Assembly: GCA_002706765.1 (NCBI GenBank)
Contig: PAJV01000006.1
Location: 30,422 to 94,421, forward strand
Length of the DNA: 64,000 bases
Direction of reading: 5' to 3'
From: Gimesia sp.
GTDB taxonomy: Bacteria; Planctomycetota; Planctomycetia; Planctomycetales; Planctomycetaceae
Under the pieces are notes generated by a model, which had not been told where the DNA came from, did not search any database, and saw only the letters and a list, made by a program, of their open reading frames with translations. Shown here one piece after another: positions 1-64,000 of the stretch (within the stretch, counting starts at the first letter, position 1; each line of letters opens with the position of its first letter). The translations under genes and the position numbers were made by a program.

Positions 1-984
1 GATCACAGCGAAACTGGCGAGGACCAGTGCCAGACTGATCCCCACACGTTTTAATGGTACTGTTGTTTGCCCGGTTTCTTCATCTGCGCTCGAGTGCTGG
101 AATATTGAGCGAATCCAATACTGCCAGTTCACTGCATAAGAACACAGCCAGAGTACCAGCCCCAGCATCAGAAGCAGCGCCGTTCCTTTCGTTAACCAGG
201 CAAGTCCCAGCAACAGGCCGATCCCCGTCAGCAGCAGAAAGGGAAAATGCGATGATTTTCTGAGATCAGGCATTCGTAATACGATCAGCCACACTCCCGC
301 CACGAAAATCAGCAACAGACCTTCACAGACGACCCGCGCTGTGAGCTGGCAATAAGCGGCGTTGATGCTGAGCAGAATCCCCGTGATTCCCCCCACCAGA
401 TTTCCATAGTAACGGGTAATCCCCATCGTAAAAATCAACAAGGCGCACAATCCACACATTGCTGAGAGCCGTTTCCCTGTTTCATAGCTGGGGAAATACG
501 ACAGCAGTCCCACATACAACGGGTGTTGATTCGCTTCGGTATACTCACCTGAGATCAGCTGGCGCAGGAGTGTCCCAGCCCCCCCCGCTTCCTCAACGGC
601 TTTCGCCTGCATCAGAAATGCAGCCTGATCGTTATTGTCCGGCGGCGGTTGTTGCGGAAGAATATTCATGAGTACGATAAAATAGACGATCAGAGAACCG
701 GACAGCAGCAGGCTGCCGGTCCAGTGATTCAGCATGGGCCGCGGTATTGCCAAAGCAGAATGAATCCGTCCACCTTTCGCAAATAGCTTTTCCCAATAGC
801 GCCGCGGCATCAGACAGCCGACAATACCCATCAGCATCCCCATCACGCCACAGGCTGCCAGCAGCGAAGCCGGAGAAAACTGCTGAACGAGCGCTGCCCC
901 TTTCAGCCGCACTATTTCCATCAGCGCCAGTCCAGTAACGCCAGCGATTACTCCTGAAATCAGTCGAGGCACAATCGTGTTCAT
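1..984 (-). CDS. Membrane glycosyltransferase, GT39/ArnT-like (3' end cut by window edge)
   Basis: The reading frame is open from an ATG at 984 down to base 1, so 328 codons are visible and the C-terminus lies outside the window. The product is very hydrophobic, with many membrane segments. After the first two segments and a basic stretch (about residues 60-75) a loop contains DNNDQAAFLMQAKAVEE, like the first periplasmic loop of dolichyl-phosphate-mannose or lipid-linked-sugar transferases, where an acidic residue acts in catalysis. Family knowledge suggests transfer of a sugar from a polyprenyl-phosphate donor on the outer face of the cytoplasmic membrane. The family is inferred from topology and this loop. 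The substrate cannot be told. It is divergent from lgt. Confidence 0.6.
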   Translation of the reverse strand, partial: MNTIVPRLISGVIAGVTGLALMEIVRLKGAALVQQFSPASLLAACGVMGMLMGIVGCLMPRRYWEKLFAKGGRIHSALAIPRPMLNHWTGSLLLSGSLIVYFIVLMNILPQQPPPDNNDQAAFLMQAKAVEEAGGAGTLLRQLISGEYTEANQHPLYVGLLSYFPSYETGKRLSAMCGLCALLIFTMGITRYYGNLVGGITGILLSINAAYCQLTARVVCEGLLLIFVAGVWLIVLRMPDLRKSSHFPFLLLTGIGLLLGLAWLTKGTALLLMLGLVLWLCSYAVNWQYWIRSIFQHSSADEETGQTTVPLKRVGISLALVLASFAVI

Positions 985-1177
985 CAGGTAATCATGCTTT
1001 CAACGGAGAATCAGGGGAAAAAACAATGATCAACCTCAAACCAGGCTGGAAATACCAATTCGGACTAGGCTTAACGGGCAGAATGATCTATCTTTCGGTC
1101 TGTCTATCATAGCATATTAAGGTCATTCTGAAATCTCAGAAAAGAACAACAGACCTGTATTTCAGAATCCGGGAGTA

Positions 1178-2047
1178 ATGAGTCACGTGAATCCACTGAT
1201 TGCCTATCTGCACTGGGACATCAACCGCGTCCTGTTCGAAATCGGCCCGGTCAAGATTCGATACTATGGCCTGTTCTTCACAGCTGGATTCATCTGTGGT
1301 TACCTGCTGCTGCGCTGGATGTTTCGCACTGAAAAGCGCAATGTAGACGATGTGGAATCACTGCTGATCTATATGGTGCTGGGAACCATCATCGGTGCGC
1401 GCCTGGGGCATTGTCTGTTTTATCATCCACTGGATTATCTCAGCGATCCCATCAAGATCCTGCAGATCTGGAACGGCGGGCTGGCCAGTCATGGGGCTGC
1501 GGTTGGAATTACCGTTTCCGCCTGGCTTTATTCACGTAATCATCCGGATCAGCCTTTATTGTGGCTGCTGGATCGACTGACAATTCCCGTGGCTCTTGCC
1601 GGTTTCTTTATTCGCATCGGTAACTTTTTCAACTCAGAGATACTGGGTCGCGTGACGGACGTACCCTGGGCAATCGTGTTTGAAGATGGTCTCGGCCTCA
1701 GCAGTCGCGCAGAACAGTTAATGCCTCGGCATCCCGTCATGCTGTATGAGTCCTTCTGTTACGGTTGCTTTTTTATCATCCTCTTGATGCTCTATCGAAA
1801 GTATCGCAGTGAAACGCCCCGCGGGTTACTGATCGGCCTGTTCTTTATCATGGTCTTCACTGCCCGGTTCGTATTAGAATTTTACAAGATGCGACAGGCA
1901 GAGTTTGCGGAGAGCCTGCCTTTGAGTGTCGGGCAGATGCTGAGCATTCCCCTTGTGATTGCCGGCATCATCCTGTTGATCAAACGCCGCCCCGCCCCTC
2001 CGCTGGAAACCGAATTGCTCTCAAAAAAATCAGCAAAAACAAACTGA
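1178..2047 (+). CDS. lgt: Prolipoprotein diacylglyceryl transferase
   Basis: Lgt moves diacylglycerol from phosphatidylglycerol onto the lipobox cysteine of prolipoproteins in the cytoplasmic membrane, the first step of lipoprotein maturation. The 289-residue length is normal for the family. Visible hallmarks are the early GPVKIRYYGLFF segment, GGLASHGAAVG, the signature arginine block RIGNFFNSEILGRVTDVPW and RHPVMLYES, within about seven membrane segments. An ATG at 1178 follows GGGAG at a short distance; a GTG three codons later is the alternative. Substrates probably include the lipobox proteins encoded at 36846, 43776, 52443 and 61188 in this window. It stands alone. Confidence 0.96.
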   Translation: MSHVNPLIAYLHWDINRVLFEIGPVKIRYYGLFFTAGFICGYLLLRWMFRTEKRNVDDVESLLIYMVLGTIIGARLGHCLFYHPLDYLSDPIKILQIWNGGLASHGAAVGITVSAWLYSRNHPDQPLLWLLDRLTIPVALAGFFIRIGNFFNSEILGRVTDVPWAIVFEDGLGLSSRAEQLMPRHPVMLYESFCYGCFFIILLMLYRKYRSETPRGLLIGLFFIMVFTARFVLEFYKMRQAEFAESLPLSVGQMLSIPLVIAGIILLIKRRPAPPLETELLSKKSAKTN

Positions 2048-2354
2048 TGTGGGGTTGTGTATAGGCCTGTGTGTTAGAGTTTACGGTCCCAAACGGCTGC
2101 TAGAACGTGCCGATCACGGCCGAAAATGTGTGTTTTTGTATATTTTTCAGGATCGTCTTGCCATAAATCCCGGTTACCAGTAAAGTTCGCGGGCAAAATA
2201 CCCAGATTTTAGTATTAATGATCAGGTAAAAACGGTCATTTGGATTTCGGGGCATTTTTTTGCAACACGGAGGTTGGACTTCGGTGTATAATTAGATGCA
2301 GGCTTAACTCGCTTGCTGCCAGACGGCGGCGACTTATATGAATTGAGGCGACAT

Positions 2355-2942
2355 GTGGCTCTCACAGACATAGACAAGAATTTGCTCAGGCGTTGTCTCG
2401 CTGAAGAGCCGGGAGCATGGAAGGATTTTGTAGACCGGTTCATTGGCCTGTTCACACACGTCATCCACCACACCGCTCATGCACGCAGCATTCGCGTCAC
2501 TGATAATGATGTTGATGATCTGCTGTCTGAAGTCTTTCTGGTCCTCCTCGCCAATGATTACCGGGTCCTGCGAAACTTCCGTGGCAACAGCTCTCTGGCC
2601 ACTTATCTGACCGTGATCTCACGCCGTGTTGTTGTAAAAAAAATGGTTGAGCGTCGCATGGCAGAAGCCCTGGGGCATGTTTCCACCAAATCCAAAATGG
2701 AATATGTATCTGAAGAACACGCGCGTCACCAGCAGGTTGTCGAAGATCAGGAAGAAATCCAGAATATGATTCGACAACTGCCTCCCGCGGATGCTCAGAT
2801 TGTCGAGCAGTACCATTTGCAGGGAAAGTCTTACCAGCAGATCAGCAGTGAACTCGATATTCCGGAAAATTCGATTGGGCCGACGCTTTCACGCGCGCGT
2901 AATCGGATGCGGGAAAATCAGTCCAACACACGCACGCTTTGA
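2355..2942 (+). CDS. ECF-like RNA polymerase sigma factor
   Basis: A sigma-70-family factor of about 195 residues. It opens with ALTDIDKNLLRRCLAEEPG followed by WKDFVDRF (region 2 start), carries VDDLLSEVFLVLLANDY (region 2.2/2.3, core binding) and SSLATYLTVISRRVVVK (2.4), and ends in a region 4 helix-turn-helix (LPPADAQIVEQYHLQGKSY to ISSELDIPENSIGPTLSRAR). The opening resembles a sigma factor that I recall being conserved in planctomycetes. I place the start at GTG 2355 because GAGGCG lies just upstream and the family pattern begins here; an ATG at 2313 in the same frame has no ribosome-binding site. No anti-sigma gene is adjacent, so its control is unknown. Confidence 0.88.
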   Translation: MALTDIDKNLLRRCLAEEPGAWKDFVDRFIGLFTHVIHHTAHARSIRVTDNDVDDLLSEVFLVLLANDYRVLRNFRGNSSLATYLTVISRRVVVKKMVERRMAEALGHVSTKSKMEYVSEEHARHQQVVEDQEEIQNMIRQLPPADAQIVEQYHLQGKSYQQISSELDIPENSIGPTLSRARNRMRENQSNTRTL

Positions 2943-3003
2943 TCGTCTGACTGATCTCCTCTCTGTGATTTGATGCTCGTCCGATTAATCTTTTTGTATT
3001 CAA

Positions 3004-3951
3004 CTACCGTCCGCGCCCCGTATTCTGAGGCCTGCCAAAACCAGGCGGTCCGAAAGGCGGAGGTCCGAATGCCCCCCGGCCTGGTCCTCCCGGTTGCCCG
3101 GGTCCCGGTCCCCGTTTCTGAAAACTGGGGTCAGGCGTCCCTCGAAAATACCGCGGGATAAACGGAAATGCTTCTGTCAGGTAATAGTGATATATGCCAT
3201 CAGGATATTCGGGGGTGACTCCCAGGCGGCCATTGCACTCATCCAGATCACCGGAATCCTTAACAAATTCGTAGTCAGCTACAAAGGTGCCGTCATAGTG
3301 ACCGCCGGGCCCTCCAGGCCGACTCCCTTTTTTAATCTGGTAACTCGATTTCATTTTAAGCAGCTTACTGGTCGCATCATCCGGGTCTGTATAGCCATAC
3401 TGTGAATAAATCGGAAACCCGTCCGCGGCGACTCCAATCAGCGTCATTTCATTTTCTTTACCCTGTCTGGAAATCAGCGCGTGTGGCAGGCCATGGTAAT
3501 GATAGGCTCCGGTGGGCTGCACATGGGCATTGCTCTGATCCAGCCCCAGATTGATCTTGCCGGAGAGTGCCTCGTAATTCCAGCCGGAACGGAAGTCACG
3601 ATTCCAGAACTCCGCCGTTCCCGGATCGAAGACCACGCCATTAACGGCGATCCCAAAGATCGAATGCTGACAGGGTGTACTGTTACGAGCAACCTTGGGT
3701 TCCACAGGCACACGATATTCATAGTGCTGTGGACGGATTGCGTTAGGGTTATTGCGGTTTGGAAACTGACCAGCCAGATGATCGGGGATTCCGTTCGCAT
3801 AGATGTACCGGTAATTGCCTTTGATGACCAGCTTGACCTGATTGGTTGCCGTGGTGTCTGTCGGCCCGAATCCCGGTGGTGGATATCCAAACAGGGGCAC
3901 GGCACCGCTGATCACGCCCATTGCAGAGAGAATGAGTTGTTGACAATTCAA
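3004..3951 (-). CDS. YHYH domain-containing secreted protein
   Basis: The protein has 315 residues and a short hydrophobic N-terminus (LILSAMGVISGAVPLFG) suggesting export. The diagnostic motif GAYHYHGLPHALI is near residue 170, and a second histidine/tyrosine block, DGIYHYYLTEAFPF, lies near residue 250. The C-terminal 50 residues are Pro/Gly-rich and low-complexity (GPGPGQPGGPG). YHYH proteins occur widely in planctomycetes and marine bacteria; the motif has been suggested to bind metal, but no activity is established. The start is TTG 3951, which has AAGGGG six bases upstream; an ATG at 3921 would cut the hydrophobic leader. No operon partner. Confidence 0.85.
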   Translation of the reverse strand: MNCQQLILSAMGVISGAVPLFGYPPPGFGPTDTTATNQVKLVIKGNYRYIYANGIPDHLAGQFPNRNNPNAIRPQHYEYRVPVEPKVARNSTPCQHSIFGIAVNGVVFDPGTAEFWNRDFRSGWNYEALSGKINLGLDQSNAHVQPTGAYHYHGLPHALISRQGKENEMTLIGVAADGFPIYSQYGYTDPDDATSKLLKMKSSYQIKKGSRPGGPGGHYDGTFVADYEFVKDSGDLDECNGRLGVTPEYPDGIYHYYLTEAFPFIPRYFRGTPDPSFQKRGPGPGQPGGPGRGAFGPPPFGPPGFGRPQNTGRGR

Positions 3952-4271
3952 AGCGAGCCCCTTTTTTCAGTCAGATCTCGTCCGGACGTTTTATTTATCA
4001 ATTCTTCTTACAAGTTCTGATAACGGTTAGCGAGATGACGAATCCACCGGGTTTGATGCATTTTTTTTAAAACTTGCCAAATGTCGTCTCCTCTCATATC
4101 GGCCCGGATCGGGTCTGGAAACGGGCGTACTGTTGACAGCCACCCCCGCGCTCACAAAAATCGAGCGTGAAGCAGGCAGTCGCCGTCATGATCGATCGGC
4201 GCTGAATTCTCTCACTCACGGATTGAACGACCACTACTATGATTCTGCGGAATCTGGAACGGATTGAACCC

Positions 4272-6866
4272 ATGCAAACTCTTCGAACACGATTTTCGTT
4301 TGCGTTTCGATCAACTCTGCTACTTCTGACTATTGCATTACTTTCGACGCCGGCGGAGTTGCAGGCACAGAAAAAAAACACGGAAACCGGTTTTGTCAAT
4401 ACGGTCTTTAAGGACGATCAGGGCGAGCATCCCTATGCAGTCTTTGTGCCGCAAAACTATGACCCCGAGAAGAAATACCCGGTCATCCTGTTTCTGCACG
4501 GTGCGGGTGAACGGGGCGACGATGGATTAAAGCCGATCCAGGTCGGTCTGGGACCAGCCATCAGGGAGCAGGCGGATACCTTTCCGTTTATCGCCGTCTT
4601 TCCCCAGGCAGAGATTCGAAAAGAGAGCCTGCTGGCGGGCTGGCTCGCGGATTCCCGGGGGGGAAAACGGGCGCTACAGATTCTCGATCAAGTAATGAAA
4701 GATTATTCAATCAACGCCGAGCAGCAGATACTGACAGGCTGGTCCATGGGAGGTTATGGCGCCTGGAGTCTGGCTGCCGCTGATCCCAAACGCTGGTCAG
4801 CCGTCGTGCCTCTCGCCGGTGGCGGTAAAGCGGAGTGGGCTCCTAAACTTAAAGATACCCCCATCTGGGCCTTCCAGGGGGCCAATGATCGGGTCGTTTT
4901 CCCCAGCGAAACGAAACAGATGGTTGAGGCCGTCCGGAATGCGGGCGGTAATCCTCGTTTCACGGAAGTACCGGATGTCGGCCACGATGTCTGGAAAGTC
5001 GCTTATACAAAACCATTGTTTGACTGGATGTTGAACCCATCGACCAGGGTAACTGATACTGCACCTCTCTTGGTCAAGCCCGATCAGAAACGTCCTGCGG
5101 AAGTCGATGCTGACACACCATTCGTCCCAGCCCTGGTGATTGATAATGCTGTCTCGGTTCGGCTCGGAAATCGTTTCCTCAAAACACTGGCAGACGCAGT
5201 CCCCAGTATGGTCCCTGCCGACATGCTCGAAGGGGGAATTAATGATATCTACGATTCCACGGTCGCCCAGGGGCGCAGCTTCAGCGTACAGTTTTCCGGC
5301 ATCTCCTATAAAGGGGAACTGGCCCGCGCTGCCGTCGAAGCCTATGCCGCGGATACTTTAAATATCCAGCTGGGCATTCAAAATGTGAATCTCTACATCG
5401 GTACTACGTACGTGAGTGGTAATCGACACTCTGCTGTTGCAGGACCGATCTCCGTCAGCATCGGCCACGAGGAGCCCGTCTGGTTGAGTTTCGATGTGAG
5501 GCCTTATATCAGAGACAACCGCATCAAGCTGCAGTTGCTGCGTTCCCGTTTTAATATTCCTCAAAACAACTGGTATGTCTCCGGGCCGGCGGGGGTTTCC
5601 ACACGCGGTCTCGGCATGACTTCAGAAAAAGTCTCCAGCGGCCTGGTCAGCGGTATTTATGGAAGTAAATGGCGCATTGAAGAAGAAGTGAAAGCGATTG
5701 TGCCCGGTCTGGTCGAAGAGCTGGAAAAACAGATGAACTTCGACGAAGCCAGCCAGATCGTGGATGCCATCTGGCCGCTTCCCGTGTATCATCCCCGCAT
5801 GCAGCTCGCGCCACGACAGGTACTGACAGACAAGCAGGGTATTTCCCTCAGTTTTGGTCTGACAGTTGCCGCCGTTGATTCGACATCGCCTCCCGGGCAG
5901 ATCCAGCGGTTGAATTCATTCGGGCGTTCCGTCAACGATATCCCCAAGGTGACTGACTTACAGATTGGTGTCGCCCCCGGCATGTTGAAACCGTTAACGG
6001 AAATGCTGGTCCAGGCCGACGTCGCGCGGATTCCCGTGCAGGATATTCCCGGACATTCATTTGACAAACTGGCCGACCCGCAAACGATGCAACAGGTATT
6101 TCCCGACCTGAAACAGTACGGCGAGGATCTGCAAATCTGGTCGGAACTGGTACTCACCAGGCCGATTCAGGTGGAAGATGGAGCAAAAGCGAAAAAAGCA
6201 GACAGCAACCCCTTCCGGTTTGTGGTGCCTCAGGCAGCGATCTCGATGGCGATTAAAAAGTCCGCTTCAGATAAAAAATGGATTCCTTATGCCGAATTCA
6301 CCCTCTCGCTCGGCCAGGATGTGGAAGCAGAAATAGTGGATCGGAGTTATTCCAAACGAGCGCTGAAACTGGAGTGGGAAGGAGGCGCAAAAATTGGAGG
6401 CACTGCGCGGTTCGCTCCCGATTATAAACCGCAGGAGTCCAATATCGATCAACAGAAAATGCGGGATCTGGTGCAGTCCGCCTGGGATGGCTGGACTCAG
6501 CAGGGGCCTGCTTCCCTGACAGAGATTCCTGATATTGAGCTGGGTTTCGGTCGCTACCGCATCAATCAGGTCAACTGGACTGCTCCCCAGCTACTCGCAA
6601 CCTTTACGGTGCCTGAACTCAAACTGACGAATGCGACTCAAGTCGAAATGGAATACGAACTCAAAAGCCCATACAGTGACTGGGGCGGCCCCTATAAATT
6701 AAAGCCTGGGGAATCGCACGTCTTCGATGCGGCGACTCCCTTGCTGTACCGTCGCAAGGTGGATAACCGGATGCAGGTCTTCACGCTGGCCGCTGGCTCG
6801 CATTTTGAATTTCTGCCTGAAACTGGAAATGCAAGTGGAATGCTCTTTGAAGCCGCCGATAACTGA
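4272..6866 (+). CDS. Secreted alpha/beta hydrolase (polyhydroxybutyrate-depolymerase/phospholipase-like) with large unknown C-terminal region
   Basis: About 864 residues from ATG 4272; the upstream ATG 4239 lacks a ribosome-binding site and would precede the signal peptide. The N-terminus is a clear Sec signal ending near AELQA. The first 270 residues form an alpha/beta-hydrolase domain: VILFLHGAGERGDDG is the oxyanion region, GWSMGGYGA the nucleophile elbow (Ser about 158), ANDRVV offers the Asp (about 206) and VGHDVW the His (about 238). It is probably an esterase or peptidase-like enzyme acting outside the cytoplasm. The remaining roughly 590 residues match nothing I recognise; they contain amphipathic, lipid-transfer-like beta segments. 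The stop codon overlaps head-on with the end of the next, convergent gene. Confidence 0.82.
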   Translation: MQTLRTRFSFAFRSTLLLLTIALLSTPAELQAQKKNTETGFVNTVFKDDQGEHPYAVFVPQNYDPEKKYPVILFLHGAGERGDDGLKPIQVGLGPAIREQADTFPFIAVFPQAEIRKESLLAGWLADSRGGKRALQILDQVMKDYSINAEQQILTGWSMGGYGAWSLAAADPKRWSAVVPLAGGGKAEWAPKLKDTPIWAFQGANDRVVFPSETKQMVEAVRNAGGNPRFTEVPDVGHDVWKVAYTKPLFDWMLNPSTRVTDTAPLLVKPDQKRPAEVDADTPFVPALVIDNAVSVRLGNRFLKTLADAVPSMVPADMLEGGINDIYDSTVAQGRSFSVQFSGISYKGELARAAVEAYAADTLNIQLGIQNVNLYIGTTYVSGNRHSAVAGPISVSIGHEEPVWLSFDVRPYIRDNRIKLQLLRSRFNIPQNNWYVSGPAGVSTRGLGMTSEKVSSGLVSGIYGSKWRIEEEVKAIVPGLVEELEKQMNFDEASQIVDAIWPLPVYHPRMQLAPRQVLTDKQGISLSFGLTVAAVDSTSPPGQIQRLNSFGRSVNDIPKVTDLQIGVAPGMLKPLTEMLVQADVARIPVQDIPGHSFDKLADPQTMQQVFPDLKQYGEDLQIWSELVLTRPIQVEDGAKAKKADSNPFRFVVPQAAISMAIKKSASDKKWIPYAEFTLSLGQDVEAEIVDRSYSKRALKLEWEGGAKIGGTARFAPDYKPQESNIDQQKMRDLVQSAWDGWTQQGPASLTEIPDIELGFGRYRINQVNWTAPQLLATFTVPELKLTNATQVEMEYELKSPYSDWGGPYKLKPGESHVFDAATPLLYRRKVDNRMQVFTLAAGSHFEFLPETGNASGMLFEAADN

Positions 6867-8483
6867 TCAGTTTTCGGCGTTCTGGTCATCACTGCTTGTG
6901 ATGTTGACCGGAAACAATGGTAACAGGGTTTCTTCGACCAGCGAAGCCGGGGAAATACCTGTTACCAGAAACAGCAGTAGCGTGGGGGCAAATGCCAGGC
7001 AGGCGAAGAGCCGGTGCTCCTGGTCGGGTTCCGGTGCGTTTTCCTGAGGCACTGGACTGTCTGCAGCAGTAGCGTTCATCAGTTGCCAGAATCCGCGAAT
7101 CAATGCCAGTTGAAACAACAGGTGACCTGCCATATAAAGCAATGCCAGCAGCAGGTTGTCCTGTGCCAGGTTCCATAAAAAGGCAAACTGTACTGTAAAA
7201 CCACCCAGCCCGGGGAGCCCTGCCAGTGTGAGAATTAAAAAACCGGCCACCCACAACAGCAGTCGATGGGGATTTTCGGTGACTTTTTGTGAAAGTACCG
7301 GGATCACCAGCAGCAACAGGCAACATGCCAGCCCCTGAATCACATTCAAAAAAGTCAAATTCGCAAGCGTGGCAGGATCTGCAGCGGACAGCAAAGTGAG
7401 CGTTAATGCGGACTGACCCAGCAGGTAGCAGAGGATGCTCTGCACCAGGCCCCCGCGGCTTGCCAGCAGAGACAGGTACAGAAAACCACACATTCCCCAG
7501 AAGCTGATCACCGTTGAGATGCTCTGCACAGCCGAATGATTTAAGGGGATTATAAATCGCAGCACACCATACATGCTGATTTTGGTGAATAAAGCCAGCA
7601 GGACCAGGCACCAGATCGTCTGACCGGGCGTATTCAAAGTAGAACCAGAATCCTGTTTGATCCATTGGGTTAGACTGTAGTGGACCGGGAAGATGGCCCC
7701 TTTGATAGTGAAACCTGTGATCAGAATCAAAAAAATCCAGGGAGAGATCGTGCTCCAGTAGGTTTCTGCCAGTGGAAACAACGCGACATCATTTACGGTA
7801 CCTTGAAGAATTTCATGAAACTGATATGAGACAGGCTGGGGTGTTTCCAGCAGCAGACCCTGCATTCGGGTATAACCGGTTGAAGCCAGTAACAGTCCGG
7901 CAATAATGAATGCATCTCCCAGGAACTGCAGATACATGGTGCTTTCCAGCAGACGGATCGAGCGCGAACCGCTCCAGATACGAACCAGGCAGAGCATGCA
8001 GATAGTGGATGCCAGCAGGAAGGTGGCAAAGCTGACCAGGTCATAAGACACAAACACTCCCGCCAGAAAAGACTGCAGAAGCAGCAACAGAAAATAATGC
8101 CCTCTTGATTCCACTCCCCTGCGCCGGGAAAGCAGGATCAGCACCGGCCACAGACAGGTGGGCAGCAGCAGAAACCAGAGGGACACGCGGTCTATCGTCC
8201 ATTGAAAACGACGCGGCGTTTCTCCCTCTGACTGATCCGTTTCGGCTGCAGGGAGTTTGAGAGTAATGGAAATGGCACGAGTGGGACTTTCCGCTTTCAA
8301 CGCGGGAGCTGTCAGCACTGTGGCCAGAATCAGGCAGGAGATCAATGTATTGGAAAATGCGGTCCAGCGGTTGAACTCCAGGCCCAACTGGGAGATTCCC
8401 CAGCCAAAGCAGGCACCTGCAATCGGCATGACGATCAGCAGCGCAGGCGACAATGAGATCAGAGAGTTCAGAAACGAATTCAT
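6867..8483 (-). CDS. Complex I antiporter-like subunit, NuoM/NuoN-like (divergent)
   Basis: The protein has about 538 residues and roughly 14 membrane segments. It is the last gene of the six-gene complex-I-like cluster, in the position of nuoM. The core GFTIKGAIFPVHYSLTQW (TM7-like, Lys about 261 from ATG 8483) and FTKISMYGVLRF (TM8-like, Lys about 301) match NuoM/MrpD proteins. The TM5 glutamate normally found in a W-E pair is absent: the region reads SYDLVSFATFLLASTICML. The ATG at 8483 is preferred to the in-frame TTG at 8501. It may be a proton or cation translocator, or a structural relative; its activity is uncertain. About 150 bp containing a hairpin separates it from the preceding gene. 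Confidence 0.75.
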   Translation of the reverse strand: MNSFLNSLISLSPALLIVMPIAGACFGWGISQLGLEFNRWTAFSNTLISCLILATVLTAPALKAESPTRAISITLKLPAAETDQSEGETPRRFQWTIDRVSLWFLLLPTCLWPVLILLSRRRGVESRGHYFLLLLLQSFLAGVFVSYDLVSFATFLLASTICMLCLVRIWSGSRSIRLLESTMYLQFLGDAFIIAGLLLASTGYTRMQGLLLETPQPVSYQFHEILQGTVNDVALFPLAETYWSTISPWIFLILITGFTIKGAIFPVHYSLTQWIKQDSGSTLNTPGQTIWCLVLLALFTKISMYGVLRFIIPLNHSAVQSISTVISFWGMCGFLYLSLLASRGGLVQSILCYLLGQSALTLTLLSAADPATLANLTFLNVIQGLACCLLLLVIPVLSQKVTENPHRLLLWVAGFLILTLAGLPGLGGFTVQFAFLWNLAQDNLLLALLYMAGHLLFQLALIRGFWQLMNATAADSPVPQENAPEPDQEHRLFACLAFAPTLLLFLVTGISPASLVEETLLPLFPVNITSSDDQNAEN

Positions 8484-8568
8484 ACAGGACTCAAAATACA
8501 AAGCTAAGTAACGACTAGAGAAAACAGTATCAGGCTAGAGCCACGAGCGCATCACATTTAACCATAGC

Positions 8569-8610
8569 GTCTCTCCATCTAGGATACTCGGACCAGATGG
8601 CCCTGGAGAC
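8569..8610 (-). promoter_or_regulatory. Imperfect hairpin between the NuoL-like and NuoM-like genes
   Basis: CCATCT and AGATGG flank a 14-base loop, and the stem extends imperfectly with GTCTC/GAGAC. It lies in the only large gap (about 150 bp) of the complex-I-like cluster, so it may attenuate or process the message. It has no T-tract and no clear terminator character. Confidence 0.3.
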
Positions 8611-8633
8611 GCCACAGTAAAACTGGACACAGT

Positions 8634-10508
8634 CTAAATCTGCAGAACCATCAGTACGAAGATGAGGATCGATAACGTAAAGATCAGAACCAGAGTCGGG
8701 AAGGCTGTCTGTCCGTTTTGCATATGACTTAACAGCTGTCCCCAGAACCGGGGCAGTTTCTCCAGTGTGCTGCGACTTAGTACTCCTGTCAGCCAGCTAT
8801 CAAGAAAGGTCACGCTTTTAACCAGCAATTGCGCCGGTTGAATTACTGCGCGACTCAGAAGATCCAACGCATGGTAATGCGTCTCCCCCAGATGCAGCAG
8901 ACTGGAAGCCGCGCGTTGCGTTCTTGCTGCTCTGTTTCTGGGAGCCGTCATCCAAGCCAGGATTAACGCTACCAGTACGGCTAGAAAATAAAACGAACAG
9001 AACAGCCAGTCACGATCAAAAGGACCCGGTCCCGAACTGATCAGCGGGGACTGCCAGAACTGGGGTACGAATGGCAGCGGGAACAGCGTGACAGCCGTCA
9101 ACAGGCAGACCAGTCCGGTGGTGATCCAGAGCAGGAAGCGGGGAAAAGGGCTGCTGGAATTGATAACTGTCTGCCGGGACAATGCGAAATAAAAGCGGGT
9201 CAGTCCAAAGAGATAAACCCCAACCAGGGGCAGTATCAGCCAGAGGAGAACCTCATTCCGTAACCCGGGAGAGGTCGCGCGTGCTGTAATCAGAGGATTG
9301 AGTAAGCCTCCCAGATTGATGATGACTGCGGTCAGCAGCAGAAGCAGGCACACTCGTAATGCAGGCAGACTGGCGGCGGGAATTGCCTGCTCTCGTTGCC
9401 AGCAGACCAGCGACAGGAGAAGCGACAAGACACAGGTTTGCACCACGATCACTGGCAGCAGATCCGTGATGCTCTCCAAACCGTTGAAGCCCAGCGTGGC
9501 AACGATGATTCCCGTCAGAGTGGCTGCCAGCCAGTTTAAACATCGATCCCATGCTTCACGTCTCATCAGGCAGCAGGCGGAAAAGCCCGTGAGGAATGCG
9601 GAGACCATCGCCAGTTGAGAGACTAAGGTCCGTGTCGCGTCAATCGTCAATAACAGGGGGGCACAGCGTATTAATAAAAATAATCCTGCAGGCATCGCCA
9701 GCAGGTTCAGCGCTGCCAGTGAGAGAGCGGGCCAGGGGCGGGGATTGCTGATCACCAATGCAGACGCAGGAAACAATCCCAGGCGAGGCACTGCTGCCAG
9801 AAAGAGTGTGACTCCTATGCCGGGTAAGGCGACACGGTTTTGTATATGAACTGCCTGGATCGCAGCAGGCTGTAATGTTTTCAAAAAATCCAGAGAGGAA
9901 AAACTGGAATGTATCAGAAATACAGTCAGCAGGAGCATCGCATCAGAAAATGCACTCCAGCCCCACCAGTGTCGATGGACCGGTTCTGCTGCCGACGAAC
10001 TCTGAAAATTCACTTCATGCAGCAGATTCAGATTGATTGAGAGAATCATCCAAAAGAAAAACAGTTCCAGGAAATTGGCCGACAGTACAACTCCGATCGC
10101 GGCACTGAATCCGAACAGATACAGCGGCCACGAATAACGGCGGTCGGAAACAAATTCGTTACCAGATTTCGGCCGTAATAGCAGGAAAAATAACGAAGCC
10201 AGTGAAATTAATCCATAGAATGCCAGGCTCACCGGATCGAACAAAACATCGATCTGTAGTTGAGGATCCCCCTCCCCTGCAAGGGGCAGCCAGTTCAGCA
10301 ATCTCAGCGAATAAGCCTGCTGCGTAAGGCGGGAACCGAAAAAACAGAGACAGGTCACCGAGACGAGTGAAGTCAGAGCAACACTAGTCACTATCAGCCA
10401 GCGCGGATTGCCTCTCAACAGGCCATAGGTTACCAGCGCAGCAATCAGCAGCATCACAAACGGTGTGATCAGACTTAATTGCAGCAGCACTGTGGTTATT
10501 TTATCCAC
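8634..10508 (-). CDS. Complex I antiporter-like subunit, NuoL-like (divergent)
   Basis: The 624-residue polytopic membrane protein has IDVLFDPVSLAFYGLISLA near residue 86, matching the NuoL start of the antiporter core. Its C-terminus (LDLLSRAVIQPAQLLVKSV then a final membrane helix after NGQTAFPTLVLIF) resembles the lateral-helix tail of NuoL. Family residues for proton transfer are missing: the TM5 W-E pair reads FFWMILS (Met about 154), and where G-K-S-A-Q is expected in TM7 the sequence is AAVPRLGLFPASA. It overlaps the K-like gene by 8 bases. Known NuoL pumps protons; this copy may be structural or carry out something else. MrpA is a less likely alternative. Confidence 0.75.
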   Translation of the reverse strand: MDKITTVLLQLSLITPFVMLLIAALVTYGLLRGNPRWLIVTSVALTSLVSVTCLCFFGSRLTQQAYSLRLLNWLPLAGEGDPQLQIDVLFDPVSLAFYGLISLASLFFLLLRPKSGNEFVSDRRYSWPLYLFGFSAAIGVVLSANFLELFFFWMILSINLNLLHEVNFQSSSAAEPVHRHWWGWSAFSDAMLLLTVFLIHSSFSSLDFLKTLQPAAIQAVHIQNRVALPGIGVTLFLAAVPRLGLFPASALVISNPRPWPALSLAALNLLAMPAGLFLLIRCAPLLLTIDATRTLVSQLAMVSAFLTGFSACCLMRREAWDRCLNWLAATLTGIIVATLGFNGLESITDLLPVIVVQTCVLSLLLSLVCWQREQAIPAASLPALRVCLLLLLTAVIINLGGLLNPLITARATSPGLRNEVLLWLILPLVGVYLFGLTRFYFALSRQTVINSSSPFPRFLLWITTGLVCLLTAVTLFPLPFVPQFWQSPLISSGPGPFDRDWLFCSFYFLAVLVALILAWMTAPRNRAARTQRAASSLLHLGETHYHALDLLSRAVIQPAQLLVKSVTFLDSWLTGVLSRSTLEKLPRFWGQLLSHMQNGQTAFPTLVLIFTLSILIFVLMVLQI

Positions 10509-10869
10509 CAGAGTCTGCTCCCTGATCAGAAAAGGTGCGATACGGCGACTCGGCCTCTGATACTTCTTCCCGTTCCATCTGCGGCAACTCTCGTGACCGA
10601 CGCGATTGAATAATCAGGAATGTCAGCATGCTCAACAGCGGCAACAGAAACAGGACGATGATCAGAAAGAAAAGATTACCGTTCCACGCACCCCGCGACT
10701 GACCATCTGCGGCACAGATCAGACCGGCTCCCTGCAGCCAGAGCAGTAAAGAGAAGACCATGGAAAAGGCATTCCGCTGCAGGAGCATGCCCAGGAAACC
10801 CAATGCGATCAGGAGTACCGCAACCAGAAATTGATTGTGTAGCAGGGCAACCGAAGTCAGTAGAATCAT
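10501..10869 (-). CDS. NuoK-like membrane subunit lacking both conserved glutamates
   Basis: This is a 122-residue protein with three membrane segments. It aligns without gaps to E. coli NuoK with an offset of six residues (ALGFLGMLLQRNAFSMVF against VLGLTGLVIRRNLLFMLI). The two channel glutamates of NuoK, E36 and E72, fall on Leu42 and Leu78 here. The C-terminus is a hydrophilic tail of about 30 residues beyond the usual length. The start overlaps the J-like stop by four bases (ATGA), so translation is coupled. The assignment rests on order, size and the QRN/Gly pattern. Confidence 0.72.
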   Translation of the reverse strand: MILLTSVALLHNQFLVAVLLIALGFLGMLLQRNAFSMVFSLLLWLQGAGLICAADGQSRGAWNGNLFFLIIVLFLLPLLSMLTFLIIQSRRSRELPQMEREEVSEAESPYRTFSDQGADSGG

Positions 10870-11627
10870 GGTCTGCCTCCCCGTTCATCAGAAATGAAAC
10901 GCGTGATTCCCACAAAGCTGATCAGCACAAATAAGAGCAACACGATCAAAGTCGGCCAATGATCCGTTAACAGTTGTCTTACCAGCAGCAGACTTTCCAC
11001 CTCGACGGCAGCAGGCTCGGGTCTCAGTCTGGTCGTGGGACCCCACTCACGATGGATCACCCACAGAAAACCACACAACAGCAGGCCACAAGACAGGCAG
11101 GCCAGGAAGGGCTCACGAAACGGTCCTTCCGGGTCAGCATCCTCTGCCGATGATTGCTGGATGGAAATTCCTCGAAAGACCATCAGCAACAGCATCCCCC
11201 CCGCCGTCAGCCAGCAGAGCAGAACCAGGGGCAGGATGTCAGCCTGCAGTAACAGCATCCCGCTGCCGAGGAATGAAATCGCAGCCGCTGTCAGAGACCA
11301 TTGTAAATCGGAAGACAATACCGCTGCTCCTCCGAAACCGATCACGAGCAAACCGACAAGGAATGGACTAAACTGCGCGATCAGCGCCGGGATGCCGCTC
11401 TGACCTTCTGCAAAGATTGGTTGCCCGAACCAGTAAAAGAAAATGCAGACTGATAACAGAGACAGCGCGGGCCAGCCCCAATGCAGCTTCGTCGCCTCCA
11501 TTCTCTGATGAGTCTGCAGATTCAGATATCCATAGATGCCCGTAATCATCAACAGCACCAGCACCACCATTGTCATAAACAACAGGTTGTCACCCGTGCC
11601 AGGCAGATAAAATCTCAAGTCATCCAT
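10866..11627 (-). CDS. NuoJ-like membrane subunit
   Basis: The protein has 253 residues and about seven membrane segments, longer than usual for NuoJ (about 165-185). The central part (GFGGAAVLSSDLQWSLTA, then LLQADILPLVLLCWLTAGG and MLLLMVF) follows the NuoJ pattern of a short helix, the loop that opens the pi-bulge helix and a V/L-rich segment. The first 100 residues appear to be an extra region of two or three membrane helices. It lies 33 bp after the H-like gene and overlaps the K-like gene, as in nuo operons. The conserved tyrosines of NuoJ TM3 are not seen. Confidence 0.62.
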   Translation of the reverse strand: MDDLRFYLPGTGDNLLFMTMVVLVLLMITGIYGYLNLQTHQRMEATKLHWGWPALSLLSVCIFFYWFGQPIFAEGQSGIPALIAQFSPFLVGLLVIGFGGAAVLSSDLQWSLTAAAISFLGSGMLLLQADILPLVLLCWLTAGGMLLLMVFRGISIQQSSAEDADPEGPFREPFLACLSCGLLLCGFLWVIHREWGPTTRLRPEPAAVEVESLLLVRQLLTDHWPTLIVLLLFVLISFVGITRFISDERGGRP

Positions 11628-11660
11628 TCTATATCTGATCTAAAAATAAGAGGAATCAAA

Positions 11661-12671
11661 TCAGTTTTTCACGGTCGTCGTCGATGGGAGACTGGCTTTC
11701 GGCAGCAGAAATCCGGCCCACATCGCCAGCAGGCTGAAGTTCAGCAGCACATGCATCAGGGGATCTGACATCCCCAATACATGAAAGGCAACAAATGAAG
11801 CCGTTAATGAAATCAATGCCAGCCACAGCGTCAACTTCCACAGACGTTCCGGGTCAAAGCCACTGCGTTTCTGGAGAAAGACCTTCAGCCGCAGTATAAT
11901 GACCAGTAAAACCAGAATCGTCACTACCTGGATTGTCATTCTTCCGATTTCCAACCCGGCACTCTTCTCGATCAAAGGAAAAAAACAGCTGCGACTGATG
12001 ATGAGCGGCACCAGGACCAGCAGTCCGATCAGCATTCGCAACTCGCGAATCCAGTTTTGCACCGGGCTCACCCGGCGATCAGGACAGGCGTTGATCAGCA
12101 AATAAGGTCCAGTCCAGGCAAGAAAAAATCCGAGAGTTCCTGCAGGTTGTAAGACACTCAGCCAGAGTGAAGTGTGGCCACCCTGCGCTGCATGACTGGA
12201 ATAGATCGGTACATAAGCAATAACTGCGGCCCAGGCGAGTAACAGGGGCAGCCAGAAATAACCATTCAGTATCAGCGAAATCGAGGGAATCCGTCGCCGC
12301 TCCGTGACTGCCAGGCTGACCTCACCGGCGATCTGCAGCAGCGTGAACAGCCCCAGAAGAAGCAGGGGGCCAAAGCGACTCGTCATCAGCGCCGCTTCGG
12401 TGGCTGCTTCATCAGTGTGCATGCTGCTATGAGTATAAATCAGAGGCACCAGACTGAATGTCAACAGGCTGCACAGCAGCGAGAACAACAGCAGGCACCG
12501 TTCTGATCGATTTCGCAATCGGTTCTGCGCGTGAGAAATCCGCCTGACAGAGCAGATGACTTGCGCTTTGAAACCCGTTTCAGTCAGGGGATAGGCAGTC
12601 TCCGCCAGCCTGAATGAGAGTATCAGGATTCCTGGCAACAGCAGAACCAGAATCAGCAGTGGCACCGCCAT
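11661..12671 (-). CDS. NuoH-like membrane subunit (strongly diverged)
   Basis: The 336-residue polytopic protein has the length of NuoH. The best family match is the C-terminal third, where LRLKVFLQKRSGFDPERLWKLTLWLALISL resembles (in pattern) the arginine loop and WK-lPL helix of NuoH. The acidic loops that line the quinone-binding chamber are poorly kept and the Q-R-x-GPN signature near the N-terminus is not recognisable. With no NuoB/NuoD in the neighbourhood, normal quinone reduction is unlikely from this cluster alone. It shares base 12671 with the upstream gene's stop region and is clearly co-transcribed. Confidence 0.55.
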   Translation of the reverse strand: MAVPLLILVLLLPGILILSFRLAETAYPLTETGFKAQVICSVRRISHAQNRLRNRSERCLLLFSLLCSLLTFSLVPLIYTHSSMHTDEAATEAALMTSRFGPLLLLGLFTLLQIAGEVSLAVTERRRIPSISLILNGYFWLPLLLAWAAVIAYVPIYSSHAAQGGHTSLWLSVLQPAGTLGFFLAWTGPYLLINACPDRRVSPVQNWIRELRMLIGLLVLVPLIISRSCFFPLIEKSAGLEIGRMTIQVVTILVLLVIILRLKVFLQKRSGFDPERLWKLTLWLALISLTASFVAFHVLGMSDPLMHVLLNFSLLAMWAGFLLPKASLPSTTTVKN

Positions 12672-13114
12672 CAGGAACGCTCCTCAAATTCTGGTGTGCG
12701 CGTGATGACTGATTCGTCAGTGGCTGGACTCTCACAGTGAGCAGCGAAACCCGAGAGAGGTGAACCTGACGCTTGCTCTCTGAAGGACAGCATACCGGTC
12801 CAGAACGCCATTCCCCAGATCAGCAGCATTCCACCGGCGAGTGTCATCGTCACCGGGTGATTCCAGGCTGCAGTCTGCATGGTGATCCCCAACACCAGCA
12901 GCAGCGCTGGCACAACAATCAAGACTGCGGTAAAATTCCAGTACAGTTGCCGCTCTGTTTCTGTTCGAGAAAACTTGTCAACCCGTACCGTGGGTTCCGG
13001 GGGGACCTCCTCCATGTCTGGAGAACTGCGAAATCCGATTTTGATCGTGAACCACACAGCCAGTGTGCAGCCGACGGCGAACAGAAAATATTTCAGAAAG
13101 AAAAACCAATCCAT
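12671..13114 (-). CDS. Small three-helix membrane protein at the NuoA position
   Basis: The 147-residue protein has one membrane helix at residues 4-25, a hydrophilic loop of about 40 residues, and two more helices around 60-80 and 90-110, the topology of NuoA. The NuoA hallmarks (the ESG/ECG cysteine-like loop and F-D-V-E) are absent, so I infer the match from topology, length and its position as first gene of the cluster. Its ATG at 13114 has only a weak ribosome-binding site. An unrelated small membrane protein is a real alternative. Confidence 0.45.
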   Translation of the reverse strand: MDWFFFLKYFLFAVGCTLAVWFTIKIGFRSSPDMEEVPPEPTVRVDKFSRTETERQLYWNFTAVLIVVPALLLVLGITMQTAAWNHPVTMTLAGGMLLIWGMAFWTGMLSFREQASGSPLSGFAAHCESPATDESVITRTPEFEERS

Positions 13115-13346
13115 GGCGGACTTTCAGCAATGTGGTGAGTTACAATCGTTGTGGTCTGAATCTGATTGACGAAAGCATCTCCTGCGGATTTTAAGTGAAA
13201 CAACCTCCCATGCGAAACGTCCTCTCGCCCGTAATTCGTTCAAATGGAAAAAGTAATTTCTTCGGCATCAGCATAGCTGTTTTCTGGAAGCGAAGTAAGT
13301 CCAGTGCTGCTTTCCGAACCGGGAAGCCCCTTTACGGAATTGGGTA

Positions 13347-13721
13347 ATGTTAACGAACGAACCAGGTATATTGATATTTGTTTATGGAACGTTAAAACGG
13401 GGCTACTGCCGCGCGCACAATCTGCAAGGCCAGACCTTTCTCTCTACAGCTGAAACCACGGCCGAGTATACCATGTATCATTGTGGCACCTATCCCGGCC
13501 TGGTCATCAATCAGGTGGATGGCATCAGTATTCACGGGGAATTGTGGCGCGTTGACAGCAGAGCACTCGAACTTCTGGACGAAGTGGAAGGCGTTGCCGA
13601 GAACCTCTATCGGCGCGGTCCGATTCAGCTGTTGCAGCCGGTGGTCTCAGAAATGGTACAGGCATACTTTTATCAGAGATCTGTCAATGATTTGCCGGTG
13701 ATCGGGGATAACTGGTTCTGA
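13347..13721 (+). CDS. Gamma-glutamylcyclotransferase-family (AIG2-like) protein
   Basis: A 124-residue protein with the family's opening motif IFVYGTLKRGYCRAHNL at residues 10-26, which forms the substrate loop, and the glutamate of LLDEVEGVAENLYRR (about 82) that acts as general acid/base in characterised members. These enzymes release 5-oxoproline from gamma-glutamyl amines or peptides, but many bacterial members have unknown substrates. It is read divergently from the complex-I-like cluster, across about 230 bp that must hold both promoters. Confidence 0.88.
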   Translation: MLTNEPGILIFVYGTLKRGYCRAHNLQGQTFLSTAETTAEYTMYHCGTYPGLVINQVDGISIHGELWRVDSRALELLDEVEGVAENLYRRGPIQLLQPVVSEMVQAYFYQRSVNDLPVIGDNWF

Positions 13722-13811
13722 TGTTATAAACAAATCCGGAAGCACTTGTGAATAATCGTGTATTTCTGGAGAATCCCCTCATTAACTCTCTTTGCTGTCA
13801 GGAACAGGTTC

Positions 13812-14279
13812 ATGGCTCCGCAGACTGTCACACGTAGAAAAGTCGCTTATGCAACATTGCAGGAAATCATCGACGATGCCACACGCCTGACTGCTGCAGA
13901 CGCACCCACCACCGGCAACTGGTCGAAAGGGCAGATCTTTGATCACCTCGCGCGGCTCATGGACTATTCGCTGGATGGTTTTGCGATCCGGATGCCCTGG
14001 CTCTTTCGGTTTCTCGGGAAACATTATTTTAAGTCCCGGATTCTGAAGAACGGCATGCTGCCGGGCATCAATTTAAAAGGGGATGCGAAGAAAGCATTAT
14101 TCCCGGCGACTGTCGATGATCAGACCGGTCTGGAACATCTGCGGAACTCCATCCAGCGGCTCACTTCAGAACCCCAACGTTTTCCCAGCCCTTTTTTCGG
14201 TGAGCTGAGTCGGGAAGAATGGGATCTGCTCCATCGTCGGCACGCAGAACTGCATCTGAGTTTCATCGCGGAACCTTAG
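13812..14279 (+). CDS. DUF1569 (DinB-like) protein
   Basis: About 155 residues from ATG 13812, where AGGAAC lies a few bases upstream; an in-frame ATG at 13758 is poorer. The sequence ATLQEIIDDATRLTAADAPTTGNWSKGQIFDHLARLMDYSLDG is typical of DUF1569, a four-helix-bundle family related to DinB. A putative metal-site histidine is in DHLARLMDYS, and HRRHAELHL near the C-terminus gives two more. Function is unknown; DinB relatives include thiol transferases. It is about 90 bp after the cyclotransferase-like gene, which may be meaningful for thiol metabolism, but that link is speculation. Confidence 0.82.
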   Translation: MAPQTVTRRKVAYATLQEIIDDATRLTAADAPTTGNWSKGQIFDHLARLMDYSLDGFAIRMPWLFRFLGKHYFKSRILKNGMLPGINLKGDAKKALFPATVDDQTGLEHLRNSIQRLTSEPQRFPSPFFGELSREEWDLLHRRHAELHLSFIAEP

Positions 14280-14513
14280 TGGAATATCATTTTTAAATCT
14301 TGGGTAGATAAATATCACAAGAGTGCGACAACGGAGCACGTAAACAACACACCCAACCTTCAATTTCTAGCTTGACAAAGCCTTAGACACGATTCCCGCA
14401 GTTGAGAATCAGTTTGAATCGAGATCACGGTTGGTAGTGATGCCATCTCGCTCTGCTTATAATTTGAAATGAGAATACTTTGAGTCAAACAGGTCAGACG
14501 GGAAAGACAACTC

Positions 14514-16199
14514 ATGTCAGGAACTGAATCAGTGAAGGTTGTTATCGTAGGAGGAGTCGCCGGCGGCGCCAGTGCCGCTACGCGGGCCAGGCGCTGTAAT
14601 GAAGACGCAGAAATCATTCTGTTCGAGAAAGACGAATACGTTTCCTTTGCCAATTGTGGTCTGCCTTATTATATTGGCGGGGAAATTACCGAACGCAGTA
14701 AACTGCTTGTTGCCACCCCGGAACTTTTCAAAAACCGCTTTAATATCGATGTTCGCACGAAACACCTGGTGCAGTCCATTGATGTCGAACATAAATCGGT
14801 TTCTGTGTTGAACCAGGAGACGGGCGAAACTTCTACAGAAACCTGGGACCGACTGATTCTTTCTCCCGGTGCCGCTCCCATCGTCCCGCCACTGCCGGGC
14901 ATCCAAGCGCAGAATGTATTCACACTGCGGAATCTGAATGATACGGATGCCATCAAAGACTATATCGAATCGCATAACTGTCAGCGGGCCGTGGTGGTGG
15001 GGGCCGGGTTTATTGGCCTGGAAATGGTCGAGCAACTGCATCACCTTCAAATGCAAACCGATCTGGTTGAACTGCAGTCACAGGTGCTGCCTCCCCTCGA
15101 TCCCGAGATGGCACAGTTAATCCAGAATGAACTCACGTCCCATGGCGTCAAAGTGCATCTGGGAACGGCTCTGGAAAAGGTGAATGTTGAAAATGAAACA
15201 GCAGTCGCCGTCGAACTGGGAAATGGGACGACGATTGAGACTGATCTGATTATTCTCGGAATCGGCATAGCACCGGCAACGGGACTGGCGAAAGACGCCG
15301 GCCTGGAAATCGGAAAGTCCGGCGGCATATCCGTCAACGAATTCATGCAGACCTCCTGTCCCGCAATTTACGCCGTGGGTGATGCTGTTGAGTACATGCA
15401 TGGCGTGTTGATGCAGCCCCTCCGCATTCCACTTGCCGGACCCGCGAACCGCGCCGGGCGTATCGCCGGTCAGCACGCGGTGACGGGCTCTGCCGATCCC
15501 ATGATGTCTCCCGTTGGTACCGCCATTGTCCGCGTATTCGGACTCACCGCCGCCATGACCGGTTTGAGTAAAAAGTTGGCAGAAAAGACAGAGTGCAAAA
15601 ATCGTTCTGTGATCGTCGTTCCCAAACATCACGCCGGCTACTACCCGGGCGCCGAATCGCTGTTCCTCAAGTTGACGTTTAATCCTGAAACAGAGCGGGT
15701 TCTGGGCGCCCAGGCGGTCGGAAAAGCAGGCGTCGATAAACGCATCGATGTCATCGCGACGGCTTTAAAATTCCGGGCATCGATCCGCGATCTGGCTGGA
15801 CTCGATCTCGCGTATGCACCCCCGTTCGGCTCAGCCAAAGATCCCGTACACATCGCCGCTTTTGTAGCCGGCAACGATCTGGACGGCCTCGCCTCCATCG
15901 TGGAAGTCGATGCTGAGCTCGATGAGTATCAGATTCTCGATGTCAGAACCGATAAAGAAGTGGAAGACTTCCGCTTTCCGAATATCATTCACATTCCCGT
16001 CGATGAACTCCGCCAGCGACTCTCAGAACTCGATCCCGAGAAACCGATTGTCACGGTCTGCCATACCGCCCTGCGGGCCTACATCGCGACCCGCATTCTT
16101 AAGCAGTCTGGCTTCAAAGACGTCCGCAATCTCACTGGCGGCATGCTGATGCAACGCTATGCCCGTCCGGAACTGTTTGAATCCAATCAACCCGGTTAA
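14514..16199 (+). CDS. CoA-disulfide reductase / NADH oxidase-like flavoprotein with C-terminal rhodanese domain
   Basis: A 561-residue fusion. Residues 7-40 bind FAD (VVIVGGVAGGASAATRARR), Cys48 in YVSFANCGLPYYIGG is the single active-site cysteine of CoA-disulfide reductases, VVVGAGFIGLEMVEQL starts the NAD(P)H domain, and PAIYAVGDAVE is the second FAD motif. The dimerisation domain follows to about 450. Residues about 470-555 form a rhodanese domain (YQILDVRTDKEV, active loop VTVCHTALRAYIA). CoADR-rhodanese fusions reduce CoA disulfides/persulfides and in some bacteria act in elemental sulfur metabolism. It is a single gene with about 235 bp upstream. Confidence 0.9.
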   Translation: MSGTESVKVVIVGGVAGGASAATRARRCNEDAEIILFEKDEYVSFANCGLPYYIGGEITERSKLLVATPELFKNRFNIDVRTKHLVQSIDVEHKSVSVLNQETGETSTETWDRLILSPGAAPIVPPLPGIQAQNVFTLRNLNDTDAIKDYIESHNCQRAVVVGAGFIGLEMVEQLHHLQMQTDLVELQSQVLPPLDPEMAQLIQNELTSHGVKVHLGTALEKVNVENETAVAVELGNGTTIETDLIILGIGIAPATGLAKDAGLEIGKSGGISVNEFMQTSCPAIYAVGDAVEYMHGVLMQPLRIPLAGPANRAGRIAGQHAVTGSADPMMSPVGTAIVRVFGLTAAMTGLSKKLAEKTECKNRSVIVVPKHHAGYYPGAESLFLKLTFNPETERVLGAQAVGKAGVDKRIDVIATALKFRASIRDLAGLDLAYAPPFGSAKDPVHIAAFVAGNDLDGLASIVEVDAELDEYQILDVRTDKEVEDFRFPNIIHIPVDELRQRLSELDPEKPIVTVCHTALRAYIATRILKQSGFKDVRNLTGGMLMQRYARPELFESNQPG

Positions 16200-16259
16200 C
16201 AGGAACTTACGAATCGGTTCTCAAAGTCAGTCTGTGCGATAATTTAAATGCAGAACAGG

Positions 16260-16844
16260 TTACTCACCTAATGCCTGCAGAACCTCTTTTGCATTCGCCC
16301 GGCCTCCATGTGTTTTGCTGATCTTGGCATACTTGATCTTGCCATCTGTACCAATCACAAATGTGGATGGGTATGCGGTTTCCCGTTTGGCATCCCAGCG
16401 CAGATGATAGGCATTCGTAAATTTGTAATCCGGATCGACCAGGAAGTAAAAGTTCTCAGGCAGACTTTGATCGCGAATGAATTCTTCGGCCCGTTTTTCC
16501 AGATCTTTCGCGGCACCCGGATACACCATCATCACGCTGGCATTGGCTGCTTTCAACTTAGCGGCATTGGAGATGTACTGGCCTACCTGTCGCGTACAGA
16601 TCGGGCATTGATAACCCGGGTAGCCCCGGAGCACCAGCAACACGACCGGTCCCTTTTTCAGCTGTTGGGATAAGGAGACTTTCTCACCTTGGGGAGTGGC
16701 GAGCTGGAAATCTTTCGCCGTATCTCCGACTGCTGGCATCGCAGTTTCTTTTATCGCGGGATCAGCGGCACTCAGGTTGCCACATTGGATGATGAAGAAA
16801 AGCATCATCGCAGTAAACGAGCGGAGTGTTTTGAGTGGGTACAT
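16260..16844 (-). CDS. Secreted peroxiredoxin-like (AhpC/TSA, redoxin) protein
   Basis: About 194 residues from ATG 16844, which has AGGAG eight bases upstream; the frame stays open to 16940 but those codons are unlikely to be used. A hydrophobic leader ends near GNLSAADP, so export is expected. The thioredoxin-like fold is shown by GDTAKDFQLATPQGEKVSL, GPVVLLVLRGYPGYQCPICTRQ (CPxC peroxidatic/resolving site), MMVYPG and YPSTFVIGTDGKIKYA. It probably reduces peroxides or disulfides in the periplasm. It converges with the CoADR-rhodanese gene, only 60 bp away. Confidence 0.85.
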   Translation of the reverse strand: MYPLKTLRSFTAMMLFFIIQCGNLSAADPAIKETAMPAVGDTAKDFQLATPQGEKVSLSQQLKKGPVVLLVLRGYPGYQCPICTRQVGQYISNAAKLKAANASVMMVYPGAAKDLEKRAEEFIRDQSLPENFYFLVDPDYKFTNAYHLRWDAKRETAYPSTFVIGTDGKIKYAKISKTHGGRANAKEVLQALGE

Positions 16845-16989
16845 GGAAATCAGCTCCTGAAAAAAATCAACAGAAAGCCATACGGTGACAGGGTTGCATG
16901 CAGCTAAAATGAAAGGCCACAGTAATATCATAGCCAGCAACGACCGTCAGACATATAAAAATCTGACGAAAATCTCACTCGGATCAGAT

Positions 16990-17970
16990 TCAAGGAGTCG
17001 GCTGCAAAACACCAATCAACCGCTCGACTTCTCGATCAAATACGGCAGGGTCACTTTCGTTTTCCTGGAAATCAGCGGCGACTCGATTGCAGAGTGTTTC
17101 TTTCTGCTGATGCTCCCAATCGTTAAACAGATGCTGATCCAGATTCAGAGGCAGCAGCGAATGTATCACGTTGGTATCCCGTTTAAATTCACGGTCTTCG
17201 TTATCAAACGCGCGTTCAATTTCCAGGTCAACCCAGTCGCTCTGCAGGGAATACTGGGAAGCACACAGCAGCACCTTATCCAGGATCTTCATACCCCGTT
17301 TGATGGGGGTTCCCGCCGCGTGCTGGGTCTGTTTTTCATCCAGCCAGCAGCGAATACCCCGCGCTTGCAGAGCAGCGTAGAGTCGCTCTGCAAAGGCAGC
17401 ATCTTCCGGGCTGTAACAGATGAAACACGAAAAGAATTCCAGGGCCGTCTGTTCGAAATGCCCGGCGATGTATTCAATCAACTCATCCGAAAGTCCACAG
17501 CCTCGCAGAAACTGGCTGGGAATATGCCCTTTGGAACTCATCAGCGTATCCATGCCCAGCGTGCTGGGACCCCAGTGTGAAACCGTTTCCAGGTTCACAG
17601 CACGGGACAGATCGACGTTCACCCACAGCGTGTTTTGAGAACGTGCCCCGTTAAAATCGACTTCGCGCAGATTGGAGCCGTGAAAATTAACCCAGCTCAA
17701 ATCCGTATTACACAAATCCGCAAAGCACAGGTCGGCTTTTTCCAGGTTGGCTCCGGCGAGATTCGCTCCCACCAGGTCGGCACCGCTCAGGTCAGCTCCG
17801 ATTAGAATTGCACCACTGAGATCCGCGCCCACCAGATTCGTTTCTGTCAGGTCAGCACCGCTCAGGTCAGCACCGCTCAAATCGGGTTTGACATCCGGGT
17901 TCTCTGTCCGCCAGCGATCAATCGATACAGCGCCGGTTCGAAACACATCTACATATTCAGGATTCGCCAC
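16990..17970 (-). CDS. Pentapeptide-repeat protein with C-terminal TIR domain
   Basis: About 326 residues. Residues 30-125 are pentapeptide repeats of the A(D/N)LxG type ([20 protein letters not shown]), which fold into a right-handed beta-helix. A linker follows, then a TIR domain from about residue 180: [20 protein letters not shown], a CWLDEKQ segment and [15 protein letters not shown], whose Glu (about 250) aligns with the NADase glutamate of TIR domains. Two adjacent GTG codons could start it; 17970 has AGGGGAG at good spacing. TIR proteins in bacteria signal in defence or cleave NAD, and pentapeptide-TIR fusions have no firmly established role. Stand-alone gene. Confidence 0.88.
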
Positions 17971-18193
17971 AACCACTCCCCTGGACCAAATGAAATAAAA
18001 CCGGATCCCATTCTGACAACGGCACCGGAGAACTGCAATTCACTACACAACGGTTCTGTAAAAGCAGTCAAGTCTTAACAGAATTCAGCGAAATGAAAAC
18101 GAAGCATCAGTCACTTCGAATGTAAGATGTTGATTTTCACCGGTAAAGGGAGGCCTTCAATGAAATCGAGCCGAACTTGTTTGCGGTAACAAA

Positions 18194-19210
18194 TCACTCC
18201 CAGCCTTCCAGCACAATCTTGCCGATGGTACGTCCAGCTTCCAGCGTTTTGTGGGCTTCACGAAGATTTGCTGCATTGATGGGGGAGAGAACCTGGTTGG
18301 CGGTACAGGAGATTTTGCCGGCGTCGATCCAGTTCGCAACCTTGTTCAACAGGTGCTGCTGCTCAATCATGTCGGGGGTTTCAAACATGGATCGCGTATA
18401 CATGAATTCCCAGACAAATGTTGCCGACTTGGTCTTCATCATCGACTGCGCCAGTGGCTCTTTATTTTCCACGATCGAGACAATCTTACCTTGCGGTCGA
18501 ATCAGGTCGACCACCCCCTCCCAGTGCTGATCCGTATTATTGAACAGTGCAATCGAATCGACGTACTTCATCCCCAGCGATTCGATCTGTGGTCGCAGTG
18601 GCTCATAATGATTGATGACATGGTCGGCTCCCAGCTGCTGGACCCACTCTGTTGATTCAGGCCGCGATGCTGTTGCGATCACCGTCAGCCCGGCGAGCTT
18701 CGCCAGTTGAATCCCAATCGAGCCCACACCTCCGGCGCCTCCGATGATTAACAGCGTCTCCCCGGCATTTCCCCCTTCCACATCCAGCTCCAGTCGTTCA
18801 AAAAAGGCTTCGTAAGCCGTGATGGAAGTTAACGGAATCGCTGCTGCTTTCGCGAAATCAAGCGACTGTGGTTTCGAGCCGACAATCCGTTCGTCGATGA
18901 GTTGAAACTCGGAATTACAACCGGGCCGCGTGATATCACCGGCATAGAAGACTTCATCTCCCGGCTGGAACAGTTCCACTTCGGGACCCACAGCTTCCAC
19001 AATGCCCGCTGCATCCCAGCCCAGCACTTTAGGTTCGGGCTCGATCTTATCCTTCGGTGCCCGGACTTTTGTATCCACCGGATTGACGCCGATCGCTTTG
19101 ACCGCCACCAGCAGGTCCCGTCCGCCCGGTTCCGGTTTTTCCAGTTCCACATCCATTAACGATTCAGGGTCATCAATGGGCAGATAGCGAGTCAGGCCAA
19201 CAGCTTTCAT
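18194..19210 (-). CDS. Quinone-oxidoreductase-like (medium-chain dehydrogenase) protein
   Basis: The 338-residue MDR-superfamily enzyme begins MKAVGLTRYLPIDDPES and continues with VKAIGVNPVDTKVRAP and PKVLGWDAAGIVEAVG, like the zinc-type alcohol dehydrogenase-like (ZADH/QOR-like) subgroup. LIIGGAGGVGSIGIQLAKLAG is the NADPH-binding turn. The cysteine cluster that binds structural zinc is absent, as is usual in quinone oxidoreductases. It likely reduces quinones or enones with NADPH. A short-chain dehydrogenase on the same strand ends about 120 bp upstream, so the two may be co-transcribed. Confidence 0.88.
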   Translation of the reverse strand: MKAVGLTRYLPIDDPESLMDVELEKPEPGGRDLLVAVKAIGVNPVDTKVRAPKDKIEPEPKVLGWDAAGIVEAVGPEVELFQPGDEVFYAGDITRPGCNSEFQLIDERIVGSKPQSLDFAKAAAIPLTSITAYEAFFERLELDVEGGNAGETLLIIGGAGGVGSIGIQLAKLAGLTVIATASRPESTEWVQQLGADHVINHYEPLRPQIESLGMKYVDSIALFNNTDQHWEGVVDLIRPQGKIVSIVENKEPLAQSMMKTKSATFVWEFMYTRSMFETPDMIEQQHLLNKVANWIDAGKISCTANQVLSPINAANLREAHKTLEAGRTIGKIVLEGWE

Positions 19211-19332
19211 GTCAGTATTCCTTCGGGAAGGTTGAAATTCTTCAGAGTCTCCAGGTAGTTCATGTTCTTACGATTGACGAGAGAATTCAAGTGATATTGT
19301 GATTCAATCATTTTATCGAATTCGGACAGGAA

Positions 19333-20127
19333 CTAACCCAGATCGTCAACCAGTCCCCCTTCAACACGCAGAGCGGCCCCTGTTGTTGCAGATGAGACAG
19401 GTGAGACGGCATAAGCCACCATCGCAGCGATCTCCGTCGGTTCGATAAAACGTTCGATCATAGAATCAGGTCGGAAGCGGGGAATGAACTGCTTCCGCAT
19501 CTCTTCTGCTGATATCCCTTCATCTTCCGCGATCTGCGCCACGAAGTCGGCAACTCCCTCCGTCCACGTTGGTCCCGGCAGCACCGCATTGACATTCACT
19601 CCTGTCCCTCGCAGCGTCTTTGCCAGACCCCGCATCACAGACAGCTGCGCGGTTTTGGTCATCCCGTAATGCACCATTTCATCGGGAATGCTGATGCCTG
19701 ACTCGCTGCTGATAAAGATGATCCGCCCCCAGCCACGCTCCTGCATACCCGGTGCCAGCGCACGGCTCAGGCGGATGCCACTCATTACATTGATTTCGAA
19801 AAAACGCGACCACTCTGCATCGGAAATTTCAAAGAAAGGCATCGGCTGAAAGATCCCCGCATTATTCACGAGAATATCCACATCACCCACGTCTTTAAGT
19901 CGCTCCAGGAAGTCCGCCACTCCTTCTGCAGAACCAACATCGCCGTGAACGGGAACCGCTTTCCCCGATCCTTGAATCGCATTCGCCGCCTCTTTCGTCC
20001 GGTCAGCATCGCGACCGTTGATGACGACCGTCGCTCCTTCATTCACCAGCGTCTGGGCAATCGCCTGTCCAATCCCCGAAGTCGAGCCCGTGACCACCAC
20101 CGTTTTTCCCGTGAGTTGTAAATCCAT
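19333..20127 (-). CDS. Short-chain dehydrogenase/reductase
   Basis: A 264-residue classical SDR: cofactor loop VVTGSTSGIGQAIAQTL, DGR/NGRD site for NADP choice, VNNAGIFQPMPF, catalytic Ser in IFISSESGISIPD, and the Y-x3-K motif YGMTKTAQLSVMRGLAKTL. The C-terminus (TTGAALRVEGGLVDDLG) is family-typical. The substrate is unknown. It is the upstream partner of the quinone-oxidoreductase-like gene. The start ATG 20127 is preceded by AGGAGACTTGAT in the transcribed direction, a good ribosome-binding site. Confidence 0.9.
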   Translation of the reverse strand: MDLQLTGKTVVVTGSTSGIGQAIAQTLVNEGATVVINGRDADRTKEAANAIQGSGKAVPVHGDVGSAEGVADFLERLKDVGDVDILVNNAGIFQPMPFFEISDAEWSRFFEINVMSGIRLSRALAPGMQERGWGRIIFISSESGISIPDEMVHYGMTKTAQLSVMRGLAKTLRGTGVNVNAVLPGPTWTEGVADFVAQIAEDEGISAEEMRKQFIPRFRPDSMIERFIEPTEIAAMVAYAVSPVSSATTGAALRVEGGLVDDLG

Positions 20128-20298
20128 ATCAAGTCTCCTGTTACTTGTGAAATGCGTGAGAAATACCAGTGGAATTCGAATGTCGATTCAGAAAGCAAAC
20201 GAATTCCACCGGCGAACTGGTATAATCAGGGAGCACTTTGGAATCATAGACGCGGCACCGGCGGCGATCAAATTCCACTGAGAACGGGACCATCATTC

Positions 20299-20715
20299 AT
20301 GCAGTCAACAGTCGAAAGACTCTCGATACACAGGGAGAGCAGCTTGGGAAACTGGATCAGAAAGCGAATCTCGCTGTTCACGACACTTTCCATTCTGGCA
20401 TTCTTCTGGGTACTGACCGGTATCTACGGCACTGCCGAAGTACAGCAGTCTTATGTGAAGTTCAATCGAGCAGGCATCCCGGCTCGAACTCCCATTTATA
20501 CCGACCATCGTCCCGCTGATCCCAACACGGTCTGGACGATGATTGCTTATCCGAAAGCTCCCTTACCATTTATCGTCAGTCTGGAAGTCGATATGGGAAC
20601 CTCGTGCCTCTGGGGAGGCCCCATGCGACAATACTTCTTCTGGTGCCCCGGCTATCACACCACGTTCCCCATCTGGGGCAGAGAAGTCGCAGGCACTTAT
20701 GAGGAAGTTGAATGA
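20299..20715 (+). CDS. Hypothetical membrane-anchored protein
   Basis: About 138 residues from ATG 20299; the frame is open further upstream but that part is low-quality coding sequence. One membrane segment (FTTLSILAFFWVLTGIYG, about residues 28-46) is followed by a soluble region with VQQSYVKFNRAGIPARTP and two cysteines near the end (TSCLWGG, FFWCPGYHTTFP). I do not recognise the family. It is 38 bp upstream of another membrane protein, on the same strand, so the pair is probably one unit. Confidence 0.65.
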   Translation: MQSTVERLSIHRESSLGNWIRKRISLFTTLSILAFFWVLTGIYGTAEVQQSYVKFNRAGIPARTPIYTDHRPADPNTVWTMIAYPKAPLPFIVSLEVDMGTSCLWGGPMRQYFFWCPGYHTTFPIWGREVAGTYEEVE

Positions 20716-20753
20716 GTTACCCGGTTCATACTTTTCGTAGAAAGATCTGATCG

Positions 20754-21176
20754 ATGAGCCCCACTGCGAATCAAAGCCTGTTCCCTTGGAATGCCCGTGA
20801 AGTATGGCGGGGACTTTGCTTCTTTCTCGCATTCAGTGCGATTTACTGTTTCATGGCCTTTGGTATGCATGATTGGGGAATGGGCCGCATCATGCCAACC
20901 GCGCTTCTGACATTATTCTCATTTCTGCTAATGTTCTTGATGGCTCTGAGGCACAATAACCGATTGGTGCCGCACATCGTTCTGATCTGTTTCTGGTCGC
21001 TGGTGGTGGTCCTCGATCTGTGCTATACACAAGCTCGATTTATGGATCTGTTCCAGTATGTAGGCGTCTCTTTTCTCGTTACTGCTGGTTTCGTCTTACT
21101 CCTGCAACTACTCTTCCTCGCAGCCGCGAGGAAGCGATTGAAGAGAGAAAAGTCAGAACCATCTGCTGACAGGTAG
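20754..21176 (+). CDS. Hypothetical four-helix membrane protein
   Basis: A 140-residue protein with four hydrophobic segments (about residues 20-38, 45-65, 72-92, 98-122) and a basic tail (RKRLKREKSEPS), implying a cytoplasmic C-terminus. No family is recognised. It follows the preceding small membrane-anchored protein by 38 bp and ends just before the convergent ATP-grasp gene. Confidence 0.65.
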   Translation: MSPTANQSLFPWNAREVWRGLCFFLAFSAIYCFMAFGMHDWGMGRIMPTALLTLFSFLLMFLMALRHNNRLVPHIVLICFWSLVVVLDLCYTQARFMDLFQYVGVSFLVTAGFVLLLQLLFLAAARKRLKREKSEPSADR

Positions 21177-21187
21177 ACGATTCCAGA

Positions 21188-21967
21188 TTAAAGGTTAATA
21201 CCGATCCCGTTATCTTTCAATCCCATGATTTCTCGCCAACGGGCTTCGATTATCGCTGTGTAAACATAGCCGTCAAGACCATAATTACCCAGCGCATAAC
21301 CATCGTTCACTTCGACCAGTAGCGTGTCGCCAGTCGAAGTGATTCCCCAATCCATGCTATATCCCACAGGTCGATTTTCGAATGCGTCCAATGCCGCCTG
21401 CATGCGAGACGGATCTGGGAACACTAGCGGATCACCCAGATAATTCGCAACAAATTTGATGCGACCGCGAAATATATACGCACGCCATTCAGAGACGAAT
21501 TCAATGACTTCCTGCACCAGAACTTCAGTCTCGCCAGCAACGACAGCAGAGGGGATCAGGTCGCTGAATTTGTGAAAGACCGTCCCTTTAAACTTTTTGT
21601 GTTCGTGTAAGGGCTTGACGTGAACGGCGCGCGTCTCCTCTTCATTCTCAAATGGCTGTCGTACCTGTTCCAACGTAGAAATCCAGAAATCGCGGCCAAT
21701 CCACTTTTTCAGACACTCAGGCAGATCCTGCAGGTCAGGTAACGGACGCTGAGCCCGCTTGATCGCTGAGCGCACTGTTCCTACGCCACCCGCTACGATA
21801 GTTTCATCGGGAAATGACAGCAGCCCCCTGTCCAATGCTCCGTCAAACAATGTCGGCGCATCAAACCGCATCACCTCATAACCCCGCTCCCAGAATCTAT
21901 ACGCAATCTGTTCGAGGTTCAGATAATTTGGATCCCCTTTTTGTCCCTGTTGCACATAAGCACGCAT
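21188..21967 (-). CDS. R2K-type ATP-grasp domain protein
   Basis: The 259-residue protein reads like the DUF4343/R2K ATP-grasp group: a Rossmann-like N-terminal half with LLSFPDETIVAGGVGTVRSA, then KFKGTVFHKFSDLIPSAVVAG, QEVIEFVSEWRAYIFRG (substrate/ATP region) and the metal-binding end LLVEVNDGYALGNYGLDGYVY. ATP-grasp enzymes form amide or ester bonds through acyl-phosphates; R2K members are linked by others to RNA or peptide conflict systems, but no substrate is known here. An unknown small gene lies 63 bp upstream on the same strand and is probably co-transcribed. Confidence 0.8.
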   Translation of the reverse strand: MRAYVQQGQKGDPNYLNLEQIAYRFWERGYEVMRFDAPTLFDGALDRGLLSFPDETIVAGGVGTVRSAIKRAQRPLPDLQDLPECLKKWIGRDFWISTLEQVRQPFENEEETRAVHVKPLHEHKKFKGTVFHKFSDLIPSAVVAGETEVLVQEVIEFVSEWRAYIFRGRIKFVANYLGDPLVFPDPSRMQAALDAFENRPVGYSMDWGITSTGDTLLVEVNDGYALGNYGLDGYVYTAIIEARWREIMGLKDNGIGINL

Positions 21968-22030
21968 AGTTTTCTTCCAGTGAGATCACGTCTGATTCGA
22001 TATGACAATTCCAGCGAGAAACTTTGCTCA

Positions 22031-22519
22031 TCACCCTGCGTGTCCAAATCGCCCAAAGCCACCTTTGTCTCTCCAAGTGCTTTCATGGTGATGAAAAACG
22101 ACATACTGTTGTTTGACGATCTGCTCCACAATTTGACTGGCGACTGATTGGGCTGACAGACTTTGATTTCTCTGTTGCTCCCACACAGCGACTGCAGAAG
22201 AGATAATTTCCTGGAGATCTTCGATCAATGAGAGGCCATCCTCTTCAGTTCTTTTGGGCCATGTGAGCAAGTATTCTTTTAAAGGTTGATCGACTAAAGA
22301 TTGCAGGCGAGTAAGAATCTTTTGCGCATTCACCTTATCTGGATTACAACGTTCTGAGAAAAGATGCAGAGTGACAGCGATTACTGCTTCAGAGGGAAAT
22401 TCGTCAGAAGAACTCACCCAGAAATCAATCGTGTCCAGCAATAACCTTTCCGTCAGGTAGATTCTACGATCCCAGATTTGATCTTCAAGTTGAGATCTGA
22501 CTCGATATTGAAGTGTCAT
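22031..22519 (-). CDS. Hypothetical protein upstream of the ATP-grasp gene
   Basis: A soluble, mostly helical 162-residue protein. It begins MTLQYRVRSQLEDQIWDRRI and ends in a His-rich YVVFHHHESTWRDKGG stretch. No family is recognised. Its only hint is position: first gene of a likely two-gene unit with the R2K ATP-grasp protein, so it could be the substrate, a partner or unrelated. Confidence 0.6.
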   Translation of the reverse strand: MTLQYRVRSQLEDQIWDRRIYLTERLLLDTIDFWVSSSDEFPSEAVIAVTLHLFSERCNPDKVNAQKILTRLQSLVDQPLKEYLLTWPKRTEEDGLSLIEDLQEIISSAVAVWEQQRNQSLSAQSVASQIVEQIVKQQYVVFHHHESTWRDKGGFGRFGHAG

Positions 22520-22633
22520 ATCGTCTATTCCTGTTCTCAGTCAGATAAGACGACACTAGCTAAAGAAATCAGGTTCACTATTACGATATCAATCCCGTTC
22601 GTGTTCTTTCCTGCTTCTCATAGTAGCAAAAAC

Positions 22634-23374
22634 TCACAAACACCAGTCGGCTCCGAAGCACCCCTTCTGGATTTTCGTCAGCTGTTGAATCCCCGCTGTT
22701 GCCAGTTCCAGTTGTGCGTCCAGCATGCCTCGGTTGAAGGTCTGGCCTTCCGCGGTGCCCTGGACTTCGATGAAGTCGCCGCCCCCGGTCATCACCACGT
22801 TCATATCCACGCCGGCGGTGCTGTCTTCGATGTAATCCAGGTCGAGTACCGGTTCGCCGTTCACCACGCCCACACTCACCGCGGCGACACTGTCAGAAAA
22901 AATCCGTTTCGGGTCGAACGCTTCGCCGGGAGCCAGTTCGCAGGTTTCGGGAATCGCCAGCACCGTATCCAGCAGCGCCAGGAAGCCGCCCGTGATACTC
23001 AGCGTCCGCGTTCCCCCGTCGGCCTGCAGCACATCGCAGTCCACCGTAATCGTGCGTGGACCCAATGCACCGAAATCAATCACCGCCCGCAAGCTGCGAC
23101 CAATCAATCGCTGAATCTCACTCGAGCGTCCGTCGGCCCGACGCTGTTTTCGAGGCGACGTACTGCCGGGCAGCATGTTGTATTCCGCTGTCACCCAGCC
23201 GGTCGGGTTCTCGTCGTTTTTCTTCCAGGGAGGCACGCTGTTGTCCAGACTGGCCGTGCACAGTACCACCGTATTGCCTGCAGAAATCAGGATGCTTCCC
23301 GGCGTCGCACGGGTGTAATGGCGTTCGACTTTGATGGGACGCAGTTGTTCGGGCTGACGGGAATCGTGGCGCAT
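22634..23374 (-). CDS. rph: Ribonuclease PH
   Basis: RNase PH is a phosphorolytic 3'-5' exoribonuclease that trims tRNA 3' ends. The protein (about 246 residues from ATG 23374) opens with [18 protein letters not shown], the family's standard start, so the TTG at 23404 is rejected; AGGATA lies upstream. Other marks are [35 protein letters not shown] (the Arg-rich phosphate site), [20 protein letters not shown] and [14 protein letters not shown]. It is single and divergent from queE. Confidence 0.96.
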
Positions 23375-23534
23375 GGGAGTATCCTGTACTGCTGGGGAAT
23401 TCAATCGTAATCTGTGTTCAGTTGATTTTTCGCTAAAGTTACCACGCTTTGACCGTGCATTTCAATGCAAGAACCGTCGCTTTCTATTAAGATAGACTCA
23501 TTGACCGTTCCCTTTATTTCAGGATCTTGTACCC

Positions 23535-24215
23535 GTGTTGATCTCGGAAATCTTTCACTCACCGCAAGGCGAAGGCAAATGGATCGGGGTCCCCTCGATC
23601 TTCATTCGCACCAGTGGCTGCAATCTGCGCTGCTGGTTCTGCGATACGCCTTACACCTCCTGGAATCCCGAGGGTGAGAAAATGTCCGTCGATCAGATCC
23701 TCGAACACATCACTCAGTACGACTGCGAACACGTCGTCGTCACCGGCGGCGAACCCATGCTCAGCCACGAGATCGAATCTCTCACGCAGCGCCTGCATGC
23801 GGACGGCAAGATCATCACCATCGAAACAGCGGGTACCATTCTCAGCGACGTGCATGCCGACCTGATGTCGATCAGCCCCAAGCTTTCGAATTCCATCCCC
23901 GTCAAAGATCCCGCCTGGGCCCACCGTCACGATGCCCGCCGCGATCAGCCCACGGTGATCCATGAGCTGATCAAGCGACATCCCTACCAGATCAAGTTCG
24001 TCGTTGACCAGCGCGAAGACATCGCCGAAATCGAAGACTACCTGATCCGCTATCCCGAAATCGATCGCGCACACGTTTATCTCATGCCCCAGGGCATTAC
24101 TGCGGAAATGCTGGCTGAACGGATGCCCTGGATCGAAGAAGTCGCCGCGCAGCTGGGCTGCCAGGTCACCCGAAGGATGCACATCGAACTCTGGGGCAAC
24201 GTCCGCGGCAAATAG
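23535..24215 (+). CDS. queE: 7-carboxy-7-deazaguanine synthase
   Basis: QueE is the radical SAM enzyme that makes 7-carboxy-7-deazaguanine, the ring contraction step of preQ0/queuosine synthesis. The protein (226 residues) opens with LISEIFHSPQGEGKWIG, the substrate-binding segment, and has the [4Fe-4S] motif CNLRCWFCDTPYT (C-x3-C-x2-C). VVVTGGEPML and FVVDQREDIAEIEDYL are further family matches. The start is GTG 23535, nine bases after AGGATC. Other queuosine genes are not in this window. Confidence 0.93.
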   Translation: MLISEIFHSPQGEGKWIGVPSIFIRTSGCNLRCWFCDTPYTSWNPEGEKMSVDQILEHITQYDCEHVVVTGGEPMLSHEIESLTQRLHADGKIITIETAGTILSDVHADLMSISPKLSNSIPVKDPAWAHRHDARRDQPTVIHELIKRHPYQIKFVVDQREDIAEIEDYLIRYPEIDRAHVYLMPQGITAEMLAERMPWIEEVAAQLGCQVTRRMHIELWGNVRGK

Positions 24216-24241
24216 TTCCGTGGAAAATCAACCGGGAGAAC

Positions 24242-25381
24242 TCAGCCGTGAAAAATCGCGGCCCGCGCGTCCTTGACCCGTTGAACTGCTGCTTCGGAAG
24301 TCTCCGCCAGCGCCGTCAAATGCCCCATCTTGCGACCAGTTCGCGACTCCTGTTTACCATACAGGTGCACTTTCACGTCAGGAAACTGCTGCAGCGCCGT
24401 CCAGTCGGGCGGACCCGGTTCCCAGTGATCCCCCAGCAGATTCGCCATCGCCGATGGTCCCAGTGACTTCGTCGAACCCAGAGGCAGACCACAGATCGCC
24501 CGCACCTGTTGTTCGAACTGACACGTCACATGCCCGTCGATCGTCAGGTGACCCGAATTGTGAGGCCGCGGCGCGATTTCGTTAATCATCAGTCGCTGAT
24601 CGCCCGTTAAAAAGAACTCAACACACAACACGCCGACCACATCCAGATGCTCAAAGACCGCTCGAGTCACTTCGACGGCTTTGCGGTTCACTTCGTCCCC
24701 CATGCCCGAGGGGAACACCGAAATATCCAGAATATGATTCGCATGGTCATTCTTCATCGGCCCGTAAAACGCGAACTCCCCATCCAGGCCCCGCACACCC
24801 ACGACCGACAGCTCGCAGATATAATCGATAAACGCTTCCAGCACCGTTTCCTCCGCCCCGACTTCCTTCCACGCGGCTTCCGCTTCTTCCGGCGAATCAA
24901 TTTTCACCTGCCCCTTACCGTCATAACCCGAAGTTGCCGACTTTAACACCGCCGGACATCCCAGTTCTGCCAATGCCGTTTTCAGTTCCTCCTCCGACCT
25001 GACCACCGCGAACGGCGTTACCGGTATTCCCGCGTCCCGCAGTTCCGATTTCTCTCGAATCCGGTTCTGCGCGACATGCAGCACATTGGCTCCCGGACGA
25101 ACCGGCGCGAATTGAGAGGCGGCATCGGTTGTCACTGACAGCACATTCTCGAACTCGAACGAGATCACATCCACCTTTTTCGCGAAATTCGCAACCGCGT
25201 CAAGATCATCATACTCGCCCACGATTTCCAGGTCCGCCACCTGTCCGGTGGGCGTCTTGCTTTCGGGCGAAAAGACATGTACGTGGTAACCCAGTCGGCG
25301 GGCTTCGATGGCAAACATGCGTCCCAGCTGGCCACTGCCCAGCATTCCCAGCGTTGAGCCGGGGGCGATCAACTCACTCAT
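24242..25381 (-). CDS. purK: 5-(carboxyamino)imidazole ribonucleotide synthase
   Basis: PurK uses ATP and bicarbonate to make N5-CAIR from AIR in purine synthesis. This 379-residue ATP-grasp protein begins [22 protein letters not shown], continues with [28 protein letters not shown] (P-loop of ATP-grasp) and [30 protein letters not shown], the conserved metal-binding end. It overlaps purE by four bases and follows it in transcription, so the two are translated together. Confidence 0.96.
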
Positions 25382-25872
25382 AGTTCCGAATTTTCCAGTA
25401 CGGTGTCAGTTTGCTTCTTGCAGAATTCGTGCATCTTCGTTCGCAGCTCAGGACGGGAATTTCCCAGGATCCGTATCGCCAGCAGCGCCGCGTTTTTCGC
25501 TCCCGATTCCCCAATCGCCAGCGTGCCCACAGGTACGCCTCCCGGCATCTGTACGATCGACAGCAGCGAATCCAGCCCCTGCAGCGCCCGGCTCTTGACG
25601 GGGACACCCAGAACCGGCAGCACTGTCTGGGCAGCCACCATGCCCGGCAGATGCGCCGCGCCGCCTGCCCCCGCGATGATCACTTCCAGACCCCGCTGCT
25701 CCGCGTCCTTCGCGTATTCGTTCATCCAGTCGGGCGTACGATGGGCCGAGACCACGCGGCACTCATGCTCGACCCCGAACTCCTTCAGGATCGTCGAGGC
25801 TTCTTTCATCGTTTCCCAGTCCGATTGACTGCCCATGATGACCCCCACCAGCGGGGAACGGTTTTCTGACAT
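25378..25872 (-). CDS. purE: N5-carboxyaminoimidazole ribonucleotide mutase
   Basis: PurE (class I) converts N5-CAIR to CAIR. The 164-residue protein shows the full class I pattern: [27 protein letters not shown] (catalytic His), [35 protein letters not shown] and [14 protein letters not shown] 25872 follows AGGAAA. First gene of a purE-purK unit, separated by a 246 bp promoter region from the divergent sugar-isomerase-like gene. Confidence 0.97.
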
Positions 25873-26118
25873 AATCGACTTTCCTGTTGAGACAACGCTC
25901 GGCCCGCACGCGGGTTAATTTTTAAGCAAGATTGTGTGATTTCGAATGGCTGTGGCACTGATAATACTCAATTTCCTTACCTGATAGGAGTCTGCCATCC
26001 CCTTTTTTTGCAGGCTCCTGCCGACAAGTGCACGTTCGTTTGACATTCTGAGTCCGCTGGTCTAGTGTTAGAGACGATTTCTTCATTTCCAGATGTGACA
26101 ATTTGAAAGGATCTTCTT

Positions 26119-27114
26119 ATGGCACGCCCTGTAACATTATTCACCGGACAATGGGCCGACCTCCCCCTGGAAGAGATGTGCAAAAAAGCACAGGATTTCG
26201 GCTATGACGGCCTGGAACTGGCCTGCTGGGGAGACCATTTCGAAGTCGACAAAGCACTTTCCGACGACACCTACTGCAACCGCAAACGGGAACTCCTCGA
26301 AAAATACGACCTGCAGCTCTACGCCATCTCCAATCACCTCGTCGGCCAGGCCGTCCTCGATAACATCGATGCCCGCCACAAAGCGATCCTCCCCGAATAC
26401 GTCTGGGGTGACGGCGATCCTGCCGGCGTCAACGAACGGGCCATCGAAGAAATGAAGAACACCGCCCGCGCCGCACAGAAGCTCGGCGTCAGCGTGGTCA
26501 ACGGTTTCACCGGTTCCAGCATCTGGCATCTGCTCTACGACTTTCCCCCCACGCCCCGGGAAATGTACGACGCCGGCTACCAGCTCCTCGCCGACCGCTG
26601 GAATCCGATTCTCGACGTCTTCCAGGAATGCGGCATCAAGTTCGCCCTTGAAGTCCATCCCACCGAAATCGCATTCGACATCTACTCCGCGGAAATGTCG
26701 CTGAAGGCCCTCGACAATCGCGAAGAGTTCGGCTTCAACTTTGACCCCAGCCACCTCATCTGGCAGGGCGTTGATCCCGTCGAGTTCATTCGCTACTTCC
26801 CCGATCGTATTTATCACGCACACATGAAAGACGCCTCCGTCACTCTCAACGGTCGCACCGGAATTCTCACCAGCCATCTGCCCTTCGGCGATCAGCGGCG
26901 TGGCTGGGACTTCCGCAGCGTCGGCCGTGGTGGTGTCAGGTTCGAAGAAATCATCCGCGCCCTCAACGACATCGGTTACGGCGGCCCCCTTTCCATCGAA
27001 TGGGAAGACATGGGCATGAACCGCGACCAGGGTGCCCGCGAAGCCTGCCAGTTCACAAAGAACGTCGACTTCGCCCCCTCCGACATCGCCTTCGACGGCG
27101 CCTTCGGAGACTGA
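26119..27114 (+). CDS. Sugar phosphate isomerase/epimerase-like TIM-barrel protein
   Basis: A 331-residue AP-endonuclease-2/xylose-isomerase-like barrel: it begins with [20 protein letters not shown] and [14 protein letters not shown]. Metal-site residues are in [35 protein letters not shown] and [11 protein letters not shown]. Close relatives are common in planctomycetes and are usually called sugar phosphate isomerases/epimerases; the substrate is unknown. ATG 26119 follows AAAGGATCTT. A strong terminator lies 30 bp after the stop. Its codon use is strongly GC3-biased compared with neighbours, suggesting high expression. Confidence 0.85.
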
Positions 27115-27144
27115 ATTCAGAGCTTCGGTTAGATCGATCTGAAG

Positions 27145-27178
27145 AAACAGGGAGAGCGCCTTTCGTTCTCCCTGTTTT
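27145..27178 (+). terminator. Rho-independent terminator after the TIM-barrel gene
   Basis: AACAGGGAGA and TCTCCCTGTT form a perfect 10-bp stem around a 12-base loop, followed directly by a short T run (TTTT). It lies 30 bp past the stop of the TIM-barrel gene. Confidence 0.85.
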
Positions 27179-27210
27179 CACGCGCACCAACTCATTAAAT
27201 CTCTCCCCGG

Positions 27211-27262
27211 GTGCCACAGTTGGCTGGCCCAACTGTGCCGATCAGTTCCTGCTTTCCTACAT
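27211..27262 (+). repeat. Family B hairpin repeat, copy 1
   Basis: CACAGTTGG and CCAACTGTG pair around the loop CTGGC. The copy ends in TTCCTGCTTTCCTACATC, which also follows copy 2. Confidence 0.7.
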
Positions 27263-27267
27263 CGAAG

Positions 27268-27318
27268 GGTAGCCCCGAATGCAATTCGGGGTGAGCGCAG
27301 CGAACAGGAAACTGTCAG
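27268..27318 (+). repeat. Family A hairpin repeat, copy 1
   Basis: GGGTAG then CCCCGAATGCAATTCGGGG, followed by TGAGCGCAGCGAACAGG and AAACTGTCAG. Confidence 0.85.
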
Positions 27319-27381
27319 AGAAATCTTTCGAATGTCTCCATATACATCCACCCTCTTACCACCCGACGCAAGCTATCCATA

Positions 27382-27410
27382 ATTAGCCGCAGGACGTTAG
27401 TCCCGGTTCC
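27382..27410 (+). repeat. Family C repeat, copy 1
   Basis: ATTAGCCGCAGGACGTTAGT followed by CCCGGTTCC; it shares 25 of about 27 positions with the copy at 28287. Confidence 0.65.
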
Positions 27411-27459
27411 TCCCCCTTCCATTTTTAACTTACCCTAATTGAACTCGATCACAAAAACC

Positions 27460-27510
27460 GGGTAGCCCCGAATGCAATTCGGGGTGAGCGCAGCGAACAG
27501 GAAACTGACA
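27460..27510 (+). repeat. Family A hairpin repeat, copy 2
   Basis: Nearly identical to copy 1, including the GTGAGCGCAGCGAACAGG tail. Confidence 0.85.
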
Positions 27511-27560
27511 GAAAAAACTCCCGAACAGTCCTCAATGTTTCCAACCATCTCCCACCCGGT

Positions 27561-27614
27561 GTGCCACTGTTCGGCTTGCCCGACAGTGCCAATCCAGTTC
27601 GACTTTCCTGCATC
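27561..27614 (+). repeat. Family B hairpin repeat, copy 2
   Basis: GTGCCACTGTTCGGCTTGCC then CGACAGTGCC: the stem CACTGT-CGG/CCG-ACAGTG differs from copy 1 but still pairs, so the stem changes are compensatory. The tail CAGTTCGACTTTCCTGCATC matches the tail of copy 1. Confidence 0.7.
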
Positions 27615-28198
27615 AAATCATCCGTCCACAAACCAATAATGAGTGCGACCGTGTAGCACCGTCGGCTCACCAACAGTGTTGAAAGAACTCCCCACCCGGG
27701 CATACCACTGCTCAAACCACTCACCTGCGAATACAATCAGTAAACCCGACGCTCCGGAACAAATTGCACTTGACCCCGCAGCGCCAACAGCGATAAACAC
27801 CAAAACGTGTCGCGCGCGTGACCAGTTTACAGAGCACTGAAACACGCGACACCGGTTCCTGATCTTCACTATAAATAAGCCTGTTTTTTCCAGATCATCA
27901 GTTCTCATATCCGCACTCATTCCTGATGTAACCCTGCGGGTCGCCGCACATCGCAGGCTTTCGCCCCACAACCGCCCGGCCATCGCCCCATATCGGTTCG
28001 CTGTCAACCCGTATCGCCACCCGAATCCGTTCAGACCCCCTTGACAGGCCCGCGCCCCTGCAGAAAATAATCTTGCGAACAATGAAAGCAGACTGATCCC
28101 GAAATCAGTACTCACACAAGACTCATAAATGAATAATCGATCAAAACCGTCCATCACTCTAACTCAATCCTTATTTTGTAAAGTCACAAGAAAGAAAC

Positions 28199-28250
28199 GG
28201 GTAGCCCCGGATGCAATCCGGGGTTGTCGCAGACAACAGAAAACTGTCAG
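28199..28250 (+). repeat. Family A hairpin repeat, copy 3 (GTTGTC subtype)
   Basis: CCCCGGATGCAATCCGGGG replaces the A:T pair of copies 1 and 2 by G:C in the stem, and a second perfect hairpin GTTGTCGCAGACAAC follows. The tail AGAAAACTGTCAG matches. Confidence 0.85.
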
Positions 28251-28286
28251 AGCAGACATTCAAACCAGAACACCAGATCCAACCTG

Positions 28287-28316
28287 ATTAGCCGCAGGGC
28301 GTTAGCCCCGGTTTAT
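28287..28316 (+). repeat. Family C repeat, copy 2
   Basis: ATTAGCCGCAGGGCGTTAGC followed by CCCGGTTTAT. See the copy at 27382. Confidence 0.65.
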
Positions 28317-28462
28317 CGAGATTAACCAGAACCGCGTTGGACGGCACTGTTGACTTGCTAAACTGCGATGACGTAAACAGCTCCCCCACCTGGTCCACAG
28401 CGAATTATAATTATCGGCCCCCATTCCCCGCAGATGAAAATCACGAACCAGTAAACAGACAA

Positions 28463-28570
28463 CGGGTAACCCCGAATGCAATTCGGGGCGAGCATCGCGA
28501 GCAGGAGGTCTCAGTTGCCGCGTCCAATCCGAAACCGGGCTGCCCCTCGACTCGGCACGGCCGGACGAAC
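28463..28570 (+). repeat. Family A copy 4 joined to a family B/F-like segment
   Basis: GGGTAACCCCGAATGCAATT then CGGGGCGAG, a GAGCAGGAGG tail, and about 60 bp ending CTCGGCACGGCCGGACGAAC. The same succession (A tail, TCCGAA, GGCT, CGGCACGGCCGGAC) occurs at 40612-40726. The GCACGGCCGGAC end is the reverse complement of a family B arm. Confidence 0.7.
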
Positions 28571-28617
28571 TCGCAGCAACCGCGGCTAACGCCGTTCGGC
28601 TAACAGGAAAGAAAATC

Positions 28618-28868
28618 GGGTCGCCCCCGAATACAATCCGGGGTTGTCACCGACAACAGGAAACCGTCAGATCAGCCACACAATTCAGATCAATGAAACC
28701 GACCTGCCAGGCTGTAGGGGCGGTACCCATGTGTCCGCCCGCCTGGCGAGATTCGCACCAGTTTCACACCCCAATGGGACCAGAGCAAACCCGCTCCCGT
28801 CATTATTCGACCACGAAAAACACCAAACCACACAAAAACAGACAATGGGTAACCCCGAATGCAATTCT
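28618..28868 (+). repeat. Composite repeat element, copy 1 (A-D-E-A')
   Basis: An A hairpin (GTTGTC subtype, CCCCGAATACAATCCGGGG) at 28618, 95 bp later the D segment GGGGCGGTACCCATGTGTCC with GCCCGCCTGG, then GTTTCACACCCCAATGG, then ACCACGAAAAACACCAAACC, and finally a truncated A copy at 28847. The same modules occur in the same order and nearly the same spacing at 40394-40660. Confidence 0.75.
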
Positions 28869-29024
28869 ACCCGCTCACCTCTGCACTGTTTTACAACCAG
28901 GTAACCAACCTCGGAACAACACTTCAACGAAAACAATGCTGTTAGTTCCTCGGGCATCGGTTAGAATGGAACAAGACCGAAAGACCACTCACGAACAGAT
29001 ATCAAGAACACGGAACTTTTGCGG

Positions 29025-29921
29025 ATGTCTGCAATGAAACTGTTTCAACGTTATCCCTGGAAGTTACTTAAGCATCAAGGCCTGATCACCTTTTTACTGT
29101 TTATCCTGCTCATCTACATGGCTGCTTCTTCCACGTATCTGACCTACTTTGTCACCGGTTACGTATTGCGGAGCCCGTTCGAGTCCCAGGGAACGTATCT
29201 CGTTCGGTCCATTCTGTTTCTGAGCGACGAGCACAAACATTCGCCGGAAATGTACCGTGCGTACGTCGATGAATTAAAAACACTGGAATGGGACGACGTC
29301 AGGGGAGAGCTAATACCGCGTTACCTGAAAGGTTCGCCGTTTATCGGTTCCCGTTCCATGTTTTGTGAAAAAGACATGATGCGTCTCTGGCCCAAAGAGT
29401 TGAAGGCGGAATGCGAGCAGATCATTACGAAACAGGAGCAACACCCGACGTTGACCGAACGAGAGTACTTGAATGTTCTGTATTTACACTTCGATCTTTG
29501 CAGCAGCACGTATCCAGGAATGCGGGAAGTGGCCTCGGCCAGGGATGCCAGCGAAACCTGTATGAAAATCAGGGAGATCGTCAATAAGAAACCCCTCATG
29601 GGGGATAGTTACGTCTATGATCGTTACATCTATATGATGAAAAGCCTTGTCGAGAACGCCTGCCCCACTGCAGTGGAAACCATGAAGAGCGCAACCGCCA
29701 GCGAATTATTCTCGATCTATGTCATACGCCTGCTGAATCTGGAATCAGACACCCCCAAACCACCTGCGCCGGAACAAGAACAAATGAGGCAACTGGTAGA
29801 CCGACTCCTCGAACTGGACGAATCAGAAAAGATCACCATTGAGAACGAAGCCGGCGTCACCAGGTTTATTCGAGCAAAGTCAGGCGAAGTGATTGTGGAA
29901 TTAGACGACAGCAGAAAATGA
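29025..29921 (+). CDS. Hypothetical membrane-anchored protein
   Basis: About 298 residues. An N-terminal helix (LITFLLFILLIYMAASSTYL) anchors a soluble, mostly helical domain with no recognised family; it contains a CSSTYPGMREVASARD segment and several cysteines (about residues 112, 128, 151, 177). ATG 29025 and ATG 29034 are both possible starts, neither with a strong ribosome-binding site. It sits immediately after the repeat block and 66 bp before the ACP-like gene on the same strand, so the two may be transcribed together. Confidence 0.65.
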   Translation: MSAMKLFQRYPWKLLKHQGLITFLLFILLIYMAASSTYLTYFVTGYVLRSPFESQGTYLVRSILFLSDEHKHSPEMYRAYVDELKTLEWDDVRGELIPRYLKGSPFIGSRSMFCEKDMMRLWPKELKAECEQIITKQEQHPTLTEREYLNVLYLHFDLCSSTYPGMREVASARDASETCMKIREIVNKKPLMGDSYVYDRYIYMMKSLVENACPTAVETMKSATASELFSIYVIRLLNLESDTPKPPAPEQEQMRQLVDRLLELDESEKITIENEAGVTRFIRAKSGEVIVELDDSRK

Positions 29922-29987
29922 TAAGACTTCCAGACAAATACAGGTTCCAGAAACTTTGAATCCCGTTTGATGTGATGAGCTTAAATC

Positions 29988-30674
29988 ATGGGTCTTGATG
30001 GCGTCGCACTTGTAATGGCAATTGAAGACAAATTCGGTATAACGATACCGGACGATGTCTCTTCAGAAATACGCACTGTGGACGATCTGGTGGGATTCTG
30101 CCTCGATCGTATTCACGCCGCTGATACAGTCTATTGCCCTTCGTTGTCCAGTTTTCTCTCACTGCGACATCTCGTGCGCGATATCCGAAATGATCCTGAC
30201 CTGAGATTACGCCCGCGAGACAATGTCGAAACGGTGCTGGACGAATCTGATCGAAAACGTCTTTGGCAGCAACTGCCCGAGTTATTGAAATCACATCCGC
30301 GTGAACTGAGGCGACCTGCCTGGCTGCGCAAAACTCTGGTAGTAGTCGTTCTCAGTTTCCCGATTGCATTGATGGCAGTCCTTCCGTGGCACGTTGAAAT
30401 ACTGACATTGATCTGGTTGGCAACCATCGCATTGGGCATAATTCTCAATTGGCTCACAATCAATATGCGTACCCGGACGCCAGACGGATATACGACATTT
30501 GGTGACATCACCATACGGATCGTGGGAGTGACTGTCGCAACGAATCCGCCTGCAAAAACAGACTATGACACCGTGTTTTCAATCATCAAAGAAATTATTG
30601 TCGATCAACTCGGTGTCGATGCTGACGAGGTTGTTCCCACGGCCCGATTTATACAAGACCTCGGCTTGAACTGA
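29988..30674 (+). CDS. ACP-like protein with half-domains in swapped order around a membrane segment
   Basis: The 228-residue protein begins MGLDGVALVMAIEDKFGITI, which aligns with acyl carrier protein from the phosphopantetheine motif onward (helices II-IV, residues 1-45). A central region of about 65 residues is followed by hydrophobic helices (about 112-150). The last 40 residues, ending VDADEVVPTARFIQDLGLN, align with ACP helix I and the loop up to the D-S-L motif. The carrier serine corresponds to Gly2, so it cannot be loaded in the usual way. The order C-half, membrane segment, N-half is a circular permutation of the ACP fold. Its role is unknown. Seen directly: the two matches and the missing serine; the permutation is my inference. 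Confidence 0.72.
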   Translation: MGLDGVALVMAIEDKFGITIPDDVSSEIRTVDDLVGFCLDRIHAADTVYCPSLSSFLSLRHLVRDIRNDPDLRLRPRDNVETVLDESDRKRLWQQLPELLKSHPRELRRPAWLRKTLVVVVLSFPIALMAVLPWHVEILTLIWLATIALGIILNWLTINMRTRTPDGYTTFGDITIRIVGVTVATNPPAKTDYDTVFSIIKEIIVDQLGVDADEVVPTARFIQDLGLN

Positions 30675-30803
30675 CACATTTCAAAACAATGCAAGCTAGG
30701 CTGCCGATTAAACCACTGCCATCAGAAACACCACCCATTTACCAGAACGGCTCTGCCACACGGAATTGAAAACTGGTTCCGGGCAATGATTCCTGGCGAC
30801 CGT

Positions 30804-31244
30804 TTAACCGTTTGCCGTCCCACGTAACGATCGATCTGCGAGCATTTGCTCAATCTTAACAATCGCTTTAGATCGGTTTGAGCCTTTGATCAGCCATTGG
30901 GGGAGTGCATATAGCGCCGCCTGATTTCGGTCTTCGTTGCCTCTAAGGACATCTCGGATCTGCCGAAGCCGGTTTTCATTCTCAGCCCATAGCACGTTGT
31001 CACCAATGCAGATTCGGTACCAGAACCGATGCTCAAGTGACGCGCCCGATTTGAGTTCGTCAACAATGCCACATTGGGAGCACAGAATTCGTTTGACACA
31101 AAACCCGATATACGGGTTACGGTAAGTGCCATGCACACCGCGCGCGTACGTTTTTCCGACGCAACGACCTCCGCATGACGGGCAGACAAGGTCGTAGTCA
31201 GGACCGTCTTGGCCATAAAATAGTGTGTCTGTATCAAACCACAT
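30804..31244 (-). CDS. Hypothetical zinc-ribbon protein
   Basis: A 146-residue protein with two cysteine pairs that can bind zinc: DLVCPSCGGRCVG (about residue 20) and RILCSQCGIVDEL (about 54). The rest is helical with charged residues (NENRLRQIRDVLRG). I do not recognise the family. It stands on the opposite strand to its neighbours, between the ACP-like gene and the AT-rich region, and has only a weak ribosome-binding site. Confidence 0.55.
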   Translation of the reverse strand: MWFDTDTLFYGQDGPDYDLVCPSCGGRCVGKTYARGVHGTYRNPYIGFCVKRILCSQCGIVDELKSGASLEHRFWYRICIGDNVLWAENENRLRQIRDVLRGNEDRNQAALYALPQWLIKGSNRSKAIVKIEQMLADRSLRGTANG

Positions 31245-31340
31245 TGTGCCAGTTAGCCTTTGAGAGATAGAATTTGAATCTGTCTATATTTATCAGGATT
31301 GCTGTCTCGTATCAATTGCTGTCTTCTGGGCTGACGTTCA

Positions 31341-31481
31341 CATCTGGTGTTTACCAAGGTAACACCCCCCAACGACCAGATTTTTAGCTTTACCGACGGC
31401 GCCTGCCGCTTCTGGAACAACCAACTCCTGATCCCCGCCGGCTACCAGGGCTTGCTGCTGGAACGAAATACAAAACCCTGA
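31341..31481 (+). pseudogene. Short gene remnant (C-terminal fragment, 46 codons)
   Basis: An open frame without a start codon reads HLVFTKVTPPNDQIFSFTDG and so on to a stop at 31481. Its codon use (GGC, GCC, CTG) fits the chromosomal genes, unlike the AT-rich sequence just downstream. It looks like the 3' end of a gene cut off at the edge of the AT-rich insertion. The family is not recognised. Confidence 0.35.
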
Positions 31482-31897
31482 GCGGCGCTCGTCGAAAGTA
31501 ATAAACTCGACAACAAACCGTCCCGAACTATTTTTCCGATCGCCTCTGCCACGCTGAGATGAAAAAAAGGTAAGGTGATGAATGAGCCGTGGAGCTTTTT
31601 TGTGCACGATTAATCTGTAACAAGTTTCTTGTATAGTTGTAAGGTTTTGTAACTAAATGACTTGTATTATTTATGTGCTTGTGAAATGCATTGACCCATT
31701 TATGCCTATGTGTATAAAATGCTATGTAGGAACAGCCTATCTTGTAGAATATTTATGCAAGGTAAGTTTACCAGTACTAAATGTGATCACGTTGCTTATT
31801 TTATGATGTATATGATAATTAGTGATCAGCTTTACGAAGGCTTCTAGATCTCCAAGTTTAATCATGGCCTTTATATGGAAGAGAAAAAACTCTTAGC
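31482..31897. other. AT-rich non-coding leader of the TIGR04255 cassette
   Basis: From about 31600 the sequence becomes visibly AT-rich with no open frame; it includes runs such as TTTTATGATGTATATGATAA. It probably contains the promoter of the cassette. GAAGAGAAAAAAC lies just before the first start codon. Confidence 0.6.
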
Positions 31898-32707
31898 ATG
31901 AGTAACGAAAAATGCCCATCTTTTGAAAATCCACCAGTCATTGAGACCGCTCTTTCTGTTCAATTTGATGAACTATCAAATTTCAAATCTACGCACTTTG
32001 GCATGTTCTACGAGACTGTTAAAGACAGATTTCCTGTGGTTGAAGATCAGTCTAGGCTCGCCCCAGTAAGAGAACCTTTTCCAAGAATCCCGCGAATGCA
32101 AGGAATCCGATTCAAGGCCAACGAGGGGGGGCCTGACCGGGTATGGTATAAGGAACCTGATCACGGGAGTAAGATGTTGCAATTGCAGCCAGATAGATAT
32201 GTTTTTAACTGGTGTCAGAAAGAAGGTGAGAAATATCCTCGTTTTTCAACTTATCTCCCACAATGCTTATCAGGATTTAAAGAATTCACAGAGTGGGCTC
32301 AGCAAAATGAACTAGGTCAAGTCAAACCAAATCTTTGTGAAGTCACCTATATCAATCAACTGTATCCTTATGAAGATGAAAAACTGATAGATTTTTTTGG
32401 AACTGTATTCACTGGTTTGCGATGGGAAACTTCTGATAACTGGCTTCCACAACCGCCTGAAATTGCGTCTTTCAACAGAGTTTTTGTAATAGAAGAAAAT
32501 AAAGGAAGACTTTACGTAGAAGCCAGTTTCGCAGTTGATGGTGAAGGGCAAGAATTTATCCTGTTAAAAATCACAGCGAGGGTGAATATTAAAGAAGATG
32601 GCGATCTAGAGGAAGGAATGAACTTAGCTCACATTTGGGTTGTAAAAGGATTTACAAGCCTCACCGAAGATCACATTCAAGTTGAACGATGGAAACGGAG
32701 CCAGTAA
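31898..32707 (+). CDS. TIGR04255 family protein
   Basis: The 269-residue protein opens CPSFENPPVIETALSVQFDE, the hallmark of TIGR04255, and has GPDRVWYKEPDHGSKMLQLQ and PNLCEVTYINQLYP, also typical. The family is sporadic among bacteria and has no known function. It is the first of three overlapping or closely spaced genes that are AT-richer than their surroundings. Its end overlaps the next gene by 19 bp, implying translational coupling. The patchy distribution and base composition suggest horizontal transfer. Confidence 0.85.
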   Translation: MSNEKCPSFENPPVIETALSVQFDELSNFKSTHFGMFYETVKDRFPVVEDQSRLAPVREPFPRIPRMQGIRFKANEGGPDRVWYKEPDHGSKMLQLQPDRYVFNWCQKEGEKYPRFSTYLPQCLSGFKEFTEWAQQNELGQVKPNLCEVTYINQLYPYEDEKLIDFFGTVFTGLRWETSDNWLPQPPEIASFNRVFVIEENKGRLYVEASFAVDGEGQEFILLKITARVNIKEDGDLEEGMNLAHIWVVKGFTSLTEDHIQVERWKRSQ

Positions 32708-33177
32708 TGGTTATAACAGCTACTGCAGATGATATAACAACTTTTTCTCGTGCTAAATGTTTGACTACAAGCGCTGATAATTCGGTTGAGTGGGGGCGTG
32801 AATCTCGAGAACGATCAGCTGAATGGTATCGTCCTTGTGAGGAGAAAGTTATTGGATTCCTTCAATTAAGCGCTAACTGGGATAGTTATGGGGCGTTCCC
32901 AATAAGAGAAGAATCTGTCGAACGCGCACTCACAGTTCTTTACGATTTATCTTTGGTAAAGGGGATCAGGCGCCCTCGTGTTGTTCCCACTGTATCTGGC
33001 AACGTTGGGCTATCATGGGAGTGGGATGATTGTAATCAAGAACTCGACGTCGAAGTGGATGCTTCACGAGGTGTTCGCTACTCATATTATAATGAGAATG
33101 ATCCTGACAAAAATCTCGAAGAAATAACTACATATGATCTCATGGATATAGCACAAATTCTTACTGATAAATGGTAA
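32689..33177 (+). CDS. Hypothetical protein 2 of the TIGR04255 cassette
   Basis: A 162-residue soluble protein with a recurring motif in accessory proteins: FLQLSANWDSYGAFPIREES, followed by RRPRVVPTVSGNVGLSWEWD and LDVEVDASRGVRYSYYNEN. That pattern (an NWDSYGA motif followed by proline-valine-proline and a W-E-W strand) is one that I have seen beside other sporadic TIGR04255-like genes, but I cannot name the family. ATG 32689 lies inside the preceding gene. Alternative start ATG 32707 overlaps that gene's stop. Confidence 0.7.
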   Translation: METEPVMVITATADDITTFSRAKCLTTSADNSVEWGRESRERSAEWYRPCEEKVIGFLQLSANWDSYGAFPIREESVERALTVLYDLSLVKGIRRPRVVPTVSGNVGLSWEWDDCNQELDVEVDASRGVRYSYYNENDPDKNLEEITTYDLMDIAQILTDKW

Positions 33178-33187
33178 TGGACGATGA

Positions 33188-33622
33188 ATGAGCCAATCGG
33201 GGGCTGTGGAAAATATAGATGATGATGATATTCTTATGAGGCGTATACAGCCTGATGAGGACATGGTTGCTAAACGTAAAGAAGGTGGTTTACGTGCTTC
33301 ATCCTTTGCAATGCAAACGAGGCGAGGAGAAGACTATTTATCTTGTTCCCTTCTTCGGATTACTTCGCCAAAAGAATTATTAGAGTTAATACCAGCAGGG
33401 GGAAAAAGCAACGATAGATGGAGAATATCAATCTTTCGTGCCTCTGACGCGAGGAATAATGGATACGAAATTATTCACGATCCTACAGATGAAGATTATG
33501 GTCACTCTATTGTAACAGGTCAAAACGGTGAGCCGATGCCAAACCACAAATTCAAAGAAATTGCTAGACATTCAAGGATTCTCACCGTAGAAGAAATAGA
33601 AAATCCGAATTTAATTACATAA
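33188..33622 (+). CDS. Hypothetical protein 3 of the TIGR04255 cassette
   Basis: A 144-residue, charged, soluble protein that follows gene 2 by 10 bp in the same AT-rich tract. The central part (EDYLSCSLLRITSPKELLEL, then RWRISIFRASDARNNGYEII) suggests a small mixed alpha/beta fold; it contains EDYGHSIVTGQNGEPMPNHK. No family recognised. Both its composition and spacing tie it to the two genes upstream. Confidence 0.65.
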   Translation: MSQSGAVENIDDDDILMRRIQPDEDMVAKRKEGGLRASSFAMQTRRGEDYLSCSLLRITSPKELLELIPAGGKSNDRWRISIFRASDARNNGYEIIHDPTDEDYGHSIVTGQNGEPMPNHKFKEIARHSRILTVEEIENPNLIT

Positions 33623-33633
33623 AAACAAATAAA

Positions 33634-33646
33634 GGTTCCAGGAACC
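33634..33646. repeat. 13-bp perfect palindrome, copy 1
   Basis: GGTTCCAGGAACC, embedded in AAAGGTTCCAGGAACCAAAA, just after the stop of the last cassette gene. The same 13 bases with similar flanks occur at 52248. Confidence 0.55.
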
Positions 33647-33664
33647 AAAAGCCGTCCCGGTTTC

Positions 33665-33973
33665 CTAAAAATGCCGGGCGTATAAATGCAGTGATGTGAT
33701 TCCCCACTGCTGCAGGGGCTTGCTGGCATGGCTGTGGACTGTCTGCCCGGAACCAAACAGTTCGTCCCCGATATCAGGTAACTTGCTACTGATCAGCCTG
33801 GAGCAGTCTGTCTCTTGCAGGGGGCTGTCAAACACGATCTCCATTTCACGTTCATAAAGGCTCGTCAGATTTTTCAAGATCTCTGGGTCCAGGTCAGGTG
33901 AAAGCCAGTCCTTTTCAATAACCGGTAGCAGGTATTGCCGTCGTGTTCGACTGAGAATGGCTGCTTAACATTC
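33665..33973 (-). pseudogene. Gene remnant without a start codon
   Basis: An open frame of 102 codons runs from 33973 to a stop at 33665. It includes KDWLSPDLDPEILKNLTSLY and KPLQQWGITSLHLYARHF and has chromosome-like codon use. There is no ATG; a TTG at 33877 would give only 70 residues. I take it as the decayed end of a chromosomal gene interrupted by the AT-rich cassette. Family unknown. Confidence 0.35.
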
Positions 33974-34077
33974 GGGGCCCCAGGCTCGCTGAGACTACTT
34001 TACACCTGATTGACCTGTTAGACTCACCTGATTCTTTTCTTTCGGTGACTTGAACCTGTTTTTCTAAGGAGTTTAAA

Positions 34078-35088
34078 GTGGCCTTCACTCGATTCGCCAG
34101 CGTCCTGCTTTTCTGCCTCATGTCGACTGCCGTACAGGGCGGTGAGACGGTCAACATTCTGAACTACGTTCGCGCTGAGAGCGACATGCAGTTCAAAGGC
34201 TATGCTGCCAAGGCGGGCGGCGTCGGCAAGCTCTTGAATTTTCGCGAGGTGTATTCGGTCGAGAACCAGACGACGATCCGCGGCAATCGGGACACGTTGT
34301 ATTCCTTTGGTGTGTACGACTTGACCAGCCCGATCACGATCATCAAGCCGGCATCACCGGACCGGTTCCAGTCGCTGCTCGTAATTGACCAGGACGAGTT
34401 TAACCCCGTGCTCAAGAATGGTGCGGGTAAGGTGACGTTGACGATCGACGACGTCGGTACGCGTTATGTGATGCTGGTGTTCCGCACCTTCTGTGATCCC
34501 AACAGCCGGGAAGACATGAAACAGGCACACGCCCTGCAGGATGCGATCAAGGTCGAGCAGGCATCGGCGGGCCAACTCGAACTGCCGGACTGGGATGAGA
34601 CGTCGCTTGTGGCGACCCGTCAAGCGCTGAATCAACTGGCTGCCAAGCTGGATGGCTTTCCGGACGCCTTCGGGCCAAGAGGGGACGTCGATCCAACCCA
34701 GCACCTGCTGGGGGCCGCGTTTGGCTGGGGCGGAAATCCGCAGCGCGGGGCGATGTACTTCAATGTCACGCCGAAGCAGAACGACGGTCAGATCGCTTAC
34801 ACACTCACAATGCCTAAAGACGTGCCCGTTGCCGCCTTCTGGTCGGTCACCGTTTACAACAAAGATGGCTTCTTCACGCCTAACGACCTCAATGCCTACT
34901 CGTTCAACAGCATCACTGCCAAACGCGATGATGACGGCAAGGTGACGATCCATTTCGGCGGCGACTCTACGGCAAGCAATTATCTGCCCATCACCGACGG
35001 CTGGAATTACATCGTCCGCTGTTACCTTCCCGGCTGGCAGATTGTGGAGGGCAACTGGACGCCGCCTGCGCTGCAGCCTGTCGAATAA
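34078..35088 (+). CDS. DUF1254/DUF1214 domain protein, exported
   Basis: The 336-residue protein has a signal peptide ([16 protein letters not shown]). An N-terminal DUF1254 region ([20 protein letters not shown], then [15 protein letters not shown]) is followed by a C-terminal DUF1214 region ([19 protein letters not shown] and [18 protein letters not shown]). These two-domain proteins are common and have no established activity. The start is GTG 34078, six bases after AAGGAG. Single gene. The base composition returns to the chromosomal level here. Confidence 0.9.
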
Positions 35089-35365
35089 TCGCAGAGCACA
35101 GACAGAGGCCCGGTGAAGTGGCTGGCGTTCACTGAGAATTATCTGCGAAGCAATAACAGATGGGAGGTTCAAAAAATATTGGACCTCCCCTATTCATTTA
35201 TCATCCGTTCCACGCACTGCGATGCTGTGATGTTCCCATGGGTAATTCAGGGGAACCAGAGTTGGTGGCCTCTCCCGCACTCTTTTGCATTTCTCCACAA
35301 ATCAATCATAATGCAGTTATGGACTGAAAACTGCACTCTTAGATCACCAACGAAAACACGCGCCC

Positions 35366-36793
35366 ATGCTTTCCGAACTCAAACTCCTCGACGCCACACT
35401 GCACCGCACGGAAACAGAAACCCGGATGCCGTTTCGGTTTGGTATCGCCGTCATGACGGCGGCGCCGCATGTGTTTCTGCGGTGTCGGTATGAAATTGAC
35501 GGTCAGGTCGTCACCGGCATTGCGGCGGAAGGTCTGCTGCCCAGGTGGTTTGATAAGTCGCCTGAGAAACAGGCAACGCAGGAGATCGACGAGATGCTGC
35601 TGGTCATTCGGCAGGCGGTCGCGTTTGCGCGGCAGGCGACAGCCGCGCCCGCGTTTGATTTCTGGCGGCAGGTTTACCAGGCACAGGTGACGTGGGCCGC
35701 GGAGCAGGGGCTGCCTTCGCTGCTGGCGCAGTTTGGGGTCAGCATGGTCGAACGCACGCTGCTCGATGCGCTGGCCCGGGCCGAACAGTGTAACCTGGCG
35801 ACGCTGCTGTGGGAGAACCGCGTCGGCCTGGATCTGGCGGCGATTCACCCCGAACTGGCGGGCCGCACGCCGAACGAGTTTCTGCCTGATCAGCCGCTGT
35901 CGAAAATCATCGCCCGCCACACGGTCGGACTCTCCGATCCGTTGACTGCCGCCGACCTGACGCCCGAGAACCGCATCGATGACGGGCTGCCGCAAACGCT
36001 GGAAGACTGCATTCGCGTCTACGGTTTGCGGCACTTCAAGCTCAAGGCGCAAGGCGATGTCGACCGCGACCTGGAACGGCTGCGGTGCGTCGCGCGGGTT
36101 ATCACCGCGCATTGCGGAAACAACTTCTCGTTCACGCTGGACGGCAACGAGCAGTACCGCGAGTTCCCTCGCTTCGTCGAACTCTGGGACGGCATTCAGG
36201 CTGATGCATTGTTGTCTGGGTTCTTCGAACGTCTGATTTTCATCGAGCAGCCCCTGCATCGCAGCGTGGCATTGGACCCTGCGATTGCGAACATTGCCGA
36301 CTGGGAAAACGGGCCGCCGGTGATCATTGATGAATCGGACGCCGCCCTCAGTGCGCTGGAACAGGCGTTGCAGCTGGGTTACGCGGGGACGAGCCACAAA
36401 AACTGCAAAGGCATCATGAAGACGACCGCCCATCGCTGCCTGATCAATTTTCGCAACGCGCGCGAGAACACGAGCCGTTACCAGATGAGCGGCGAAGACC
36501 TGGTGAATATCGGCCCGGTCGCGTTGCTGCAGGACCTCGCGGCGCAGGCGGCTTTGGGCAATACGTCGGTCGAACGCAACGGCCACCACTACTTTCGCGG
36601 CCTGACCCCGTTCCCCAGGCAAATCAGCCAGCTGATGCTGCAGCAGCACAGCGATCTTTATACGCCGCTGGACAACGGCTTCGCCCGCGTCAACATCACG
36701 AACGGCGAACTCGACCTGACGTCAGTCAACGCCGCCCCGTTCGGCGTGTGCGTGGAAGTGCCCATGGACGGGTTTCAGGAGTTGTCGCTCTGA
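35366..36793 (+). CDS. Enolase-superfamily (mandelate racemase/muconate cycloisomerase-like) enzyme
   Basis: A 475-residue protein. Metal and acid/base residues of the enolase superfamily are visible: GLRHFKLKAQG (K-x-K, about 225), FTLDGNEQY (first metal ligand), RLIFIEQPL (second), PPVIIDESDA (third) and GYAGTSHKNCKGIMKT (His/Lys site on the other face). The N-terminal cap domain starts at LLDATLHRTETETRMPFRFG. It probably abstracts a proton alpha to a carboxylate of a sugar acid or dipeptide; the substrate is unknown. It stands alone, with no sugar-catabolic partners nearby. Confidence 0.85.
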   Translation: MLSELKLLDATLHRTETETRMPFRFGIAVMTAAPHVFLRCRYEIDGQVVTGIAAEGLLPRWFDKSPEKQATQEIDEMLLVIRQAVAFARQATAAPAFDFWRQVYQAQVTWAAEQGLPSLLAQFGVSMVERTLLDALARAEQCNLATLLWENRVGLDLAAIHPELAGRTPNEFLPDQPLSKIIARHTVGLSDPLTAADLTPENRIDDGLPQTLEDCIRVYGLRHFKLKAQGDVDRDLERLRCVARVITAHCGNNFSFTLDGNEQYREFPRFVELWDGIQADALLSGFFERLIFIEQPLHRSVALDPAIANIADWENGPPVIIDESDAALSALEQALQLGYAGTSHKNCKGIMKTTAHRCLINFRNARENTSRYQMSGEDLVNIGPVALLQDLAAQAALGNTSVERNGHHYFRGLTPFPRQISQLMLQQHSDLYTPLDNGFARVNITNGELDLTSVNAAPFGVCVEVPMDGFQELSL

Positions 36794-36845
36794 GTAATTG
36801 AGGAAGTGATCTGCCTGCATTGTACAGTGCAGGGATGCAATTCTA

Positions 36846-37334
36846 CTACATGCGTTTCAGAACCAGAATATTTGATTTTATGTCTGATTTGAATTCCTGC
36901 GGTCGTTCTTCTGAACCGGTAACACATAGTCTGGCCTCAGTACCATTGATTTCAAAAATTCCGGTTCTCTTTTTTCCTGCGAGGGGTCCATCGACAACGG
37001 CCATATTAATTGAGTAAGGGGTCGTGGTCAAATCGAGTGTGTATTCTTCATTCGCCAGAACCTTTTCAGCCTGCTTCATTGTATGTTTACCATTCTGAAA
37101 CTCTGCAATGATCGGGGCTCCGCTTGCATCGAGGGCTTCTTTGCCATTTCGGATTAATGACACGAGCTGCCATTTTCCAGATAGTGTCGGAGCAGAAGAA
37201 GCCTGCGATGATTGAGGCTGTGGCGTCGCATTTGACGCAGCTTCAGAATCTGAGGATGAATCGACCGGTGTACCAGTAGAGGCGTTACACCCCAGGGCGA
37301 TCGTAAGGAACATAAAACAGAAGTAACTACGCAT
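36846..37334 (-). CDS. TIGR03067 domain lipoprotein
   Basis: A 162-residue protein with a lipobox (MFLTIALGCNAS, Cys about 16), a Ser/Gln-rich linker to residue 48 and a TIGR03067 domain (LSGKWQLVSLIRNGKEALDA, TLDLTTTPYSINMAVVDG and TGSEERPQEFKS). TIGR03067 is expanded in planctomycetes and is lipocalin-like; its role is unknown. It converges with the enolase-superfamily gene at about 50 bp. Confidence 0.85.
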   Translation of the reverse strand: MRSYFCFMFLTIALGCNASTGTPVDSSSDSEAASNATPQPQSSQASSAPTLSGKWQLVSLIRNGKEALDASGAPIIAEFQNGKHTMKQAEKVLANEEYTLDLTTTPYSINMAVVDGPLAGKKRTGIFEINGTEARLCVTGSEERPQEFKSDIKSNILVLKRM

Positions 37335-38003
37335 TCAAAACTCCTTTAAGTCACATTGGTGTTTAGAACGACAAGTTCAGATCGCATGAACAAAGATGAA
37401 GATCTCAAATATAAGACTGCATTTCTCTCATCAAGTCAAGATATTTATCTTCTGTGAAACGGAAGGCGAAAAGTTCATTTCATGGTCATCAGGAATACCC
37501 ATCAACACCGTGGAAGTAAGAAAAAAGGGGACTGGATGGCTGGCAAAGTGAATGTCCCGGCTCCGTACAGGACCAGTTGGCCCGCTAGCCATGAAGTCGC
37601 CTGATGCAACTTTTTTTGTCAGTAAATGAGAAATTCTTACCGAAGAACGTGGAAAAAAATTAAGATCAGCAAGAAGAAGTATTCCACTGGCAGCCCAGGC
37701 GGTTTAGTTGCCTTGGGTGAGGCTGTTGCTGGGGCGGGTGGGAGTGGCAGGTGTCGCAGTCTGATTACTGATTCAGGCGAGGTGGATTCGAATTGACGAC
37801 AGATGCTCAGGATGAACCGATTAGCGGACCAAGTTTCCGATCAGAGAACCTGGCGGTCATGATTCATCGCGTGTCAATTGTCGTCTGTATTGTTCTCCCG
37901 CTGGCTTACTGTGTTCAGACGGTGTTCGCCCCTTTATAATCGGGGACAGGCTTGCCAGATACTTTATATCGAACCGGTTTCAACGAGAGAGTGAGAGTCA
38001 GCA
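37335..38003. other. Intergenic region, no gene recognised
   Basis: About 670 bp with no supportable reading frame or clear structure. It holds the promoters of the divergent lipoprotein and lactate-dehydrogenase-like genes. A C/G-poor stretch with AAAAAAGGGG (37520s) and a GGCTGTTGCTGGGGCGGGTG run (37730s) were noted but not interpreted. Confidence 0.5.
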
Positions 38004-39149
38004 GTGGTAGACATGAACGACGGAGAACGCCTTCAGGCTTTCATCGAGCAGTTGCAGGGCCAGACTGGCCTGAACGCGGCCCGGTACGAGCGGATGCTGG
38101 CGGAGTTGAACGCGACTCAGCCGCGGGACGGACACGATGCGGAAGGCCGTCGGCAGATTGCGTTTTTTGATGCGAAGCAGTACGACCTCCAATCGTTCTC
38201 CGCGAGAAACGACGACAGTTTCCAGCTGATCGCCATCGAATCGCCGCTCAATGAGCAGACGGTTTCGGCGGCTGCCGGCTGCAAGGTGGTTTGTATTTTC
38301 GTCAATGATGAAGCGCATGAGCGAGTCATCGCGCGTCTGGCGGAGCTGGGGGTGGAACTGATTGCCCTGCGTTGTGCCGGCTTTAATCATGTCGACCTGG
38401 AGGCCTGTCAGAAGTATGGCATCAGTGTTGTGCGGGTTCCCGCTTATTCGCCGCATGCGGTCGCCGAACATACGGTGGCGTTGATGCTGATGCTCAACCG
38501 GCATTTGCACCAGGCTTACCTGCGGAATCGGGCCGGGGCATTTATTCTGGATGGGCTGACCGGCTTCGATATGTTTGGAAAAACAGTCGGCGTCATTGGC
38601 ACGGGGAAAATCGGGCAGTGCGTTGTGCAGATCCTGAACGGGTTCGGCTGTCGGGTGCTGGCATATGACGTGCAGGAAAATCCCGAAGTCGCCCAACTGC
38701 CACAGACAGAGTATGTCGGTCTGGACGCATTGTTTGCTGAGTCCGATATTGTCACATTACATCTGCCGCTGTTCGAGGAGACGCATCACCTCATCAATTC
38801 TCAGACCATCGCCCAGATGAAGCGGGGTGTGATGCTCATCAATACGTCGCGGGGAGGCCTGGTGGAGACGGTCTCACTGATCGAAGGCTTGAAGTCGGGG
38901 CAGATCGGTTATGCCGGGCTGGACGTCTACGAAGAAGAAGCGGGTATCTTTTTCCACGATATTTCGAACCAGGTGCTCGACGATGACGTTCTGGCGCGCC
39001 TGATGACATTCAACAACGTGGTGATCACCTCGCATCAGGCATTCCTGACCCGCGAGGCACTGGATAACATCGCCGAAACCACCTTCGCCAATATCGCAGA
39101 ATATTTCGCCGGCAAACGGGGAACAGAGCTGACGCACCATGTGGGTTAA
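38004..39149 (+). CDS. D-lactate dehydrogenase-like 2-hydroxyacid dehydrogenase with an N-terminal extension
   Basis: The enzyme core resembles LdhA: QIAFFDAKQYD start, LIALRCAGFNHVDLEA (catalytic Arg region), VVRVPAYSPHAVAEHTV, Rossmann GKTVGVIGTGKIG, INTSRGGLVET, GLDVYEEEAGIFF (Glu) and ITSHQAFLT (His). It reduces pyruvate to D-lactate with NADH in characterised relatives. About 48 residues (MNDGERLQAFIEQLQGQTGL and following) precede the usual start. GTG 38004 or ATG 38013 could begin the protein; a GAGAG lies upstream of the GTG. Related 2-oxoacid reductases cannot be excluded. Confidence 0.87.
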   Translation: MVDMNDGERLQAFIEQLQGQTGLNAARYERMLAELNATQPRDGHDAEGRRQIAFFDAKQYDLQSFSARNDDSFQLIAIESPLNEQTVSAAAGCKVVCIFVNDEAHERVIARLAELGVELIALRCAGFNHVDLEACQKYGISVVRVPAYSPHAVAEHTVALMLMLNRHLHQAYLRNRAGAFILDGLTGFDMFGKTVGVIGTGKIGQCVVQILNGFGCRVLAYDVQENPEVAQLPQTEYVGLDALFAESDIVTLHLPLFEETHHLINSQTIAQMKRGVMLINTSRGGLVETVSLIEGLKSGQIGYAGLDVYEEEAGIFFHDISNQVLDDDVLARLMTFNNVVITSHQAFLTREALDNIAETTFANIAEYFAGKRGTELTHHVG

Positions 39150-39271
39150 AGGCCGACTGTGGTCTGAGGTTGCTGCCCCAATCCCAATTCCCTGTTCATT
39201 TCCCGGTTGTCGCTGTGGGCGGAATGGATACCATGTTAACAGAGTCACGGGTATTCAGAGGATTTTCAGAA

Positions 39272-40360
39272 ATGACACAGTCAGACAAACCAGTTACCGC
39301 AATCGAATCGCTGCCGGACCGGGAGACGATGTACGCTGCGCTCGTCGAGCGGGACAGCAGTTTTGAAGGTGTCTTCGTTGCGGCGATCCGTACGACGGGG
39401 ATTTTCTGTCGGCCTTCCTGCTCGGCCCGCAAGCCGAAGCCCGAGAATGTCGAGTACTTTCCCGATGCGAAAACGGCCCTCGCCAATGGCTACCGCGAAT
39501 GCAAGGTCTGTCGTCCGCTGGTGGCGCTGGGCTCCACGCCCGACTGGCTGCAGCCATTGATTGAAGAGGTCGAGCAGGACGCCACCATCCGACTGCAGGC
39601 CGAAGATCTGCGCGAGCGGGGCCTTGATCCGGTCCGCGTGCGTCGCTGGTTTCAGAAACTGCACGGCATGAGCTTCAGCGCTTACCTCCGCATGCGGCGG
39701 ATCAACCAGGCTTTCAGCCAGATTCAACACAAATCGTCGGTCACCGACGCGGCTTTTCAGAGCGGGTATGAATCGCTGAGCGGGTTTGGCGAGGGCTTCA
39801 AAAAAACGATGGGGACCGCGCCGGCGAAGAGCAACGGTCAGCAGGTGATTGTCGTCAATCGGATCTTAACGCCCCTCGGACCGATGCTGGCGGGCGCGAC
39901 GAAGCAGGGGATCTGTCTGCTGGAATTCACGGACCGCCGGATGCTGGAGACACAGATCAATCGGCTGCAGAAGCATCTGAATGCGAAAGCGCTGCCCGGC
40001 GACAATCGCTTCTTTCCCATTCTGGAAGGACAGTTGCAGGCCTACTTTGCCGGGAAACGGACGGAATTCGATCTGCCATTGATCACGCCCGGCACCGAGT
40101 TCCAGCAGAAAGTCTGGGCGGCGCTGCGAACCATTCCCTGCGGCGCGACCCGTTCCTATTCCGAACAGGCTACGCTCATCGGCCAGCCGACCGCGGTTCG
40201 AGCCGTCGCACGGGCCAACGGCGACAACCGGATTGCGATTTTGATTCCCTGTCACCGCGTCATCGGAGCCGACGGCACCCTCACCGGTTACGGCGGCGGT
40301 TTATGGCGCAAGAAACGGTTGCTGGAAATCGAACAGCGAAAAGACGTCCCGTCAGAGTGA
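39272..40360 (+). CDS. ada: Ada: DNA repair methyltransferase and AraC-type regulator
   Basis: About 362 residues from ATG 39272, preceded by AGAGGA; the frame extends upstream without support. Domain order: Ada zinc domain (FEGVFVAAIRTTGIFCRPSC, then YRECKVCRPL), AraC-type helix-turn-helix (LHGMSFSAYLRMRRINQAFS), and the O6-methylguanine-DNA methyltransferase with the acceptor motif ILIPCHRVIGADGTLTGYGG. Cys in FCRPSC takes methyl groups from phosphotriesters and activates its own transcription in E. coli. The repeated composite element starts directly after the stop. Confidence 0.93.
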   Translation: MTQSDKPVTAIESLPDRETMYAALVERDSSFEGVFVAAIRTTGIFCRPSCSARKPKPENVEYFPDAKTALANGYRECKVCRPLVALGSTPDWLQPLIEEVEQDATIRLQAEDLRERGLDPVRVRRWFQKLHGMSFSAYLRMRRINQAFSQIQHKSSVTDAAFQSGYESLSGFGEGFKKTMGTAPAKSNGQQVIVVNRILTPLGPMLAGATKQGICLLEFTDRRMLETQINRLQKHLNAKALPGDNRFFPILEGQLQAYFAGKRTEFDLPLITPGTEFQQKVWAALRTIPCGATRSYSEQATLIGQPTAVRAVARANGDNRIAILIPCHRVIGADGTLTGYGGGLWRKKRLLEIEQRKDVPSE

Positions 40361-40393
40361 GCGTAATGACGCAGATGGCTCTTTCATTGACAG

Positions 40394-40726
40394 CGGGTCG
40401 CCCCGGATGCAATCCGGGGTTGTCGCAGACAACAGGAAACTGTCAGGGCAAACGCACGATTCAGAACAACACATCCCACCTGTTCGTCGTAAGGGGCGAC
40501 CCATGTGTCGTCCCGCCTGGCCGTGTTCGATTTTGTTTCACACCACAATGGAAACTGGTGAAACGTCCTGACATATTTCTACCACGAAAAACACAAAACA
40601 CACGAAAAAAAAGGGTAAGCCTGGATGTAATCCGGGCCGAGCGGAGCGAGCAGGAGGTTAACGCTACCACGTTCTTTTCCGAATCTGGCTTCCGATACTC
40701 ACTCAGCACGGCCGGACAAGCCGGTC
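40394..40726 (+). repeat. Composite repeat element, copy 2 (A-D-E-A-F)
   Basis: A hairpin (CCCCGGATGCAATCCGGGG with GTTGTCGCAGACAAC) at 40394, D (GGGGCGACCCATGTGTCGTC) 95 bp later, GTTTCACACCACAATGG, ACCACGAAAAACACAAAACA at 40581, a second A variant CCTGGATGTAATCCGGG at 40612 and a B/F-like arm with CGGCCGGACAAGCCGGTCCG. The modules match 28618-28868 in order and spacing, and the last part matches 28463-28570. Confidence 0.75.
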
Positions 40727-40822
40727 CGTGGCACACGGAAACCTTTCTGAACTGTATCCAGTTCTACGGTAGCGTCTCCACGGCCATCGAGCCCGGGATT
40801 AACAGACTCCGTGACGCTCAGG

Positions 40823-41365
40823 TCATTTCCCCGGCGTTCCTTTGCCCCAACGTTCCTTGTTAAACTGTTCGGACTGACCGCGGGGAACCGTCAGTGTGTT
40901 CCATTCGTCGCCGGCCTGGATGCGGGCGACCTGGATGATCTGTCCGACGTGATAACAGGTGTGGCCGAGCGACCGTTGAATTGCCAGGGGAACCGTATGG
41001 GCATCGCCGCGGATGTAAACCGTTTTTTCCAGGTCGTCGGGTGTCAGGCTGTTGAGGGAATCGAACAGGTTCGACCAGCCCCGTTCCCAGTAGGCCAGCA
41101 GTTCTTCGCGGGTGGCGAACGAATCGACAAATTCGTCGTCCCGATTGCGGTCTGGCTTCTCGCCGTCGGTCGTCAGGAAATCGGTCCACCGCGAAATCAA
41201 ATTCCCGGCGACATGCTTCATGATCACCGCAATCGAATTGGTATGCTCATCCAGGGACGTGCGCAGTCCCTCGTCAGAAACCTGTGCCACCGCCCGCTCG
41301 GCCATTTTTTTGTTGGCTTCAAAAGTGTTGATTGTGGCTGAGAGAAACAGATCAAACTGGTTCAT
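40823..41365 (-). CDS. DinB-like DUF1572 protein
   Basis: A 180-residue protein of the DinB/YfiT four-helix-bundle fold: MNQFDLFLSATINTFEANKK, VIMKHVAGNLISRWTDFLTT (first His) and LGHTCYHVGQIIQVARIQAG (His-x3-His metal site). DUF1572 proteins are abundant in planctomycetes; DinB-like proteins are metal-binding, often thiol-related, but function here is unknown. Divergent from the LRR gene. Confidence 0.85.
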   Translation of the reverse strand: MNQFDLFLSATINTFEANKKMAERAVAQVSDEGLRTSLDEHTNSIAVIMKHVAGNLISRWTDFLTTDGEKPDRNRDDEFVDSFATREELLAYWERGWSNLFDSLNSLTPDDLEKTVYIRGDAHTVPLAIQRSLGHTCYHVGQIIQVARIQAGDEWNTLTVPRGQSEQFNKERWGKGTPGK

Positions 41366-41591
41366 GAATTAATGCCTTTCGAAGCAGGACGGCGTATATC
41401 GATTGAAAGATTCTGCTTTTCACAAACGACTAAATGGATTAAGAGCATTGTAACTGGTTAAAACGTTAGAAAGAATAGAGTGAAACGTCTTACTCATGCA
41501 AGCATCCAGTTTGATTGATCTTTATTTGTATGAGTCACAAGGGGGACGCAGCATTCAAACGGCTGGTTCTCTTGATGGATTCAATCTCGAT

Positions 41592-43166
41592 ATGAAAAAA
41601 CATCAACGCCAATTTGTATTCCTGTTTCTGTTCCTGACGCTCGGAAGTGGTATCCTGGTTTTTTCTCTGCGTACAATGCGTTTAGAACACGAGCCGAAAG
41701 TAGAACAGGGTGTTGAACGCGAAGCGCCTCCGCCCGTACCGACCTCCCAGGCAACATTGATCAAGCTCAAACAGCTGGGAGCCCGCTGGAAACGGAACCA
41801 GCACGGGCAGGTCTACTGGCTGTTTCTGAAACGACTGCCGTTGGTCGATGACGATTTGATCGTGCTGAAAGAATTACCTGAAGTGCAGACGCTGACGTTG
41901 CGGGGCGTGCATACGATTAAGGGAAACCGCTTCACCGATGATGGTCTGCGTCATCTGGTGCATTTGCCGAAATTGCGTTATCTTGACCTGAGTGTCAATT
42001 ACCGGTTGACCGATGCCGGTCTGCGTCACCTGGTATCTCTGGAAAAATTAGAGCATCTCGATCTGAGCGGCAATTTTAAATATACCGATGCCTGCGGAGA
42101 ATTGCTGGCGCAGTTGACCTGCTTGCAGAGGCTCAACCTGAATCAGACCGCTTTGACCGCCGCCCTCCTGCCCGACTTGAGTCGGTTATCACGATTGAAG
42201 AGTCTGTCGGTTGAACGGATGGTGCTGGATGAAAATACGATTGATGATTTTGAAAAGCTTCCCCTGCAGGAACTGACGGGGGTTCGGATTGACGATGCCG
42301 ACCTCCGTTTACTGCCACGCCTGAAATCGCTGCAGAAACCACCGTTTCCGGGTTACCGGTGGATCGAAGATCGTCACCTGATTTATCTGACGCACTTTAA
42401 AAAGATCCGGGAAGTAGATGTGACTCTCACACGCGGAACCAGCGATACCTCGCAATTGAAACACCTGCAGGCGCTGCCTGAACTGGAGATTCTCGCAATC
42501 GGTATCGGGGAAAACTCTGAAGGTCCGCTCGACCGATCGGGGTTGCTTGCCCTGGCAAAGGTTCCCACTCTGAAAGAGTTGAGGGTGGGGCCCATCAATG
42601 CGCCCGCTCTGGAAGCAATCAGTCATTGTGCCCAGGTCGATAAACTGTATCTCAGTGGAGACCCCGGTCAGCTTCAGCCGGCCGACCTGGCATGTCTGAA
42701 AAATATGAGCAGCCTCAAAAAAATCACAGTGCAGGTGGATCTCGTTTCGGATGCTCTCTGGGCTGCACTGGGGAACGTGACATCACTCGAAGAAATTTCG
42801 TTTAACAGGGGTTGGCCGCCACAAACAGAAAAGCCGCAGTTTTCCATGGCAAGCCTGAAACATCTTGAGAATTTACCGCATCTGAAAGGGCTGGACCTCA
42901 ATGGTTTCCCAGTGACCGATGAGGGGCTGGGTTACCTCGGTCAATGTCGAAGTCTTGAGCGGTTGGATATGGATAAAGCCCCGATTACCAATGCGGGGCT
43001 GCTGCAGTTACGGCATCTGTCTCAACTGAAGAAGCTCAGCTTTTATGGCAGTAAAATTGACGAGTCAGCCGCGATAGAACTGCATGAGCACATTCCCCAG
43101 TGCTGGATCGAAGACAACTGGTGTTGTGGCTGCATGGCCATCCACCCGGTGGCACAGACGAAATAG
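41592..43166 (+). CDS. Leucine-rich-repeat protein with N-terminal membrane anchor
   Basis: About 524 residues from ATG 41592; an ATG at 41496 is in frame but lacks a ribosome-binding site. A single N-terminal membrane helix (FVFLFLFLTLGSGILVF) precedes LRRs of about 24 residues from residue 100 to 500 (for example LRHLVHLPKLRYLDLSVNYR and LGYLGQCRSLERLDMDKAPI). The DDGLRHL/DAGLRHL phrases are typical of planctomycete GALA-like repeats. It is likely periplasmic and binds proteins or peptides. A second, related LRR lipoprotein is encoded 600 bp downstream. Confidence 0.82.
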   Translation: MKKHQRQFVFLFLFLTLGSGILVFSLRTMRLEHEPKVEQGVEREAPPPVPTSQATLIKLKQLGARWKRNQHGQVYWLFLKRLPLVDDDLIVLKELPEVQTLTLRGVHTIKGNRFTDDGLRHLVHLPKLRYLDLSVNYRLTDAGLRHLVSLEKLEHLDLSGNFKYTDACGELLAQLTCLQRLNLNQTALTAALLPDLSRLSRLKSLSVERMVLDENTIDDFEKLPLQELTGVRIDDADLRLLPRLKSLQKPPFPGYRWIEDRHLIYLTHFKKIREVDVTLTRGTSDTSQLKHLQALPELEILAIGIGENSEGPLDRSGLLALAKVPTLKELRVGPINAPALEAISHCAQVDKLYLSGDPGQLQPADLACLKNMSSLKKITVQVDLVSDALWAALGNVTSLEEISFNRGWPPQTEKPQFSMASLKHLENLPHLKGLDLNGFPVTDEGLGYLGQCRSLERLDMDKAPITNAGLLQLRHLSQLKKLSFYGSKIDESAAIELHEHIPQCWIEDNWCCGCMAIHPVAQTK

Positions 43167-43167
43167 C

Positions 43168-43698
43168 TTACCGTTGAAAATCAGCGATGATGCCGTCGAC
43201 GGCTTCTGCCAGCGCGGGAGTCAGCGTTTTCATCAGCTGTGTTCCTTTCTTTTTACGGCTCTGATTATAAATCAGGTAGCGGTGTTTCGCGGCTTTCAAA
43301 GCGGGCAGCTGTTTTTTTGTGACCGAGCCATCCAGTTTCGCTTTAGCTTTGGCATCAAGCTGGCAGGCTTTCTCATAATCAAACTTGTTACTGTAAAGTT
43401 CACACCAGGGGAGCAGGCCGCCATTGAGTTTGCGGGCCAGTGCAGGCTGGTCTCCCTGGCTGAGGCGCGTGTCGAAATCAATCAGATTTTCCTGATCCTC
43501 TTCGAAGCCGCCGACAATCAGCAGTCCGCCCCCATTCACGCCGGTCAATGCTTTGCTCAAGATCGCTTCCGTATTGCCGGTAATCTGCCCGCCCAGCGCC
43601 ATGAAACGCAGATCAATTCCAACCGACCGCGCGATCTCAGCCAGCTTGCGACCAGTAATGGCCCGTTTGGCGGTATAGACGGCTAAGCAGTTTTGCAT
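43168..43698 (-). CDS. Hypothetical protein
   Basis: A 176-residue soluble protein that I do not recognise. It starts MQNCLAVYTAKRAITGRKLA and has a glycine-rich strand (GVNGGGLLIVGGFEEDQENL) and a basic, Lys-rich C-terminal half. It converges with the LRR gene, with a single base between stops. The strong internal codon bias argues for a real gene. Confidence 0.6.
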   Translation of the reverse strand: MQNCLAVYTAKRAITGRKLAEIARSVGIDLRFMALGGQITGNTEAILSKALTGVNGGGLLIVGGFEEDQENLIDFDTRLSQGDQPALARKLNGGLLPWCELYSNKFDYEKACQLDAKAKAKLDGSVTKKQLPALKAAKHRYLIYNQSRKKKGTQLMKTLTPALAEAVDGIIADFQR

Positions 43699-43775
43699 GT
43701 GTGGCTCCTGATAAGAATACCGCTGCGGCGGAAAAGTACTTTCGGTGAGAAATGTCAGAGTCTATGATAGTCGGT

Positions 43776-45197
43776 ATGAAGCATCCGTTCAAAGTAACCT
43801 GTTTGACATTATTCCTGCTCAGCAGTTTCTGCTGTCTGTCTGGCTGCGGTGAGCCTCCGATCCCGCCACAGACGGCTTCACTTTCGACTGGAGGAAAGGG
43901 CGAGTTTTCATCGATTCCGCTGGTCGAAGGCAGAAAAGCAGGTGAGACTGATCTCGAATACCTCCTCCGCCAGGGAGGCATCTATCCCAACCAGCCGGAG
44001 AAGGGGGACGGATACCACTTTTCCAATTACTTCGACTACTGTAGTGAAGACGAACTGCACCTGCTTTCGCGGGTCAAGGGTCTCCGTGCATTTTATATGT
44101 ATGACGGGAACTCATTCAGCCCGGCTGGCTGGAAACAAATTGGTCAGATTTCCGGTCTGGAGGCGTTTCACGTCTCGAGTCAATATGTGACTGATGAACA
44201 TCTGATTGGATTGCAGGGGCTGCCGCATCTGAAAGACTTGAAAATTCTCAATCGTGATCAGAAGCAAAGTCCCGTTTCCGATCAGGGGCTACAGGTGCTG
44301 TCCTCTTTTCCCGCACTGCGCCGTCTGGTACTTCACAGCCGCAATCTCAACGTGCGCGCCTGCGAACTGATAGGCGACTGCACAGAACTCCGTGCGCTGG
44401 AGCTGTGGGGACCTGTCACGGACGAATGTCTCAAGCCCCTGGGGAAGCTGAAAAATCTAAAGCATCTCATTGTGGTGGGAACATTTTCCGATGCAGGACT
44501 GAAGCATCTGTCTGACTTAAAGCAATTGACTCGCCTGGTACTCCACAGTGACCAGATGACAGGCAGCGGTTTAAAGAGTTTTGCAGAAGCACCGGAATTA
44601 CGGGAGGTTGGATTTTCCGGCAGCCCCGCAGGTAAGGCCACATTAAAACAGCTGGACCAACTGCCTGGTCTTGCCGTCTTGAATCTCTCGACTCCATCAG
44701 TCAACGATGCCGTTCTGCAGACCATGCCCGATCTGCCGCAACTGGAAGCGCTCTCCCTGAAATCTTCGACCATCACAGATAAAGGCCTGGATGCCCTGGT
44801 CAAGGTGAAAAATTTAAGAGAGTTGGTTTTGTACTCTACCGAAATTACGAATGCCGGCTTGATTCGACTGGAGCCACTCCAGCAACTGCATTTGTTGGTG
44901 TTGGGAAATCCCATCAAGATGGAATTGATTACCGGGAAGGGACTGGAGCCTCTGACGAAGCTGCCTCGACTGGAAGTACTCAACATAGAATTTGTAAACG
45001 CTGAGAAGCTTGATTTGCGCCCCCTGGCACGCTGCCACTCTCTTGTGAAAGTAGATCTAAACATCAGCTCTGATGAGGCCCGGAAACGCTGGCAGGAAGT
45101 CCTGGCAGAACGCCCAGTGTTAAATAAGGTTCTAAAGATCATTCCCGTTACGAGATTTTTAGAAAAACACTTTGCCTCTGGTGGTGAAATTCCCTGA
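43776..45197 (+). CDS. Leucine-rich-repeat lipoprotein
   Basis: About 473 residues from ATG 43776, giving MKHPFKVTCLTLFLLSSFCC followed by LSGC, a lipobox signal peptide; ATG 43752 is a less likely start. Repeats run from about residue 80 (LHLLSRVKGLRAFYMYDGNS) to 430, with DAGLKHLSDLKQLTRLVL and DKGLDALVKVKNLRELVL as clear examples. The mature protein would be attached to a membrane by its Cys. It resembles the LRR protein just upstream, so both may come from one ancestor. Confidence 0.85.
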   Translation: MKHPFKVTCLTLFLLSSFCCLSGCGEPPIPPQTASLSTGGKGEFSSIPLVEGRKAGETDLEYLLRQGGIYPNQPEKGDGYHFSNYFDYCSEDELHLLSRVKGLRAFYMYDGNSFSPAGWKQIGQISGLEAFHVSSQYVTDEHLIGLQGLPHLKDLKILNRDQKQSPVSDQGLQVLSSFPALRRLVLHSRNLNVRACELIGDCTELRALELWGPVTDECLKPLGKLKNLKHLIVVGTFSDAGLKHLSDLKQLTRLVLHSDQMTGSGLKSFAEAPELREVGFSGSPAGKATLKQLDQLPGLAVLNLSTPSVNDAVLQTMPDLPQLEALSLKSSTITDKGLDALVKVKNLRELVLYSTEITNAGLIRLEPLQQLHLLVLGNPIKMELITGKGLEPLTKLPRLEVLNIEFVNAEKLDLRPLARCHSLVKVDLNISSDEARKRWQEVLAERPVLNKVLKIIPVTRFLEKHFASGGEIP

Positions 45198-45236
45198 AAC
45201 TGTCGTTTTGATTTGAATGGAAGGATCAACTGCATC

Positions 45237-45491
45237 ATGTCAAAAATCAGCCACTGGACACCCTTAGTGCTGGCCTCCATGATCGCCTTCACAGCGAGCA
45301 TAGAAAGCCTGGGAGACAATAAAAGATTCCTTGTGTTTTTTGGAAGCCTGCCCATGCTTTTCTATTTCATAACAATCTCTTTGCAGAAACTGCAGAAAGA
45401 AAACGACGAACTCCGCGCGCGGGTGGATGCACTGGAAGGCAAAGAGACTGCGGAAGAAATGCCCGAAAATCGGGCAGCCGTTCACAGCTGA
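45237..45491 (+). CDS. Small hypothetical membrane protein
   Basis: About 84 residues from ATG 45237, which follows AAGGAT; the frame is open to 45213. Two hydrophobic segments (TPLVLASMIAFTASI and FLVFFGSLPMLFYFITISL) precede a coiled-coil-like acidic tail (LQKLQKENDELRARVDALEG). The LRR lipoprotein ends 40 bp upstream, so it may be co-transcribed. Function unknown. Confidence 0.6.
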   Translation: MSKISHWTPLVLASMIAFTASIESLGDNKRFLVFFGSLPMLFYFITISLQKLQKENDELRARVDALEGKETAEEMPENRAAVHS

Positions 45492-45521
45492 TCGATCTCA
45501 TTCTCAATTGATAAAATAAAA

Positions 45522-46010
45522 ATGATCACGACACGGATACTGACTCAGGCGATCCATGCAGAATTGAAACCACATGGATTTCATCGCAAAAGTTCTACCT
45601 AGTATCTGTCCAGCGAGACAATGATTGCAGTTTTGAACCTGCAGAAGTCACAATATGGTGCGATTTATTTTCTCAATATCGGCTTCTGGCTACAACAGAT
45701 TGAACACAACGATTTTCCTCGCGCGCATCAGTGTCATGTTCGCGAGCGTGCCAGTTCACTCTGGCCTGAAGGAACGCATCGCCTGGAAGCAGGTCCGCCT
45801 CGCCTCGCCGACCTTTTGAATATCGATGAGTATCCGTGTGATGATACGCAGCGACTCGACCAACTCAGACTATTTATCGCGGACAAACTGATACCTGTAT
45901 TAAAAACAGGTGTCACCCTGGAGGGGCTCAATCAATTGTTAGCGGAACACGATGGGTTCCTAATCATGCGGACAGCGCGGAATGCATTGGGATTAGCACC
46001 ACTTGATTGA
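45522..46010 (+). pseudogene. DUF4304-like gene interrupted by an in-frame TAG
   Basis: Frame from ATG 45522: MITTRILTQAIHAELKPHGF then HRKSST, a TAG at 45600-45602, then YLSSETMIAVLNLQKSQYGA and on to the stop at 46010. DUF4304 proteins have G-F-x-R-K-(S/G)-x-T-W-Y-x at this place, so the TAG replaces a conserved TGG (one base). The rest of the frame is intact. Either a recent nonsense mutation or a sequencing error; translation could restart at ATG 45621. Confidence 0.72.
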
Positions 46011-46017
46011 GTTGATC

Positions 46018-47139
46018 TCACAACTCCGCCGTCACGCCTCGATAGGTAATCTTAATACCCTTGGCGGCGAATTTTTCGGAGAGATGCGGGATATCGTTGC
46101 TGTGGACCAGTACGATCACGGCGTCTCCTTCCAGCAGGAGTGTGTCAGATGCGAGGTTCTGTTCGACTTCGCCATCGGCGCGGCGGATGGCAACGACCAG
46201 GAAGCCCCGATCGCTGCGGACTTCGATCTTATCCAGTGTCTTATTTACGAACGTCGAACCCGCGGTCACCTGCAACTCTTCAAACTGCAGACCGAAGTGG
46301 CCCAGTTCGTCAGTAATCGCGCCTTCGCTGGTCAGCTGCTCCAGCATGTTTTCCATCGTCGGTCGCATGATCAGCTGGGCGACTTTGCTCGCGCCGATGG
46401 CAGTCGGCAGCACCACGCGGTTCGCACCGCAGCCAATGAGTTTCTTTTCGGTCTTCGGGTTTTCGCCGCGAGCGATGATCATGACATCGGGGTTCATTTC
46501 CCGCGCGGTAATGGTGACGAACACGTTGGTCGCGTCGGCGGAAAGCACGGTCGCCAGTACCGCAGCCCGGCGGATGCCCGCCTGTTCCAGCACATATTCT
46601 TCCGATGCATCGCCGTTAATCACCCAGTAGCCCTGGTCTTCAGCGGCCTTCAACCGGCGTTCATCGCAGTCGATGACCACGAACGGTTTTTTGGCAGCGT
46701 ACAGATTTTTCGCCAGGATCGAGCCCATGCGGCCGACGCCGCAGATAATGGTATGACCGGTCAGTCGTTCAATTTCTTTCGTCATTCTTCTTGCTCCCAG
46801 GGCACGGTTGAGTTCACCATCAATGACCATCTGCATGAATCCGCCGATAGTGTAAATCACCGCGCCATAGCCGGCGATGATCACCATGATCGTCAAGGCC
46901 CGCAGTCCCGATGATTCCACCGGCTGCACTTCGCCGTAACCGACGCCGAAAATGGTGATGATGACCATGTAGATCGAATCTTCAATCTTCCAGCCGGCGG
47001 AGACATAACCGATGACGGCGACCAGGCAGATCGTAAAGAACAGCGCGATGCCGGTCATGATCTTGCGGAACGGTCGGGAATGACCGGGCTGGTGATGCTG
47101 AATCGTATCGAAAGAGAATGCTGATTCAGAATCCGACAT
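46018..47139 (-). CDS. RCK-type potassium channel
   Basis: A two-helix potassium channel with a cytoplasmic TrkA-N (RCK) domain and a TrkA-C domain. TM1 is ALFFTICLVAVIGYVSAGW, the pore with filter is IITIFGVGYGEVQP, TM2 LTIMVIIAGYGAVIYTIGGF, then the nucleotide-binding TIICGVGRMGSILAKNL and VVIDCDERRLKAAEDQGY. The TrkA-C domain is the last 90 residues. ATG 47139 is preferred to an in-frame GTG at 47172. Related channels are gated by nucleotides or calcium. It is read in the same direction as glnN, but a strong terminator separates them. Confidence 0.88.
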   Translation of the reverse strand: MSDSESAFSFDTIQHHQPGHSRPFRKIMTGIALFFTICLVAVIGYVSAGWKIEDSIYMVIITIFGVGYGEVQPVESSGLRALTIMVIIAGYGAVIYTIGGFMQMVIDGELNRALGARRMTKEIERLTGHTIICGVGRMGSILAKNLYAAKKPFVVIDCDERRLKAAEDQGYWVINGDASEEYVLEQAGIRRAAVLATVLSADATNVFVTITAREMNPDVMIIARGENPKTEKKLIGCGANRVVLPTAIGASKVAQLIMRPTMENMLEQLTSEGAITDELGHFGLQFEELQVTAGSTFVNKTLDKIEVRSDRGFLVVAIRRADGEVEQNLASDTLLLEGDAVIVLVHSNDIPHLSEKFAAKGIKITYRGVTAEL

Positions 47140-47191
47140 GACTGATGTTCTCGCTAACTGCGCGGAAATCACACTTTTTCAGAAGACAACA

Positions 47192-47234
47192 GGAACAGAG
47201 CCGACTCAGCAGGACGCTGGTCGGCTCTGGTTCC
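47192..47234 (-). terminator. Terminator downstream of glnN
   Basis: On the minus strand CAGAGCCGAC pairs with GTCGGCTCTG around a 14-base loop, extended by GGAAC/TTCC. This 14-bp GC-rich stem sits 27 bp past the glnN stop and is followed by TGTTGTCTTCTG. A Rho-independent terminator is likely. Confidence 0.75.
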
Positions 47235-47260
47235 GAAAACTCAATTGTTAACGACTGCTG

Positions 47261-49507
<2,247 letters not shown>

Positions 49508-49580
49508 TGTTTTGACCTTTGAATTGGGCGATTAAAACGACTGACAAAACTGTTGGAAACTTGTGAGATCCATCAGATAA

Positions 49581-49596
49581 CTGGCTCTTAAGCCAG
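49581..49596 (-). promoter_or_regulatory. Hairpin in the glnN 5' leader
   Basis: CTGGCTCTTAAGCCAG: a 6-bp perfect stem (CTGGCT/AGCCAG) with a four-base loop, inside the long predicted glnN leader. Confidence 0.35.
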
Positions 49597-49754
49597 GACA
49601 ATTACTTTTCTTAGGCGGTAAAGGACTTCTGATTGTTTCGCAAGCGACCTGAAAACCCGGGCTGCGATACTATTCGGGTGTACCGATATTTCGCGCCGGG
49701 TGGCTCAGAGCTTTGTGAAATTAAAAAGTCGTTAAGAAGTAGTAACTATTACAA

Positions 49755-49770
49755 AGCAGAATATGTGCCA
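49755..49770 (-). promoter_or_regulatory. Sigma-54 promoter candidate upstream of glnN
   Basis: On the minus strand TGGCACATATTCTGCT matches the RpoN consensus TGGCACRNNNNTTGCW at all fixed bases but one (C for T at position 12). GG and GC are the required 12 bases apart. It points toward glnN and would give a leader of about 235 nt. glnN and glnA promoters are known to use sigma-54 in several bacteria. No enhancer site was located. Confidence 0.6.
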
Positions 49771-50146
49771 AACTGCAGGCAGATTCAAGATTTCCATACT
49801 CCTCACGCCACTGCGAATGGAGGGACTGCGCACTGCTGTGACAGACTGACATTGTAATCTCATGCATCATCGGCATTTGAGTGAACGTAGCCTCTTTTTT
49901 TGAACTCTCTTCGATCCTCTTACGCCGAACCATAAATTCACGGGATCTCCTGCGACCCGAACCCGGGTGACACTCTCCCGTTTTGGCATGCCATGATTGC
50001 ATGCAATGTGTGCCCGAAAAATCAGCATCCCCCCAGGCAGGTCCGATCCGTTACGCAGCAGGTTCCTCCCGGGGCTGGGGGCTTTGCGGGTATTTTAACG
50101 GTTCAGATCGAAGCACATTGATGAGTCGAGGAAAGTGGCATCTGCC
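49771..50146. other. Intergenic region upstream of the glnN promoter
   Basis: No supportable gene. An activator site for the sigma-54 promoter might be expected here but none was recognised. The short open frame 49721-50002 on the minus strand has no ribosome-binding site and unusual residue content. Confidence 0.4.
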
Positions 50147-50326
50147 TCACTTCGGCTGAGGAGTCGGCACGGATTTCAGGAGCAGATCCGCCAGCACAAG
50201 GCGATGGTCGGTGTCGCTGGCGACTTCAGAAAATACCTGTACAGATTCAAGAAATTGATTGACCCAAACCTGGTCAATCCGCCTGCCATGCTGTAGACGG
50301 TTCTTTTGAATTGAAATCCAGCGTAG
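50147..50326 (-). pseudogene. Decayed 3' end of an endonuclease/exonuclease/phosphatase gene
   Basis: Read on from the stop of the next gene in the same frame, 59 codons end in GRRIDQVWVNQFLESVQVFS and TDHRLVLADLLLKS. The last parts match the end of the complete gene at 51092-52120, which reads LRIDQVWCDTRFQPIRVVAE and TDHRAVIADLLW. The catalytic Asp-His pair of the family is in both. No start is available, so it is a paralogous remnant; the intervening gene may have been inserted after duplication. Confidence 0.6.
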
Positions 50327-51046
50327 TCAGGATTTCTGGATTTTCGCATCGGGATTTTCATCCTCTCTCAAACGAGCCACAAGCTGGCGAAATTCCTCTC
50401 CCGCTGCACGGAGTTCATACTGAATCTCGGAAGCGTCGAACTGATTCAACTGAACCTGCTCGCCGGTTGTCGAATAGTACTCAAGTGGGTTGTGGTCAGA
50501 ATTTCGAATGCAGATCAGATCCAGTGTCGCATGAAACAGACGGCGGTTATTGCTGAATTGGTCTTGCAGAAATTTTGAGCGACGTTGAAGCATTCCCTTC
50601 TGAATTCCAAAGAGCGTGAGCCTGTTGTTAAGTCTGTGATTGTAACCGGGTTCGTTAAAGTGAATCGTGATCTGATTCTGCCTCAATCCCTGCTCGAGAA
50701 ACTGATAGATACTATCACACGCGCGTCGATTCACTTCGAATGTTTTCATCCAGTCGTTAAAGCGTTCGATTTCGAATTCGTGTTCGTCATGGATCATTTC
50801 ATCCATGAGGCTTTCGGGAGACCTCTGGATAATCTCCAGCATACTCTGATCACTGGCGACCAGGATGGCGGCGGTTTCCGGGCAGGGCCGTTTTGAGAAC
50901 AACATGGCAGAGCTGATGAAATCAGACGCATAGGCACCTCCGCCTATACCGGTGATAATATAGAAAGCAGCAGTCCGCAGATCGGCATCTTTGAATTGCT
51001 CTAGCAGTGGTTGAATATTGAAGTTCTTTTTTTTCTGGGCAGACAT
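50327..51046 (-). CDS. Hypothetical protein between the EEP gene and its remnant
   Basis: A 239-residue soluble, mostly helical protein that I do not recognise: MSAQKKKNFNIQPLLEQFKD, AFYIITGIGGGAYASDFISS and a long helical middle with FLEQGLRQNQITIHFNEPGY. It sits between a complete endonuclease/exonuclease/phosphatase gene and a decayed 3' fragment of a paralogue, on the same strand. It is AT-richer than the EEP gene. The frame continues past its stop into the fragment. Confidence 0.6.
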   Translation of the reverse strand: MSAQKKKNFNIQPLLEQFKDADLRTAAFYIITGIGGGAYASDFISSAMLFSKRPCPETAAILVASDQSMLEIIQRSPESLMDEMIHDEHEFEIERFNDWMKTFEVNRRACDSIYQFLEQGLRQNQITIHFNEPGYNHRLNNRLTLFGIQKGMLQRRSKFLQDQFSNNRRLFHATLDLICIRNSDHNPLEYYSTTGEQVQLNQFDASEIQYELRAAGEEFRQLVARLREDENPDAKIQKS

Positions 51047-51091
51047 AATGATCTTATCGTAACAGAAATAAATGTTTCCGGAACTGAATAC

Positions 51092-52120
51092 TCAATCCGT
51101 CTCCGTATTCCACAGCAGATCTGCAATCACAGCCCGGTGGTCCGTATCCTCAGCCCGCTCTGCGACAACCCGTATCGGCTGGAAACGGGTGTCGCACCAC
51201 ACCTGGTCAATCCTCAGGAACGGGGCTTCGTTGGTGATCGTATTTCCCCAGCCGACACCGGCTGTCGTGAAGGCATCGCGTAACTCACCCGGCAGCTCAT
51301 TGAAGATCGGATCGCGGGGATTGACGTTGAAGTCGCCGCCCACAATCAAGGGCAGATCGGCGGGCAGTTCTGCCAGGCGTCGGGTGAGCTGCTGCAGTTC
51401 ATCCCGCTGATGAATCCGCTGTTTAGAATAAGCGCGCCAGCATTCCGGGTTCCACAGGTCCGCGCGAAACGGGGGTGGCGTCAGTCGCAGCGAAACGACG
51501 ATGACCTCCTGGCCTGATTGGACACGGACTTTGACGATGGTGTAATTCACGGACGACGCCACGGGTTCGAGGGGCGCGCGACTCAGGATCGAAGCATCCA
51601 CGCCCGCCAGCAGACCGGAATTTTCTCCGAGCATGGTTTTGCTCACTTCGATCAACGTCCCGGCTCCCGGTGACTCCTGAATCAGAATCAGGTCCGGCTC
51701 ATATCGTTTGAGAGCCGCGACAGCACGGCCGCTGCCATGCGCGTTGAGTGAAATCACCCGCAATGGAATCTGTCCTGGCTGTTCGACCTGCGCGACTGCC
51801 TCGGTTCGATGCCACACTCCCCGCCAGAGACTCAAAGGCGTATCGGCAAACACGACGAGGAACACAAACCAGAGACCGATTGAGACTAACGCCACCCGCT
51901 GCCGTTTCGCCCGCAACAGAATCAGCGCCAGACACAGACCGCCAACAAACCAGCACCAGCTCGGATAAACGGTGACTGCAGCACACACGTCAGGTTGCCA
52001 GGCGTAGCAGATGCTGACACCGATCCATAACAACAACGTGATACAGGTGGTGACGCGGGATACGATTTGATCCAGAATTCTTTGAAAGCGGGAAACCTCA
52101 GGGGGATCAGGATCGGTCAT
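51092..52120 (-). CDS. Membrane-anchored endonuclease/exonuclease/phosphatase family protein
   Basis: About 342 residues from ATG 52120 (the ATG at 52156 is a weaker alternative). Three membrane segments (about residues 25-100) lead into an EEP domain: LRVISLNAHGSG, LILIQESPGAGT (metal-binding Glu), LPLIVGGDFNVNPRD (D-x-N) and LRIDQVW with EDTDHRAVIADL (Asp-His pair). The domain hydrolyses phosphodiesters or phosphate monoesters; the membrane-bound subgroup is often found in planctomycetes and its substrate is unknown. Its 3' end resembles the remnant at 50147. Confidence 0.85.
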   Translation of the reverse strand: MTDPDPPEVSRFQRILDQIVSRVTTCITLLLWIGVSICYAWQPDVCAAVTVYPSWCWFVGGLCLALILLRAKRQRVALVSIGLWFVFLVVFADTPLSLWRGVWHRTEAVAQVEQPGQIPLRVISLNAHGSGRAVAALKRYEPDLILIQESPGAGTLIEVSKTMLGENSGLLAGVDASILSRAPLEPVASSVNYTIVKVRVQSGQEVIVVSLRLTPPPFRADLWNPECWRAYSKQRIHQRDELQQLTRRLAELPADLPLIVGGDFNVNPRDPIFNELPGELRDAFTTAGVGWGNTITNEAPFLRIDQVWCDTRFQPIRVVAERAEDTDHRAVIADLLWNTETD

Positions 52121-52247
52121 ACAGGCATCCACTTTGCTTTGAGGGTGCGTATTCAAATAAGTTTCAGTGTCTTAGATTATAAAGCCTGTGTCCTTGAAAG
52201 TAAGAGGAGTGTTATACTAAATTCGTGGACCACCTCATTCTATAAAA

Positions 52248-52260
52248 GGTTCCAGGAACC
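52248..52260. repeat. 13-bp perfect palindrome, copy 2
   Basis: GGTTCCAGGAACC in the context AAAAGGTTCCAGGAACCGAAA, matching copy 1 at 33634. It lies between the EEP gene and the lipoprotein gene. Confidence 0.55.
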
Positions 52261-52442
52261 GAAAATTCATCAGACTGGTTAATCATCCTGCAATCGACCG
52301 GATCAAACAATGTTTACTGTTGAGTTTGTTGAGATCCAACCGGTATTCTACAGTCAGGTTCTGATGGGCTCGAGAATGACCCTGATCTCAGCACGCCGTG
52401 ATTCGAATAAAAATGATCCACCAACCTGTAAAGGAGAACGCC

Positions 52443-52892
52443 ATGCGCTATTTCACTCCCTGTTTATTCAGTCTGAGTCTGTTTCTGGTCGCTTGTGCGG
52501 ATGAGAGTTCCACGCCGCCTGTTCCCGGTGAAACGCAGGTGACGGGCGACGATGTGAAGCAGAAAATGGAAGAAGCCGCTGACACCGCGAAAGAATTCAC
52601 AAAACAGAAACGCGATGAATATTCCAAACAGCTGGATCAGCAGCTGGAAGACCTGGATCAGAAAATCGCCGAGCTGGAAGCCAAAGGTGCGAAACTCAAA
52701 GACGACGCCAAAGTGAAATGGAATGAGCAGCTGGAAGATCTGAAAGCGAAGCGCGGCAAGGTGGCAGAAAAACTCAAAGAATTCAACGAGTCCTCCGCCG
52801 AAGCCTGGGAAGGCCTGAAAAAAGACCTGGATATCGCCTGGGGAAATCTGAAGGCAGCCTACGACAAGACCGCGGAAGAAGTGAAGGAGTAG
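52443..52892 (+). CDS. Coiled-coil lipoprotein
   Basis: About 149 residues from ATG 52443, which has AAAGGAGAA at perfect spacing. It opens MRYFTPCLFSLSLFLVACAD, a lipobox signal peptide (VAC). The rest is a long charged coiled coil (QKMEEAADTAKEFTKQKRDE, ELEAKGAKLKDDAKVKWNEQ) of apolipoprotein-like periodicity ending in TAEEVKE. It is probably attached to a membrane and helical; the function is unknown. Confidence 0.8.
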   Translation: MRYFTPCLFSLSLFLVACADESSTPPVPGETQVTGDDVKQKMEEAADTAKEFTKQKRDEYSKQLDQQLEDLDQKIAELEAKGAKLKDDAKVKWNEQLEDLKAKRGKVAEKLKEFNESSAEAWEGLKKDLDIAWGNLKAAYDKTAEEVKE

Positions 52893-53026
52893 GTTTGGGG
52901 GGAGGCACCATCATAAATGGTTAGAACGAACTTGAGGCATGCCTTCAATATCAGGGGAAAATCAAAAGAATACTTCCTGGTAAAACATGAAATCGTTCGA
53001 CCTCAGTTTTCTTGAGTCGATGACTT

Positions 53027-53410
53027 TTATAATTTATCGTTCAAGAATTCTTCAAGTGTCGCATCTGCTCCGGCCAGCTTGTAACTGATAAGATCAAGTA
53101 ATTCAAATCGTGGTTTAACTTGTGGTAGTAGCCATTGCTTTCTACCAAGTGCATCGACTAACTCTATATTTACTTCTTCGCGAAGCTCGTATTCTTCTGG
53201 TCCTACGTAATATGGATACTTATATCGATAGATAGCTATAAACCTGTCGCCGACAATTTCTGTAATAAAAACAGGGCTGATTATTTCATTAGCACGATCC
53301 CCCGGATCCGCGATTACATGCCACTCAAGCTTACCGGAGCGAGTGTCATCGATAAGTTTGTCGACAAACTTAAGCCATTTCTGGTAATCGTCTATGTGTT
53401 CGTAGACCAT
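53027..53410 (-). CDS. Hypothetical protein (downstream of an AT-rich pair)
   Basis: A 127-residue soluble protein with many charged and aromatic residues (DRFIAIYRYKYPYYVGPEEY) and no recognised family. ATG 53410 lies 19 bp inside the end of the upstream gene and is preceded by GAGG. The pair is visibly AT-richer than its surroundings. Confidence 0.65.
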   Translation of the reverse strand: MVYEHIDDYQKWLKFVDKLIDDTRSGKLEWHVIADPGDRANEIISPVFITEIVGDRFIAIYRYKYPYYVGPEEYELREEVNIELVDALGRKQWLLPQVKPRFELLDLISYKLAGADATLEEFLNDKL

Positions 53411-53811
53411 TGGTCCTCACCTTGAAAAACCTTGGTTGATTCAATTGTTGCATTAATGTTTGAGACGAGTTTCCGACAGTTATCAAGCAGATATTGATCT
53501 TTATTACTCAAGAATGATTTTATTGAATCACGATTTTCTTTGATTCTCTTTTTTAAGATATTGTCAGTATGCTTGTAGAGTCGTTCCAGTAATACATCAC
53601 AATGTTCAATAGATGCCTGTAGCTCTTCCACTCGTTTATTTAGAACAGAATTTTCGATGTTTCGAATTTGGGCTCTGAGCTTTCTGATCAGGGGAGGCAA
53701 CATTATATGCCTCACATAATAATTTTTTACGTCATTCACGCCCCAGAACACAAATATTGTTATCACAAGTGAGAGTACCGAGGCAACACTTCCCAGTTCA
53801 TTAAGGCCCAT
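53392..53811 (-). CDS. Hypothetical membrane-anchored coiled-coil protein (first of an AT-rich pair)
   Basis: A 139-residue protein. One N-terminal membrane helix (VASVLSLVITIFVFWGV) is followed by long helices (IRKLRAQIRNIENSVLNKRV, KKRIKENRDSIKSFLSNKDQ). ATG 53811 follows GGAGG at six bases. It overlaps the next gene by 19 bp. No family recognised; composition suggests an acquired pair. Confidence 0.65.
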   Translation of the reverse strand: MGLNELGSVASVLSLVITIFVFWGVNDVKNYYVRHIMLPPLIRKLRAQIRNIENSVLNKRVEELQASIEHCDVLLERLYKHTDNILKKRIKENRDSIKSFLSNKDQYLLDNCRKLVSNINATIESTKVFQGEDQWSTNT

Positions 53812-54054
53812 ATAACGCCTCCATTGTAACCACTCCCGAGGAACTCCTGGTAAGGAATCTGAAGTTGACCAACTTTATTTTTGGAGAGGAGTTTCCTCTA
53901 CCGTGAGTGTCTTTTTGGACTGGTGTAATTGCAGTGTACTATCGAGGCTGGTGTGTGTACAAGTGTTTTTGGCGGAAGTAGTCCAAAACTTCAGATTTAA
54001 ATGATGCTTGATGGTAACAAGAGTCTTTATCGGAGGAGTGGTGCCCCCTAACAT

Positions 54055-55431
54055 TCACTCATCAAAGTGCGATTTCTTCCTCAGCAAATGATGATAATGC
54101 TGGGCGAACCGGTGGGATTCGTCGCGGACGTATTGCAGGAGTCTTAAGCCATACGAATGCCGGCTTAAACGGCGGGGTTCGGATTCGCCGGGGACAAAGA
54201 CTTCTTCTTCCCGTTTGGCCAGGGAGATCGTGAAGGGGGGCTCGACGCCCAGTTCGCGCATGGCCGTCATCGCCGCGTTGAGCTGGCCTTTGCCGCCGTC
54301 GATCAGCAGGATGTCGGGGAAGGTTTCTCCCTCCTGGTGCAGACGCCTGATCCGCCGGCTGACGACTTCACGGATCGAGGCGAAATCGTCGATCCCTTTG
54401 ACCGTGCGGATTTTGAATCGCTTGTAGCCGTGCTTGAAAGGCAGGCCGTCGATGAACTGCACCAGGCTGGCCACTGTTTCGCCTCCCTGCAGATGCGCGA
54501 TGTCGACCCCCTCAATCCGGCGGGGCAGCTCGGGCAGGCCGAAGACTTTCTTCAGCCCCTGCATGCCCTTTTTCGGATCGATGTAAAACACTTCGGGTTG
54601 CGCGTGATCTTCCAGGTTGCCGCGTAGTTTGATGCTTTCGAGCAGTTGAATTTCATCCCGCAGTCGGGCTGCTTTTTCGTAGAGCTTGGCTTCCGAGGCG
54701 GCCAGCATCTCTTTTCTCATTTCGTTGAGCAGCCGATCTTTTTTGCCGTCGAGAAACAGTTTGAGCTTGTTGATGTCCTTGCGGTAGTCTTCCTTGCTGA
54801 TCCGCAGATTGCAGGGAGCCGTGCACTGGTTGATGCTGTGTAACAGGCACGGTCGGAACCAGCGCCACTTCTCGTCCCCCTCTTCGATGTCCAGAGAACA
54901 GTTGCGGAAGCGGAAGATTTTCTGCAGCACGGTAATCGTGCCCCGCAGCTGTTTGGCGTTGGTGAAGGGGCCATACAGTTTGGTTCCTTTGCTGTGTGGC
55001 TTGCGGGTGAATTCGACGCGGGGGAAATCTTCGCGAGTGGTGATTTCGAGATATGGGAACGTCTTGTCGTCTTTGAGTTCGGAATTGAACCGGGGGCGAA
55101 TGTCCTTGATGAGCCGCGCTTCGAGGAGCAGGGCATCGACTTCGGTCTCCGTTTCCAGGTAATCGATGTCGGCAATTTCGGTCACCAGTTCCGCGGTGCG
55201 ACGTTCGACGGCTGCGGCCTGGTTGAAATAACTGGAGGCGCGGCTTTTCAGATTGACGGCTTTCCCGACGTAAATCACGCGGGCCTGCGCGTCTTTCATC
55301 AGATAGACGCCGGGAGTGGTCGGAAAACTGCGGGTCTTTTCGTGAGGCGTCTGCGCAGCCTCTTCCGGCGCGGGAGCAGCTGGCTCCGCTTCGGGCGGTT
55401 CATTGTGGGGAAGATTGTCCGTATCAGACAC
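54055..55431 (-). CDS. uvrC: UvrC-like excinuclease subunit lacking the C-terminal helix-hairpin-helix region
   Basis: UvrC makes the two incisions in nucleotide excision repair. The 458-residue protein has the GIY-YIG domain (TPGVYLMKDAQARVIYVGKA, about 39-57), the four cysteines that bind [4Fe-4S] (178, 195, 203, 207), the UVR motif (LLNEMRKEMLAASEAKLYEK) and the RNase H-like domain (IEGVDIAHLQGGE, Asp310; DILLIDGGKGQL, Asp378; DESHRFA, His440). It ends RKKSHFDE where E. coli UvrC (610 residues) continues into its (HhH)2 domain. GTG 55431 is the start. A single copy is seen in this window. Confidence 0.9.
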   Translation of the reverse strand: MSDTDNLPHNEPPEAEPAAPAPEEAAQTPHEKTRSFPTTPGVYLMKDAQARVIYVGKAVNLKSRASSYFNQAAAVERRTAELVTEIADIDYLETETEVDALLLEARLIKDIRPRFNSELKDDKTFPYLEITTREDFPRVEFTRKPHSKGTKLYGPFTNAKQLRGTITVLQKIFRFRNCSLDIEEGDEKWRWFRPCLLHSINQCTAPCNLRISKEDYRKDINKLKLFLDGKKDRLLNEMRKEMLAASEAKLYEKAARLRDEIQLLESIKLRGNLEDHAQPEVFYIDPKKGMQGLKKVFGLPELPRRIEGVDIAHLQGGETVASLVQFIDGLPFKHGYKRFKIRTVKGIDDFASIREVVSRRIRRLHQEGETFPDILLIDGGKGQLNAAMTAMRELGVEPPFTISLAKREEEVFVPGESEPRRLSRHSYGLRLLQYVRDESHRFAQHYHHLLRKKSHFDE

Positions 55432-55509
55432 GGAATCCGATTCCTGTCGGCGAAAGGTAATGACTTAATGGTGCAGGCATTTGTTCATTATAGAAGGCGA
55501 GCCCCGGTT

Positions 55510-56625
55510 TCAGAAGTGGCTATTTTCCTCGATCATCTGTTTGACGACTTCGCGGCGGTCGCCGGTGGCTTCCATGATCTCCAACTGCCGCTTGGCGCCC
55601 GATTTATGTACCAGGTCACTGACGCGGTGTAATTCGTCCGTACACTCCAGGCGTTCGGACATACGCGAAACCAGATTCACCAGTTGTTGAGTTGTATCAA
55701 TCACGGAAAACAGTTTGTAATTCTCACTGCTGACCAGGCTGGCGTCGATGCCGTAACGGGTCGCCCGCCATTTGTTCTGCTGAACCATCATCGGGTGATG
55801 CTGCAACTGGTAGGCACCTTCGTCGATTTCATCGGAAATGCATTTCACCATGCACTGCACGAACGCGGTGAGGGAGAGCACCTGTTCCAGGTTGGCCGGC
55901 ATATCACACACGCGGATTTCGACGGTGCCGAAATTGTGATGCGGGCGGATGTCCCACCAGATTTCGCGAATCGTATTAATGAAGCCTGTGCTGATGAGGT
56001 GATTGATGAGCCACGTGTATTCGCTCCAGTTCCGCATCGTGGGAGGCAGGCCGGCGGTGGGCAGGCCTTCCATGATTTTCGAGCGGTTCGAATGCAGGCC
56101 CGTATTGCGACCTTCCCAGAACGGGGAGTTGGAAGAGAGCGCAAGCAGCAGCGGCAGATAGCGGAGCATGCGATCGCAGACCATGACGGCTTTGTCGCCG
56201 GAATCGACGCCGACGTGGATGTGCAGGCCGAACGTAACGAGGCGGCGGGCGACGTCCTGCATCAGATCGACGAGTTCGTAATAGCGATCGTTGACGGTGA
56301 TTTTCTGATCCCGCCACGAAGAGAAGGGATGCGTGGCCGCCCAGAACAGCTTCAAGCCCAGCTTGTCAGCGGCGGCGGTCACATCATGCAGTTTGCCGGT
56401 CAGATCCTGACGCACGTCACCCACCGTGCGACACACGTCGGTATTGATCTCCAGGTAACTCTGCATCAGTTCCGGTTTGACATATTTGGCTGTCTCTTCC
56501 GGCAGTTCCGCCAGAATTTCGGTAATCGAGTTCGAGAGGGCATACGTCTCTGCATTGACAAGTTGTAATTCCAGTTCCACACCCAAGGTCGGATAATCGT
56601 TTCTGGCAAAGGAGATGGTTCCCAT
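55510..56625 (-). CDS. GCS2-family carboxylate-amine ligase (glutamate-cysteine ligase-like)
   Basis: A 371-residue member of the YbdK/GCS2 family. It starts YPTLGVELELQLVNAETYAL (ATP/glutamate site) and has YLEINTDVCRTVGDVRQDL, FGLHIHVGVDSGDKAVMVCD (metal-binding His), SSNSPFWEGRNTGLHSNRSK and VEIRVCDMPANLEQVLS. YbdK has weak glutamate-cysteine ligase activity; the true substrate of many members is unknown. Its start follows the stop of the M20 amidohydrolase by four bases, so the two are translationally coupled. Confidence 0.9.
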   Translation of the reverse strand: MGTISFARNDYPTLGVELELQLVNAETYALSNSITEILAELPEETAKYVKPELMQSYLEINTDVCRTVGDVRQDLTGKLHDVTAAADKLGLKLFWAATHPFSSWRDQKITVNDRYYELVDLMQDVARRLVTFGLHIHVGVDSGDKAVMVCDRMLRYLPLLLALSSNSPFWEGRNTGLHSNRSKIMEGLPTAGLPPTMRNWSEYTWLINHLISTGFINTIREIWWDIRPHHNFGTVEIRVCDMPANLEQVLSLTAFVQCMVKCISDEIDEGAYQLQHHPMMVQQNKWRATRYGIDASLVSSENYKLFSVIDTTQQLVNLVSRMSERLECTDELHRVSDLVHKSGAKRQLEIMEATGDRREVVKQMIEENSHF

Positions 56626-56629
56626 CGTG

Positions 56630-57907
56630 TTAATTCCCTTTTTGGATGAGCCTGGGGTTCATTGAAAGTAGCAATGCGGTCTGCAGCATGATGCGACTGC
56701 CTATTATAAGGGCCCGCTCGTCGATGTCGAAATACGGGGAATGCAAAAATACCGCTTTCACATCGGGACGGGCACAGCCCAGTCGCAGCATCGAGCCGGG
56801 AATCTGCTGCAGGTAAATCGAAAAGTCTTCTCCCCCCATGCTGGGCTGATCGATCAGGCCGACCTGGGGCACTCCCAGTACATCTTTCGATGCCTGTTCC
56901 AGGGCAGCAGAAATGTTCGTGTCATTGACGACAGCGGGCAGGGGAGATTGAAACCGGACCTCAATCCGGGTTCCCGTGCTGCGGGCAACCCCGGCTGCGA
57001 TGTCTTCAATCCGCTTGTGCAGCACATCGCGGGCCTGGTCTTTCGTGGAACGCAGTGAGCCTTTCAGATGGGCGATTTCAGGAATCACATTGGGTGCCAG
57101 GCCGGAGGTGATCTGGCCGATGGTAAAGACGGCGGGGGTCCGCGAATCAATCGAGCGGGGCAGATTCTGATACAGGCTTGAGATCAGTTGCGCGGCCGTG
57201 GTGATCGGATCATTGCCATGGTGGGGTCGTGCAGCGTGGGCCCCCGTGCCATGAATTTCAAAATGGACTTCATCACAGAAGGCGGTCATTACACCATAGC
57301 GGATGTTCGCGGTACCAGCGGGAATTTCCGGATCCATATGCAGGCCGATAATGGCACTCACATCATCGACGGCCCCCTGTTCGACCATCCAGCGGGCACC
57401 CAGACAGATTTCTTCCGCCGGCTGAAATATGAACCGCAGACGCAGTCCCTGGCCGGGCCACTCTTTCTCAAACAGCTCTGTGCAGCGGATCAGACCCAGT
57501 GCCGCGCCTAGCGCGATGGAAGTATGGGCGTCGTGACCACACAGGTGGCCGACACCTGGATTATGTGAACAGTATGCGACTTCTTTCAGATCGGTAATGC
57601 GCAGTGCGTCGATGTCGGCACGAATACCGATCAGCGGGGCGTCGATGGCCGGGTTTCCCAATGTCATGTCGGCAACCACACCCACACCGTTTTTCATCAA
57701 TTTCGGCGCGAGGCCGATGGACTCGAGTGTTCTGCAGATCAGTTGAGACGTCTGTATTTCTTCGCCGCTGATTTCGGGATTTTTATGCAGGGTGCGACGA
57801 ATGTTGATGATCGTCGGTTCCAGTTCGCCGAGTACCCGTTCAAGTTGTTTTGCCATTGCCTGGTAGAAGGCTCTGAGGTCGGTCTGATCAAGCGAGAAAG
57901 ATGCCAC
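56630..57907 (-). CDS. M20-family amidohydrolase/aminoacylase
   Basis: About 425 residues from GTG 57907, which has GGAG at good spacing; an ATG at 58081 in frame gives an AT-rich, hydrophobic lead-in that looks non-coding. Family marks: RRTLHKNPEISGEE, IGIRADIDALRITDLKE, GHLCGHDAHTSIAL (metal His/Asp), FIFQPAEE, IIGLHMDPEIPAG, and FEIHGTGAHAARPHHGND (dimerisation/His). The C-terminal PSMGGEDFSIYLQQIPG is characteristic. It probably deacylates N-acyl or amide substrates. The following GCS2 gene starts four bases later. Confidence 0.9.
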   Translation of the reverse strand: MASFSLDQTDLRAFYQAMAKQLERVLGELEPTIINIRRTLHKNPEISGEEIQTSQLICRTLESIGLAPKLMKNGVGVVADMTLGNPAIDAPLIGIRADIDALRITDLKEVAYCSHNPGVGHLCGHDAHTSIALGAALGLIRCTELFEKEWPGQGLRLRFIFQPAEEICLGARWMVEQGAVDDVSAIIGLHMDPEIPAGTANIRYGVMTAFCDEVHFEIHGTGAHAARPHHGNDPITTAAQLISSLYQNLPRSIDSRTPAVFTIGQITSGLAPNVIPEIAHLKGSLRSTKDQARDVLHKRIEDIAAGVARSTGTRIEVRFQSPLPAVVNDTNISAALEQASKDVLGVPQVGLIDQPSMGGEDFSIYLQQIPGSMLRLGCARPDVKAVFLHSPYFDIDERALIIGSRIMLQTALLLSMNPRLIQKGN

Positions 57908-58147
57908 TGAGTACTCCGGTGTCTGCCCTGATTCATCAAGACCATCAGCGCGACAGTCGTGAAAATCAGAGACTGATATAAAAAACTCTTGATTTATATT
58001 TCTTATTTTAATGAAGTTAAGGTTATCATAAAGGACTAAGCAGTAAACAATGGAGTTCAGGAAAAAATAATTGAACAGCATCCCGGAGCATCCACTCCAA
58101 AGTCCCCACCGAATTCACCATCCAGATTGAGAACAGGGAGCGACTTC

Positions 58148-59677
58148 ATGCAGGAACCAGATCAGGAACGTCGAAATCTATTAAAGGGCGCCGTCGCAGC
58201 TTCACTGGCGTCGCTGGCAGGCAGTCTTTCGCCGGGTGAAGCCTCCGCCTCGAAAGCCGATCCCGATTTAATCAAACGGGAGAACCAGAAAGCAGGATCC
58301 AGCGACTGGCAGCTGACCCGCATTCAACTGGATAAACGCGATGGTTTCCGCTCTCCCAAAATTGAAGGCTACTGTTCCCGACAGAGTGTCGCAGCGGGCG
58401 AACCGATCGACATCATGGTCTCCACGCGGCCCGCGCAGGAGTTCAAAATCGAAGTCTTCCGCACCGGCTATTACGACGGACGCGGTGCGCGGCTGATGAA
58501 AACACTGGGACCATTTCAGGGTAAACCTCAACCTGTGCCGCAACCGGGTCACAAGAATCTGCATGAATGCCACTGGGATGCAGCGGTGACGTTGACGATT
58601 CCCGATGACTGGCCCAGCGGCGTCTATCTGGGACGACTCTCAACGCTGAAAGATAAGACCGGCTACGGGTACTGGCAGAGCTATGTCGTGTTCATCGTCA
58701 AAGATGATCGCCCCGCGGATATCCTGTTTCAATGTTCGGACAATACCTGGCAGGCGTATAACAATTGGCCCAGTAACTATTCGGTCTACACCCATCCCAA
58801 GGGGAATCAGGGACCGTGGGCCGACGTCAGCTTTGATCGCCCTTATGCCAAGTATGCACAGATTTATGAAAACCCGCAGTCCGTCGGGTCGGGGGAATGG
58901 CTCTGCTTTGAATTTCCCTTTGCCTACTGGCTGGAAAAACATGGCTACGATGTGACCTACTGTTCCAACAGCGACATGCTGACTCCCGAGCATGGTCTGA
59001 AATGCAAATCGTTTCTCTCGGTCGGACACGATGAATACTGGGATATCAGACATTATGAATCGGTCGTGAAAATGCGCGACGCGGGTGTGAACCTGCTGTT
59101 CTTCTCCGGAAACTCGGTCTGCTGGGTGACTCCCATGACGCCCAGTTCTGATGGTCGTCCCAACCGCATCATGTTTCGCGGCGGACCGTATGGCGGCACA
59201 TACAAATATGCCGAAGCCCGTGAGCGGGATAACGGACCGTTTCCACATCGGGGGCCTGACGAAGGGTATCTGATGGGGGCCCGCAATGTCGATCCCGTCA
59301 ATGGGGGCGGCGACTGGGTTTGTGAACTGCCCGAACACTGGATCTTTGAAAATACAGGCATGAAAAAAGGGGACGCGATTCCCGGACTGATCGGCTGGGA
59401 ATATCACGGCGACCCGCCAGCCGACATCCCCGGACTGGAAGTCGTCGCGAAAGGAACCGCGCTGCAGGGAGGCGTCAATCCGCAGCAGTGGACGGCGACC
59501 ATTTATCCCGGTCCGAAAAATAACTTCGTGTTCAACGCGTCGACAATCTTCTGGTGTCAGGATCTCTCCAGTCCGCCCGGGCATATGCTTCCCTGGTCGC
59601 ACTGGTCGCGTCCGCATGGACCCGATGATCGCGTACAGCAGATCACGCATAACATCATGCGTCGCGCCATTTCCTGA
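58148..59677 (+). CDS. Tat-exported N,N-dimethylformamidase large-subunit-like protein
   Basis: About 509 residues from ATG 58148 (AGGGAG upstream; TTG 58127 rejected). The N-terminus QERRNLLKGAVAASLASLAG is a twin-arginine signal. The body (EGYCSRQSVAAGEPIDIMVS, WPSGVYLGRL, FQCSDNTWQAYNNWPSNYSV, FLSVGHDEYWDIRHYESVVK and HGDPPADIPGLEVVAKGT) matches the N,N-dimethylformamidase beta-subunit group. That enzyme hydrolyses dimethylformamide; environmental homologues may act on other amides. The small subunit was not seen next to it. Confidence 0.82.
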   Translation: MQEPDQERRNLLKGAVAASLASLAGSLSPGEASASKADPDLIKRENQKAGSSDWQLTRIQLDKRDGFRSPKIEGYCSRQSVAAGEPIDIMVSTRPAQEFKIEVFRTGYYDGRGARLMKTLGPFQGKPQPVPQPGHKNLHECHWDAAVTLTIPDDWPSGVYLGRLSTLKDKTGYGYWQSYVVFIVKDDRPADILFQCSDNTWQAYNNWPSNYSVYTHPKGNQGPWADVSFDRPYAKYAQIYENPQSVGSGEWLCFEFPFAYWLEKHGYDVTYCSNSDMLTPEHGLKCKSFLSVGHDEYWDIRHYESVVKMRDAGVNLLFFSGNSVCWVTPMTPSSDGRPNRIMFRGGPYGGTYKYAEARERDNGPFPHRGPDEGYLMGARNVDPVNGGGDWVCELPEHWIFENTGMKKGDAIPGLIGWEYHGDPPADIPGLEVVAKGTALQGGVNPQQWTATIYPGPKNNFVFNASTIFWCQDLSSPPGHMLPWSHWSRPHGPDDRVQQITHNIMRRAIS

Positions 59678-59703
59678 GCCAATGACAGAACAGACATCGA
59701 AAA

Positions 59704-59732
59704 CAACGCCTCCTGTATCAGGGGGCGTTGTC
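59704..59732 (+). terminator. Hairpin downstream of the dimethylformamidase-like gene
   Basis: ACAACGCC pairs with GGCGTTGT (8 bp), with further CC/GG pairs. It lies 27 bp after the stop. There is no T-tract, so it could act as a terminator or a mRNA end stabiliser. Confidence 0.5.
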
Positions 59733-60143
59733 GCTTTCGGGGTACGAAATCTCTGCACGGAAACGCAATCACGCCCCGCTCCCGCTTCCGATCTTCAACG
59801 GAAACACATCAAAACTTCGCAATGGGTGAATTAAGTGGAAATTAAATCGGTCAGCCTGCCTGCCGTCGCGACTGCAGAGTTCTGGCTTGCGTTCTGATTT
59901 CGTCATGTGGCAACTGCTTTTTGCCTGTAAGAGCGTGTCGTGGGTGTGCGTTTCTGTCTTTGATCCCGGAGAAAATATTTCAAAATAAAACTGACTCTCG
60001 GATGCGGTTATTTATCGCGACTTCATCAAACCTTTGAATCGGGATGCTATAAAAAGCCTTGTATTCTGACGGACTCTTCTCCGCTGCAGGTCCTGAAGTA
60101 AAGCTGTTTTTATATCCCTCCCTGTTAATAATGAGGATTTCCG
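59733..60143. other. Intergenic region, no gene recognised
   Basis: No supportable gene. It carries the promoter of the DUF1559 gene; AATGAGGATTTCCG is the ribosome-binding region before 60144. Confidence 0.5.
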
Positions 60144-61088
60144 ATGTTGTCTACAAACATCCCGCCGGGTCGGCGTTCCGGTTTTACGCTGATTGAACTG
60201 CTGGTCGTCATCGCAATTATTGCCATCCTGATTGCGCTGTTGCTGCCCGCCGTCCAGCAGGCGCGAGAAGCCGCCCGCCGTTCCAGCTGTAAGAACAATC
60301 TCAAACAGCTGGCGCTGGGACTGCATAATTACCATGAGACACATGGATTGCTCCCCTTTGGCTGGGATCAGCGGGGTGCCGCCTGGAGTGCCATGATTCT
60401 CCCGGCGATCGAGCAGGGAAATATTTACGATACGCTGATCTTTCAGGAATCGGGCGATGGCAACTGGGATTCTGGTTCTGCCAATACAGACGCCGCGAGC
60501 ACTTTTTTGCCGGTATTCAACTGCCCGAGTGCACCGCTCAAAAAACATTACAGCTTCAATAACATTCCCAATCGGGCACCGGGAACTTACCTGGGCAATT
60601 CGGGTTCCGAAGCCAGTTCAGACGACGATTCGACAAAAATATCCGGCACGAAATCACTGGAAGAAGTGATTCAGAATGGAATTTTCTACGCCTGCAGCAG
60701 CGTGAGTTTTCGGGATATTAAAGACGGGACATCGAATACGTTTATATTGGGAGAAACACAGACCGACCCTGATTTTGGTAAAGACGGCCAGTCCATGGAC
60801 CACTGGAATATTGGCTCACCGCAGACCGATCCCTGTGGCTGTAATAATGGCACGGGAGGGTCCGAGTTCACCGAGTTCGTCGGTTCCACCTATCCCCGCA
60901 TGAACGCCCGCCGGACAGATCCTTCCGTCAGCGGTCATCTGATGGAACTCTCGTTTGGCAGCTGGCATTCCGCGGGAGGCCACATGGCGTATGCAGATGG
61001 TTCGGTACACTTTGTTTCAGAGAATATTGATCAAGATGTTTTCCAGGCATTGTCGACCCGCTATGGTCGCGAAGTGACTTCGAATTAA
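60144..61088 (+). CDS. DUF1559 prepilin-like protein
   Basis: The 314-residue protein has a type IV pilin-like N-terminus: [20 protein letters not shown] after a short basic leader, cleaved before the Phe by prepilin peptidase. DUF1559 follows: [51 protein letters not shown] and near the end [20 protein letters not shown]. The family is hugely expanded in planctomycetes, where it may form surface fibres or secretion pseudopili. A lipoprotein gene follows about 100 bp later. Confidence 0.94.
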
Positions 61089-61187
61089 CCGTCCTGCACA
61101 AAAGGGTATCCTCGGTCACGAATTACTTCTGTTTTGCCGAGTCTGATCTTAGCTCTTATGATGGTTGGCTATTTGTAAGGTATTGTT

Positions 61188-61658
61188 ATGAAACCGTTTG
61201 TGTGTATGAAATTCAGTTTGCTGCCACTCTGTCTTTTTGCCGGTCTGTTGCTGTCGGCAGGCTGTGGCGGTTCGATCAATGCCGACTACAGCCAGCTGGA
61301 TCTGGTGGATGTTTCCGGCACCGTCACCCTGGATGGCCAGCCTCTCTCCGGTGCAACCGTTGCCTTCGAAGCAGCGGATGGCACCTATTCCTCAGGCGTC
61401 ACCGATGCCGGCGGCCACTATTCGCTGATGTTCAATACTGAAAAATCCGGTTGCCTGACCGGGCAGAAAACGGTGCGCATCAAATTCGTCACCGATTCCG
61501 AAGCACCGGAAGGGGAAGCGGAAACGGAAGGCGCAGAGCAACCATCGACAGCGGCATCCAGTAAAATTCCTGAGCAGTATAATCAGAAATCCACGCTGAC
61601 AGCCACCGTCGATGCAGATCACACCAGCTTCAACTTTGAACTCAAAAGCAGGCCTTGA
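61188..61658 (+). CDS. Lipoprotein with carboxypeptidase-regulatory-like fold
   Basis: A 156-residue protein with a lipobox (LLLSAGCGGS). The mature part has a beta-sandwich pattern (VSGTVTLDGQPLSGATVAFE, DGTYSSGVTDAGGHYSLMFN), an acidic insert (SEAPEGEAETEGAEQPST) and QYNQKSTLTATVDADHTSFN. In planctomycetes such lipoproteins commonly follow DUF1559 genes, as here, and the two may work together at the cell envelope. ATG 61188 has AAGGTA upstream. Confidence 0.85.
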   Translation: MKPFVCMKFSLLPLCLFAGLLLSAGCGGSINADYSQLDLVDVSGTVTLDGQPLSGATVAFEAADGTYSSGVTDAGGHYSLMFNTEKSGCLTGQKTVRIKFVTDSEAPEGEAETEGAEQPSTAASSKIPEQYNQKSTLTATVDADHTSFNFELKSRP

Positions 61659-61674
61659 GCCACCCTTTGAATTC

Positions 61675-62136
61675 TTACTGATCCAGCTTTTCGATGCGTT
61701 TAGTGTGGCGGCCCCCTTCGAAGGAGGTGCTCAGCCAGATGTCGATAATCTCGTACACATCGTGCAGCGAAACCATGCGTTCGCCAATCGCAATCATGTT
61801 GGCATTGTTATGCATGCTGGCCAGGCGGGCCGATTTCTCGTTCCAGCAGACCGCACAACGGACGCCTTTAATGCGATTGGCGGCGATTGCTTCTCCATTG
61901 CCGGAACCACCCAGGACAATGCCTCGCTCGAATTTGCCATCCGCAACAGCCTGGGCAGCCGGCATGATAAAGTCGGGATAGTCGACCGACTCGGTGGAAT
62001 CGGTGCCCATATCTTCGACCTGGTAACCTGCTTTTGTCAGATATTCGATGATGCGGCGTTTATACCGATAACCGGCGTGATCGGAGGCAATAACAATGCT
62101 TTTAACGGGTGGGTCTGAAGGAGATGGAGATGTCAT
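61675..62136 (-). CDS. rpiB: Ribose 5-phosphate isomerase B-like protein
   Basis: About 153 residues from ATG 62136; upstream in-frame ATGs at 62175 and 62199 are possible. RpiB interconverts ribose 5-phosphate and ribulose 5-phosphate. Visible marks: IVIASDHAGYRYKRRIIEYL, VDYPDFIMPAAQAVADG, GIVLGGSGNGEAIAANRIKG and HNNANMIAIGERMVS. The catalytic Cys of the E. coli form is replaced by Gly in LGGSGNGEA, as in the mycobacterial type, where a Glu serves as base; that Glu is present. It converges with the lipoprotein gene. Confidence 0.9.
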   Translation of the reverse strand: MTSPSPSDPPVKSIVIASDHAGYRYKRRIIEYLTKAGYQVEDMGTDSTESVDYPDFIMPAAQAVADGKFERGIVLGGSGNGEAIAANRIKGVRCAVCWNEKSARLASMHNNANMIAIGERMVSLHDVYEIIDIWLSTSFEGGRHTKRIEKLDQ

Positions 62137-62285
62137 TCGTTTGAGATTCTCGTGTTCGTAATCCTGATTGTGCATGCTTGCAGCAGACGCAGCGGACAAG
62201 ACAGAAAAAAGCCTGGCTCGCCCGCATGTCGGTTCTGACTGAAATCTGCGGGAATCGAAAATGGGTTAATGGGTAAGTGAATTGA

Positions 62286-63545
62286 CTACTTGCCAATCCG
62301 ATACAGCTGTGTTTTCGTCCGGATCAACAGGGTATCTCCGGCGACAGCAAAGGAAGCCAGTGTCGGCTCTTTTAAATGGTTGCGGCTGATTTCCCGGTAT
62401 TCTTTGCCGGCGTCAATCACTGTTGTCTGGCCTTCTTCGCTCTGGAAGTAGATTTTGCCATTGGCGTGCAGGGGAGAAGCAGAGAAGTTGCCGCCGACCC
62501 GCTCTTTCCAGTTCAGCTCACCGGTCTTCGCATCAAAGCACTGCGCGATCCCTTTATCACTGATCGTATACAGTTCGTCTCCCACCACCAGCAGGGAAGG
62601 CGTATGCGGGATCTGGCTTTTGTTTGACCAGGCCAGGTGGGTTTCGGTGACATCCCCTTTGCCATCCGGGCGAATTGCCAGCAGCGTGGGACGGTCATAG
62701 CTGGTTGTGACGAAAATCAGGCCATGGCTGAATACCGGTCGGGGAATGACGGAATAGCCTTCGTAGTTCAAATGCCAGATCTCTTTTCCGTCTGTGGGAG
62801 AATGCCCGGAGATCACATCGGTACCGGGCGCGACGATCTGCTTTTCGCCGTTCACGGTGATCAGCAGGGGAGTTCCAAAGGAAAACTTCTTGCGGCCTTC
62901 GACATTGCGATCGACTTTCCAGACGATCTTTCCTGTGCTGCGATCCAGGGCGACAATGAAATTCATGCCCCGACCATCGCAGATGATGACCAGTTTGTCG
63001 TCAACGATGATCGGCGAACCGCCATTGCCATGCTGCATCTCGTATTCGAGTTCGTTGGTTTTCCAGACGACATCGCCGTCGAGTGTCAGGCAGGCTGTGC
63101 CATGGGTGCCGAAATGGACGTAGATGGATTTGCCATCGGAAACCGGGGTCGGGCTGGCGTGGCTGTTTTTCTTATGAATTCGCTGTGCGTTCTCTTTGGT
63201 TTCCTGAAAGATCTCTTTATCCCAGAGTGTCTTGCCGGTTTCCAGGTCGAGACATACCAGTCGCAGTGACTGCTCGGGATCGGTCTCTCCTTTTTTGGGG
63301 ACGGCGGTGGTCACATAGACTTTCTCGTCGACCACGATGGGAGAAGACCAGCCTACGCCGGGCACTTCGGTTTTCCATAAGACATGTTCGGTCGGGCTCC
63401 ATTGCACGGGCAATGCGGTTTCACCGGAATGTCCCTGGCCGGTGGGGCCGCGAAACTCAAACCACTCCTCCGCACTCACTGTTTGAGGCGAGAGGGAAGT
63501 AACGACAGACAGAACGCAGAGGCAGATAATCGTAGTAACTCTCAC
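62286..63545 (-). CDS. PQQ-binding-like beta-propeller repeat protein, exported
   Basis: The 419-residue protein has a signal peptide (IICLCVLSVVTSLSPQTVSA). Then WFEFRGPTGQGHSGETALPV is the typical start of planctomycete outer PQQ-like propellers. Blades repeat the DLETGKTLWDKE / DRSTGKIVWKVD / DAKTGELNWKER pattern (W-docking motifs). PQQ enzymes oxidise alcohols, but these short propellers usually lack catalytic residues and may serve as binding scaffolds. No cytochrome or dehydrogenase domain is fused. Confidence 0.88.
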   Translation of the reverse strand: MRVTTIICLCVLSVVTSLSPQTVSAEEWFEFRGPTGQGHSGETALPVQWSPTEHVLWKTEVPGVGWSSPIVVDEKVYVTTAVPKKGETDPEQSLRLVCLDLETGKTLWDKEIFQETKENAQRIHKKNSHASPTPVSDGKSIYVHFGTHGTACLTLDGDVVWKTNELEYEMQHGNGGSPIIVDDKLVIICDGRGMNFIVALDRSTGKIVWKVDRNVEGRKKFSFGTPLLITVNGEKQIVAPGTDVISGHSPTDGKEIWHLNYEGYSVIPRPVFSHGLIFVTTSYDRPTLLAIRPDGKGDVTETHLAWSNKSQIPHTPSLLVVGDELYTISDKGIAQCFDAKTGELNWKERVGGNFSASPLHANGKIYFQSEEGQTTVIDAGKEYREISRNHLKEPTLASFAVAGDTLLIRTKTQLYRIGK

Positions 63546-64000
63546 GTCAGCAGGCCCTCCTGAATGAGGCAGTGATCTGTACTTGTGTGCAATGGCGCTT
63601 TTTTTGATCGGTTAATTTTGTCACAATATATAGAGTCTGACAAGTTATGCAGGTGTTTTCGAGAGCCTGTATCTCAAGATATTTAGGGCTGGAAAAAGAT
63701 TTAACCGGGAATTCAAATTTTTCGTAACGTAGTTCATTGACTCTTCAGACTCGACGGCTATGATTAACGAACCTGATTCACTTCTGGTGTGCGTAAATCG
63801 TTCGCCCATTGGATTTAGATCATGATCTTTGACAAAATGGTTGGTGGCCCCAAATTTTAAGAGTGGAAGCCGGTATGTTCTGGAAGTAATGCTTTCGGGT
63901 GTTGCGGAAGGAATGTATTCAGGTAACTAAATTTATTGAGCCAATCTGTAGCGCATCAGGCAGGCGACCTGTCAGATGTTGATTGGCGTCAAACTCTGTT
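63546..64000. other. Intergenic end region, no gene recognised
   Basis: No supportable reading frame or structure seen in the last 455 bp; it contains the likely promoter of the propeller gene and AT-rich sequence around 63600-63720. Confidence 0.45.

Follow-up and report, generated by a model that had tools for sequence, protein, structure and literature searches.

A probably headless complex I membrane arm in Gimesia, likely retained for a role other than redox-driven pumping

What is a set of complex I membrane genes for when the electron-carrying subunits are missing beside it? The question is raised by positions 6867–13114 of the 64,000-nucleotide stretch of Gimesia DNA analysed here (the window), where six open reading frames, all on the minus strand, follow the gene order A-H-J-K-L-M. 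The leading A-like gene (12671–13114, 147 amino acids, three hydrophobic stretches by eye) overlaps the H-like gene (11661–12671, 336 amino acids) by 1 base, and a 33-base gap separates the latter from the J-like gene (10866–11627, 253 amino acids). J overlaps the NuoK relative (10501–10869, 122 amino acids) by 4 bases, which in turn overlaps the NuoL relative (8634–10508, 624 amino acids) by 8; about 130–150 bases then precede the NuoM relative (6867–8501, up to 544 amino acids), for which the start conserved among relatives points to a probable ATG at 8486. The open reading frames confirm the co-directional six-gene set in nuo-like order, without B–G and I, reported in the preliminary description: among those lying between the six genes, none is a candidate for NuoB, C, D, E, F, G or I. 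The same order, with A in first place, recurs at 14 further loci of the genus. The six genes are genuine, and the cluster goes back to the complex I membrane arm, H probably and A perhaps included.

We compared each protein with the Nuo families by hhalign, the other Nuo families serving as controls. K paired with NuoK (97.6%) and matched Pfam Oxidored_q2 above the Pfam cut-off (4.1e-7). L paired with NuoL at 99.8% over 602 columns, NuoM coming second at 68%, and M with NuoM at 99.8%, NuoN coming second at 97.3%; the corresponding NCBIfam matches (NuoL, 7e-16; NuoM, 2.4e-23) are far under their curated cut-offs. J reached 77% with NuoJ, and 94.6% once the NuoJ set was broadened. About 90 residues precede its NuoJ-like part, its structure prediction is poor (pLDDT 46), and neither Pfam nor NCBIfam gave it a convincing family-model match. 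In searches of PDB sequences, M and K retrieved chains of complex I, the L profile found nothing at 0.001, and H, J and A found nothing convincing up to E 10. K, L and M, and more weakly J, thus each pair with their own Nuo subunit. The nuo-like reading of the cluster is borne out by these comparisons for K, L, M and J, but H and A are without a significant sequence match.

The assignment of H comes from its fold. The AF2 model (pLDDT 70.5, pTM 0.74) has E. coli complex I chain H as its top Foldseek matches (prob 0.96–0.99, E 0.02–0.18); among the 50 matches listed, the six with prob >0.5 are complex I chains H, D1 or N1, and the remaining ones have prob ≤0.16. None lies at E ≤0.001, the best being 0.022, with TM 0.39–0.50. 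By sequence, Gimesia H reaches 0.9–1.2% against the NuoH profile (hhalign), which is no match, and has no convincing match in Pfam or NCBIfam. A link is offered by a related "bridge" cluster in another genus (G023, L137), in which an A-like gene precedes H, J, K, L, M and N and 18 kb contain no match for B–G or I. Its H is a NuoH (96.3%, E 1.8e-9, hhalign) that is about 20 residues short around the conserved PFDL..ELV..EY loop, and the same region looks short in the Gimesia H model. Compared directly, the two H proteins reach <1%, and the merged H alignment just 27%, below the weak 32–39% profile match that A and K of the Gimesia cluster give with each other. Given the predicted fold and the NuoH in the same slot of the bridge, we infer that H probably descends from NuoH, so that the claimed H-type subunit is favoured by structure and position, though not by direct sequence comparison. 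Across 392 genomes of the phylum, the H profile found 10 genus members and a weak match in G402 (E 0.0046, 50 columns); the negatives of this search are weak because five candidates were scored per genome, and weak too are those of a further search, in which three were scored per genome.

A gave no convincing family match, no Nuo match in an hhalign set that was without a NuoA profile, and no match with the bridge A. An E. coli NuoA query gave no match in one search, and the later locus searches used queries other than NuoA. What ties A to NuoA is position and size, and it may perhaps descend from it; the earlier, tentative assignment keeps these two arguments and gains no Nuo match.

NuoN is encoded elsewhere in the genome of the window, at G000:C37, where it was seen in this genome only. 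The protein pairs with NuoN at 98.1%, while none of five other families exceeds 5.3% (hhalign), and its NCBIfam match is under the curated cut-off. It is shortened, and its gene shares a strand with a sugar kinase gene 795 bases away; a sugar kinase adjoins nuoN in a related cluster. The idea that NuoN had been lost was dropped once this protein was identified.

Could these subunits still pump? K has lost both conserved glutamates (E. coli E36 and E72). L keeps D178 and has R at K229, and is without E144, K342 and K399; M has K234 and K265 in each of the six rows compared, and is without E144, H322 and E407; N keeps E133 and has R217, and its distal lysine is lost. In K, L and N the majority of the published proton-path residues are gone or altered. 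Pumping of protons or sodium in the canonical manner is therefore unsupported, although M retains its two lysines; translocation of these ions had been one of the options in the preliminary description. The pairs K234/K265 in M, D178 and R229 in L, and E133 and R217 in N suggest that some ion-path chemistry may remain. Over six Gimesia rows (as in alignments A7 and A8), highly conserved charged columns are kept in 1/3 cases for K, 5/21 for L and 7/17 for M, and other conserved columns in 4/12, 22/102 and 26/73, respectively. Charged columns are thus lost no faster than other conserved columns, and the pump residues appear to have no special protection.

The two lysines of M also bear on another reading, that of an Mrp-like cation/proton antiporter working without redox input. 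Both systems are membrane-only with antiporter-like subunits, Mrp too is without a redox arm, and K has a weak match to the NCBIfam model of antiporter subunit C (0.0073). However, none of the subunits reaches the cut-off of an Mrp model, and the best NCBIfam models for the cluster are NuoL, NuoM and NuoK, on which ground the Mrp reading was set aside. The hhalign partners of L and M are NuoL and NuoM (in a comparison set without an Mrp profile); L and N have lost their distal lysines, and K both of its glutamates. In addition, Mrp has no NuoH counterpart (PMC7419157), and such a subunit is probably present here. An Mrp-like antiporter is, on this evidence, highly improbable.

The cluster might instead be half of a split complex I, its membrane arm fed by an undetected or unrelated donor encoded elsewhere. 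Separation of H-J-K-L-M-N from NuoD is common in the family (e.g. G004): we fetched nine loci of another complex I with this gene order and no hydrophilic neighbour, NuoD being elsewhere in the genome, so a membrane-only locus is not rare there. NuoN is itself unlinked here, and the hydrophilic-arm search covered NuoD and NuoB genome-wide and NuoC, E, F, G and I in the cluster. Within that coverage, NuoD (PF00346) has 0 matches in the genome of the window and 0 in G038, whereas it is found in 56/61 sampled family genomes and canonical NuoH in 58/61; both Gimesia genomes in this sample are without either. The sole PF01058 (NuoB-type) match in the genome of the window adjoins the large subunit of a [NiFe] hydrogenase; the C18 hydrogenase comes nearest to NAD(P)-dependent sulfhydrogenases, under the cut-off. 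Considering also the NuoH loop, partly lost in the bridge and short-looking in the Gimesia model, and the loss or change of most published pump residues, we regard a donor encoded elsewhere, one of the options in the preliminary description, as very unlikely on a genome-wide search for NuoD and NuoB. This cluster is distinguished by its lost coupling residues in combination with a genome in which neither NuoD nor canonical NuoH is found.

Are the genes then simply decaying? All six occur together in 15/17 genomes of the genus; in one further genome the cluster is cut inside L by a contig end, and in one 74%-complete genome it gave no match. A complex I relic without present function would be consistent with the low identity of the six proteins to more distant genus members (36–59%, against 52 to 93% for neighbours), with dN/dS values above those of most neighbours, and with conserved pump residues being lost at the general rate. 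Yet two neighbours with known domains (13347 and 13758) diverge about as fast as the six proteins, and at such divergence decay would be expected to leave stops and deletions, whereas the genes are intact and ordered. Over five close pairs, three of which share genomes and are not independent, dN/dS is well under 1 in all six genes (0.045–0.347), and related membrane-only clusters persist in some other genera. The six genes are under purifying selection across the genus, and a slowly decaying relic is unlikely. The view that the cluster had diverged rather than decayed is upheld by the intact reading frames and by these ratios, J being some 90 residues longer.

The reading we favour, and hold to be likely, is that complex I has here been reduced to a headless, redox-free membrane arm that is maintained for a new and probably non-pumping role. 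The cluster would be what is left of a complex I after the loss of its hydrophilic, electron-carrying arm, and its proteins would still assemble as a membrane complex. NADH oxidation would be carried out by Na+-NQR; the genome of the window has a complete nqrABCDEF operon, with all six NqrA–F proteins over an NCBIfam cut-off, and PF03116 is over its cut-off in 16/17 genus genomes. The complex would then work without redox drive and without canonical proton pumping. With the electron-input half and many proton-conducting residues apparently lost, its role is probably other than normal respiration: likely that of a passive or regulated membrane complex, which would act as a scaffold or provide a restricted route for ions through M, the subunit that keeps both central lysines. 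This present role is the least certain step of the explanation. Chances are about even that Gimesia and several other Planctomycetaceae have a complex I membrane arm devoid of an electron-input arm, maintained for a function unrelated to redox-driven pumping, and that it goes back to one lineage of planctomycete complex I and has been reduced repeatedly.

The closest known system is respiratory complex I (NDH-1, Nuo), whose operon order matches the cluster with B–G and I removed; J, K, L, M and the unlinked N are homologous subunit by subunit, and H has a NuoH-like predicted fold. The differences are that no hydrophilic arm was found, the published proton-path residues are mostly lost or altered, J is extended, N is shortened and unlinked, and the bridge H is without part of its loop. 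The 11-subunit complex I without the NADH module, including the Fpo type, is another reduced form and keeps B, C, D and I, whereas the Gimesia genome has no NuoD match and its sole NuoB-type match is a hydrogenase subunit. What this form is missing is E-F or E-F-G only (PMC12361115). Ech, Mbh and Hyf differ by their linked hydrogenase subunits, large and small, none of which is linked in the cluster. The DAB inorganic carbon transporter combines a NuoL/M-like subunit with no redox arm and requires DabA; DabA gave no match among the six cluster proteins and has a separate locus in the genome, C68. The earlier picture of a complex-I-like membrane system that is reduced and differs from Mrp is upheld, with a probable H-type subunit and with no electron-input arm found in the searches described; its assignment of A stays tentative.

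By the usual account, complex I arose when membrane modules were joined to hydrogenase-like ones. Here a lineage seems to have gone the opposite way, giving up the redox arm while selection maintained the membrane arm; if so, a redox enzyme would have turned into a stand-alone membrane machine. The cluster would serve as a natural experiment for telling membrane residues with a structural task from those needed for pumping, and makes it testable whether the membrane arm can have any function without electron transfer.

Several further loci were considered and set aside. L061 is ordinary, with no nuo-like gene set around its match; in L116–L121, L123, L128 and L130 the nuo operons, complete or truncated at the edge of the stretch fetched, include hydrophilic genes; E, F and G gave no match in L126 and L127; H to L make up the short contig L125; NuoL is the sole match in L124 and in L129; and L122 is a K-L-M stretch near canonical NuoK/L/M. 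L138 and L139 lie at contig ends, where further neighbours may follow. The PF00361 pair at C68 was rejected as Mrp, as it adjoins DabA. The K alignment (A3) has 13 rows, without L063 and L073, for which the automatically set frame overran a stop, and alignment A1 is without L076 (contig end). Both trees (24 rows each, three of them Gimesia) have very long branches, and the tree row Mrp_L043 comes from the DabA-adjacent C68 locus.

The six-gene cluster reported in the preliminary description is real: A, H, J, K, L and M, named after Nuo subunits, are tightly packed minus-strand open reading frames at 6867-13114 of the window. The complete A-H-J-K-L-M order is found in the window and in 14 fetched loci of the genus. 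A search with the L protein detects a relative in 16 of the 17 genus genomes; in one genus genome a contig end interrupts the cluster inside L, and no L match was obtained in one of the 17, which is 74% complete. Among the six proteins, Pfam convincingly matches K alone (Oxidored_q2, 4.1e-7), and the NCBIfam matches of M to NuoM (2.4e-23), L to NuoL (7e-16) and K to NuoK (3.2e-5) fall below the curated cut-offs. Profile comparison against eleven Nuo families, for which A versus K from the same cluster gives a noise gauge of 32-39%, pairs K with NuoK (97.6%), L with NuoL (99.8%; second NuoM, 68%), M with NuoM (99.8%; second NuoN, 97.3%) and J with NuoJ (77%, reaching 94.6% with a broader NuoJ set). 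H and A score about 1% or less against the eleven families; A is a putative NuoA counterpart by position and size.

Loss of NuoN was considered and rejected, as the third PF00361 match of this genome, a 390-aa protein on another contig (C37), matches NuoN at 98.1% and five other Nuo families at 5.3% or less in profile comparison; in NCBIfam it matches NuoN alone (4.7e-5). From the match coordinates in Pfam and NCBIfam, roughly a hundred residues are missing at its start. Downstream of it on this strand, after 795 bases, comes a sugar kinase gene. In another genome (G051; L058, also listed as L176), a kinase with 70% identity to this one overlaps nuoN at its end, within a J-K-L-M-N cluster; among 182 sequences compared, many of them overlapping, the kinase occurs at these two places only. 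The two other PF00361 matches adjoin DabA. At one locus of this genome (L043, contig C68, 78000-96000), a 1041-aa DabA stands beside two NuoL/M-like proteins (463 and 493 aa), a set resembling an inorganic carbon transporter.

Whether the hydrophilic subunits NuoB-G and I, missing from the cluster, are encoded elsewhere was followed genome-wide with models of NuoB and NuoD. The genome (7.9 Mb, estimated 100% complete) has no match to PF00346 (NuoD) nor to PF00146 (NuoH), and its sole PF01058 (NuoB) match adjoins a [NiFe] hydrogenase large subunit that is nearest to NAD(P)-dependent sulfhydrogenases, yet below their cut-offs. J, K, L, M and N are well supported as parts of a complex I membrane arm without the redox arm. 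The hydrogenase locus (L079, contig C18, 66000-85999) encodes large and small subunits, an FAD/NAD-binding-like subunit and maturation-like genes, some named by eye. Of the 61 family genomes searched, 58 have NuoH and 56 have NuoD; both are absent from this genome, another Gimesia (G038) and G018, and NuoD additionally from G012 and G036. G018 is a single contig, 99% complete, in which the profile of divergent L proteins (see below) gives one short-frame match only. The genes nqrA to nqrF are adjacent in the Gimesia genome, each above an NCBIfam cut-off, and PF03116 (NqrB/RnfD) is above cut-off in 16/17 genus genomes; Na+-NQR is thus likely its NADH dehydrogenase. A planctomycete comparison likewise proposes NQR in a Stieleria strain in which only nuoL was found (PMC11588811).

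The assignment of H relies on other evidence. Its predicted structure (pLDDT 70.5, pTM 0.74) gives Foldseek probabilities above 0.5 in six of the 50 matches listed, all complex I entries: E. coli chain H (0.99, 0.97, 0.96) and, in three eukaryotic entries, chains H (0.84), D1 (0.80) and N1 (0.89), chains that are taken as NuoH/ND1 from their names. The remaining listed matches have probabilities of at most 0.16. With E-values between 0.022 and 0.44, no match reaches 0.001 and significance is weak; TM-scores are 0.39-0.50. In G023, a bridge cluster (L137) has the order A-like, H, J, K, L, M, N, the A-like gene being named from position and size only, and shows no match to NuoB-G or I within the 18 kb fetched. 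Its H frame matches PF00146 weakly (E 5.1e-4; 28.5 bits with neighbours), its H pairs with NuoH at 96.3% (E 1.8e-9, 248 columns) and its J with NuoJ at 97.6% in profile comparison. Relative to the NuoH of G046 (L055; 28% identity over 163 columns, E 5e-9), the bridge H is about 20 residues short around a conserved motif, [21 protein letters not shown], part of a loop that faces the quinone site and the hydrophilic arm. Profile comparison finds no direct match between Gimesia H and bridge H, and with the latter added, the Gimesia alignment matches NuoH at 27% instead of about 1%, inside the noise gauge. H is therefore assigned from its fold, its position and the bridge, which together make a good case for a complex I membrane-arm subunit.

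The preliminary description took the hydrophilic arm to be normally kept beside the membrane genes. That argument calls for caution in this family, where membrane genes standing alone at a locus are nothing out of the ordinary: a different complex I is encoded in the order H-J-K-L-M-N at nine of the loci fetched (L143-L148, L150-L152) with no linked hydrophilic matches, and NuoD lies elsewhere in the genome, about 0.6 Mb off in G004. Outside Gimesia, clusters with a divergent L and no hydrophilic neighbours occur in G010 (K-L-M), G051 (J-K-L-M-N), G023 (A-like and H-J-K-L-M-N) and G056 (L-M-N detected), and divergent L and M lie at contig ends in G012 and G014. With Gimesia counted in, these genomes represent 7 of the 58 sampled genera among the selected matches inspected. 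In trees of L and of M (24 rows each), a branch with 99% SH-aLRT sets apart all nine rows from Gimesia and the divergent clusters, neighbouring complex I of G046, G057 and G008; branches are very long, however, and false joins are a risk that the program itself flags. Among canonical sequences, those of these three genomes also score best with the divergent L profile. Our literature search, mostly of open texts, gave no paper on a membrane-only complex I in planctomycetes among the results listed. An HMM survey from 2025 puts the number of species whose complex I is incomplete at 2,171; the portions covered do not describe a headless membrane-only type, and a word search of its text does not return "planctomycet" (PMC12361115).

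Residues named for the proton path in work on E. coli are K229/D178, K399 and D400 in NuoL, E144/K234, K265, H322 and E407 in NuoM, K217/E133, K247 and K395 in NuoN, and E36/E72 in NuoK (PMC9271201). In Gimesia L, whose most diverged parts align uncertainly, D178 is retained, R stands in place of K229, K399 is lost and D400 mostly so. Of the M residues, K234 and K265 remain, whereas E144, H322 and E407 do not. Neither glutamate of K is present. N retains E133 but not K247 or K395, and its residue 217 is R, which is also found in several canonical planctomycete NuoN. Gimesia L has also lost E144, H254, H338 and K342, presumably functional sites of NuoL. Outside Gimesia, R replaces K229 in five of six divergent L proteins and neither glutamate survives in any of the three K proteins compared; L E144 is kept in the bridge cluster, M E144 there and in L049, and M E407 in L141. 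Among columns with 90% or higher conservation across 30-31 canonical rows, those retained in Gimesia are 1/3 charged and 4/12 other columns in K, 5/21 and 22/102 in L, and 7/17 and 26/73 in M, so that charged residues are not lost faster than the rest. Nor do the charged columns show the protection expected of a working pump. The complex I membrane arm would persist without redox drive and without canonical pumping, and the retained complex may carry a new function.

The cluster proteins are constrained, yet mostly faster-evolving than their surroundings: across five close pairs, some of which are not independent, the six genes have dN/dS values of 0.045-0.347, against at most 0.12 in 25 of 29 comparisons for six neighbour genes, with values up to 0.38 for the gene at 13347. 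Nearby, on the strand opposite to the cluster, 14514-16199 encodes a pyridine nucleotide-disulphide oxidoreductase with a rhodanese domain, a gene found near the cluster in 12 of 15 Gimesia stretches, and the protein encoded at 16993-17976 combines pentapeptide repeats with a TIR domain.
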